Positions 1 to 42,992 of a DNA stretch of 42,992 nt are shown piece after piece (the first letter of the stretch is position 1; each line of letters opens with the position of its first letter). Position numbers and translations under genes: made by a program. The notes below the pieces were generated by a model that was not told the origin of the DNA, did no database searches, and saw only the letters and a list, made by a program, of their open reading frames with translations. The DNA is from Mariprofundaceae bacterium (GTDB lineage: Bacteria; Pseudomonadota; Zetaproteobacteria; Mariprofundales; Mariprofundaceae), in contig JAUZQQ010000009.1 of the NCBI GenBank assembly GCA_030950905.1, positions 1 through 42,992 of the forward strand. The letters run 5' to 3'.

Positions 1-2427
1 GTTAAAGGCCTATACAAGTTGATTTATAGAGAGGCGCCTGAGATTCGAGAGGATGGGGTATTGAACCTGATTATTCTCACCGAAGCACTATTCAAGATGA
101 GTACCATCGGCTTCAATTATGACGACCTTCACCTATTAACCATGGCTGTTGATCAAGATATCTACCTGAAAAATGATTATTATTATGATCTTGCCATTAA
201 ACTACTCGATGACTGGCGGGTAGAACGAAGTTATGGGAGGCGTGCGCGTTATGTCTTTCGCCCCCACATCAAAGCTGCTATAACCATCCTATCCAATAGA
301 TTTCGAGATGAAGCCGTCTGCTTTAAATTCGAGAAGCGCGATTTTAAAAAACTTATGGATTATTACTCTGGGCTGGATAGTCAGCTATCATCGCTAGATG
401 TGAACGCCCGCACATCATCTCTGCGTGTGCAAGCAGGGCTAGGACGCTTATCGATGTTGATCGGTGATTCCAATTCCGCGATTGAATTTCACAAAAAGAC
501 AGTTCGTTTAGGTAATGCTTATATCAACGCTGAAAAAAGTTCAAAAATAGTCGTTGGGAGTTTTCGACTGATTGGTCATATCATGGCTGACAGTTTCTTG
601 GAACTTGGTTATATCACCGAATGCAAAGAGCGTTATCGAGAGGCGATGTCATTTTATTCTGCAGCTTATTTTGTCTCCAAGGCAGCCCGAAGAGATTATA
701 ATAAAACAATTGATAAAGTACTGGAGTTTATCCCTACTAACAGTGAAGATCATTCTTCTGATGCAGGGGATACCCTTACTTCGATTAAAGCAGATATGGG
801 AGCAATTTTTTACATCAGTGAAGAGGGGATTGATGCACTCAATCACATGGCTTATCTACTCTGGAAGCTGGGGAAAATAGATTCAGCCAAAAGGTTGTTT
901 CAACATGCCGTCGCGCTCTCAGAAAAAAAATACAACCCTTATAAATCGGCTTCACAATATATCTTATTTGGCTATTTTCTTTTCAACATTAATCAGCTTA
1001 AAGAAGCAAAAAAAATATTCAAGAAAGTCTTTCATAAGCCCGACGAAAACAACCTTCCTGTGCAACTGGTTAATGCAGCCAGGGAAGGTTATGCCTATTG
1101 TTGTCAATGTAATGATCTTGAATATGAAGGTGCTCAAAAAGTTTTAAAGCCTATCTTTGGCAGTATGGATTCAAAAAGGAGCATCCAAAGTATTTTTTCT
1201 GCCAAATGCCATTTACTTCGTGTTCATCAGGCATCGTTGCAAACAAATGGTGAAACCCATGATAATGATTACGTCCGTTTGGTTAACAATACCGTTATGT
1301 TAATGAATAATTACAAAGAAGAATTCGAAAATGATGTGTCGGTTCGAATGTCACAGTATTTCTATGCTCAGGTAGCCTATGGGTTCTTTTCTGTGATGGA
1401 ATCAAATGTTAGTGACTTCTTTTCTAGTGAAAGTAATCCAAGTAAAGATGATATAAGTGCCAATGCATTCAATTTTATTGACCGATGCTCATCATTTTTT
1501 CTGACTGCTATTGAAAACTGTAAGATTTCATTAAAAAGCATTAAAGAGCAGGATGGCTACCTTGACTCCGCTAATCATTTTATAACAATTTTCAAACCAA
1601 AAGATCAAGAAAAAAATCCTATGCTACCAGACCAATGTTTTAATATGCTGAGGCTGTGTAAAACATACATAGCCAAAAATCGATATAAAACTAATACCAT
1701 TACCTCTCGAAGAATTGCTTTAAGCGAAGTCTATTTTATCATAGAGCAAATACTTCTCCAAGCATATCGGAAAATGCAAATGCATACATTTGTTTCAACA
1801 TCGGTAGATAATGCTGCTATTATGGGAATATTTTATTTTCAGGTAAGTCGAATTAAAGTTCCCATGGATGGAATAGACTTGGAAAGAAGGCGTGCTGCTG
1901 CAAATAAGGCAAAAGAGTTTTTTAAGCTATCATTAAAGAAAAAGGCTATACGCCACCTGCCGAACCAATGCCATTATGAGGCAATCAGTCATCTTTTTCT
2001 GGGTGACTTAGAAGACCCCAATTTTGTTGATACTGAAATAGACAATGAAATAGCTGATTTCAATAAATGGAAAGATGATCAGATAAAACATTATGCTTTC
2101 TTTCTTCACGTGCTGGCTAATGATTTTGAGGCAAGCTTTGCCCGAATACCATTATCCAGAGAGGTGAAGCTCAGGGAGTCCACCCTACTACCCAGAGAGC
2201 ACATGCACGTAACGGCTCGAAACCGATGCCGTTTACGTCACTGGCTTTCTGGGCATTTAACCCATAAAGAGATAAACTTGGATGATTTCAAGAAGGCGCG
2301 AAAGCTGGTGTCATACCTGCGTGGAATGGCCAATAGTGTCTCCCCAACGGGAAAAGAAGAGCATCCATTAATCAAAGAGGTGAAGCTTTGGAGAGAAGTG
2401 ATTATACAAAATCCATCTTCAACGTGA
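1..2427 (+). CDS. Large helical-repeat (TPR-like) protein, 5' end outside window
   Basis: The frame is open to the first base of the window, so the gene probably begins upstream; the earliest internal start is a TTG at 19, with no clear ribosome binding site in view. About 800 residues are visible. They are almost entirely helical, with TPR-like stretches around residues 130-340, for example ALNHMAYLLWKLGKIDSAKRLF and a following YFLFNINQLKEAKKIF segment. No signal peptide, membrane segment or catalytic motif is visible. The first 100 residues might be the end of a winged-helix or linker region of a larger protein such as a STAND-type ATPase, but that is a guess. The gene ends in a 9-base convergent overlap with the M23 peptidase gene. 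Its codons look more AT-rich than those of the neighbouring core genes (by eye). I do not recognise the family. Confidence 0.7.
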   Translation, partial: VKGLYKLIYREAPEIREDGVLNLIILTEALFKMSTIGFNYDDLHLLTMAVDQDIYLKNDYYYDLAIKLLDDWRVERSYGRRARYVFRPHIKAAITILSNRFRDEAVCFKFEKRDFKKLMDYYSGLDSQLSSLDVNARTSSLRVQAGLGRLSMLIGDSNSAIEFHKKTVRLGNAYINAEKSSKIVVGSFRLIGHIMADSFLELGYITECKERYREAMSFYSAAYFVSKAARRDYNKTIDKVLEFIPTNSEDHSSDAGDTLTSIKADMGAIFYISEEGIDALNHMAYLLWKLGKIDSAKRLFQHAVALSEKKYNPYKSASQYILFGYFLFNINQLKEAKKIFKKVFHKPDENNLPVQLVNAAREGYAYCCQCNDLEYEGAQKVLKPIFGSMDSKRSIQSIFSAKCHLLRVHQASLQTNGETHDNDYVRLVNNTVMLMNNYKEEFENDVSVRMSQYFYAQVAYGFFSVMESNVSDFFSSESNPSKDDISANAFNFIDRCSSFFLTAIENCKISLKSIKEQDGYLDSANHFITIFKPKDQEKNPMLPDQCFNMLRLCKTYIAKNRYKTNTITSRRIALSEVYFIIEQILLQAYRKMQMHTFVSTSVDNAAIMGIFYFQVSRIKVPMDGIDLERRRAAANKAKEFFKLSLKKKAIRHLPNQCHYEAISHLFLGDLEDPNFVDTEIDNEIADFNKWKDDQIKHYAFFLHVLANDFEASFARIPLSREVKLRESTLLPREHMHVTARNRCRLRHWLSGHLTHKEINLDDFKKARKLVSYLRGMANSVSPTGKEEHPLIKEVKLWREVIIQNPSST

Positions 2428-3318
2428 TTGCTTGAGTTTATAAGGTCTATCAGCCATGGGAGATTCAGCGTTCCCCTTCAATAAACTCATGGGATTTACC
2501 CTCGCCGTGCCAAAATGTACGCCCCAATGGACATGGGGGCCTGTGGAGCGACCTGTTTGCCCAACGGTGCCGAGTTTTTGCCCTGTTTTGATCCATTCAC
2601 CTTGCTTTACGGCAAAATTATTCATGTGACAATAAACCGATACAAGCCCGTTACCATGACCTATAACCACCGTATTTCCATTTAAAAACATCGCTTCACG
2701 CAACAAAATTTTACCGCCCAGTGGTGCGAGCAGGGGCGTTCCTTTGGCAGCAGCAATGTCTACCCCTGAATGGGGAGATTTGGCCTTGCCGTTGACATAA
2801 CGCTGCGCCCCAAACGGAGTCGAAACAATACCTTGCACAGGCAGGCCATTCATTTTGATCTCAGGGCTTGCATCAACATTCATGCTGTAAGTTTGGCGCA
2901 GCATTTTTTGATCGTGATGGATGCGTTTTACCGCCTTGGCATCAAATTGGGACATGCTTTTTTTTACCGTAATGCGTGAGATACGAAAAGAACCTGCCTG
3001 AACCAATAAATCATCCGTGTATTTTTTTTTGCCCTGCCAAACAATAGGGTAATGCCCCGCCTTCTTTTTTAAATCAACACCAATCCAGCCCCGCAGACCA
3101 CCGCCAGCGATGGGTTTGACGGGCCACTGCTGACCAAAACATGTTAATGTCGCAGTATCATCAATGCCTGTGAGTGTTACTTCGATCACATCTCCCTGCA
3201 CCGCATGCCATGATGCAGCATCAGCATGGTTCGCATAAAGCATCAAAAACACAGCCATGAATGGTAAAAAATACCATTGATTAACCCTCAGTTTTTTGGT
3301 TTTTATGAAGTTGTTCAA
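2419..3318 (-). CDS. Exported M23-family (LytM-like) metallopeptidase
   Basis: A 299-residue protein with an N-terminal basic stretch and hydrophobic core (about residues 15-34) ending near ADA-A, a likely Sec signal peptide. The C-terminal half is an M23 domain: HSGVD gives zinc ligands H183 and D187, and the later H231 and HVH at 262-264 complete the active site. All expected ligands are present, so an active peptidoglycan endopeptidase is likely; catalytically dead LytM activators usually lose these residues. Residues 35-150 form an all-beta region resembling the N-terminal domain of DUF3520/LytM-type peptidases, which is less certain. The start lies inside the end of xseA (38-base overlap), which suggests translational coupling. 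It is the last gene of the minus-strand block and would act in the periplasm on cell-wall cross-links. Confidence 0.9.
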   Translation of the reverse strand: MNNFIKTKKLRVNQWYFLPFMAVFLMLYANHADAASWHAVQGDVIEVTLTGIDDTATLTCFGQQWPVKPIAGGGLRGWIGVDLKKKAGHYPIVWQGKKKYTDDLLVQAGSFRISRITVKKSMSQFDAKAVKRIHHDQKMLRQTYSMNVDASPEIKMNGLPVQGIVSTPFGAQRYVNGKAKSPHSGVDIAAAKGTPLLAPLGGKILLREAMFLNGNTVVIGHGNGLVSVYCHMNNFAVKQGEWIKTGQKLGTVGQTGRSTGPHVHWGVHFGTARVNPMSLLKGNAESPMADRPYKLKQSR

Positions 3319-4579
3319 TATTCACCCCTGCTTGCCCATCATGAAAACATACACGCAATGTTTGCCCTACGTGTAGGTCTGCAAGGTGGCTATAAATTTT
3401 TCCAGCATCATCTTGTACAATGGCATAACCACGCTGCAATACGTGCCAAGGGTTCATGCTGTGCAATTGACTGTGCAATGCTTGCCATCGCTGACGTGCA
3501 TGGACAATACGTTGTTGTACATTGGGTGCAAGGCTTTGCCGTGCATGAAACAATTTGAGGCGTTGCTGCCCTGTAATGCGTGCTGCATGGTGGTGCAACA
3601 ATTCTTGCTGACGTTCTGATTGATGATGGCGATCATCGTGTTCATGGTTAAGTGTATGCCGCAATACATCGCGTTGATGCATGAGCTGGACACGGTATTG
3701 CCCTGTTTGATGCAACATCAGCGTTTGCCATTGACGCATCATGGGGATTTTTTGGCGCAGCTCTTGCCGTGAAGGGCAACATAATTCGGCAGCATTCGAT
3801 GGCGTGGCAGCACGGAGGTCGGCGGCGAAATCAACCAAGGTGCTGTCAATCTCATGGCCAATACCGGTGATTATAGGAATACCACAATCGACCACGGCTT
3901 TAACCACAGATTCATCGTTAAAACACCACAAATCTTCCAAGCTGCCACCACCACGAACCAATAAGATGATATCGGCATCCGTTTGGTGTTGTACACGAAA
4001 GATGGCGCGAACTATCGCCGTTGGCGCGGCATTACCTTGCACCAAACACGGTGACAACGTGATTTTCAACCAGCCAGGGCGTGAGTTTAATACTTTGTAG
4101 ACATCCTGTAAGGCTGCCGCAGTGGCAGATGTTACCACGGCAATATGCTTAGGTAATGTGGGCAAACCACGTTTACGCGCCGCATCAAACCAACCACGGG
4201 CAGCGAAATGCTGCTTGCGTTGTTCCAGTGCCATCGCCAAATGGCCTTCACCCATCGCTGTAATTTGCGTGACCACAAGGGTGTACGTGCCACGGGGTGC
4301 ATACACATTAATATGACCCATGAAAATAAAAGCATCGCCTTCTTTGGGCATCACACGCAAACGCATTACCGAAGAACGCCAAACAACCGCAGAAATAGCC
4401 GCATGTTCATCTTTAATGGTAAAATACACATGCCCCGAACGGGCATTCGTAAGGCGGGAGACTTCACCGATGATACGCAAACCATGAAACCCTGCTTCCA
4501 AAAATTCTTTAATGTGCGCGGTTAATGTTGCAACGCTTAATGGCGCATCGGTTTGTATGTGTTGATCGTTAAGGTTCAT
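3281..4579 (-). CDS. xseA: Exodeoxyribonuclease VII large subunit
   Basis: XseA with XseB degrades single-stranded DNA from both ends in the cytoplasm. The 432-residue product has an N-terminal OB-fold (about 14-110), where IIGEVSRLTNARSGHVYFTIKD is the family signature. The catalytic domain carries D159, R209 in RGGGSLEDLWCF, and H242/D245 in GHEIDSTLVDFAADLRAATP, matching the catalytic residues known for E. coli XseA. The usual TSPTGAAIRD stretch reads TSATAAALQD here, so the Pro and first Gly are lost but the Asp is kept. The C-terminal part (270-400) is a His/Gln-rich coiled-coil region, as expected for binding many XseB copies. No xseB is seen in this window. Its start overlaps the end of phoU by 11 bases. 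Confidence 0.96.
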   Translation of the reverse strand: MNLNDQHIQTDAPLSVATLTAHIKEFLEAGFHGLRIIGEVSRLTNARSGHVYFTIKDEHAAISAVVWRSSVMRLRVMPKEGDAFIFMGHINVYAPRGTYTLVVTQITAMGEGHLAMALEQRKQHFAARGWFDAARKRGLPTLPKHIAVVTSATAAALQDVYKVLNSRPGWLKITLSPCLVQGNAAPTAIVRAIFRVQHQTDADIILLVRGGGSLEDLWCFNDESVVKAVVDCGIPIITGIGHEIDSTLVDFAADLRAATPSNAAELCCPSRQELRQKIPMMRQWQTLMLHQTGQYRVQLMHQRDVLRHTLNHEHDDRHHQSERQQELLHHHAARITGQQRLKLFHARQSLAPNVQQRIVHARQRWQALHSQLHSMNPWHVLQRGYAIVQDDAGKIYSHLADLHVGQTLRVCFHDGQAGVNIEQLHKNQKTEG

Positions 4580-5270
4580 CGTCTGCCAACATACGGGCTA
4601 CAGCATCGTGGTTCACATGGCGTATGTCATGGGCACGAATGATATAAATCACCATTTCTGCTACATTCGTAGCATGGTCAGCAATACGCTCTAAATTTTT
4701 AGCGGTTGCAGAAATCATGATGGAGTTGCTAATATCGCGTGGGTCTTCCATCATGTAGGTTAATGCTTCGCGGTACAATGCCTTGTATAAATCATCCACC
4801 CGCCGATCGTTTTTGATCACATCCATCGCCAAATCAACATCGTTGCGAGAGAAAGCATCCAGCGCATTGCCCACTTGTTGTAGAACACGCTCATGCATCA
4901 CTTCAAGGTTTGAGTAATGGCGCGGAAATATATGGATGTTTTGCAACACTTGTTCGGCAATTCCCTTGGTTAAATCACCCATTCGCTCAAGATCAGTGAC
5001 CACCTTGCTCGCCCCCATAATGGCGCGAAAATCACGGATGACGGGTTGGCGACGAACCAAAATATCACGAATCAATTCATCGCAGCGAACTTCTAAGGCA
5101 TTAATGACTGCATCATCTTGAATGACGGATTCTGCCAAATCTTCGTCATGTTCAAGCATTGCCTGCATGGCATTTCGAATCGCTTTTTCGACCATTCCCC
5201 CCATCAACAATACGTATTCACGCACTTTGCCCAATTCTTGGTCAAACTTTCGCATGGTATGTTGTGCCAT
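4569..5270 (-). CDS. phoU: Phosphate-signalling protein PhoU
   Basis: A 233-residue protein of typical PhoU length, made of two repeated three-helix bundles. Each half carries the acidic metal-binding type motif: TDLERMGDLTKGIAEQ near residues 90-105 and KNLERIADHATNVAEMVIY near 190-208. PhoU couples the PstSCAB phosphate transporter to the PhoR kinase, repressing the Pho regulon and limiting phosphate uptake. Here no pst or pho genes adjoin it, which is unusual because phoU commonly closes a pst operon. It starts directly next to the hflX stop codon (no intergenic base) and overlaps xseA, so it appears embedded in the housekeeping block. No separate promoter is evident. Confidence 0.95.
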   Translation of the reverse strand: MAQHTMRKFDQELGKVREYVLLMGGMVEKAIRNAMQAMLEHDEDLAESVIQDDAVINALEVRCDELIRDILVRRQPVIRDFRAIMGASKVVTDLERMGDLTKGIAEQVLQNIHIFPRHYSNLEVMHERVLQQVGNALDAFSRNDVDLAMDVIKNDRRVDDLYKALYREALTYMMEDPRDISNSIMISATAKNLERIADHATNVAEMVIYIIRAHDIRHVNHDAVARMLADDEP

Positions 5271-6542
5271 CTACCACACTTCATCTTTTTTTATACAGCC
5301 CAATGCCGTCGCATAACGCAGCGGTAATTGCACCGTCATCTGTATGTATTCATCGTCCGTTTGTTGGGCGATAACCACACCTTTTTCATGGCACAGCGCC
5401 AAGGTTCGACCATCACTTACTGGGATTTTCAGCGTATAAGTGGGCATACTTTTTTGTAACCACCGTTGCAACAATGCTTGCAAATCTTCAATACCACGGC
5501 CATCAAGTGCCGACAGTGCCAAGCGACTTCCGTGAATGTTTTCTGTAATATGGGATGTTACATGCGGCGTTAAATCACATTTGTTTAAGACTTCGACAAC
5601 GATGGGCATACCATCACCTTGCAGCCCCATTTGTTCCAAGGTTTGTTCAACCACTTGTTTTTGCATGGTTGCTTCAGGGTCAGCAATATCACGAACATGA
5701 AGAATAAGGTCGGCCTCCACCACTTCTTCTAATGTGGCGCGAAAAGCATTCACGAGTTCATGGGGAAGGTCTTGCACAAAACCAACCGTATCGGACAACA
5801 TTAATGATAAACCGTTGGGCAGTTCTAATTTGCGCAAGGTAGGGTCAAGCGTGGCAAACAATTGATTGGCCACATGCACATTGGATTGACACAAGCGATT
5901 GAACAATGTGGACTTTCCTGCATTGGTATAACCGACCAATGCCACGGTCTGCACGGCATTTCGCTCGCGCCCAGCCCGTTGCGTAGCGCGCATTTTGCGC
6001 ACTTGCTTTAAATCTTTTTCCAAACGCTGAATACGATCACGGATCATGCGACGATCCAACTCAATCTGCCGCTCTCCAGGGCCACCTAAAAAACCATGGC
6101 CACCCCGTTGCCGTTCCAAATGTGTCCAAGAGCGCACCAAGCGTCCCAATTGATAATTTAAACTCGCCAATTCTACTTGCAACCCACCTTCACGGGTACG
6201 CGCACGACTGGCGAAAATTTCTAAAATCAAACCCGTTCGATCCACGACTTTCACCGACCATGCAGTTTCTAGGTTGCGCTGTTGCACTGGCGATAATTGA
6301 TGATCAACAAAAGCAACATCAGCCTCTTCTGCGACAATAAAATCACCAATCTGTGTGACTTGACCTGCACCAAACAGGGTGCTGGGAACAATTTGTCGAA
6401 TGTTCATTTCTTGACCGCCCACCCGTTCACAATGGCTCGCTGCAACAAGTTGTTCAAATTCATTGCGTCTCGCCAGCCACGCACTATCAACACGAGCAGA
6501 ACTCGGAAGACGCGGATGAATGCTGACCGCTCGATCAGCAAT
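5271..6542 (-). CDS. hflX: Ribosome-associated GTPase HflX; start codon probably non-canonical
   Basis: HflX is a GTPase that splits stalled or heat-damaged ribosomes. The product contains the HflX glycine-rich signature (LVRSWTHLERQRGG...FLGGPGERQIELDRR), Walker A GYTNAGKST, G3 DTVGF and G4 NKCD. The first ATG/GTG/TTG in frame is a GTG at 6420-6422 (383 residues). That would remove about 40 residues that read like a normal HflX N-terminus, including RAVSIHPRLP and EFEQLVAAS aligned to the family pattern RALLV...EFESLV. The frame remains open back to 6617 with no ATG, GTG or TTG in it. The extension to an ATT codon at 6540-6542, six bases after the miaA stop, would give 423 residues, close to the 426 of E. 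coli HflX. I annotate this longer form as inferred; ATT or CTG initiation, or coupling to miaA, is the open point. Confidence 0.88.
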   Translation of the reverse strand: MADRAVSIHPRLPSSARVDSAWLARRNEFEQLVAASHCERVGGQEMNIRQIVPSTLFGAGQVTQIGDFIVAEEADVAFVDHQLSPVQQRNLETAWSVKVVDRTGLILEIFASRARTREGGLQVELASLNYQLGRLVRSWTHLERQRGGHGFLGGPGERQIELDRRMIRDRIQRLEKDLKQVRKMRATQRAGRERNAVQTVALVGYTNAGKSTLFNRLCQSNVHVANQLFATLDPTLRKLELPNGLSLMLSDTVGFVQDLPHELVNAFRATLEEVVEADLILHVRDIADPEATMQKQVVEQTLEQMGLQGDGMPIVVEVLNKCDLTPHVTSHITENIHGSRLALSALDGRGIEDLQALLQRWLQKSMPTYTLKIPVSDGRTLALCHEKGVVIAQQTDDEYIQMTVQLPLRYATALGCIKKDEVW

Positions 6543-6547
6543 AGATG

Positions 6548-7459
6548 TTAATGTTTCGGTATCGTATGTGATAATAAATAGTCCCCAATAACGGCAGTGT
6601 CGCCGATAATATCGGCATCAAGTTGATGGCGAAACCATGTTTCTTGTCGCTTGGCATAACGCCGTGTTGCCGTGATGCCATCGGCAATCGCTGTGGCTTT
6701 ATCGCATGTTCCCGCAAGATAATCCAAGCATTGGCGATAACCAACGGCGCGTTTGCTTGGGTGTTTGCCATCACAGGCGGAGTTTTTAAGCATGGACACT
6801 TCATCCAGCCAACCCATGTCCATCATTTGGTGAAAACGCACAGCCAAGTCATCGCGCAATTGAATGCGCGGCTTTTGTAACCACAACAGCGTACAATGAA
6901 TGGGTGGCAAAAGATTCTCTTTTTGCTGCCAAACACTCAAAGCAATGCCTGTCGCTTCAAAAACAGTCAAAGCCCGCAATACACGTTGACCATCACCCTT
7001 TGCCAAGCGAGCAGCCGTCGTGGCATCCACCTTTTGCAAGATAGCATGCATGGCGGCATGGCCTTCTGTTTCTAGTCGTTCGTTAAAGTGTTTGCGAATG
7101 GCTGCGTCCACAGAAGGAATATCAGCAATGCCTGACAATAAGGTGCGCAAATAAAACCCTGTGCCACCACAAATCAAGGGGGTGCGTCCCGCAATGTTTT
7201 CGCTGGCAATGCAATCCCGCGCAGCACGCGCCCAGTCAGCCGTGGAATAGACGTGGGGTAAATCAACACAATCAAGCAAAACATGGCGCGCCCGTGTTTG
7301 TTCTGCCTGTGTTGCTTTTGCTGTGCCTATGTTTAAACCTTTGTAGACCTGCATTGAGTCACAGGTAATAATGCAATTGCCCGTTTGTTCTGCCCAAGAT
7401 TGTGCCAATGCAGACTTCCCCGTTCCTGTTGCACCCACCAAGGCCATTGCTTTTAGCAT
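6548..7459 (-). CDS. miaA: tRNA dimethylallyltransferase
   Basis: MiaA transfers a dimethylallyl group to N6 of A37 in tRNAs reading UNN codons. The 303-residue product starts MLKAMALVGATGTGKSA, with the P-loop at residues 9-17. It continues with the substrate-binding CDSMQVYKGLNIGTAK and GGTGFYLRTLL. The frame is open 26 codons further upstream, but that extension overlaps ilvA and has no family similarity. The ATG at 7457-7459 has AAGGA about 10 bases ahead and gives the normal MiaA length, so I chose it. It lies 13 bases downstream of ilvA. In many proteobacteria miaA is followed by hfq and hflX; here hfq is missing and hflX follows directly. Confidence 0.96.
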   Translation of the reverse strand: MLKAMALVGATGTGKSALAQSWAEQTGNCIITCDSMQVYKGLNIGTAKATQAEQTRARHVLLDCVDLPHVYSTADWARAARDCIASENIAGRTPLICGGTGFYLRTLLSGIADIPSVDAAIRKHFNERLETEGHAAMHAILQKVDATTAARLAKGDGQRVLRALTVFEATGIALSVWQQKENLLPPIHCTLLWLQKPRIQLRDDLAVRFHQMMDMGWLDEVSMLKNSACDGKHPSKRAVGYRQCLDYLAGTCDKATAIADGITATRRYAKRQETWFRHQLDADIIGDTAVIGDYLLSHTIPKH

Positions 7460-7469
7460 GCGGATGTGT

Positions 7470-7474
7470 TCCTT
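7470..7474 (-). promoter_or_regulatory. Ribosome binding site deciding the miaA start
   Basis: AAGGA on the minus strand, about 10 bases before the ATG at 7459. It lies inside the ilvA 3' end and supports the short miaA form. Confidence 0.5.
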
Positions 7475-8996
7475 AGTGTTCAGTAGGCGATAAAAACAAC
7501 GCCAAAGCAGGGTTGTTGCTCTCTTCGGTATGGGCATAGTTCAAATGGTTTAAATAATCTGAAAATTCTGCCATACCTGCATTGGGAACTTCAAAACCTA
7601 CCAGCACACGACCATAAGCCGCGCCATGGTTACGGTAATGAAACAACGATATATTCCATCGCCCTGCCAATTTTTCTAAAAAATCCAACAAAGCAGATGG
7701 GCGTTCGGGGAACTCAAAGCGATACAAACGCTCCGATTGGGCAATTTGACATTGGCCACCAACCATGTGGCGGATGTGTAACTTGGCCAGCTCATTGTCC
7801 ATCAAGCTTAATACATTATAATCTTTTTTAACCAGCGTTTCTGTGATGGTTTTAACGTCTTTATTGCCTGTTATTTTAATGCCGACAAACACATGGGCTT
7901 CTTTGCGGGTAGACAGGCGGTAGTTAAACTCAGTGATAGCGCGCGCGCCCAAGGAGCCACAAAAATCAAGAAAACTTCCCGCTTTCTCTGGTATGGTTAC
8001 GGCAAACAACGCTTCTCGCCGTTCGCCTATTTCGGCACGTTCTGCAACATGACGCAAACGATCAAAGTTCATGTTTGCACCGCTGCAAATGCAAGCCAGT
8101 ATTTTATTTTCGCATGCTTGTGCAGCCACGTATTTTTTCATGCCTGCGACACTTAAAGCACCCGCAGGCTCCACAATCACCCGCTTTTCATCGTAGATGT
8201 CTTTGATGGCGGCACAGATCTCATCGGTATCGACCAAAATTATTGTATCAACATAGGCTTGCACCAGATCAAAGGTGCGTTTCCCCACTTGTTTGACCGC
8301 AACACCGTCAGCAAAAATACCCACTTGCTCCAATTGCACCCGTTTACCAGCCAGCATCGAATCATGCATGGCAGCGGCATCATAAGGTTCGACACCGATA
8401 ATTTTTGTTTTAGGCGACACTGCTTTGATGTAACAAGCGATGCCAGCAATCAAACCGCCGCCACCGACAGGTACAAACAAAGCATCAAAATCATGGGGCG
8501 TTTGACGCATCATTTCAACGGCAATGGTTGCTTGGCCAGCTATGACCAAAGGATCATCGTAGGGATGAATAAAGCTCATGCCTGTTTGCTCACACAAAAG
8601 CATGGCGTGGGCATGGGCATCCGAGTACGAGTCACCAGCCAATATCACTTTCGCACCGTAAGAAGCCACAGCTTTCACCTTGATCTCAGGTGTTGTTGTT
8701 GGCATTACGATGACTGCTTCTAACTGCAACGCTTTCGCTGACATTGCCACACCCTGCGCGTGATTTCCTGCTGATGCACAGAGCACACCACAGGCCTTTT
8801 CTGCGGCTGTTAAATGGGCTATTTTATTGTATGCACCACGCAATTTAAATGAAAAAACAGGCTGCAAATCTTCGCGCTTAAGCCATACATTATTGTTGAT
8901 CCGCAAAGACAATGCAGGGGCATGTTGCAAGGGGGTTTCTTCGCAAATATCATAGACTTTGCTGGTGTTGATTAAATCAAGGTACGCTTTATTCAT
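7473..8996 (-). CDS. ilvA: Threonine dehydratase, biosynthetic
   Basis: IlvA deaminates L-threonine to 2-oxobutanoate, the first committed step to isoleucine. The chosen ATG gives 507 residues, near the 514 of E. coli IlvA, and lies four bases after the maeB stop; the longer open frame upstream lies over maeB and has no similarity. The PLP lysine is K51 in FSFKLRGAYNKI. The phosphate-binding glycine loop is PVGGGGLIAGI. The C-terminal third carries two ACT-like regulatory domains (about 330-507) with the feedback-site patterns EKAGSFLDF and ERPSALLDF, so isoleucine inhibition is expected. The other ilv genes seen here, ilvB and ilvH, are about 18 kb away on the other strand, so the pathway is split. 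Confidence 0.97.
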   Translation of the reverse strand: MNKAYLDLINTSKVYDICEETPLQHAPALSLRINNNVWLKREDLQPVFSFKLRGAYNKIAHLTAAEKACGVLCASAGNHAQGVAMSAKALQLEAVIVMPTTTPEIKVKAVASYGAKVILAGDSYSDAHAHAMLLCEQTGMSFIHPYDDPLVIAGQATIAVEMMRQTPHDFDALFVPVGGGGLIAGIACYIKAVSPKTKIIGVEPYDAAAMHDSMLAGKRVQLEQVGIFADGVAVKQVGKRTFDLVQAYVDTIILVDTDEICAAIKDIYDEKRVIVEPAGALSVAGMKKYVAAQACENKILACICSGANMNFDRLRHVAERAEIGERREALFAVTIPEKAGSFLDFCGSLGARAITEFNYRLSTRKEAHVFVGIKITGNKDVKTITETLVKKDYNVLSLMDNELAKLHIRHMVGGQCQIAQSERLYRFEFPERPSALLDFLEKLAGRWNISLFHYRNHGAAYGRVLVGFEVPNAGMAEFSDYLNHLNYAHTEESNNPALALFLSPTEH

Positions 8997-9000
8997 TGGT

Positions 9001-11271
9001 TTAGCCAGACTTTGCTTTATGCCTTGCTGCGGCGATGGCGGCAATATTGAGCATATCATCGGCACTTGCATCGGTATGCATGACATGAACTTGTTGGGGT
9101 AAACCCAGCAACACAGGCCCAATGGCCGTGCCTGCGCCAAGTTGATCGAGCAATTTGTAAGCGATATTGCCAGCTTGCATGGTAGGGAATATTAATACGT
9201 TGGCGGGGCTTTTAAGATGGCTAAAGGGGTAGCGGCGGAGAATCGCGGCATTTAATGCGGTATCAGCTTGCATCTCGCCATCCACTTCCAATTGCGGGTG
9301 GTCACGATGCAAAATTTTAACCGCATCGGCAACGACCCGTGAGCCTGTATGTTGGCTGCTGCCAAAGTTAGAAAAAGACAACATAGCAACCCGTGCTGGG
9401 CATCCCAATGATTTTGCCGCTTCTGCTGTTAATACAGCCAAATTGGCCAGCTCTTTGGCATCCATATCCACATTGACAGTGCAATCAGCAAAAAAGTAGG
9501 CTTGGTCTTCCATCATCATCACATACATGCCATACACGTGGTAGTGTTTGCCTGATTTATCGTGCCCCAAAACCTTAAGAATAGGGCTTAACGTATCGGT
9601 GTAATGCGTCGTTCGCCCAGAAATCATGCCATCTGCAAAACCTTGGCGCACCATCACAGCCCCCAAAACATTGGGGTTGTGACGCAAGGTGTTTAAAGCA
9701 TTTTCACGCAATACACCTTGGCGTTTGCGATCAAAATACCAAGCGTCGGCAAAACTTTCAAGCTTTGCACGTTCTTGTTTGGGGTCAAGTATATGAACAC
9801 CATCAAGCACGACACCAGCTTCCGCAGCCAAGGTATGAATCGTATGACTATCACCGATAAGCGTTGGCATGGCGATGCCTTCGTCGCGCATCATGGCTGC
9901 GGCGCGAATGGTGATGGTATCTTCACCTTCGGGCAAAACCAAACGCAAAGGGTTGTGTTTTGCTTTTTGTATCACCATACGCATAAATGCACGGGATTGA
10001 TCAATACGCCCACGCAATGATTCGGCATAGGCAGAAAGATCAGTGATCGGGTTGCGGGCAACACCTGTGCTGGTCGCCGCTTTGGCAACCGCTGTTGGCA
10101 CAACTTCAATCAAGCGTGGGTCAAAAGGTTTGGGTAAAATATAATGAGGGCCAAAACGCAATTGTGTTTCGCCGTATACCTCAAGTACCGAGTCGGGCAC
10201 ATCTTGCCGTGCCAATTCTGCCAAAGCGTAAACTGCGGCAAGTTTCATCTCTTCGTTAAAGGTGGTCGCACGGGCATCCAATGCACCACGGAACAAAAAA
10301 GGAAAACCCAGTACATTATTGACTTGATTGGGGTGGTCAGAACGCCCCGTAGCCATGATAAGATCGTGGCGGGTGCGCATGGCAACATCATAAGGAATTT
10401 CGGGGGTGGGGTTGGCCATGGCAAACACCACAGGGCGTTCAGCCATGCTCAGCAACATTTCTGGTGAAACCATATTGCCTTGCGAAAGTCCGACAAACAC
10501 ATCTGCCCCAACCATCGCTTCTGCCAATGTTCGTTCCGTGTGCGCGCCTGCAAAATAAGCCTTGTGCGGAGGGAAGTCATCGTCACGGCCTTCGTAAATA
10601 ACGCCCTTGCGATCAAGAAACAAAATATTTTGGCGGGGAACCCCTAATTGTTCGATCAATTTCATGCAGGCAAAGCCTGCTGCTCCTGCACCAAGGCAAA
10701 CCACTTTTACCGTTTCAATGGCCTTGTCTTGTAGCTTCAGGGCATTGATAAAAGCAGCGCCCATGATTACCGCCGTTCCATGTTGGTCATCGTGCAACAC
10801 AGGAATATTGACCCGCTTTTTTAATTCTTCTTCGATAATAAAACATTCAGGTGCTTTAATATCTTCTAAATTAATGCCGCCAAAAGTTGGCTCCATGCGG
10901 GCAATGGTTTCAACCAAGGCCATCGGGTCTTTTTCATCCAGCTCAATATCAAATACATCAATATCGGCAAAACGCTTGAACAATACAGCCTTGCCTTCCA
11001 TCACAGGTTTGCCAGCCAATGCACCAATATCACCAAGCCCCAGTACCGCCGTGCCATTGGTGATAACCCCGACCAAGTTGGCGCGTACTGTGTATTCATC
11101 GGCTTTGGCGGGGTCTTTGGCAATAGCAAGGCAAGGGGCGGCAACACCAGGGGTGTATGCCAAAGATAAATCACGTTGGGTAACACAAGGCTTGCTGGCG
11201 CGCACTGTGATTTTGCCAGGGCTGGGTTTGCTGTGGTAGTCAAATGCGTCTTGATCGGTGATGCTGCTCAT
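9001..11271 (-). CDS. maeB: NADP-dependent malic enzyme with phosphotransacetylase-like C-terminal domain
   Basis: This 756-residue protein has the two-part MaeB architecture. Residues 1 to about 430 are the malic enzyme, with SLAYTPGVAAPCLAI, LHDDQHGTAVIMGAA and the Rossmann motif GAGAAGFACMKL. Residues from about 430 on form a phosphotransacetylase-like domain (LVLPEGEDTITIRAA, VMVRQGFADGMISG). It decarboxylates malate to pyruvate with NADP, supplying NADPH and pyruvate. In E. coli MaeB the C-terminal domain is thought to be regulatory (acetyl-CoA response) rather than catalytic. The ATG has AGGG about eight bases upstream. The gene begins only 24 bases after the encoded CCA of tRNA-Arg, so it may be transcribed from the tRNA promoter. 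Confidence 0.97.
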   Translation of the reverse strand: MSSITDQDAFDYHSKPSPGKITVRASKPCVTQRDLSLAYTPGVAAPCLAIAKDPAKADEYTVRANLVGVITNGTAVLGLGDIGALAGKPVMEGKAVLFKRFADIDVFDIELDEKDPMALVETIARMEPTFGGINLEDIKAPECFIIEEELKKRVNIPVLHDDQHGTAVIMGAAFINALKLQDKAIETVKVVCLGAGAAGFACMKLIEQLGVPRQNILFLDRKGVIYEGRDDDFPPHKAYFAGAHTERTLAEAMVGADVFVGLSQGNMVSPEMLLSMAERPVVFAMANPTPEIPYDVAMRTRHDLIMATGRSDHPNQVNNVLGFPFLFRGALDARATTFNEEMKLAAVYALAELARQDVPDSVLEVYGETQLRFGPHYILPKPFDPRLIEVVPTAVAKAATSTGVARNPITDLSAYAESLRGRIDQSRAFMRMVIQKAKHNPLRLVLPEGEDTITIRAAAMMRDEGIAMPTLIGDSHTIHTLAAEAGVVLDGVHILDPKQERAKLESFADAWYFDRKRQGVLRENALNTLRHNPNVLGAVMVRQGFADGMISGRTTHYTDTLSPILKVLGHDKSGKHYHVYGMYVMMMEDQAYFFADCTVNVDMDAKELANLAVLTAEAAKSLGCPARVAMLSFSNFGSSQHTGSRVVADAVKILHRDHPQLEVDGEMQADTALNAAILRRYPFSHLKSPANVLIFPTMQAGNIAYKLLDQLGAGTAIGPVLLGLPQQVHVMHTDASADDMLNIAAIAAARHKAKSG

Positions 11272-11295
11272 GTCGTTGCCCTATTGCCTTATTGA

Positions 11296-11372
11296 TGGTG
11301 CCCTCGACAGGGTTCGAACCTGTGGCCTGCCGCTTAGGAGGCGGCCGCTCTATCCAGCTGAGCTACGGGGGC
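11296..11372 (-). tRNA. tRNA-Arg (anticodon CCT)
   Basis: A 77-nt cloverleaf is readable on the minus strand. The acceptor strands are GCCCCCG and CGAGGGC, with a single C-A mismatch. The D arm begins TAGCTCAGCTGGATAGAGC. The anticodon stem GCCGC/GCGGC encloses loop CTCCTAA, and the T arm is ACAGG-TTCGAAC-CCTGT. A73 and an encoded CCA follow. The CCT anticodon reads AGG arginine codons. It lies head to tail with maeB. Confidence 0.97.
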
Positions 11373-11388
11373 ACTGTGAACGGTGCAA

Positions 11389-11394
11389 AGTATA
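11389..11394 (-). promoter_or_regulatory. Candidate -10 element for tRNA-Arg
   Basis: TATACT on the minus strand, ending about 16 bases before the mature tRNA 5' end, which places the transcription start near 11382. No convincing -35 hexamer is seen. Confidence 0.4.
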
Positions 11395-11469
11395 GCGAAC
11401 GATTGCATGGGCGCATCTGTTGTGACTTTTTGAGAGATTGTAGATCACCTTGTATTTTAAATATATGAT

Positions 11470-11475
11470 TATAAT
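11470..11475 (+). promoter_or_regulatory. Perfect -10 hexamer just ahead of the histidine kinase gene
   Basis: TATAAT lies only 8 bases before the ATG at 11484, with TTGTAT-like bases about 14 bases further upstream. Transcription would start at or next to the ATG, and no Shine-Dalgarno sequence is present, so the mRNA may be leaderless. Confidence 0.4.
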
Positions 11476-11483
11476 CTACCGGC

Positions 11484-13265
11484 ATGCAGCCTTCTTATTA
11501 TTATAATAGCCCTGTTCGTTTGTTGGCATTGATCGTTACCATACTCTTTGTTATTGAACTCTCTTTAATGCTTATTATGGGGCAGTGGGACATTAAACCA
11601 TGGTATTTTGATCTGATCGATGCTTGCATGCTAGCTTTCTTATTAACACCAACCTTGTACTTTCTTGCTATTCGCCCTTTGATGCAACAAAAAGAACAAA
11701 TTGAGGCTGATGAAGCAAGTTTCCGAAAAATGGCAGAGCATATCCCCGATGGATTGATCAGCATTAATGCAAAAGGCATTATCCAACAAACAAACCCTGC
11801 GCTGTTAAAAATATTTGGCTATGATTTGGATGACTTATTGGGAACGAATGTTTCATGCCTCATGCCTACGCCCTATTCAGAAGAGCATGATGGTTACCTT
11901 CAACATTTTTTAAAGACGAATGAACAGCATGTGATTGGGTGTTTGCGTGAAATTGAAGGACGTTGTAAAAATGGTGATATTATTGATATAGAATTACAGG
12001 TATCCAATGTATCGGTTGGGCAACATTATTTATTTGTTGGTTTGATACGCGACATCAGCCAGCGTAAAAAAATGGATGAAGAGCGTCAAGTCATGCGAAA
12101 ACGGGCAGAAGGCGCCCAGCGGCTGGAGTCGTTGGGGGTATTAGCAGGCGGTGTTGCCCATGACTTTAATAATATTTTAAGCAGCATCATGGGCAATGCT
12201 TCGGTAGCGCAAATGCAACTGCAAGGCAATGAGCCGCTTTGTAAAATGATGCGTAACATTGAGGATTCGTCTGTTCGTGCATCTGATCTATGCAAACAAA
12301 TGCTGGCTTATGCAGGCAAAGGCCGTTTTGTTGTTTCGGAGTGTGATGTCTCAGAAATTGTGCGCAGCATACATACATTAATAACGTCTTCTACCCCCAA
12401 TCATATTAAACTTGCGTTTGATTTAAAGCCAGACTTACCCAAGCTAAAGGCTGATGCCAGCCAATTGCAACAGGTGATCATGAACCTATACCTGAATGCG
12501 GTAGAGGCGCTGGAAAACAATACAAGCCATGCTTGTGTTCGCATTAGCACAGGTTGCCTAACTTTAAATGAGGCGGCATTGGAAGACTGCATTGCCTTTG
12601 AACAAGGAAACGTACAGCCCAAGCAAGGGCGTTATATTTTTATTGCCATAGAAGACAATGGTGGCGGTATTCATCCATCGATCATCCATAAAATATTCAA
12701 CCCTTTTTTCACCACCCACTTTGCGGGTCGAGGCCTTGGTCTTAGTGCCAGTTTGGGTATTATGCGTAGCCAAGGTGGGGTGATGCAATGTGACAATAAA
12801 GTGGGAGAAGGCATAACCATGCGTGCCTTTTTTCCTGTGGTTAAACCCCAAGCACAAGCGTTAAGCAAGCTGGGTTGGATCTTGGTGGCGGATAATGATG
12901 CATCCAGCATTCACAGCATTGTAAGCATTCTTGATACATTAGGCTTAAAAAGCATAACCGCGAGCAATGGTGAAGATGCGCGCCAGTTGTTTCACGAACA
13001 TGAACAACACATTGGGCTGCTTGTATTAAAAATGCGTTTGTTAAAATCAAATGGCGTAGAATGCTTGCGCAGTATGCGCCAACAAAAACCAACGGTACAA
13101 GCCATTTTAATTTCGAGCTACGATGAAGCAAAAGGTAACAGTCGATTGGCGCATGACGAGGGGGCTTATTTTTTACTAAAACCAATCAATCAAGAAAAAC
13201 TTGTCAACATGTTGCATACTGTTTTGTTGGCTTCTTACAAAAAATTAAAAGAAATGCGAAAATAA
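11484..13265 (+). CDS. Membrane-bound hybrid histidine kinase (PAS-HisKA-HATPase-degenerate REC)
   Basis: A 593-residue sensor. Two membrane segments (about 10-33 and 45-65) precede a FixL-type PAS domain (about 78-195, with FRKMAEHIPDGLISI and GLIRDISQRK). A dimerisation domain carries the phospho-His H226 in AGGVAHDFNNIL. The ATPase domain has N338 (N box), DNGGG at 391-395 and GRGLGL at 415-420, so kinase chemistry looks intact. The C-terminal receiver domain (464-585) keeps the acidic pair at 470/472 and K566. However, the expected phospho-acceptor Asp is K516 (LLVLKMRLL), so it should not be phosphorylated. No response regulator is encoded nearby. The -10 box lies 8 bases before the ATG and no ribosome binding site is seen. 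The sensed signal is unknown. Confidence 0.9.
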   Translation: MQPSYYYNSPVRLLALIVTILFVIELSLMLIMGQWDIKPWYFDLIDACMLAFLLTPTLYFLAIRPLMQQKEQIEADEASFRKMAEHIPDGLISINAKGIIQQTNPALLKIFGYDLDDLLGTNVSCLMPTPYSEEHDGYLQHFLKTNEQHVIGCLREIEGRCKNGDIIDIELQVSNVSVGQHYLFVGLIRDISQRKKMDEERQVMRKRAEGAQRLESLGVLAGGVAHDFNNILSSIMGNASVAQMQLQGNEPLCKMMRNIEDSSVRASDLCKQMLAYAGKGRFVVSECDVSEIVRSIHTLITSSTPNHIKLAFDLKPDLPKLKADASQLQQVIMNLYLNAVEALENNTSHACVRISTGCLTLNEAALEDCIAFEQGNVQPKQGRYIFIAIEDNGGGIHPSIIHKIFNPFFTTHFAGRGLGLSASLGIMRSQGGVMQCDNKVGEGITMRAFFPVVKPQAQALSKLGWILVADNDASSIHSIVSILDTLGLKSITASNGEDARQLFHEHEQHIGLLVLKMRLLKSNGVECLRSMRQQKPTVQAILISSYDEAKGNSRLAHDEGAYFLLKPINQEKLVNMLHTVLLASYKKLKEMRK

Positions 13266-13290
13266 AACGCCCGTATTTCAGCGGGAATTG

Positions 13291-13296
13291 AGGAGG
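13291..13296 (+). promoter_or_regulatory. Strong Shine-Dalgarno for the Bro-N/DinD-like gene
   Basis: AGGAGG four bases before the ATG at 13301; it fixes the start and is stronger than most ribosome binding sites in the window. Confidence 0.6.
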
Positions 13297-13300
13297 TAAT

Positions 13301-14119
13301 ATGGATCAAAAAAATAAAATTCAACTGTTTCAAGACCAAGCTATCAGAACCCACTGGGATGAAAATAAGGAAGTTTGGTATTTTTCTGTTCAGGATATAG
13401 TGCAAGTATTATCAGAAAGTAAAGATACAAAACAATATATTAAAAAAATGAAATCTCGTGATTCTGAGTTAAATAGCAACTGGGGTACAATTTGTACCCT
13501 GGTTAAAATGATTGCAGAAGATGGTAAATTTAGAAACATACAAGCATCAGATACAGAAGGAATTTTTCGCATAATTCAATCAATTCCATCACCGAAAGCA
13601 GAACCCTTTAAACGGTGGCTGGCAAAAGTGGGGGCAGAAAGAATTGAAGAAACCGAAGATCCTGAACTCGCTTTTGACAGGGCAATGGCAACTTATTTGA
13701 AAAAAGGCTATTCTAAAGATTGGATTAATCAACGTCTAAAAAGTATAGAAGTTAGAAAAGGGCTAACCGATGAATGGCAAGAAAGAGGCGTTAAAGAAGG
13801 TTTAGAATATGCCATTTTAACCAATGAAATTACCCAAGCATGGGCGGATAAATCAGTAAAAGATTACAAAAAACTCAAAGGGCTGAAAAAAGAGAGTCTG
13901 CGAGATAATATGTCCAACCTTGAATTGGTGCTAAATATGTTAGCCGAAGTCTCCACCACTGAAATATCCAAACAACAACAGCCCGGTAGTCTGGAGGAAA
14001 ACAAAAACGTGGCGCGCAAAGGCGGCACAGTGGCTAAAAAAGCACGGGTCGAGATTGAAAAGCAGACGGGTAAGCCGGTTCTTAGCAATCAAAATACAAA
14101 AAAAATATCGGGTGATTAA
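13301..14119 (+). CDS. Bro-N domain protein with DinD-like C-terminus
   Basis: A 272-residue protein. Residues 5-115 resemble the Bro-N domain of phage antirepressors (WYFSVQDIVQVLSESKDTKQYIKKMK, then FRIIQSIPSPKAEPFKRWLAKVG). The C-terminal half (about 140-272) resembles the DNA-damage-inducible DinD group (LKGLKKESLRDNMSNLELVL and VARKGGTVAKKARVEIEKQTG). DinD in E. coli is LexA-regulated and affects RecA filaments; whether that role holds here is unknown. No LexA-type operator was recognised in the short upstream gap. The gene is inserted between a kinase and ggt, in an AT-richer stretch, and no integrase or other phage gene adjoins it. It may be a stand-alone acquired gene or a remnant. 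Confidence 0.8.
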   Translation: MDQKNKIQLFQDQAIRTHWDENKEVWYFSVQDIVQVLSESKDTKQYIKKMKSRDSELNSNWGTICTLVKMIAEDGKFRNIQASDTEGIFRIIQSIPSPKAEPFKRWLAKVGAERIEETEDPELAFDRAMATYLKKGYSKDWINQRLKSIEVRKGLTDEWQERGVKEGLEYAILTNEITQAWADKSVKDYKKLKGLKKESLRDNMSNLELVLNMLAEVSTTEISKQQQPGSLEENKNVARKGGTVAKKARVEIEKQTGKPVLSNQNTKKISGD

Positions 14120-14122
14120 GAA

Positions 14123-15775
14123 ATGAATCAATACCTTCGTTACATGTTTGTTGTTGGCATGTTTTTTTATTTTATTGCGCCAATGTATGCCGCAGCATCT
14201 GCATTTAAACCGTTGCAGGCAGTTATTGTTGCCGCTGAGGCGGATGCTGCCAAGGCTGGCGAGCGTATGTTGCAACAGGGCGGCAATGCTTTTGATGCGG
14301 CTGCTGCCGTAGCCCTTGCGTTGGGCGTTGTTGAACCTGGCTCGTCGGGTATTGGTGGTGGTGGGTTTTTCTTGCTTTATCTTGCCAAAGAAAAACGTGT
14401 GATCATGCTTGATGCCCGTGAGACATCACCAAAATTGGCAGGGCATGGTGAAATTTATGACCATTACTCCAGCATTGATGGCGCGCAGTCAGCGGGTGTA
14501 CCGGGTTTATTGGCTGGCATTGATCACCTTGTCCAGCATTATGGTGTGTTGTCACGACAGGCAATCAGTACGCCCGCTATAACATTGGCTAAAAATGGTT
14601 TTATACCCAACAAACGATTGCTTCGCATGCTAAAATGGCGAAATAAAGCATTTAACGCCGAAGCGAGAAAAATATTTTTACCCCAAAAAGGGCGTGTTCA
14701 CCAATGGGTATTGGCACGGACACTTACACGTTACGCCAAACTGGGGGTGGATGATTTTTACCGTGGCGAAACGGCAAAAAATCTGGTCGCAGATATGCGC
14801 CGTGATGGGGGTTTGATTCGTGCTGATGATCTTGCGGCTTACCAAGCCATCGAACGTGAACCTATTACCATCAACTGGCATGGTTACCGCATTGTATCGG
14901 TCAACTTGCCTTCTTCAGGTGGCATGGTGTTGGCGGAGGTTTTGGGCATATTAAAAAATGATGATCTGTCCAGTATGCCCGCGTTGACACAAAAGAAACT
15001 GTTGATTGAGTCCATGCGGCGTGCCTACAAAGACCGCAACGAAAATTTGGGCGATCGAGACTTTGTAAGCATTCCAGACTTGTTAAAAGACAAGTACTTA
15101 GAAGCCTTGCGGCAAAGCATTGATAGCAACAAGGCAACCCCGAGCAGCAGCTTGGGAAACCAACAAGAACCTGCGGGTGCAGGGCGTGATACCACCCATT
15201 TTTCAATCATCGACCAAGATGGTAATATGGTGGTTGCCACATTATCAATCAATTACCCATTTGGTTCGGCTTATGTTTCACCAGCAACGGGTATTCTTTT
15301 GAATGACGAAATGGATGATTTTGCGACCCGCCCCAATCAGCCCAATGCCTATGGTCTGGTGCAAGGCAAGGCCAACGCTGTTGCGCCAGGAAAACGCATG
15401 TTATCATCTATGACACCAACCCTTGTGTTTGGCTCTGGGCGTATATTTTTACTTGGAACACCCGGCGGCTCGCGGATTATTAGCATGGTATTGTTGGCTT
15501 CGATGGGCTTTATGTTAAACGATTATTCCAGCGAAGAATGGGTGCAATCGCCCCGTTACCATCACCAATTTTTACCTGATGTTATACAATACGAACAAGG
15601 TGCGTTTTCTGATCAAGAAAGAAAGACTTTAACCGCGCAAGGTTATACATTTAAAAAAGTGCGTGATTATGGTAATATGCAAGCTATTGTTTGCGATAAG
15701 GAAACACGTTCATGCCATGGTATTAGCGATCACCGTGGCAACGGTATTGTGCTTCAAGTGCCGATGGGTAAGTGA
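14123..15775 (+). CDS. ggt: Gamma-glutamyltransferase (periplasmic)
   Basis: A 550-residue precursor of GGT, which cleaves the gamma-glutamyl bond of glutathione and is made as a proenzyme that cuts itself. A signal peptide spans about residues 1-25 (ending YAAASA). The substrate-binding Arg is likely R99 in LDARETSP, and the PSSGG motif lies at 263-267. Autoprocessing should occur before T357 of DTTHFSIID, the N-terminal nucleophile of the small subunit, matching TTHYS in E. coli. Downstream GILLNDEMDDF is family-typical. The gene starts three bases after the Bro-N/DinD-like gene, so the two may be cotranscribed although functionally unrelated. Confidence 0.96.
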   Translation: MNQYLRYMFVVGMFFYFIAPMYAAASAFKPLQAVIVAAEADAAKAGERMLQQGGNAFDAAAAVALALGVVEPGSSGIGGGGFFLLYLAKEKRVIMLDARETSPKLAGHGEIYDHYSSIDGAQSAGVPGLLAGIDHLVQHYGVLSRQAISTPAITLAKNGFIPNKRLLRMLKWRNKAFNAEARKIFLPQKGRVHQWVLARTLTRYAKLGVDDFYRGETAKNLVADMRRDGGLIRADDLAAYQAIEREPITINWHGYRIVSVNLPSSGGMVLAEVLGILKNDDLSSMPALTQKKLLIESMRRAYKDRNENLGDRDFVSIPDLLKDKYLEALRQSIDSNKATPSSSLGNQQEPAGAGRDTTHFSIIDQDGNMVVATLSINYPFGSAYVSPATGILLNDEMDDFATRPNQPNAYGLVQGKANAVAPGKRMLSSMTPTLVFGSGRIFLLGTPGGSRIISMVLLASMGFMLNDYSSEEWVQSPRYHHQFLPDVIQYEQGAFSDQERKTLTAQGYTFKKVRDYGNMQAIVCDKETRSCHGISDHRGNGIVLQVPMGK

Positions 15776-15819
15776 CTACAATGAAGCAACGTATAAAAAA
15801 TATTAGGGGTAGTAATTAC

Positions 15820-16680
15820 ATGAATAAATTAATGATTTTGATGGTCATGGTAGGGGTGGTTTTTTTGTTTTCCAGTGCCAACACGGCTGAAGCCAAACGC
15901 TTTGGTGGTGGTTCTAGTTTTGGTAAACAGCGCAGCGCACCCAGCAAGCAACCAGCCCTGAACCAACGAACAACGCCGGCGCAGTCGGCCGCGCCACAGC
16001 GTGGTTCTGCCCGCTCTGGCATGATGGGTATGTTGGGCGGACTGGCCATAGGTGGTTTGTTGGGTGCTATGTTTTTTGGTGGTGGCTTTGAAGGTATTAA
16101 TTTTTTTGATCTGGCAATTATTGGACTGATTGGCTTCGGTATTTTTGTATTTATGCGAGGGCGTGCCAGAGCAGCCACGCAACAAGATTATGCCTACACG
16201 GGTGGCGCAGGTGACGAGGCAATTCCACAGCATGAAACACAAGATAGGTCATCAAATAAACATGACTTTTCTCATGCTACAGCACGCCCTGATATTGACG
16301 AGAAACATTTCTTACAAGCAGCAAAAACTATTTTTATGCGGATGCAACAGGCTTGGGATGAACACAACACAACAGATATTGAACAATTTTGCACCGCTGA
16401 AGTTGCAGCAAAAGTAACCGCCGATATGCAGGCCGATGCTCACCGCCATAAAACAGAGGTCGCCATGCTCGATGCGCGCTTGGTCGATGCTTGGTTAGAA
16501 TCAGATCAAGACTGGGTATCGGTTCACTTCACGGTCATGATGAAAGAAGAAACCTTGTTGGAAAATACGGAATCGGTTCAAGAATCATCATCAGAAGTTA
16601 ATGAAATATGGACATTTTCTCATGACCCTTCTGGCGAAGACCCAACGTGGTATTTGGCTGGTATTCAACAACAATCCTAA
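15820..16680 (+). CDS. Tim44-like domain membrane protein
   Basis: Starting at the ATG preceded by AGGGG, the product has 286 residues; the open frame extends 16 codons further back without similarity. Residues 1-25 form a signal peptide or first membrane anchor. A Ser/Gln/Pro-rich stretch (27-66) is followed by hydrophobic segments at about 68-88 and 95-113, the second containing GINFFDLAIIGLIGFGIFVF. The C-terminal domain (about 150-286) has the Tim44-like pattern IFMRMQQAWDEHNTTDIEQF and ends EIWTFSHDP...WYLAGIQQ, the usual close of this family. Bacterial members are inner-membrane proteins of unsettled function. It follows ggt at once and precedes carB with about 108 noncoding bases. Confidence 0.88.
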   Translation: MNKLMILMVMVGVVFLFSSANTAEAKRFGGGSSFGKQRSAPSKQPALNQRTTPAQSAAPQRGSARSGMMGMLGGLAIGGLLGAMFFGGGFEGINFFDLAIIGLIGFGIFVFMRGRARAATQQDYAYTGGAGDEAIPQHETQDRSSNKHDFSHATARPDIDEKHFLQAAKTIFMRMQQAWDEHNTTDIEQFCTAEVAAKVTADMQADAHRHKTEVAMLDARLVDAWLESDQDWVSVHFTVMMKEETLLENTESVQESSSEVNEIWTFSHDPSGEDPTWYLAGIQQQS

Positions 16681-16788
16681 GAAACATCCACAAAACAAGC
16701 TACGCCTTTCTATTTTTCAACATCCTTCTTAGGGTTCGCAGTATAAACTTTAACTTATTTACGTTTTTAACTTCGGAGTTTTCCTGCT

Positions 16789-19700
16789 ATGCCACGTAGT
16801 GATGATTTTCAATCTGTTTTGATTTTGGGTGCTGGTCCTATTGTGATTGGCCAAGCTTGCGAATTTGATTATTCGGGTGTGCAAGCGTGCAAAGCTTTGA
16901 AAGAAGAGGGGTACCGCGTTATTTTGGTGAACTCCAACCCTGCCACCATTATGACCGACCCTGAGTTTGCGGATGCCACCTACATTGAACCTGTTCATTG
17001 GGAGGTGGTGGCGCGCATCATTGAGATAGAACGCCCTGATGCTATTTTGCCGACCATGGGGGGGCAGACAGCATTAAATACTGCGTTGGATTTGCATAAA
17101 CACGGTATCTTGGAAAAATTTGGTGTGCGTTTGATCGGTGCACAACCCGATGCCATCGACATGGCGGAAAACCGCGAACGTTTTAAAGCAGCCATGGATC
17201 GCATTGGCCTTGAAATGGCGCGGGGTGATTTTGCCCATTCCTTGGACGAAGCTTTTGCTATTGGAAAAACCATTGGTTTCCCGTTGATTATTCGTCCTTC
17301 GTTTACTTTGGGTGGCAGTGGCGGCGGCATTGCCTACAACCGCGCCGAATTGGAACATATTGCCCGCACGGGTCTCGATGCCAGCCCAAGCGATGAAATT
17401 TTGATAGAAGAATCCATTATCGGCTGGAAAGAATTTGAAATGGAGGTGATGCGCGATTGCAATGACAATTGCGTTATTATTTGCTCTATTGAAAACCTTG
17501 ATCCTATGGGGGTGCATACGGGTGATTCTATCACCATTGCGCCAGCACAAACATTGACCGACAAAGAATACCAACGTATGCGCAATGCCTCGATTGCCTG
17601 CCTGCGTGAAATTGGGGTCGAGACGGGGGGGTCTAACGTACAGTTTGCGGTAAACCCGAAAGATGGCCGATTGATTATGATTGAAATGAACCCACGCGTG
17701 TCTCGCTCATCGGCCTTGGCCTCTAAAGCAACAGGCTTTCCTATCGCTAAAATCGCAGCAAAATTAGCGGTAGGTTATACTTTGGATGAAATTCGCAACG
17801 ATATTACAGGTGAAACGTGGGCAGCTTTTGAGCCGAGCATTGATTACGTGGTGACCAAAATGCCACGTTTTGCTTTTGAGAAATTCCCTGGCTGCGATGT
17901 CCGTTTAACCACACAAATGAAATCTGTTGGCGAAGTCATGGCTATCGCTCGGACGTTTACCGAAAGCCTTGGTAAAGCCATGCGCGGTTTAGAAACCGAT
18001 ACCTGTGGTTTTGATTTTACCTTGCCCGATGATGTCGATGCTGATGTGTTTTTGCAAGATAAATTGGGCGTTCCCAATGCCGAGCGTCTGTGGTGGTTGG
18101 GTGAGGCACTGCGACTGGGATGGCCTGAAGATCGGGTGCATCGCATCTCTCATATTGATCCATGGTTTGTACGAGAAATCAACCATGTGATCAAGCTAGA
18201 AGAAGCCACGAGAGGCCGCAATGTTCAATCATTAACCACCATGGATTGGCGAGAACTTAAGCGCGAAGGGCTTGCTGACCAACGCTTGGCACAGTTGCTT
18301 GCATGTGATGCGTCGGATGTTTGTAAACAACGTCAAGCGCATGGTGTAACCCCTGTGTTCAAACGGGTGGATACTTGCGCTGCCGAGTTTGAGGCAAAAA
18401 CCCCTTATTTGTATTCATGTTATGAACAAAGCTGTGAAGCAGCCCCCACGGATCGCAAAAAAATCATGGTCTTGGGGGGAGGCCCTAACCGTATTGGTCA
18501 AGGCATTGAATTTGATTATTGCTGTGTTCACGCTTCGTTTGCGTTATCTGAAGATGGTTTTGAAACCATCATGGTGAATTGTAACCCTGAAACCGTATCC
18601 ACTGATTATGATACTTCCGATCGTGTGTACTTTGAATCGTTAAATTTTGAAGACGTAATGGCGATTGTGAGCATCGAAAAACCCATCGGTGTTATTGTGC
18701 AATTTGGTGGTCAAACACCATTAAAACTGGCGAATGCGCTAGAAAAAGCAGGCGTTCCAATTATTGGCACAAGCCCTGACATGATTGACTTGGCTGAAGA
18801 CCGCGAGCGTTTTCAGCAACTGTTGCATCAATTGCAACTGCGCCAACCTGAAAATGGCACGGCACGTTCAGTCACTGATGCATTAACGATTGCCGAAACG
18901 ATTGGTTTCCCCGTGGTTGTACGCCCATCGTATGTGTTGGGCGGGCGGGCGATGCAGATTGTCTACAACAAAGAAGGGTTGTTGCGTTATATGCGTGAGG
19001 CTGTGTCGATCTCGCCCGATCACCCTGTGTTGCTGGATCGTTTTCTTAACCGCGCCATTGAATTGGATGTGGATGCCCTTGCCGATGGTACACGGGTTAT
19101 TATTGGCGGCATCATGGAGCATATCGAAGAAGCGGGCGTACACTCGGGGGATTCGGCGTGTTGTTTGCCACCCCATTCGATCAGTACGGCAACGATTGAA
19201 GAGGTTAAACGGCAAACGCGAATGTTGGGCTTGGCTTTGAACGTGCGTGGTTTGTTGAATATTCAGTTTGCCTTGCAAGGCGAAATCTTGTATGTATTGG
19301 AGGTGAATCCCCGCGCTTCACGCACCGTTCCCTTTGTTTCAAAGGCAGTCGCACAACCATTGGCAAAACATGCAGCACGTATTATGGCTGGAAAATCGTT
19401 GGATGACCTTGGTTTGTATGAAGATATTGCACCACCCCATCATTTTCATGCGGTTAAAGAAGCCGTTTTTCCTTTTGTGAAGTTTCAGGGCGCAGATATT
19501 TTGCTGTCGCCAGAAATGAAATCCACAGGAGAGGTCATGGGCTTGGCAAAAAACTTTCCAGCGGCTTTTGCCAAAGCTCAACTGGGGGGCGGTTTACCCT
19601 TACCCACAGCGGGAATGGCTTTTATATCGGTGCGTGATGAAGACAAAGAAGGTGCTGTTAAGGTCGCCTTGTTGTTACACGAAGCAGGTTTTTCATTGCT

Positions 19701-20013
19701 GGCGACAACAGGCACGTTGGCTGCGCTTAAAGCCGCCAATATTCCTTGTGAACAAACAGAAAAAGTGACATCTGGTGTTCGTCCCCATATTATTGACCGC
19801 TTGCTTAATCGGGAAGTGAGCTTGGTGATCAACACCACAGCCAACCAACAAGCTGTTGCAGACTCCAAAGAAATCCGTCAAGCCACGCTTGCTTGCAATA
19901 TTGCCTACTTCACCACGTTAGCGGGTGCATTGGCAGCAGCACAAGCCATTGCCGGGGATTCAGATGTTACAGCACCGATGAGCATTCAAAAACACCATAA
20001 AGGATACCAATAA
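16789..20013 (+). CDS. carB: Carbamoyl-phosphate synthase large subunit
   Basis: CarB makes carbamoyl phosphate for pyrimidines and arginine from bicarbonate, ATP and ammonia delivered by CarA. The 1074-residue length matches E. coli (1073). Two homologous ATP-grasp halves are visible: [17 protein letters not shown] at the start of the first, and [17 protein letters not shown] near residue 562 for the second. Each has its own ATP-grasp core ([14 protein letters not shown] and [14 protein letters not shown]). An MGS-like allosteric domain closes the protein (about 935-1074). No carA lies next to it, unlike the common carAB operon. The upstream gap contains TATAAA at 16742-16747, a possible -10, without a clear -35. 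The stop overlaps the greA start by one base (TAATG). Confidence 0.98.
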
Positions 20014-20486
20014 TGCAACGTGTACCTATGACCAAACAAGGCGCAGAATCATTGCGGCAAGAGTTGGCTGGCCTGAAGTCGGAGAAACGGCATCAAATTG
20101 TTGCAGCCATCGAAGAAGCCAGGGCGCATGGGGATTTGTCAGAAAATGCGGAATACCATGCTGCCAAAGAAGAACAAGGACTGAACGAAAGCCGCATTGC
20201 GAGCATCGAAGATCGTTTGGCACGGGCGCAAGTCATTGACCCTGCAAGTATTCATGTACAAAACATCGTTTTTGGTGCGAAGGTTACATTGCTGGATTTG
20301 GACAAAGACACAGAAGTCCATTATTTTATAGTCGGCGAAAATGAAGCAAACATTGACCAAGGTAAAATATCAATCACATCACCCGTTGCGCGTGCGTTGA
20401 TCGGTAAAGAAGAAGGCGATGTGGCGACGGTTCATGCACCCAGTGGTGATCGCGAATATGAAATCATTGAGGTTCGCTATGGCTAA
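20013..20486 (+). CDS. greA: Transcription elongation factor GreA
   Basis: GreA rescues backtracked RNA polymerase by stimulating cleavage of the nascent RNA. The 157-residue product has the N-terminal coiled coil with the acidic tip [20 protein letters not shown] (about residues 36-55), which enters the polymerase secondary channel, and a C-terminal FKBP-like domain ending [13 protein letters not shown]. The ATG overlaps the carB stop by one base; a carB-greA pair is seen in many proteobacteria. It overlaps the next gene by eight bases. Confidence 0.97.
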
Positions 20487-20958
20487 CACCACCACGGGTG
20501 AGAGGCACGAAAAAAGCTTGGGTATCATACTGTTACTGATGCTTGCTAGCATGGTGACTTCGGGTTATATTGTTACCCCTTTGCTGTTTTATTATGCAAA
20601 CTCGCCCAGTGAAGCGGGTGTATTTGCAGGCATTGTGTTTCAAACCTGTAATGCTGTTGTACTGTTGTTGGGCTTGGCAGCCATTGATGCCTTTTGGAAA
20701 CTGGGCGCGTATAAAAAACGAATTTGGCTGCCATTGTTGTTGATTTTGGATCTCATTGCCTTAAATGGTTTTGTGTTCACACCCATTATTGCCGATATTA
20801 AGGCTGCTGCTGGGCCGATAGAACTGCTGCCAAGTGATGACCCGCAACGGCAAGCGTTTGGCATGTGGCATGGCATTACAGCCGTGGTGCATGGGGCGAT
20901 CAGCGTGTGCTGTGCTTGGCTTGTTTTTTACCATTATTCATCCCGTCAACGTGAATAA
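20479..20958 (+). CDS. DUF4149-like (TMEM205-like) four-helix membrane protein
   Basis: A 159-residue inner-membrane protein with about four hydrophobic segments (roughly 15-38, 45-65, 80-102 and 128-150). The DUF4149 hallmark features are a Pro-containing first helix ([11 protein letters not shown]), [13 protein letters not shown] in the third, and [13 protein letters not shown] in the last. The chosen ATG at 20479 has GAGG seven bases upstream and lies inside the greA end; the longer open frame lies in greA sequence. Members often follow carB-greA in proteobacteria. Function is unknown. Confidence 0.8.
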
Positions 20959-20963
20959 TTAAA

Positions 20964-20969
20964 AGGAGG
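20964..20969 (+). promoter_or_regulatory. Strong Shine-Dalgarno for the first AI-2E-family permease
   Basis: AGGAGG five bases before the ATG at 20975; supports this start over internal methionines. Confidence 0.5.
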
Positions 20970-20974
20970 GGTGG

Positions 20975-22051
20975 ATGAAAGCGATGATTTCATGGGTTTC
21001 TGATCGCTTGGCTGATACCCAATTGATGATGCTGTTGGCATCGTTGTTGGCTATTTTTACGTTGCTTATTTTCTTTAGCCGTATTCTCGCGCCCTTGCTT
21101 GTGGCTATTGCCTTGGCCTATGTGCTGGATACGATTGTTCGTTTTTTTGTCGTGCGCCATATGCCACATTTTACGGCCGTTTTGTTGGTGTTTAGTACGG
21201 CCATGATCTTGGTGAGCTTTACCTTATTAACCGTTGTTCCCATTTTAACCGATCAAATTATCGGCTTAATGAATCACCTTCCTGATTATATTCAATCGAT
21301 ACGAAAGTCCATGGAGTCCTTACAATCCCGTTATGGCATCAATTGGCTAAACCCAGAACATGTGCAACAATTGATGGAAAGTAACTCAGGCGAATTTCAA
21401 GCATGGCTAACCTCGATGTTGAAAAAGTCGTTCGGATTAATCCCCAGTATTATCGCTTTATTGGTGTACACGGTGCTGGTTCCCGTATTGGTGTTCTTTT
21501 TACTCAAAGACAAAGAAGCTATTTTGGCTTGGTCCAATGAGTTGTTGCCCAAAGAACGCTCCTTGTTAAAACGGGTTTGGCAAGAGCTGGATACACAAAT
21601 CGGCAACTATATTCAAGGGCGCTTTTGGGAGTCCGTTTTTATTGGTCTGTTAATGTGGATGGTTTTTGCGATCATGGGGCATAACTATGCATTGTTGCTT
21701 GGTGTGCTTACAGGAATTTCAGTATGGATTCCTTTTGTCGGGGCAGCAGTGGTGACATTCCCTGTGATGTTTCTCTCTTTTTTCCAATGGGGTGTCACTG
21801 ATATGACCCTGTATGCGATATTGGCGTATGGCATAGTCCAAGCTTTTGATGCCAACATTGTGATTCCATGGTTGTTTTCTGAAATTGTCGATCTTCATCC
21901 CATTGCGATTATTATGGCAGTATTGGTGTTTGGTAATTTTTGGGGCTTTATTGGTGTTTTTATTGCTATTCCTATGGCCGTACTGGTGCAGAGTGTGTTA
22001 TCTATTTTTCTTGAACGTCAACACAATCAACACGTATCAGAAGCGGGATGA
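20975..22051 (+). CDS. AI-2E family transporter (PerM/YdgG-like), copy 1
   Basis: A 358-residue polytopic protein with the family layout. Hydrophobic helices lie near residues 15-48 and 60-85. An amphipathic, soluble-looking stretch (90-155) includes HLPDYIQSIRKSMESLQ. Further helices follow from about 155, 215 and 240 to the end. Typical sequences are LVFFLLKDKEAIL, IGNYIQGRFWESVFIGLLMW and FDANIVIPWLFSEIVDLHPIAII. The family includes TqsA and PerM; substrates are mostly unproven, and some members act as sodium/proton antiporters, so the name should not be read as a quorum-sensing function. It ends in an ATGA overlap with nagZ. A second member lies at 34352-35407. Confidence 0.88.
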   Translation: MKAMISWVSDRLADTQLMMLLASLLAIFTLLIFFSRILAPLLVAIALAYVLDTIVRFFVVRHMPHFTAVLLVFSTAMILVSFTLLTVVPILTDQIIGLMNHLPDYIQSIRKSMESLQSRYGINWLNPEHVQQLMESNSGEFQAWLTSMLKKSFGLIPSIIALLVYTVLVPVLVFFLLKDKEAILAWSNELLPKERSLLKRVWQELDTQIGNYIQGRFWESVFIGLLMWMVFAIMGHNYALLLGVLTGISVWIPFVGAAVVTFPVMFLSFFQWGVTDMTLYAILAYGIVQAFDANIVIPWLFSEIVDLHPIAIIMAVLVFGNFWGFIGVFIAIPMAVLVQSVLSIFLERQHNQHVSEAG

Positions 22052-22923
22052 ATTACTTAAGTCATTGTGTTATTGGTCTGCAAGGAACAAGCTTACAAGC
22101 AGAAGAATGTCATTTTCTAAAACAGCATCCGCCCTTAGGGGTGATTTTATTTTCCCGAAATACCATAGATGCTGCGCAAGTTCGCACGTTATTGGATGAC
22201 GTGCGTAAGCATGCAGGAAATAAAATATGGGCAAGCATTGATGAAGAAGGCGGGCGTATCAATCGCCTGCCTTTTTTTCCCTTTAATCAACGAAAAACTG
22301 CGGCTTCTTTTGGCAGGGCGTACCAAAAAGAACCACAAGCGGCATTGCAAGCCGTGTATGATGATGCTTATCGTGTGGGCAATGCGTTAAAAAAATTAGG
22401 TTTTACGCACAATTGCGCACCAGTCTTGGATGTATTTTATGCGCATGCCCACAGTATTATCGGTAATCGCGCCTACAGCGATCATGTTGGCGATGTGATT
22501 GCCCTAGCAACAGCTTGCATGCAGGGTTACCACGATGCAGGCATTGCAGCGATTGGCAAGCATTACCCCGGTCATGGTCGTGCTGTGCTTGATTCGCATA
22601 TTGCGTGCCCCATGGTTGATGCAAGCGAAAAAGCGTTAAGGCACGATGCTGAAGTCTTTTACCAACTGATCAAAGCTGGCTTAAACCATATCATGACGGC
22701 GCACATTCGCTACCCAGCTTTGGATTGTAATAGGGCAAGCTATTCATCATTTTGGTTGCAAAAGGAATTGCCTGCCCATGGTTTTTCTGGCACGATTTGG
22801 AGCGATGATTTATGCATGAAAGGTGCGGGTGATAACATTCACGATGCGCTGCAGCAAGCCACGTTGGCAGGCTGTGATGCGCTGCTTGTCTGTGACCCTG
22901 AGGTGGTCAAGGTTCTTTATTGA
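22048..22923 (+). CDS. nagZ: Beta-N-acetylhexosaminidase (glycoside hydrolase family 3)
   Basis: NagZ removes N-acetylglucosamine from anhydro-muropeptides in the cytoplasm during peptidoglycan recycling. The product has 291 residues, shorter than many NagZ (about 330-340), with the loss at the C-terminus. Key motifs are present: DEEGGR at 65-70, KHYPGHGRAVLDSH at 171-184 (general acid/base His loop), and the nucleophile Asp in WSDDLCMKGA near residue 254. All substrate-binding parts of the barrel are therefore encoded. Its ATG overlaps the permease stop (ATGA), which indicates translational coupling. Confidence 0.95.
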   Translation: MNYLSHCVIGLQGTSLQAEECHFLKQHPPLGVILFSRNTIDAAQVRTLLDDVRKHAGNKIWASIDEEGGRINRLPFFPFNQRKTAASFGRAYQKEPQAALQAVYDDAYRVGNALKKLGFTHNCAPVLDVFYAHAHSIIGNRAYSDHVGDVIALATACMQGYHDAGIAAIGKHYPGHGRAVLDSHIACPMVDASEKALRHDAEVFYQLIKAGLNHIMTAHIRYPALDCNRASYSSFWLQKELPAHGFSGTIWSDDLCMKGAGDNIHDALQQATLAGCDALLVCDPEVVKVLY

Positions 22924-22929
22924 CTGTAC

Positions 22930-23463
22930 TTAATCCATATCCACATAAAATACAACATTCGTTTTGGGGTCATGGTACAAGCGCGTCCAAACATTGATGG
23001 TGGGCAAAATATCCGCAAGCATTACGCGCTTCATTATAATCCTGTGTTTGTCCGTTCCTTTGGCAGACGGCGTGAGAACAGCGCAAATACCACTTAATGA
23101 ATAAAATTGGCTGTCTTCATCGCTTTCGTTATCAAAACTGAATTGACAATTTAATCCACCATTGGCTAAATTTCCTTTCTTGGTTAAATGAAGAACATCC
23201 GATTGAAAGTTAATAATATCTTCGCCCTTGACTGAAGGTGTTCGAAGCATAAATAACAGGATTGCCTTTTTGTCTTCCATCATTTTCATCAATTCACTGT
23301 AACGACCAGTAAAAATACTCTCACTGTTGCCATCTTTCATTTGAAAAGCTGCAATATTGACATAGCGTGTTTCATCGGCGTAACCCATGCTTGGTGAAAG
23401 CCATAAACATAGGCCGATTAAAATGACTTTACAGTGTTTTATAGTTTGGTGGGTACATTTCAT
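22930..23463 (-). CDS. Exported protein of unknown function
   Basis: A 177-residue protein with a Sec signal peptide: basic residues near 9-12, hydrophobic VILIGLCLWLS, then a likely cut near GYA-DE at about residue 29. The mature part has no motif I recognise. It has two cysteines (in LNCQF and GICAVL) that might form a disulphide, and mixed alpha/beta character. It ends VVFYVDMD, six bases from the nagZ stop on the other strand. The gene lies downstream of another small exported protein, separated by a perfect 12-bp hairpin. No good Shine-Dalgarno is seen directly before the ATG. Confidence 0.65.
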   Translation of the reverse strand: MKCTHQTIKHCKVILIGLCLWLSPSMGYADETRYVNIAAFQMKDGNSESIFTGRYSELMKMMEDKKAILLFMLRTPSVKGEDIINFQSDVLHLTKKGNLANGGLNCQFSFDNESDEDSQFYSLSGICAVLTPSAKGTDKHRIIMKRVMLADILPTINVWTRLYHDPKTNVVFYVDMD

Positions 23464-23502
23464 GATCGTAAAGTTAATCTCCCGCTTGTTTTAATGTGAT
23501 AC

Positions 23503-23529
23503 ATACAGCCTGAATCATTCAGGCTGTAT
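23503..23529. repeat. Perfect 12-bp inverted repeat with 3-base loop
   Basis: ATACAGCCTGAA, loop TCA, then TTCAGGCTGTAT, in the gap between two minus-strand genes. It could be a transcription terminator or mRNA-stabilising hairpin for the upstream small gene, but no U-tract follows on either strand. A protein-binding palindrome is also possible. Confidence 0.7.
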
Positions 23530-23547
23530 GGCTTCAATAACTATAAA

Positions 23548-23841
23548 TTATAGGCTATGAATGGTAATCAATGTTTCTTTTTGCATATCCAGAACCTTCA
23601 GCTCCATGGCTTTTCGCATAGCAGCCACCCTACTTTCAGACATGCCGACCAATGTTAAATTTTCAATTTCTCTAATGCTGCTGGCAGCATCACGCAATTG
23701 GCTAAGCAACAGCTTAAGATAAACCATTTGCCTTCCTGTTTGTTCTAATTGTGCGTTAGAGCGTGCATGACTGACTTGCATACAAAAAGGGAGAAGCAAA
23801 GCAAGCAAGGTAGCAAAGATAAAGACTTTAGACTTTTTCAT
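23548..23841 (-). CDS. Small exported helical protein of unknown function
   Basis: I start this gene at the ATG with AGGAGG six bases upstream, giving 97 residues: MKKSKVFIFATLLALLLPF, then a likely signal-peptidase site after SHA. The mature part (about 70 residues) is a single predicted helical stretch rich in Leu, Arg, Glu and Met (TGRQMVYLKLLLSQLRDAASSI), possibly a coiled coil. A longer in-frame version begins at 24003, but its extra residues include a second hydrophobic run and would overlap the argG promoter region, so it is less likely. No family is recognised. It is divergent from argG. Confidence 0.6.
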   Translation of the reverse strand: MKKSKVFIFATLLALLLPFCMQVSHARSNAQLEQTGRQMVYLKLLLSQLRDAASSIREIENLTLVGMSESRVAAMRKAMELKVLDMQKETLITIHSL

Positions 23842-23847
23842 GATCAT

Positions 23848-23853
23848 CCTCCT
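23848..23853 (-). promoter_or_regulatory. Shine-Dalgarno deciding the 97-residue start
   Basis: AGGAGG on the minus strand, six bases from the ATG at 23841 and directly abutting an upstream ATG at 23847; the spacing favours the former. Confidence 0.6.
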
Positions 23854-24047
23854 CGGATGGATTATGGAAGTGTTTGACTCCATGGCGGGGATTTTAAAAG
23901 AAAATTGTGTCAATAAAATGACAAGAAAAGTTAGCACCCTTAAATTGGCTTTTTTTGTCTGCTGGGTTATTCTTGCTAGAATAGCTTGAGCTGAAAACTT
24001 CAATCAAGTGCATATATTATTGGCAATCGTAAAAAACAGGAGACCCC

Positions 24048-25271
24048 ATGGCAGACACAAAGATCAATAAAGTTATATTGGCATATTCAGGTGGGCTGGA
24101 TACATCTATTATCTTGCGGTGGATTCAAAACACTTATGATTGTGATGTGGTTACATTTACGGCTGATATTGGCCAAGGAGAAGAAGTTGAAGATGCCCGC
24201 AGCAAGGCAAAGGCTTGCCATGCATCGGCGATTTATATTGAAGATTTAACCGAGACCTTCGTGACTGATTACGTGTACCCTATCTTTCGTGCCAATGCGA
24301 TTTATGAGGGTGAATACTTGCTGGGCACATCCGTTGCGCGGCCTTTAATTGCCAAACGCATGATTGAAATTGCGGCAATCGAAGATGCCGATGCGGTATC
24401 TCATGGTGCGACGGGCAAGGGCAATGATCAAGTGCGTTTTGAACTTGGCTTTTATGCTTTAAAACCCGATGTAAAAGTGATTTCACCATGGCGCGAATGG
24501 GACTTGGTATCCCGCGAAGATATGCTTCGTTTTGCAGAGCAACATGATATTCCTGTGGAGCACAAACGAAAAGGCAGCAAATCACCGTATTCTATGGACG
24601 CAAATCTATTGCATATTTCGTATGAAGGTTACGACCTTGAAGACCCTTGGTGTGAACCTTCGGATAATATGTGGCGCTGGAGTGTCTCTGTAGAGACGGC
24701 ACCAGATACGCCCGAATACATTGAACTAACATACAAAAAAGGCGATATTATTGCCATCAATGGTGTCGCCATGTCGCCCGCTACCGTGCTTAAAAATTTG
24801 AATCGTTTGGGTGGCAAGCACGGTATTGGACGCATTGACATTGTAGAAAATCGTTTTGTCGGCATGAAGTCCCGTGGCTGTTACGAGACCCCAGGTGGCA
24901 CAATCATGCTCAAAGCGCACCGCGCTATTGAATCCATCACGTTGGATCGTGAAGCTGCCCATCTAAAAGATGAATTGATGCCACGCTATGCAAAATTGGT
25001 TTACAATGGTTTTTGGTTCGCGCCTGAACGCCTGATGTTGCAACAGATGATTGATGTTTCACAAACATGCGTCAATGGTGATGTGCGGTTAAAATTATTT
25101 AAAGGTTGTGTATCGGTTGTTGGCCGTCGTTCTGATGACTCGTTGTTTGATGAAAGGTTGTGTACTTTTGAAGATGACCAAGGGGCCTATGATCAAAAAG
25201 ATGCGGCGGGATTCATCAAGTTAAACGCGCTTCGCTTGCGCATGGAAGCTTTAGTTGGACGAAGCTATTAA
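24048..25271 (+). CDS. argG: Argininosuccinate synthase
   Basis: ArgG joins citrulline and aspartate using ATP, the penultimate step to arginine. The 407-residue protein begins [20 protein letters not shown], where SGGLDTS (14-20) is the ATP-pyrophosphatase P-loop. [16 protein letters not shown] (about residues 124-139) and [20 protein letters not shown] are further signatures of the short, type I ArgG form. AGGAG lies five bases before the ATG. The upstream 200 bases contain TATATT near 24013, a possible -10, but no convincing -35. No other arg genes are adjacent. Confidence 0.98.
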
Positions 25272-25418
25272 AGAACGGAAATTAAATAACTTGCGCAATT
25301 CAAAGTTCTCTTTTTGCACCTTGATCCTAAACAAAAATTTTGCGCTTTAATCGTTACCGCAATTTGGCGTATGGCTTGCTCGCAAAAACCTGATCTTATT
25401 GCTAGAGTCCCCAAGTTC

Positions 25419-25922
25419 ATGACTACACCCATATTGCTTATTGTTGGCCGTTCCAATTCAGGTAAAACTACTTTATTGGAGGCTTTGATTGCTACACTAC
25501 AACAGCAAGGCATGCGTATTGCAACCATCAAACACAGCCATCATGAACCCGAGATGGATACGCCAGGCAAGGACAGTTGGCGGCATAAGCAAGCGGGGGC
25601 TGTGGCATCATTGCTTGTTGCGCCGACACGTTTAATGATGGTTTCAGATATAAGCACGCCATTAACACCGCAGTATTTGGCCAAACATCATTTGCCATCC
25701 GTGGATTTGATTTTGGTGGAAGGTTACGCTGGCATGGAAGGGGCTAAAATTGAGGTTGTTCGTAGCGAACGGGCGACAACATTGCGCCATGCTGACGATA
25801 AAAACTTAATTGCGGTGGCAACAGATGTCGTAGGTTTGATCTCCTCCACCCCCATCTTTGGGCTGAATGATACACCTTCATTGGCATTGTTTATCAAGCG
25901 TTGGATGCTGCAACATGATTAA
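25419..25922 (+). CDS. mobB: Molybdopterin-guanine dinucleotide biosynthesis adaptor MobB
   Basis: MobB is a GTP-binding partner of MobA in molybdenum-cofactor maturation. The chosen ATG gives 167 residues, a normal MobB length. The P-loop is GRSNSGKTTL (10-19), followed by IATIKHSHH, DTPGKDSWRHKQAGA and ILVEGYAG, all typical of the family. The open frame extends 35 codons upstream without similarity. The stop overlaps mobA by eight bases. The gap from argG holds no other gene I can support. Confidence 0.93.
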   Translation: MTTPILLIVGRSNSGKTTLLEALIATLQQQGMRIATIKHSHHEPEMDTPGKDSWRHKQAGAVASLLVAPTRLMMVSDISTPLTPQYLAKHHLPSVDLILVEGYAGMEGAKIEVVRSERATTLRHADDKNLIAVATDVVGLISSTPIFGLNDTPSLALFIKRWMLQHD

Positions 25923-26529
25923 CGATTGCACCGCTATTATTCTTGCAGGTGGTGCATCAACGCGGATGGGGCAGGACAAAGCATTATTGCGTTTTGGGGA
26001 AGAGCCATTGCTGCACCGTGCTGTGCGACAAATGAAAGCTTGTTTTGCGACACAAATTATCAGTGTGCGCGAACATAAAACGCTGTCCCACGCTTCTTTA
26101 CAGGTGCATGATGTTGGCAAGGCGCATGGTCCAATGACGGGGATTGCAACCGCCATGAACACGATGACTACGGCTTGGTCTTTTGTGCTCGCCTGTGACA
26201 TGCCTTTCATCTCGCTCTCTTTAATTCGGGCGATGGCCAAATACCGTCAGCAACAAGACACCATCATCCCCATGGGTTATGGGGTTATGCAACCCTTGTT
26301 CGGATTCTATGCCAAAGATTGCCTGCCTACTTTGCAAGCACATTTAAAGGCAGGCCAATACAGTATAAAAAAAATGGTAAAAGAATTAAACACCACCATT
26401 ATTGATGAATCAACATGCCGTCACCATGATCCTAAGCTGTTAAGTTTTTTTGACTTGGATACCGCCGAGGATGTTGCTCGGGCATTATTGTTGGCAAAGA
26501 AAGAGGGGAACTTTAGTAGTTTCTCATAA
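25915..26529 (+). CDS. mobA: Molybdenum cofactor guanylyltransferase MobA
   Basis: MobA transfers GMP from GTP to molybdopterin to form the guanine dinucleotide cofactor of DMSO-reductase-type enzymes. The 204-residue product has the nucleotidyltransferase signature LAGGASTRMGQDKALL (about 10-25), the metal-binding CDMPF near residue 98, and YGVMQPLFGFYAKDCLP. The ATG lies inside the mobB end, indicating coupling. The presence of the pair implies the cell makes a bis-MGD enzyme, although none is encoded here. Confidence 0.94.
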   Translation: MINDCTAIILAGGASTRMGQDKALLRFGEEPLLHRAVRQMKACFATQIISVREHKTLSHASLQVHDVGKAHGPMTGIATAMNTMTTAWSFVLACDMPFISLSLIRAMAKYRQQQDTIIPMGYGVMQPLFGFYAKDCLPTLQAHLKAGQYSIKKMVKELNTTIIDESTCRHHDPKLLSFFDLDTAEDVARALLLAKKEGNFSSFS

Positions 26530-26646
26530 ACTGTGGGTAAATTGTGTACATTCGATTTACAACATAGCGCCTGATGCTTTATTCAATCACGACATTACCC
26601 CAACACATTTGGGTTCAAGTTTCTTGTTTTAAGGTTTATATTCATC

Positions 26647-26675
26647 TTGACAGTATCACGGTGCAAGTCTAAGTT
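26647..26675 (+). promoter_or_regulatory. Candidate promoter of ilvBH
   Basis: A consensus -35 TTGACA is followed after 17 bases by a weak -10-like TAAGTT. It would start an mRNA with a leader of about 85 bases containing a 12-bp direct repeat. Confidence 0.4.
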
Positions 26676-26693
26676 GCCTCGCTCTTTTCGATG

Positions 26694-26721
26694 GTGTTCT
26701 CTTAGGGTAGTGTTCTCTTAG
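26694..26721 (+). repeat. Two 12-bp direct repeats in the ilvB leader
   Basis: GTGTTCTCTTAG occurs twice, at 26694-26705 and 26710-26721, a 16-bp period. It is followed by the partial inverted repeat GGGA...TCTCCC near 26727-26740. An operator or RNA element controlling ilvB is possible; no U-tract is seen, so a classical attenuator is not supported. Confidence 0.6.
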
Positions 26722-26765
26722 AAAACGGGACAGTCTCCCAGTTACAATTAATTCAAGGCGGAATC

Positions 26766-28475
26766 ATGAACTTGACAGGTGCGGAAATTTTTGTCGAATG
26801 TTTAAAACGCGAGGGCGTGGAAATGATTTTTGGTTACCCCGGTGGTGCGGTACTGAATATTTATGACGAAATTTTCAAACAACATTATTTTAAACATATC
26901 TTGGTTCGCCATGAGCAAGCGGCACTTCATGCCGCCAATGGTTATGCGCGTGTTTCGGGTCGCTGTGGGGTTGCACTGGTAACATCAGGGCCTGGCGCAA
27001 CCAATGCCGTGACAGGTCTGGCTGATTCTAATATGGATTCTATTCCTACGGTATGCTTTTCTGGCCAAGTTCCTTCCCAACTGATTGGCAATGATGCGTT
27101 TCAAGAGGCAGACACGGTAGGTATTACCCGCCCTGTCACCAAACATAATTTTTTGGTAAAAAAAGTAGAGGATTTGGCTGAGGTGATTCGGCAGGCTTTT
27201 TATATTGCAACATCGGGGCGGCCCGGTGCAGTATTGGTGGATATTCCAAAAGATATTACCCAAGCGCGTTGTGAATTTAAATACCCTGATGTTGTAAATA
27301 TTCGTTCCTATAAACCGATTAAAAAAGGCAATGAACTACAAATAAAACGCATCGCGGATAAACTTTGTCGTGCTGTTCGCCCTATGTTGTATACCGGTGG
27401 CGGGGTGATCAGTGCCACTGGCTCTGCCGCGTTATTGACGCAATTGGTTGAGCAACTCAACTTGCCCATCACCAATACTTTGATGGGTTTGGGCGGCATT
27501 GCCTATGACAACCCGCACTTTTTAGGCATGTTGGGCATGCATGGCACTTACGAAGCGAATATGGCAGTGTCCCATTGCGATGTATTGTTTGCTATCGGTG
27601 CGCGTTTTGATGATCGGGTTACTGCCAAGGTTGAGAAGTTCGCGCCAGATGCGCATGTGATTCACGTTGATGTTGATCCTTCTTCTATTTCTAAAAACAT
27701 CAAGGCAGACACTTCGGTGGTGGGTGATGTTGCGGTGGTATTGCAACAATTGCTGGACGTATTACAGACACAAACGATAGCCCCCGTGGATTTATCATCT
27801 TGGTGGCATGATATTGCAAAATGGCGAGCCGTCGATTCACTCGCTTATAAACAAAACGATGACGCGCCAATTAAACCGCAAACCGTTATTTGCCGTACCC
27901 ATGCCATTACCCAAGGCAATGCTATTGTTGCCACCGATGTGGGTCAGCATCAAATGTGGGCGGCACAATTTTATGGTTTCAAAGCCCCGAACCGTTGGCT
28001 TACTTCTGGTGGGCTGGGTACGATGGGTTATGGTCTTCCCGCCGCATTGGGGGCGCAATTGATTGCCAAGGCGGGCGAACGTGTGGTGCTTTTTACAGGG
28101 GATGCATCCATTCAAATGTGTATTCAAGAATTGGCAACCCTGTACCAATATAAACTTCCTGTGGTCATTATCATTTTAAACAATGGTTACATGGGAATGG
28201 TTCGCCAATGGCAAGAGCTGTTTTATGAATCTCGTTACTCCCATTCTTACTTTGATTCATTGCCTGACTTTGTTAAGTTGGCAGAGGCGTATGGTGGTAT
28301 TGGTGTAAAAGTTGAATCATTGTGTGCATTGGATGATGCATTAACGATGGCTTTTGACCAAACAGAGCGTTTTGTAATGCTTGATGTTCATGTTACGCCC
28401 TTAGAAAATGTTTACCCGATGGTACCAGCAGGTGCTGCATTGTACGAAATGAAACTGGGTAAGGAGGATCGTTGA
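26766..28475 (+). CDS. ilvB: Acetolactate synthase, large (catalytic) subunit
   Basis: The enzyme condenses pyruvate with pyruvate or 2-oxobutanoate, the first common step to valine, leucine and isoleucine, using ThDP, Mg and FAD. In the 569-residue product, [15 protein letters not shown] lies at 23-37 and the ThDP-activating Glu is E50 in [16 protein letters not shown]. The ThDP-binding motif starts with GDAS at 445-448 and ends with NN at 472-473. The central FAD-type domain includes [12 protein letters not shown] and [10 protein letters not shown]. The gene may also be named ilvI or ilvG by similarity. The 236-base gap upstream holds the candidate promoter and repeats. The stop overlaps ilvH by one base. 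Confidence 0.97.
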
Positions 28476-28972
28476 TGCGACATATTATTATGATCATGGT
28501 AGAAAATGATGCGGGGGTATTAACCCGTGTTGCAGGTTTGTTTTCTGCCCGTGGTTACAATATTGAAAGCCTTAATGTGGCTGCGACCTTGGATCCAAAT
28601 GTTAGCCGCATGACACTGGTCACCCGTGGCAACGATCAAGTGATTGAACAAATCAAAAAACAATTGAATAAATTGATTCCCGTGATTAAGACAGATGATT
28701 TGGTACACTCCAGCCACTTGGAGCGGGAGATGCTGCTGATCAAGGTGACCGCAAAAAACGAATTTAGAGCAGAAATACTGCGCATGGCTGATGTGTTTCG
28801 CGCAAAAGTGATTGATGTGTCGTCACGAAGTTACACCATGGAACTTACGGGTCGGGCTGAGAAGCTGGATGGCTTTATTGAGATGTTGCGCCCGATGGGA
28901 ATCATCGAATTAACCCGCACAGGCCCTGTGGGCATGAGTCGTGGAAAAAAAGCATTTACGTTAAGTGATTAA
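28475..28972 (+). CDS. ilvH: Acetolactate synthase, small (regulatory) subunit
   Basis: A 165-residue regulatory partner that gives valine feedback inhibition. The N-terminal ACT domain shows IIMIMVENDAGVLTRVAGLFSARGYNIESL, the classic IlvH/IlvN signature. The C-terminal domain includes LLIKVTA and ends EMLRPMGIIELTRTGPVGMSRG. The ATG overlaps the ilvB stop (TGATG), with AAGGAGG about nine bases upstream; a TTG one codon earlier is also in frame but less likely. Confidence 0.97.
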   Translation: MRHIIMIMVENDAGVLTRVAGLFSARGYNIESLNVAATLDPNVSRMTLVTRGNDQVIEQIKKQLNKLIPVIKTDDLVHSSHLEREMLLIKVTAKNEFRAEILRMADVFRAKVIDVSSRSYTMELTGRAEKLDGFIEMLRPMGIIELTRTGPVGMSRGKKAFTLSD

Positions 28973-28986
28973 GGAACGGTAATATT

Positions 28987-29472
28987 ATGCCAAGTTTTGA
29001 TATTGTTTGTGAAATCAATACCCATGAGTTACAAAATGCTGTGGATCAAGCACAACGTGAAATAAGCACACGTTACGATTTTAAAGGCAGCAATGCTTCT
29101 ATCCTATTGAATGATGGAAACATTGACTTATTGGCAGAGGATATCAACCGCCTTCATGCGGTCACTGAAATTTTACGCGCCAAAATGGTGCGTCGTGGGC
29201 TTGAATCCAAAAGCTTGGATTATGGCGAACCCGAACGTGCGGCAGGGGATCAACAAAAACAACACATCCAAGTAAAACAAGGTGTTGAGCAAGCTTTGGC
29301 GAAATCCATCGTAAAACAAATCAAGCAAGAGAAATTAAAAGTTCAAGCTGCCATTCAAGGTGAACAGGTTCGTATCACAGGGAAAAAGCGTGATGATTTA
29401 CAAAGCGTCATTGCCCTTGTAAAAAAGATGGACGCAGACCGCCCGTTACAGTGTATAAACTTTCGTGATTAA
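28987..29472 (+). CDS. yajQ: YajQ family nucleotide-binding protein
   Basis: A 161-residue protein with the family start MPSFDIVCEINTHELQNAVD and the RYDFKGS motif at about 29-35. KQGVEQALAKSIVKQIK and the close DRPLQCINFRD also fit. YajQ-type proteins fold as two ferredoxin-like halves; the Xanthomonas homologue binds cyclic di-GMP and affects transcription, and the E. coli one binds nucleotides. It follows ilvH by 14 bases and its stop overlaps the next gene, so it may belong to the same transcript. Confidence 0.94.
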   Translation: MPSFDIVCEINTHELQNAVDQAQREISTRYDFKGSNASILLNDGNIDLLAEDINRLHAVTEILRAKMVRRGLESKSLDYGEPERAAGDQQKQHIQVKQGVEQALAKSIVKQIKQEKLKVQAAIQGEQVRITGKKRDDLQSVIALVKKMDADRPLQCINFRD

Positions 29473-30307
29473 AATAAGGGTCATTGGCACATTTATCGGC
29501 GTATGGTTGACGTTTTCTTGCGCGGTTGCGGCAGAACAACAAACTGAACAAGTAAAACTCCCTTTGTGGGAATTGGGGCTTGGTTTTGGTGGCTTTAGCA
29601 TACCGCAATACATGGGAAGCGATGAACGCTATACCTTTCCCTTTGCTTTTCCGTTTCTGATTTACCGTGGCAAAAATTGGTGGCTGGATCGTTCGGGTTT
29701 GCGCAATCGCTTGTACAGCCACAATAATATCTCACTTGATTTAAGTTTATCGGGGGGACTTCCTAGTAAAAATAACAACAAAGCCCGTCAAGGTATGGCA
29801 AAGTTGCATTTGACGGGGGAGTTTGGCCCTCGTCTTAATTGGATCATCTACCAAGATGGTATGCATGACCTGCGGATGATGCTGCCTTGGCGGGCTGCAT
29901 TGAATATAAAAGGCCGTTTTGTGGGTTCATTGCTTGAGCCTGGCGTGCAATACATTTATCAAAAAAACATGAACCAAAGTTATGTTCGACTGAAGCTTGC
30001 TGCGGGTCTACTCTATACATCACAGCGTTTTAATGATGTTTATTACAGTGTTTCTGCCATAGATGCGCGCCCAAGTCGCCCTGTTTATCAGGCGCGGGCT
30101 GGGCTGCATTCGGCTTTTGCTAAGCTTAGTTTACGTTACCCAATCAACCATGATTGGCAATTGTTCGCCAGTACACGCTTTCGCAGGCTGGATGGTGGCA
30201 TCGTACGTGACAGTCCTCTGGTGCGTCAAAAAAGTTACACAAGCATGGCTGCGGGTGCTATTTGGATGTTCTCGCGTTCAAAAGAAAATGCAATAGGCGA
30301 AGAGTAG
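29465..30307 (+). CDS. MipA/OmpV family outer-membrane protein
   Basis: A 280-residue exported protein starting with GTG inside the yajQ 3' end. A signal peptide (about 1-22) ends at CAVAAEQ. The mature protein shows the family start LPLWELGLGFGGFSIPQYMGSDERYTFPFAFPFLIYRG and alternating beta-strand patterns to the end, with WMF near the last strand. The family forms a beta-barrel in the outer membrane; MipA of E. coli bridges murein synthase and hydrolase, but most members have no defined role. The GTG start is the first in frame and gives an intact signal peptide, so it is preferred. Confidence 0.85.
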   Translation: MIKIRVIGTFIGVWLTFSCAVAAEQQTEQVKLPLWELGLGFGGFSIPQYMGSDERYTFPFAFPFLIYRGKNWWLDRSGLRNRLYSHNNISLDLSLSGGLPSKNNNKARQGMAKLHLTGEFGPRLNWIIYQDGMHDLRMMLPWRAALNIKGRFVGSLLEPGVQYIYQKNMNQSYVRLKLAAGLLYTSQRFNDVYYSVSAIDARPSRPVYQARAGLHSAFAKLSLRYPINHDWQLFASTRFRRLDGGIVRDSPLVRQKSYTSMAAGAIWMFSRSKENAIGEE

Positions 30308-30314
30308 TCATACG

Positions 30315-31148
30315 ATGGCGATTTATGCCATTGGCGATATTCAGGGGTGTTACCGTTCATTGCGAAAGCTCTTGAAGACTGTGCGGTTTGACCCTTCTTG
30401 TGACCAATTATGGTGCGCTGGTGATATGGTAAACCGTGGTAAAGATTCGTTGTTGACCTTGCGTTACTTGCGTTCACTGGGCGATGCTGCGGTCTGTGTG
30501 TTGGGCAACCATGATATTCATTTGCTTGAGCAAGCCGCAGGTGCGCCAGCCCGTGCCAAAGATACGTTAAATCAAGTCTTGCAAGCGGATGATTGCGATG
30601 GTTTGTTGGATTGGTTGCGCCATCGCCCACTGTTGCACCACAATGCTGCATTGCACTTGACCATGGTGCATGCAGGGCTTTCGCCACAATGGACTTTTAA
30701 AAAAGCATGTCGTCGCGCGCGAAAGGTTGAGCTTGCGTTGCAACAAGATGATTGGAAAAACACTTGCAGGGCATGGCGGTCTGCGTTGTTTCCAGAGTGG
30801 GAACCCCTTAAAGGCGATGCTCGCCGTCTATTGTTTGCCATGGCGGTGTTGACCAATACGCGATTCTGTAACCAGCAAGGGCGTTTTAATTGGCATGCCA
30901 ATCATACAGATATAGAGCGCGAAGGGGATCAACCATGGTATAGGCATGCGTATCTTCCTTGGCATGCCGATGCTGGTACCGTACTGTTTGGCCATTGGGC
31001 AGCAATGGGTTTGATTATTGATCAACCCCATGTTTTGGGTTTGGACTCCGGTTGTGTTTGGGGAGGGCATTTAACTTTGGCCCGTGTTGATTGCCGTCCT
31101 TTTCAATTGACAAAGTTGCGTTGTTCCTGTTGCCTGCCTGTCTTATAA
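30315..31148 (+). CDS. apaH: Symmetrical bis(5'-nucleosyl)-tetraphosphatase ApaH
   Basis: ApaH splits Ap4A into two ADP and can remove Np4 caps from bacterial RNA. The 277-residue product carries the metallophosphatase motifs in order: GDIQGCYRSL (7-16), GDMVNRGKDS (near 36), LGNHDIH (near 60), MVHAGLSPQW (near 117) and FGHWAAMGL (near 225). The metal ligands of the calcineurin-like fold are all kept. The usual neighbours ksgA and apaG are absent; instead it follows the MipA-like gene by seven bases. Confidence 0.96.
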   Translation: MAIYAIGDIQGCYRSLRKLLKTVRFDPSCDQLWCAGDMVNRGKDSLLTLRYLRSLGDAAVCVLGNHDIHLLEQAAGAPARAKDTLNQVLQADDCDGLLDWLRHRPLLHHNAALHLTMVHAGLSPQWTFKKACRRARKVELALQQDDWKNTCRAWRSALFPEWEPLKGDARRLLFAMAVLTNTRFCNQQGRFNWHANHTDIEREGDQPWYRHAYLPWHADAGTVLFGHWAAMGLIIDQPHVLGLDSGCVWGGHLTLARVDCRPFQLTKLRCSCCLPVL

Positions 31149-31215
31149 GACTATTGGCGGTAATTTTTTGATATTTGGTATATTATTAAAATTCCGTTCC
31201 TGAAGGATGAAACGT

Positions 31216-32748
31216 ATGTTTTTGTATACTAAAAACTTGAATAAGTCACCTTTTCTTCTCGGTTTTCTGGCTGTATTGTGTTATTTTCCTTTCTCATGTT
31301 TGGCTGCTTCCCCGTTAAACAAAGCAGATCAAAAAGAATTCACGCAAGCGATTGAAGACTTCCGTTTCAGTGATTTTGATGCTGCTGTTTTGACTTTTAA
31401 GGCATTGCTTCTACGCCACCCCAATGATGCAAGGATTAGCGAATACCTTGGGCGCGCTTATGAAGAATCAAAACGTTATGATGATGCCGTGAGCTTGTAT
31501 GGGCAATGGTTAAAACAAACGGACGATCAAAAATCACAAACCGCACGTTTTGCTTGGATTGGCATGGCAAATGCGTTGATTAAACTTAAACGGGATGAAA
31601 GTGGCAGCCGATCATTGGCGCAATGGATTGCTTACCATCCCAATGATGCTGTTGCATCTGTTTTGTATGGCAGCACATTGTTGCGCATGAAACGTTATGA
31701 TGATTCTGCCAAGCTTTGGGACTCTATGCTGGCCAATACCAGTATGGCGAGCAAAGACCAAGCTGCGGCACATTATTACAAAGCATTCCTTGCTTACAAT
31801 CGCGGCGACTTGCTGGCGCAGCGTAGGCATGCAACATTAAGCCTTCAAAAAGACCCAACGGGCCCTTACGCCCAAGCAGCCCAACAGTTTATGGATGCAA
31901 AACCTGCCAGAAAATTAGGCTTAACAGCATCGGCTTCCGTGGTATTGGGTTACACCAGCAATGTGGAGTTGTTGCCTGATTTTACTGCGCCTCTTGCTGG
32001 GGGGTCAAAAGCTGATACCACAACCCAACCTGTTGTATCGTTGTTGTATAACCTTGAAAAATTCTCTGTCGGTTATGTTTTTAACGGAAATTTTCACGCC
32101 AAGCGCAATGATTTGGATTTGGCCTACCATAGCATGTATGGTTTGTGGGCATACGGTTTGTGGTTTGCCATGCCCCGTGTAGAATACATAACATTGGGTA
32201 ATGCTTTTTTAACCAATAGTTTTGGTGGCGATATGGGCTGGGGTAATGGTGATCTTCGTCTTACTTACAGCCTGCGTTATAATCAATACACCAAAAACCT
32301 CAATGGCACAAACTTACGTCACTTAGGGGGCATAAGCAATACTTTTAAGGGTGAAGGATTTTGGCAGAAAGATGCGTTCATTTTCTCTGCCAATGCAGCA
32401 TTAAGCCAATTAATATCAACGGGTGATGCGCTCTATGCCAAGAGCGATAGTTATTGGCAATCGGGTGTTGCTGGTTCACTGGGCTGGAGCCGTGATGCAT
32501 GGCACATGCAAGGGTTGGCATCTGTATATTATCGCAAGTACAAAGAAGCTGCCCCAGTTTCGCCTTTGTTGGTACGGCAAGATAGCAACATTAATATGAG
32601 TGCGGATTTGTCGTGGCTGTTGTTAGAACATACGAATTACCTTATGCGTTTGACCAGTAATATAGGCTGGCAAAAAAACAACTCCAACGATACAAGCAAA
32701 GGTTATAAAGAATGGCATGTTGGTAGCGGCATGCAGGTTGATTGGTGA
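31216..32748 (+). CDS. TPR protein with C-terminal outer-membrane beta-barrel
   Basis: About 510 residues from the ATG nine bases after AAGG; another ATG three codons earlier is less well placed. The signal peptide ends near SCLAAS. Residues 35-225 hold TPR-like helical repeats (FRFSDFDAAVLTFKALLLRHPND, SKRYDDAVSLYGQWL, MKRYDDSAKLWDSML). From about 230 the chain shows alternating beta-strand patterns with many aromatic residues and ends ...VGSGMQVDW, the C-terminal aromatic residue expected of barrel insertion signals. The arrangement resembles surface-lipoprotein assembly modulators (Slam/DUF560) and related TPR-barrel proteins, but I cannot assign it to one. It overlaps the open frame of the FecR-domain gene and is probably cotranscribed with it. 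Confidence 0.75.
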   Translation: MFLYTKNLNKSPFLLGFLAVLCYFPFSCLAASPLNKADQKEFTQAIEDFRFSDFDAAVLTFKALLLRHPNDARISEYLGRAYEESKRYDDAVSLYGQWLKQTDDQKSQTARFAWIGMANALIKLKRDESGSRSLAQWIAYHPNDAVASVLYGSTLLRMKRYDDSAKLWDSMLANTSMASKDQAAAHYYKAFLAYNRGDLLAQRRHATLSLQKDPTGPYAQAAQQFMDAKPARKLGLTASASVVLGYTSNVELLPDFTAPLAGGSKADTTTQPVVSLLYNLEKFSVGYVFNGNFHAKRNDLDLAYHSMYGLWAYGLWFAMPRVEYITLGNAFLTNSFGGDMGWGNGDLRLTYSLRYNQYTKNLNGTNLRHLGGISNTFKGEGFWQKDAFIFSANAALSQLISTGDALYAKSDSYWQSGVAGSLGWSRDAWHMQGLASVYYRKYKEAAPVSPLLVRQDSNINMSADLSWLLLEHTNYLMRLTSNIGWQKNNSNDTSKGYKEWHVGSGMQVDW

Positions 32749-32765
32749 TGAAAGGGAAGGGAGAC

Positions 32766-33743
32766 ATGAAAATGTTACGTTTTTTTTATGCTATGGTATT
32801 GTGTTGTTTCTTAATGTTCTCTGGCACGACGTATGCTGCTGTAACCATAGGTACGGTGGTTACGGTCGGAGGCGATGCACAAGTGGAACGTGCGGGTGCG
32901 CGTATTCCTGTAACCTTGGGGCAAGCTCTTTTTCAAAGTGATACTATTATTACAGGTGCAAAAGGCCGCGTAAAATTAATGATGGCGGATAAGAGCAAAG
33001 TTTATATTGGTTCGCGAACAAAGATTTCATTGTCCACCTATGTGGTGGAAGAAAAAGGCTTGATCAAGGCTACATTGGATATGGCATGGGGTAAGGCGCG
33101 TTTCTTTGTCAATAAGTTAGTTTCACGAAAGTCTTCCTTTGAGGTGCGAACTTCAACCGCTGTACTGGGTGTTCGCGGTACAGGTTGGCTTACAGAAGTG
33201 GTAAACGGTCAAACGATTGTTACCCAATTTGAAGGGGTATTATCAGTCCAAACAGCTATGGGAACGTTCAGTGTACACGATGGGCAAGTAGCTTCTATTG
33301 ATGCCGCAGGTGTTTTCAATATAAGGCCAGCAACACAACAAGAAATGTCACGTCAACGGATTGATCCTGACATTGGCGACAATACCATGGGTGGAGGTCG
33401 TGATAATCAAGGCAATGACGCTCAAGGCAATGACGCTCAAGACAATCATGTTCAAGACAATCATGTTCAAGACAATAACAGGACAGGTAGCCGCCCTTCT
33501 AACACCGTGGTTATTCCCGAACGAGGAATAGGCGTGTTGCTTCCTGAAGGCTTTACTCCCCTGAATAATAATACAGCCATGGGAGGGTCTACGGCGAATC
33601 AAGGATCCACAACAGCCAATCGAGGCGAGCAAGGTAATGCAGTGCCGCCGCCTCCTCCAGCGCCTCCCCCCGTTGTTATTCAAAATGCAATACAGCAAAG
33701 CCAAACAGCGGTTCATATTCAGCCAAGGTTTGTACTTCCCTAG
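32766..33743 (+). CDS. Exported FecR-domain protein
   Basis: A 325-residue protein chosen from the ATG with GGGAG upstream. The signal peptide ends near TYAAV. The FecR domain (about 30-165) shows GTVVTVGGDAQVERAG, LFQSDTIITGAKGRVKLMMADKSKVYIGSRT and SSFEVRTSTAVLGVRGTGWL. No transmembrane segment follows the signal peptide, so this is a periplasmic or surface protein, not a FecR-type anti-sigma factor. A low-complexity tail includes five-residue repeats (QGNDA, QDNHV) encoded by a 15-bp DNA repeat, then Asn/Gly-rich and proline-rich (PPPPPAPPP) stretches. FecR-domain proteins of this sort often pair with TPR-barrel proteins, as here. Confidence 0.85.
   Translation: MKMLRFFYAMVLCCFLMFSGTTYAAVTIGTVVTVGGDAQVERAGARIPVTLGQALFQSDTIITGAKGRVKLMMADKSKVYIGSRTKISLSTYVVEEKGLIKATLDMAWGKARFFVNKLVSRKSSFEVRTSTAVLGVRGTGWLTEVVNGQTIVTQFEGVLSVQTAMGTFSVHDGQVASIDAAGVFNIRPATQQEMSRQRIDPDIGDNTMGGGRDNQGNDAQGNDAQDNHVQDNHVQDNNRTGSRPSNTVVIPERGIGVLLPEGFTPLNNNTAMGGSTANQGSTTANRGEQGNAVPPPPPAPPPVVIQNAIQQSQTAVHIQPRFVLP
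33408..33479 (+). repeat. 15-bp tandem repeat inside the FecR-domain gene
   Basis: Two identical units CAAGGCAATGACGCT, two identical units CAAGACAATCATGTT, and a partial fifth, all in frame. Such units can gain or lose copies, giving five-residue length changes without frameshift. Confidence 0.9.
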
Positions 33744-33836
33744 AAGGCTGTCCGAGAGTACGGTATGCTCGAAAAAATCTGTTGCTAAAAGGTTCTACGC
33801 AATCATCACGATGATTTATAAACCATTCAAGCTAAA

Positions 33837-34352
33837 GTGAACAAGAAAAAACGCATGCATCATCCACTTTGGAGCAATTTATTTCGTGACCGTCACGATT
33901 GGGTAAAAAAGACCAGTACCATGTGCGAACAAAACCCTTTATTTACGGATGTATCATCGCAATCTATTCGTTGGCTCGCTTCACGAATGCATTTGCGTCG
34001 TTATGATAAAGATGAAGTGGTTTTTCGTATGGGTGACCCTGGTGCTGGTGCCGTATTGTTGTTGTCTGGCAAGGTTCAAATCAGGGTCAATGATGTGGTC
34101 GTGGCTTCTTTGCAACAAGGGGACTTGTTTGGTGAGGTTGCACTGGCTACGAACTTACCACGTACTGCAGAAGCTGTGACAATGGCAGCATCAGAGTTGG
34201 TCTTCTTTTTGAGATCAGATTTAAAAGAATGGATGGAGACCAGTCCCAAACAGGCATCGAAACTGTTGCTTAATCTTGCCAATATGCTGGCACACCGTTT
34301 GATGCAATCGAACGAACGCTATGCACGTACCATGCCTGAAATAGACACTTGA
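33837..34352 (+). CDS. Cyclic-nucleotide-binding domain protein without DNA-binding domain
   Basis: A 171-residue cytoplasmic protein. Residues 32-150 form a Crp-like cNMP-binding domain: LFTDVSSQSIRWLASRMHLRRYDKDEVVFRMGDPG and the phosphate-binding cassette GDLFGEVALATNLPRTAEAV, with the Glu and Arg that bind the cyclic nucleotide retained. There is no helix-turn-helix after it, so it is not a CRP/FNR regulator by itself. The GTG at 33837 lacks a good ribosome binding site; an ATG at 33855 is an alternative. The stop overlaps the next permease gene (TGATG). It might regulate that permease or sense cAMP/c-di-GMP, which is inference. Confidence 0.85.
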   Translation: MNKKKRMHHPLWSNLFRDRHDWVKKTSTMCEQNPLFTDVSSQSIRWLASRMHLRRYDKDEVVFRMGDPGAGAVLLLSGKVQIRVNDVVVASLQQGDLFGEVALATNLPRTAEAVTMAASELVFFLRSDLKEWMETSPKQASKLLLNLANMLAHRLMQSNERYARTMPEIDT

Positions 34353-35407
34353 TGTTTCTTACCTTTCTTCGTCACCCTTTGGGGTTGACGTTACTTCTTT
34401 TTTTTACTGGCTTGTCGTTGGTTGCTGCCACACTGATCATCAGTGGCCCTATTCTTATCACGTTGGCTATTTCTTTGGTATTGTACGCAGCCATGCGCCC
34501 TTCTGTTGATTCTATGGTGCGCAATGGTATACAAGAAAATATTGCCGTGGCAGTAACCATGGTTTTGATTATTGCGATGTTGATTTTGTCTGTGCTCGCT
34601 GTTTTCCCCTTGATTGTTGAACAAGTAACAAATTTCTCTTCTAAAATGGCCCATGTAGATGTCCAATTACTCAGCGCATTGAGTCAATTGGATCAATGGC
34701 TTCAGCACTATATTAATTATGATTTTGATCCAGCGAGTGTTGCCCAAAAATTATTGAACTATGCAGGTATTTACCTCAATGCTTTGGCAGAAAAAACAGT
34801 ATTATGGTTCAATGGTATTTCTTTTTCATTGATCTTGATTCCATTGATTGTGTTTTTTTTATTGCGTGACTTTAATCAATTGCGCAACGAGACATTACAA
34901 TTGTTGCCCAACCGTTACTTTGAATTGGGTTGGTTAATCTACAATGGTGTATCGGCACAATTGGAAAATTATATTCGAGGTCTTTCTATTCAAGCATTTG
35001 TTGTCGGAACACTTTGTGGTCTAGGGTTTTATTTTATCGGTTTAGAATTTGCGCCACTGTTGGGCATTATTGTGGCTTTGCTGAATTTAATTCCTTTTTT
35101 TGGCATCTCGCTGGCTAAAATCCCGCCTTTGGTTGTGGTTTTATTATCCGATCAACCAGATTTTATGATGGTTGCTTTGACTTTGGCGGTGCTGTTCTTT
35201 GTGCAAGCTATTGATACCACGTTGTTATTGCCTAAAATAGTTGCAAAATCAGCCAACCTTCATCCACTAACGGTTATGCTTAGTGTCGCTTTGGCGGGTT
35301 ATTATTATGGTTTCTTTGGTTTTATTTTGGTGGTTCCCGTGCTGTTTTCTATGAAAGTTATATTTAAGGAATTGCTGAAAGGCTTGCGCTCTATCCATGC
35401 TGCATGA
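34352..35407 (+). CDS. AI-2E family transporter, copy 2
   Basis: A 351-residue polytopic protein of the same family as the one at 20975-22051. It has the N-terminal helices (about 5-40 and 60-90) and an amphipathic soluble stretch (90-145, with LLSALSQLDQWLQHYINYDFDP). Further helices from about 150 include LIVFFLLRDFNQLRNETLQLLP and QLENYIRGLSIQAFVVGTLCG. The end carries IDTTLLLPKIVAKSANLHPLTVMLSVALAG. It is coupled to the upstream cyclic-nucleotide-binding gene by a one-base overlap and overlaps lipB by 11 bases, so cNMP protein, permease and lipB appear to share an mRNA. The substrate is unknown. Confidence 0.88.
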   Translation: MFLTFLRHPLGLTLLLFFTGLSLVAATLIISGPILITLAISLVLYAAMRPSVDSMVRNGIQENIAVAVTMVLIIAMLILSVLAVFPLIVEQVTNFSSKMAHVDVQLLSALSQLDQWLQHYINYDFDPASVAQKLLNYAGIYLNALAEKTVLWFNGISFSLILIPLIVFFLLRDFNQLRNETLQLLPNRYFELGWLIYNGVSAQLENYIRGLSIQAFVVGTLCGLGFYFIGLEFAPLLGIIVALLNLIPFFGISLAKIPPLVVVLLSDQPDFMMVALTLAVLFFVQAIDTTLLLPKIVAKSANLHPLTVMLSVALAGYYYGFFGFILVVPVLFSMKVIFKELLKGLRSIHAA

Positions 35408-36041
35408 GCAAGAACTTAGGGTAAAGTGGTTAGGAAAAAGACCCTACCTTCCTGTTTGGCGCAGCATGCAGCAGCAGGGTAAAAAAATGGCCGAAGACCC
35501 AGCCTGCGCTGAAGCTGTTTGGCTTTGTGAGCATCACCCTGTGTACACAACAGGGCGACGCGGGGTTGACAATAGGCGCAGCAACAAACCTTTGCTGGCA
35601 CCATTGCATCGGGTCGACCGTGGCGGCGAAACCACATTTCATGGGTCAGGGCAAGTTTTAATGTACCCGTTATTACGCTTGCAAGCACGCAATCTTGGTG
35701 TTCGTTCTTATGTTCATTTGTTAGAAACATCATGCATTCGCTTATTGGCTGATTACCATATTGATGCACATCGCAGAGAAGGCTTTCCTGGTGTATGGTT
35801 GAGCAACAAAAAAATCGCTGCAGTTGGCGTGCGCCTTCGTCAAGGTATAAGTTACCATGGCATGGCTTTGAACATGCACGTTGACCCCAAATATTTTGAA
35901 GCTATTAACCCGTGTGGTTTAGGTTTTTCTGTGGCCAATATGTGTGCATCATCGCCTTGCGACGAACAATTAAGAACTTGCGCTATTGCTTGGGCAACGC
36001 ATCTTCAAAGACTATTGGAAAGCGAGAATTATTCTGGTTAG
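35397..36041 (+). CDS. lipB: Octanoyl-[acyl-carrier-protein]--protein N-octanoyltransferase
   Basis: LipB moves octanoate from ACP to lipoyl domains of 2-oxoacid dehydrogenases. The 214-residue product carries the family motif RGGETTFHGSGQ (75-86), where the usual HGPGQ reads HGSGQ. The catalytic Lys is near 138-139 (KKIAAVGVR), and the catalytic Cys is C173 in NPCGLG, which form the known Cys-Lys dyad. No lipA follows. Its 3' end overlaps the convergent hemC by four bases. Confidence 0.95.
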   Translation: MLHEQELRVKWLGKRPYLPVWRSMQQQGKKMAEDPACAEAVWLCEHHPVYTTGRRGVDNRRSNKPLLAPLHRVDRGGETTFHGSGQVLMYPLLRLQARNLGVRSYVHLLETSCIRLLADYHIDAHRREGFPGVWLSNKKIAAVGVRLRQGISYHGMALNMHVDPKYFEAINPCGLGFSVANMCASSPCDEQLRTCAIAWATHLQRLLESENYSG

Positions 36042-36967
36042 CTTGATGTATGGTTGCGGTACACTTCTTGAAGAATTTCTCTTGCCCCTGCATCAAGCAA
36101 CTGCTCTGCCAGTTGCACACCCAATGCTTGGGCATCATGGGATGGTCCAACGATGCTTTGATCCAACAGTTCTTTTCCTTCGACATCGCCAACCCTTCCG
36201 CGCACCGTTAAAGTATCGCCATCAAGTGTGGCATACCCTGCAATGGGTACTTGGCAACCGCCTTCCAAGGTTGCTAAAAAAGCACGCTCTGCCTTGCTTC
36301 TTATTACCGTATCAGCATGGTTTAAACAAGAGACCAAGGCATTAATTTTTGTTGCATCGTCACACGTTTGAATAGCAAGTGTGCCTTGACCGACCGCAGG
36401 CAGCATGATTTCAGGGTCAATAGGATTATCCATACGTTCATACAAACCCAAGCGTTTAACCCCAGCCGCAGCCAGAATTACAGCGTCCACCTCTTGCCCT
36501 AATTTATCCAGGCGGGTTTGCACACTTCCGCGAATTGATACACATTCTAAATGCGGATAATGCCGTTTCAATTGGCAAATTCGGCGCAAGCTCGATGAAC
36601 CGACTTTTGCACCAACGGGTAGGTTTTTTAGTCCAATACCGCCCACTGTTGCCACCATATCACGCGCATCTTCACGTTCAGGAATGGCACAAATAGACAT
36701 GCCCTGAGGCAGTTTCGTGGGAACATCTTTCATAGAATGCACGGCAACATCCGCCCGTCCATCGGCCAATGCCCTATCAATTTCTTTGGTGAATAAGCCT
36801 TTACCCCCCACTTTTGCCAGCGGAACATCGAGGATTTTATCCCCTTTGGTGATGATTTTAACCAACTCAGTGCTGATGTTTGCTTGTAGTTTTTTTAGTT
36901 CGTCAGAAACAAATTCTGCTTGCCACAAGGCAAGTGGCGAACGACGTGTTGCAATACGTATATGCAT
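36038..36967 (-). CDS. hemC: Porphobilinogen deaminase (hydroxymethylbilane synthase)
   Basis: HemC polymerises four porphobilinogen units into hydroxymethylbilane for haem and sirohaem. The 309-residue product shows RIATRRSPLALWQA, the active-site Asp D81 in VHSMKDVPT, SSLRR at 124-129, and LPAVGQGTLAIQ. The dipyrromethane cofactor is attached to C238 in LEGGCQVPIAG. All catalytic residues are present. The usual partner hemD does not follow. A TATAAT box lies 38 bases upstream of the ATG, inside an imperfect palindrome. Confidence 0.97.
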   Translation of the reverse strand: MHIRIATRRSPLALWQAEFVSDELKKLQANISTELVKIITKGDKILDVPLAKVGGKGLFTKEIDRALADGRADVAVHSMKDVPTKLPQGMSICAIPEREDARDMVATVGGIGLKNLPVGAKVGSSSLRRICQLKRHYPHLECVSIRGSVQTRLDKLGQEVDAVILAAAGVKRLGLYERMDNPIDPEIMLPAVGQGTLAIQTCDDATKINALVSCLNHADTVIRSKAERAFLATLEGGCQVPIAGYATLDGDTLTVRGRVGDVEGKELLDQSIVGPSHDAQALGVQLAEQLLDAGAREILQEVYRNHTSS

Positions 36968-36992
36968 GAATACTTTCCTAAATTAGGCATTA

Positions 36993-37027
36993 AAAAGTGA
37001 GTATATTATAAAAATACACCCACTTTT
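36993..37027 (-). promoter_or_regulatory. AT-rich imperfect palindrome covering the hemC -10 box
   Basis: Outer arms AAAAGTG and CACTTTT, with inner GTAT and ATAC, flank TATAAT (minus strand, 37005-37010). It may be an operator over the hemC promoter, or a weak terminator for the upstream PAS gene because a T-run follows on the minus strand. Confidence 0.4.
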
Positions 37028-37085
37028 GATGCCGCTCAACTGTTTATTTGTGACCAAGGCTAACGGAATCGCAAGGGCAAGACGA

Positions 37086-38192
37086 TCATGGATGATCAAT
37101 GTTTCGCCGTCGGATTTTACGGCTAACAGCCACCGTTGCAGACAATACATGATCTTGATACAAGGGGGCTTCGTTGGTTTCTAGCTTGTGGCTACTGCCA
37201 TGGCTGTCAATAGCTTGATCGGTAAGACTATGTGCTTTGTTTGTTTTAACCACTTGTTGGTGTAATTTTTTTAAGCGTAATGCGCGTTCAGTACAAAATA
37301 AATAGCCATCGGTTTTGCCCAATATGTCTTTTTTTTGCATGCCAACAAATGATGCGAATGCTTGGTTACAGCCCAAATAATAACCCTTTTCATCTTTGTA
37401 ACACATAAGATCAGGAACTGAGTCCACCACCTTGGTAAGAAAGTATTTGGCATGAATTAGGCGCAATTCATACTGTCGGCGTTCATTTGCATCCACAGCA
37501 ACGCCGATCAGTCCTGCTACATTCGCGGCATTATCATAATACGGCGCAAAAAAAACATCCAAATCAATGCCATGAACGGCCAATGTGTCACGCACAACAC
37601 TGCCCTCAGTGGCACGGTACAAAGCATGGCTTATTTCTGGCCAACTTTGAAACAAATCAAAAATATTTCGCCCGACAGCCAACCCGTGAGAAAACTCAGG
37701 CAAGGCAAGGCAATCACCTTCGGACACCTCAATCGTGCCTGAAACATGAGCCTGAAAAATAACACCTTGTTCACGCAGACTAAATTGATTAAATTTACGT
37801 GTATGACGGTTACTTAATTCAACTGTAGGTTCAGGAATACCCACCTCAGCTTTGGGCAAGCTTGGCTCCATGGTTAGCAACATACCGCATCGCTCTTGGG
37901 CATGGTTGCGAATACAAGCCAGTCGCCAATAACTGTGTTGCACACTGACATCGTTGGGGAACGCAGATTTCTCCCATTGTGCTACGGCTTCACGAAAGAC
38001 TGTTTCTCGTTGTTGGTGCGGATCTACAACAAAATAAGGATGATCAGAAAAAAAAGAAATTGGCTTATGGTGAAAATTGGCAAACGCTTGATTGACCCGA
38101 ATAATACGAAATGCGTAGTCCATGTAGGCAATAGGGGTAGAAATATGATCAAGGATTTCTCCTGACCAATTCACAATCAACAGTTCAGACAT
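37086..38192 (-). CDS. Multi-PAS-domain protein without recognised output domain
   Basis: A 368-residue soluble protein with three apparent PAS modules. Module 1 is near 8-105 (ISTPIAYMDYAFRIIRVNQAFANFHH) and module 2 near 130-240 (ending AGLIGVAVDANERRQYELRL). Module 3 is near 248-360 (VVDSVPDLMCYKDEKGYYLGCNQAFASFVGMQKKDILGKT). No kinase, GGDEF, EAL, HTH or methyl-accepting region follows; the chain stops soon after PAS 3 (TVAVSRKIRRR). It may signal through a partner, or it may have lost an output domain. It lies between the chaperone locus and hemC on the same strand, about 118 bases from hemC. No cofactor ligand can be named. Confidence 0.8.
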   Translation of the reverse strand: MSELLIVNWSGEILDHISTPIAYMDYAFRIIRVNQAFANFHHKPISFFSDHPYFVVDPHQQRETVFREAVAQWEKSAFPNDVSVQHSYWRLACIRNHAQERCGMLLTMEPSLPKAEVGIPEPTVELSNRHTRKFNQFSLREQGVIFQAHVSGTIEVSEGDCLALPEFSHGLAVGRNIFDLFQSWPEISHALYRATEGSVVRDTLAVHGIDLDVFFAPYYDNAANVAGLIGVAVDANERRQYELRLIHAKYFLTKVVDSVPDLMCYKDEKGYYLGCNQAFASFVGMQKKDILGKTDGYLFCTERALRLKKLHQQVVKTNKAHSLTDQAIDSHGSSHKLETNEAPLYQDHVLSATVAVSRKIRRRNIDHP

Positions 38193-38266
38193 GGCGTGGG
38201 CAACCCTTTGGACTCAGTTGGTTTGTGTTGCTGTCGTTGCGGTATCAAGATGCACTTTAGCAACAT

Positions 38267-38578
38267 CTACGGATTATGGTGACTATTTTTTGTATTGTAC
38301 TCTCGATAATACGACAGTGCCTGAAGAAAATCATTCTCCAATAGGGAAACCAAAGCAAGTCCTTTAATGGCATCCTGACATTCGTGTTGAATTTTAAGTG
38401 ACGCTTTAAAAAAATGTCTCGATTGTGCCAGTTCTTTGCTCTTCAACGCTGCATAGCCATGAGAAATCAGCAATGACAAGCGAAACTGCAAATCGCCGAT
38501 CATTTTCAGATCGGAGCCGCAACGATTGCATTGCACGGCAGTATCATCCGCAGGACGATTGCAGGTGGGACACTTCAC
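38267..38578 (-). CDS. Zinc-ribbon protein with helical (TPR-like) tail, partner of the Hsp70
   Basis: A 103-residue protein starting MKCPTCNRPADDTAVQCNRCG, where C3, C6, C17 and C20 form a double CxxC zinc ribbon. Residues 28-98 are helical and look like two TPR-type hairpins (ALKSKELAQSRHFFKASLKI, then LALVSLLENDFLQALSYYREY). Its ATG overlaps the Hsp70 stop (ATGA), so the two proteins are probably made together in fixed ratio. Zinc ribbons plus TPRs suggest a client- or Hsp70-binding adaptor, which is inference. No named family is recognised. Confidence 0.8.
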   Translation of the reverse strand: MKCPTCNRPADDTAVQCNRCGSDLKMIGDLQFRLSLLISHGYAALKSKELAQSRHFFKASLKIQHECQDAIKGLALVSLLENDFLQALSYYREYNTKNSHHNP

Positions 38579-40326
38579 CGAGCACTATCCAGATAGAAAA
38601 GAAGCTCTTCGAGTTCATCAACGTGAGCTTGCAATGACTCAACAGGGGCTTTGTTGCTTATTTCTGTCTCAAGTTGTTGAATCAGATCTTCTGTCTCTTT
38701 GGTATCAACATCATCCATTTTTGATTTCAACATTTCAGCTTTCTTGATGAGCGTGTGAATGGTATCGTACTGAACATCATCGGTTTCGGTGTTCTCATCG
38801 TCAAGCTCTCCACTAAACCATTTAGCGAGACGTTTTTTTGCTGCTTGTAGCGCATCAGAACTTAGTTGTCCCAATGATTTTTCGATCTCTATCTCTTTGG
38901 AAAGACCCGTTTCCTTTTCAGTAACCTGAAGGTGAAGAATGCCATCAAGATCAAGGGTCATATGAAAGACCAATTTATTACCCTCATCCGCCTCTTCGTC
39001 CAAGTTGTTAATGAGAAAGTCGCCGAGTAAAATATTCTCTCGTGCATCTTCATTTTCACCTTGAAGGACAGTGATCTTCGCCGATTTTTGACCATCGTAG
39101 GCAGTATAGAAGGTGCTCGACTTTGAGCAGGGTAGTGGTGTTCCAGCCATAATAATCGGGCAATATTTGTAAGGAACTGAATGACCATTGATAAAGCCAA
39201 GTGCTGAAGTACCAAAGGTATAGGGGGTAATATCCACCAGTATCCGTCGATTGTCTGCTCCCATCAGCCGGGCAGCCATGACACCTGCGCCATAAGCTAC
39301 AGCCAAATCAGGGTGGATATCCGTACGGGGTTTAATAGCAAACTCTTCCTCAAGCATTTTGCTGATCGCTGGTATACGGGTAGAACCGCCAACCAATAAA
39401 ATCTCATCAAGATCAGCAATGGATACCTTCGCCTCTGCCAGTGCCTTGTGAACGCTGTTGAGCGTTTTTATCAGCAATGGCTGAATTAACGAATCTAAAT
39501 CTTCGCGGGTAAATTCAGTTTCAAAGTGAAGGGTCTGATTATCTTTGCTGGTAAGGTTATCTTCGATGATAGAAGTAAAATCACTTGATGAGAGTTTCAC
39601 TTTTGCCAACTGCGCAGCCCGATTTAGTCGGTTTGATGCTAGGTGAGTTAGGTCAAATGATTTTTCATCATTTTGATGATGCAGCAGGTTGTATAGCTCG
39701 TCCTGCAATAGCTGATCCACATCATCACCGCCGAGCTTCGTATCGCCATGGCTACCAATCACCTCAACCAGATCACCCTCCATGCGCACAATAGAGACAT
39801 CAAACGTGCCCCCACCCAAATCAAATGCCATGACGATTTTTTGTTTCTCTGATTCATGCTCAAAAGCCATGCAGGCAGCCGTTGGCTCATTAACAATGCG
39901 CACAACTTCCAATCCAGCAATCTCACCTGCATCACGTGTTGCCTGTCGTTGCTGATCGGAAAAATAGGCTGGTACGGTAATGACGGCTTTGGTTACAGCT
40001 TGCTGCAAATAAGCTTCAGCTTGCTCTTTCAAACAGCGTAAAATTGCAGCCGAAATCTCCTGTGGGGTGAATGTTTGATCACCCAATGGCACGGTAATAT
40101 TTTCGCCCATTTTCCGCTTGATTGATTTAATTGTACGCTCTGGATGTAGAATATATTGATTATAAGCTTGGATACCTACAATCATTTTTCCATCGTCATC
40201 CAACCCTACTACAGAGGGTAGCATACTCCTTCCATCGGTTTCGATGATTTTAATCTCTTTATCAAGTACCACAGCTACTTCACTGTTGGTTGTTCCCAGG
40301 TCAATGCCGATAATTATATCATTCAT
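38575..40326 (-). CDS. Hsp70-family chaperone with short lid (HscC/DnaK-like)
   Basis: A 583-residue Hsp70. The nucleotide-binding domain (1 to about 360) has all three Hsp70 signatures: IGIDLGTTNSEVAVV (6-20), AFDLGGGTFDVSI (167-179) and ILLVGGSTRIPAI (309-321). The linker region reads RILVDITPYTFG in place of the DnaK VLLLDVTP. A beta substrate-binding domain (about 370-500) includes GTPLPCSKSSTFYTAYDGQ. The helical lid is short (about 500-583), and the acidic DnaK tail is absent. HscC of E. coli, also short (556 residues), is the closest idea; the housekeeping DnaK is about 640. It sits with GrpE-like and J-like genes, so it is likely a specialised chaperone. Confidence 0.93.
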   Translation of the reverse strand: MNDIIIGIDLGTTNSEVAVVLDKEIKIIETDGRSMLPSVVGLDDDGKMIVGIQAYNQYILHPERTIKSIKRKMGENITVPLGDQTFTPQEISAAILRCLKEQAEAYLQQAVTKAVITVPAYFSDQQRQATRDAGEIAGLEVVRIVNEPTAACMAFEHESEKQKIVMAFDLGGGTFDVSIVRMEGDLVEVIGSHGDTKLGGDDVDQLLQDELYNLLHHQNDEKSFDLTHLASNRLNRAAQLAKVKLSSSDFTSIIEDNLTSKDNQTLHFETEFTREDLDSLIQPLLIKTLNSVHKALAEAKVSIADLDEILLVGGSTRIPAISKMLEEEFAIKPRTDIHPDLAVAYGAGVMAARLMGADNRRILVDITPYTFGTSALGFINGHSVPYKYCPIIMAGTPLPCSKSSTFYTAYDGQKSAKITVLQGENEDARENILLGDFLINNLDEEADEGNKLVFHMTLDLDGILHLQVTEKETGLSKEIEIEKSLGQLSSDALQAAKKRLAKWFSGELDDENTETDDVQYDTIHTLIKKAEMLKSKMDDVDTKETEDLIQQLETEISNKAPVESLQAHVDELEELLFYLDSAR

Positions 40327-40365
40327 CTATTTATCCACGCTCCTTATCTCTTGTAACGGTTACCT

Positions 40366-41073
40366 TTACTTAGACTGCTCTACGACAACTTCGGCTGTAC
40401 GAATAAGTTCACCATCCAGAAGGTAGCCTTGATGCAGTACCTCCGTAACCGTATTATCTGGTGCATCCGTCTGACTTGTGTGCATCACTTGCATATGCAC
40501 AGCGTTAAAACATTCGCCTGTTTTAGCAACCTCTTCAAGTTTAATCTGACGCATCAGATCATTTACCTTTCCGTCAAGCAAACCAAGCGGCACAATGAGA
40601 TCTTTAAGCGCTCTTTTTCTTGAAGATGGTGTGATCAAAATGGGCAGCTTGACTTGCTCCATGCTATTGGCTGTGCGTTTAATTGCTGCCAAAATCTCAA
40701 AAAAGTTTTCAATACTTTGGCGTTTTACCTCTTTTCGAATCTGAGGAAGTTTCTCTCGCACAACCGTTTCTAGGGCATCAATTGATTGCCTGTTTTTGGT
40801 TAAATCTTCAGAGACCTGCGTAACAATCGGTGCTAGCTTGCCTGCTGTGCGGGCTTGAATCTTCACCTCTTGGCGTAGTGCTGTGAATTCTCGCAGCAAT
40901 GTTCCAAGATCAGGCTCCTGAACTAGGGGCGTGGTTGATTCAGGAATTTTATCAATGTCATCTAACCATTGTGCGAAGTTATCGAGAAGATCTTTTTTCC
41001 ATTTAGCATGGTTCGTGGCGGACTCAGGTTTTGGAAGAGAATTTTTCATTCCAAACAGCTGTCTCCAATTCAC
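40366..41073 (-). CDS. GrpE-like nucleotide exchange factor (divergent)
   Basis: A 235-residue protein starting with GTG, which has AAGGAG seven bases upstream. The middle (about 60-150) is a long coiled-coil/helical region as in GrpE. The C-terminal head keeps the GrpE signature around TEVLHQGYLLDGELIRTAEVVVEQ, and IVPLGLLDGKVNDLMR resembles the helix before it. The N-terminal 55 residues (MNWRQLFGMKNSLPKPESATNH) are unlike housekeeping GrpE. It would recycle ADP from the adjacent Hsp70. Overall similarity to canonical GrpE appears low, so exclusive use by the neighbouring Hsp70 is plausible but unproven. Confidence 0.82.
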   Translation of the reverse strand: MNWRQLFGMKNSLPKPESATNHAKWKKDLLDNFAQWLDDIDKIPESTTPLVQEPDLGTLLREFTALRQEVKIQARTAGKLAPIVTQVSEDLTKNRQSIDALETVVREKLPQIRKEVKRQSIENFFEILAAIKRTANSMEQVKLPILITPSSRKRALKDLIVPLGLLDGKVNDLMRQIKLEEVAKTGECFNAVHMQVMHTSQTDAPDNTVTEVLHQGYLLDGELIRTAEVVVEQSK

Positions 41074-41103
41074 TGTGTTACTCCTTTTGGGGAAATATAA
41101 ACA

Positions 41104-41391
41104 TTATTTCAATTCTTTAAGCCAAATGCACATGGGAATAATAACCATCTCTTCATCTGGTTCAGGAAAAAGATCAGCAATGCTGTTTTCATCGCCATTG
41201 GGCAATCCGAACAGTTTCAACGCAGAGCGCGTCTCCTTGCTGTTGACCAGAGAGTAAGCCTGCTGAATTGCAGAAAATCGTTTGCCATTTTTTTCTGGAG
41301 GATACTGCTGAACCTTTTGCACATAGGCCTGACGAACCTGTTCATCAGTTGCATTTTCAGCGATATCAAGCGTTAAATAGGGCCATTCCAT
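41104..41391 (-). CDS. J-domain-like protein lacking the HPD motif
   Basis: A 95-residue protein. Residues 3-60 follow the J-domain pattern (YLTLDIAENATDEQVRQAYVQKVQQYPPEKN, then RFSAIQQAYSLVNS). The invariant HPD tripeptide, needed to stimulate Hsp70 ATPase, reads Y30-P31-P32. The remaining 35 residues (AALKLFG onward) have no Gly/Phe or zinc-finger region. The order J-like, GrpE-like, Hsp70 with short gaps (30 and 39 bases) makes an operon very likely. It might be a regulatory J-like protein or a form that docks to Hsp70 by other contacts. Confidence 0.8.
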   Translation of the reverse strand: MEWPYLTLDIAENATDEQVRQAYVQKVQQYPPEKNGKRFSAIQQAYSLVNSKETRSALKLFGLPNGDENSIADLFPEPDEEMVIIPMCIWLKELK

Positions 41392-41509
41392 ATTACATTA
41401 AACCTCAGTATTTTTTTTATCTAAGCGTTGCAGCAATAATTACATAGAACGACCATGTGCCTGCGCCTTGATGACGAAAAAAACATGCATTATTTTTTAT
41501 CTTTGTAGA

Positions 41510-42992
41510 TTATTCAAGCGAAAGATTATGGTTTCGCACATACACCGTAATGATTTCTAGATGAAAACGAATAATAAAAGAGCGATCTGAAGTTAAAGAG
41601 CCTTTAACGATTTTATCATCCAATGTTTCAATTTTTTTCATTATTGTGTTTTTCAGGTCTTCTGGCAAACGCTCAATCTTTTTTTCAATCGCAAGTTCCA
41701 GTAAATCATAAATTCTGGCAAGCTGCGGCACAGTCAGGTCTTCATCAAGATCTATGGCGGCTGTTTCACACCGCATTTTCAACAAGTTTGCCTTTAGTAA
41801 AACTTCAAGACCTGAATTAACGTTACTAGAAAAAGCCAGTTTCACGGCAGATTTAAGATCTTTTTCACGGGTTCGTTTGCTCTCTCGACATGTGATTTCA
41901 TCAATCATCTGAGGTGTTAACTTTTTGATGCCGTCAATCATCTCTTCCTTGCTTACCGACGTTATCCTTTTAAGCCTATTTATAATGAATATATCATCCA
42001 GACCATAATAAAATGCTAATTTAAAACACTCTTCTACCACTTCTGGGGTTTTAATAAAATAGGTGCTATCATCACATTCCTGATAGTATTGTAATCCACG
42101 AAAAGCCCAAAATTCAGCCACGTGTGCTTGCCCAGCGGAGAGGTATCGCGCAATCGTTTTATAAGCATTTGGGGGAAGATTTTCCTTCCCGTTTTCCAAT
42201 TTTAGATAGAACAACAGAAGGCGATAATAAAGATCAGGACAATTTTCAATTTTTTTAATTACGCTTGCTGGTGCAACAGACTCTAGTAGCCAGTCGAAAT
42301 CAGGAGAGAAGTGCCATCCACTGTCAGACAGACTAGCGATGATTGGCAGTTCATCAAGCAGAGACTCACAGACATTCAGTTGCTTTTGTACCGATCGGGG
42401 CAACTTTCTTTTACTAAAGCTAGGTAAAATGCAGTGGCAGTAATAAAACATAAGATAAGGCTTATGGTATGCGGCCAGTAAATCGGCATACAGATTCTTC
42501 TGTTTTCTATCTCCATCAGCAGCTATCCAGCGAATCACATTTTGTAACACGAGATACCACTCAGCTTGATTCTCAACAGAATTTAGTAATGTGCTGACCC
42601 GTGCTAAAATATTTCCACCTGATTTGCATAGGGAAATGGAACGATAGGTAGCATAGTTTTGGTATGCATCACGGAAATAGCTGGAGTTCCCGCTTACTTT
42701 TTTTAACCTGTCGATGCAGTGCTCTGCCATTCGCCAGTTTTGTAACTTGACATAGAGTTGAGAAGCATTCTGTAATGCAATAATGCTATCAGAAAAATTA
42801 CCCAACCAAGAGACAAGCAGTGGTTCAGTATCGGTTAGATCAGGATCAAATGCCAATATTTTTACGGCTAATTGATAGGTTGTTTCCAGAGGATAATAGC
42901 GGATCGCTTGATAACAAATATCCAATGCGTTTTTAACAATGCAGCCAGAGCACAAACCATCAAGGTTCTTATTATTACATGGTGTCCAGTTA
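41510..42992 (-). CDS. Helical protein with Cys cluster, first gene of the chaperone locus (start outside window)
   Basis: The frame is open to the window's right edge. The first in-frame start is a TTG at 42955, but the bases upstream also encode plausible protein (NWTPCNNKNLDGLCSGCIVKN), so the gene probably starts beyond the window. Cysteines in this segment are spaced C-x9-C-x2-C and could bind zinc. The rest, about 480 residues, is all-helical with TPR- or SEL1-like periodicity (for example QLYVKLQNWRMAEHCIDRLKKVSG). No catalytic motif, signal peptide or membrane segment is seen. It lies 118 bases upstream of the J-like gene on the same strand. I do not recognise the family; a client-recognition or scaffold role for the Hsp70 set is inference. 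Confidence 0.75.
   Translation of the reverse strand, partial: NWTPCNNKNLDGLCSGCIVKNALDICYQAIRYYPLETTYQLAVKILAFDPDLTDTEPLLVSWLGNFSDSIIALQNASQLYVKLQNWRMAEHCIDRLKKVSGNSSYFRDAYQNYATYRSISLCKSGGNILARVSTLLNSVENQAEWYLVLQNVIRWIAADGDRKQKNLYADLLAAYHKPYLMFYYCHCILPSFSKRKLPRSVQKQLNVCESLLDELPIIASLSDSGWHFSPDFDWLLESVAPASVIKKIENCPDLYYRLLLFYLKLENGKENLPPNAYKTIARYLSAGQAHVAEFWAFRGLQYYQECDDSTYFIKTPEVVEECFKLAFYYGLDDIFIINRLKRITSVSKEEMIDGIKKLTPQMIDEITCRESKRTREKDLKSAVKLAFSSNVNSGLEVLLKANLLKMRCETAAIDLDEDLTVPQLARIYDLLELAIEKKIERLPEDLKNTIMKKIETLDDKIVKGSLTSDRSFIIRFHLEIITVYVRNHNLSLE

Follow-up and report, generated by a model that had tools for sequence, protein, structure and literature searches.

The miaA–hflX locus

The window, that is, the whole 42,992-nucleotide stretch of contig JAUZQQ010000009.1 analysed here, belongs to a Mariprofundaceae assembly of 1.6 Mb in 114 contigs that is 82% complete (hereafter G000). 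On its minus strand, miaA (7459–6548; TIGR00174, 235.3 bits, and PF01715), whose product ends in ...DYLLSHTIPKH and whose stop codon is the TAA at 6550–6548, is followed by hflX. The HflX frame is open from 6617 to 5271 behind an upstream TGA at 6620–6618, and when read from an ATC codon at 6572–6570, the gene spans positions 5271–6572 (minus strand) and encodes 433 amino acids plus the stop. The protein read in this way scored 428.4 bits against TIGR03156 (GTP_HflX; curated cut-off 216.75) and contained the domains PF13167 (residues 37–121), PF16360 (123–202), and PF01926 (209–331) in the expected order, and its top PDB sequence match was 5ady, the GTPase HflX. Its score for the narrower family NF008280 (ribosome rescue GTPase HflX) was 333.9, below the cut-off of 441. 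Directly 3' of hflX lies an ORF on the same strand (4569–5270), which by eye is phoU-like, and the ATG of which abuts the hflX stop codon. In many other proteobacteria, the gene order is miaA–hfq–hflX; hfq was absent from the junction in the window (6548–6572), where the two genes overlap when hflX is read from the ATC. Elsewhere in the window, the gene at 13292–14119 encodes a BRO N-terminal domain (PF02498), which is common in phage-type antirepressors, and adjoining Hsp70-like (by eye), GrpE-domain (PF01025), and DnaJ-domain (PF00226) genes were located at 38575–41397 on the minus strand. On the plus strand, MobB-like and MobA-like frames (PF03205 and PF12804; 25290–26529) overlap; the overlap amounts to as much as 56 bases if the first ATG, 25867, is taken as the MobA start.

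The first ATG, GTG, or TTG codon of the HflX frame is the GTG at 6422–6420. The initial annotation had reported that the frame contains none of these codons between 6617 and this GTG, and re-reading the frame confirmed that the absence of a standard start is real. Of the 43 stop-to-stop ORFs of at least 150 amino acids in the window, none runs as far without a standard codon as the HflX frame, whose lead is 65 codons; leads of 34, 44, 44, and 50 codons come next, and all four belong to ORFs lying opposite other ORFs. Of the 4550 segments of 65 codons drawn from within ten genes of the window, which overlap and so are not independent, none lacked ATG, GTG, and TTG altogether. The lack of standard codons in the HflX lead is more than chance.

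hflX start codons among relatives

We found hflX in 59 of 74 genomes of the family (E 1e-30) and compared the N-termini by their distance in codons from a (V/I/L)HP motif, of which the isoleucine of SIHP is position 0 in G000. The final anchor motif search placed 63 of 69 loci (60 plus nine outgroup loci), leaving L031, L063, L064, L037, L038, and L039 without an anchor; the motif demanded HP or a similar pair, so that the presence of HP in all rows is partly a result of selection. The 59 readable N-terminal rows consisted of 57 family copies from 56 genomes (G073 being represented twice) and two copies from the order. L031, from the sister species G002, the piece of which ends early, was added to these rows by hand, and the outgroup loci L062, L035, L036, and L040 were left out, as was L114 (G067), whose anchor was misplaced; another motif search gave an ATG at −16 in G067. 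The hflX sequences of G014 and G091 were fragments without an N-terminus. The two near-identical hflX copies of G073 (L084 and L093) lay on two contigs and may represent a strain mixture in the assembly.

When the start was taken as the most upstream standard codon within −19 to −12 of the motif, all 57 rows besides G000 and G002 had a standard codon 13–19 codons before it (49 ATG, five TTG, and three GTG). The possibility raised in the initial annotation that relatives start near 6422 was not borne out, their starts at −13 to −19 lying upstream of that position. G002, with 76% HflX identity, likewise had no standard start; its assembly is fragmented and 57% complete, and its HflX N-terminus lies near a contig end. 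In the HflX tree, G000 and G002 (the latter as a 366-residue piece) were sisters (100/98), followed by the congener G003 (100/99), which has a GTG at −14. Neither hflX (E 1e-20) nor miaA (E 1e-10) was detected in the 67%-complete assembly of a further congener, G001. The predicted non-standard start occurs in two of the three congeners having the gene, and the simplest reading of the sequences is that the standard start was lost once, on the G000/G002 branch, and would have been absent ever since while synonymous sites neared saturation.

The lack of a start is of consequence because HflX sequence extends 5' of the GTG. The 40 codons before the GTG had been described at the outset as a normal HflX N-terminus, a description with which profile coverage, conserved residues, and synonymous change all agree. 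Specifically, the protein read from 6572 covered positions 17–349 of TIGR03156 and matched PF13167 from model position 5, whereas the protein read from the GTG covered 40–349 and matched PF13167 from position 25, the gain in TIGR03156 score being modest (428.4 versus 416.1 bits). Over the 41 codons from the miaA stop to the GTG, 27 of the 41 residues were identical between G000 and G002, and the differences were mostly synonymous in the HflX frame (pS 0.82, pN 0.22); the dN/dS values in the other two frames were 0.84 and 2.5. Furthermore, aspartate at −5 was found in 43 of the 59 rows and alanine at −3 in 36 (valine in the remaining 23), with G000 and G002 having both D and A. Because these two residues are kept in both species, the start is expected upstream of −5.

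Candidate start codons in the HflX frame

We consider it probable, from the comparison of the two species, that hflX is translated from the AUC at 6572–6570, inside the 3' end of miaA, yielding the full-length 433-residue HflX. Before the motif, the codons with one mismatch to a standard start were ATT at −18, ATC at −17, and ATT at −7 in G000, and ATC at −14 and ACG at −9 in G002, where the frame is open only from −18. Both species also have an ATT at 0, which encodes the motif's own isoleucine and is disfavoured as a start by the retention of D −5 and A −3 upstream of it. The ATC is the only one-mismatch codon before the motif that occurs at an aligned place common to both species (GGA-CTA-TTT-ATT-ATC-ACA-TAC-GAT in G000 and GGA-TTA-TTT-ACT-ATC-ACA-TAC-GAA in G002). 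A Shine–Dalgarno (SD)-like GGGGA (6586–6582, minus strand) lies nine bases before it, with GAGGA as its counterpart in G002. Duplex energies computed against a generic anti-SD were −5.5 (G000) and −6.0 (G002) kcal/mol at 8–9 bases, compared with a median of −5.9 for the 59 rows. Among 500 positions drawn at random from the G000 locus (10% quantile −6.0, 25% quantile −3.8), 10–25% paired as well as the G000 site and about 10% as well as the G002 site; the SD pairing at the ATC is therefore moderate and, alone, weak evidence. No SD pairing was detected at the ATT at −7 in G000 or the ACG at −9 in G002. The folding energies of the two start regions (−3.1 and −3.6 kcal/mol) ranked 53rd and 50th among 58 rows ordered by decreasing stability, a low degree of structure that may be explained by low G+C content.

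The sharing of the ATC is partly forced by MiaA, since the codon lies within miaA codons (TTA/CTA TCA), and a zone of a few codons will, by our estimate, not rarely contain a near-start codon by chance. As family conservation fades upstream of −5, we assign the exact start by position, SD pairing, and sharing. The comparison supports the suggestion in the initial annotation that a rare start is used, with this ATC, 30 bases 5' of the ATT that was proposed together with a CTG, as the most likely codon.

An unlikely alternative is that another non-standard codon of G000, either the ATT at 6575–6573 or the ATT at 6542–6540, is the start. ATT is the infC start of Escherichia coli (PMC5472188), and the ATT at 6575 has the SD-like GGGGA in common with the neighbouring ATC; however, G002 has ACT at the corresponding place. 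The ATT at 6542–6540 would, as first described, give 423 residues and lies 40 codons 5' of the GTG. It is situated just behind the miaA stop, at a distance of five bases (6547–6543) rather than the six originally given, and would suit re-initiation. Nevertheless, it has no counterpart in G002, its SD energy is 0.1 kcal/mol, and its position, −7, is outside the zone of −13 to −19 occupied by the 57 other copies. The other codon first proposed, the in-frame CTG at 6476–6474, is replaced by CAA in G002.

In favour of a MiaA–HflX fusion produced by −1 ribosomal frameshifting from miaA into the hflX frame are the lack of any standard start and the position of hflX in the −1 frame relative to miaA, with overlaps of 25 and 16 bases in G000 and G002 when counted from the ATC. 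We regard such a fusion as very unlikely, because the slippery heptamer motif X-XXY-YYZ was not seen by eye in TATTTATTATC or TATTTACTATC and the 57 other hflX copies have their own standard starts. It is highly improbable that translation begins within the conserved sequence, at GTG 6422 or ATG 6407, and that HflX is short of at least 50 N-terminal residues. The GTG is where a gene caller limited to ATG, GTG, and TTG would begin, but the aligned G002 codon is not standard; in G002 a standard codon first occurs in frame as a TTG at +24, which does not align with the GTG at +33. Furthermore, the codons upstream are conserved at the protein level with mostly synonymous change, and a start at the GTG would cut the TIGR03156 coverage from 17–349 to 40–349 and drop PF13167 positions 5–24 together with the HP segment. 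An assembly or sequencing error that erased a standard start, or the frameshift that the initial annotation had also considered, is scarcely credible: although both assemblies are in pieces and 82% and 57% complete, a second species with 76% HflX identity likewise lacks a standard start and has the ATC, and the parts of the HflX frame that were read are intact in other respects.

The miaA overlap, infC, and the possible meaning of the proposed AUC start

The overlap with miaA suggests how the AUC could have arisen. Among the 33 rows in which the end of miaA was found, including G000 and G002, nine had a four-base NTGA stop–start overlap (ATGA, TTGA, or GTGA; G029, G013, G022, G016, G012, G079, G021, G087, and G038) and seven had an eight-base overlap. 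The NTGA pairs consist of the same two genes and keep ATG, TTG, or GTG, whereas G000 and G002 have ATCA at the proposed start, with miaA continuing as far as a later TAA. A single substitution in an ATGA overlap, converting the TGA to TCA, would open miaA and at the same time turn ATG into ATC; the opened miaA would gain SHTIPKH (G000) or SHTN (G002) before the next TAA. Both the extended MiaA tail and the ATC could have come from this one change, which suggests a one-base route from a canonical to a rare start. In G003, the MiaA terminus (TYLWN) lies close to the same point and the overlap is 10 bases with a GTG start; overlaps of the ATGA kind therefore occur in more distant relatives, but the proposed ancestral state is not seen in the genus.

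An AUC start is credible for hflX because infC, which encodes IF3, starts with ATC or ATA in this family. From the 65 genomes with an infC match, the 30 best-scoring loci were fetched and 29 were scored, of which 27 had ATC and two had ATA; the unscored locus (G064) has an in-frame ATC behind GGAGG, and the G002 gene reads AAGGAGAACACT-ATC-GCT. No in-frame standard codon was found upstream of the ATC or ATA in the 29 scored loci. The next such codon was 5–32 codons downstream in 26 of them, and none occurred within 40 codons in the other three, so a gene caller limited to ATG, GTG, and TTG would shorten IF3. In the 82%-complete G000 assembly itself, infC was not found. For infC, PMC5472188 gives ATC as the Streptomyces start and ATT as that of E. 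coli. Taken from these sequences, Mariprofundaceae ribosomes very probably already start at AUC.

The proposed hflX start resembles that of infC in being an AUN codon other than AUG, behind an SD sequence in infC and an SD-like element of moderate pairing in hflX, and IF3, like HflX, acts where ribosomal subunits are separated (excerpt of PMC9067457). However, the rare start of infC is kept throughout the family, whereas the one predicted for hflX occurs in two of the three congeners with the gene and overlaps miaA. Autoregulation of infC has been documented in other organisms (PMC5472188); for hflX, control by IF3 is a prediction. A second parallel is sigR of Streptomyces, which starts at GTC and is repressed by IF3; as excerpted from the same source, it is a stress-response gene whose non-standard start codon was missed by annotation. 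It differs in encoding a sigma factor, in its GTC codon and extensive SD (AGGAGGTG), and in having been demonstrated genetically (PMC5472188), whereas hflX has a predicted ATC start and a moderate SD. Among the open-access papers searched, we found no report joining hflX and a noncanonical start codon.

If hflX starts at the AUC, the SD-like GGGGA nine bases 5' of it would place the 30S subunit, and ribosomes finishing miaA just downstream may aid hflX by re-initiation; a coupling of hflX to miaA is possible and would fit the overlap. Initiation at non-standard codons is disfavoured by IF3 (PMC5472188), and HflX splits 70S ribosomes, the subunits of which IF3 keeps apart (PMC9067457). Discrimination by IF3 against the AUC would be expected to keep HflX synthesis low, with HflX rising when IF3 is short, so that HflX output, like that of infC, would depend on IF3 activity. 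Alternatively, the weak AUC start may simply keep HflX low, or it may be tolerated because ribosomes from miaA re-initiate. A broader proposal, which we hold only tentatively and think somewhat doubtful, is that hflX in this lineage belongs with infC to a few genes initiated at AUC: an excess of subunits over IF3 would let AUC pass as a start, and HflX and IF3 would rise together. If this were true, the IF3 level would set the output of both an anti-association factor and a ribosome-splitting GTPase. With its probable AUC start, hflX would join infC, itself AUC-initiated in this lineage, as another gene of this type whose product acts on subunit separation, which makes a possible control of ribosome rescue by IF3 testable.
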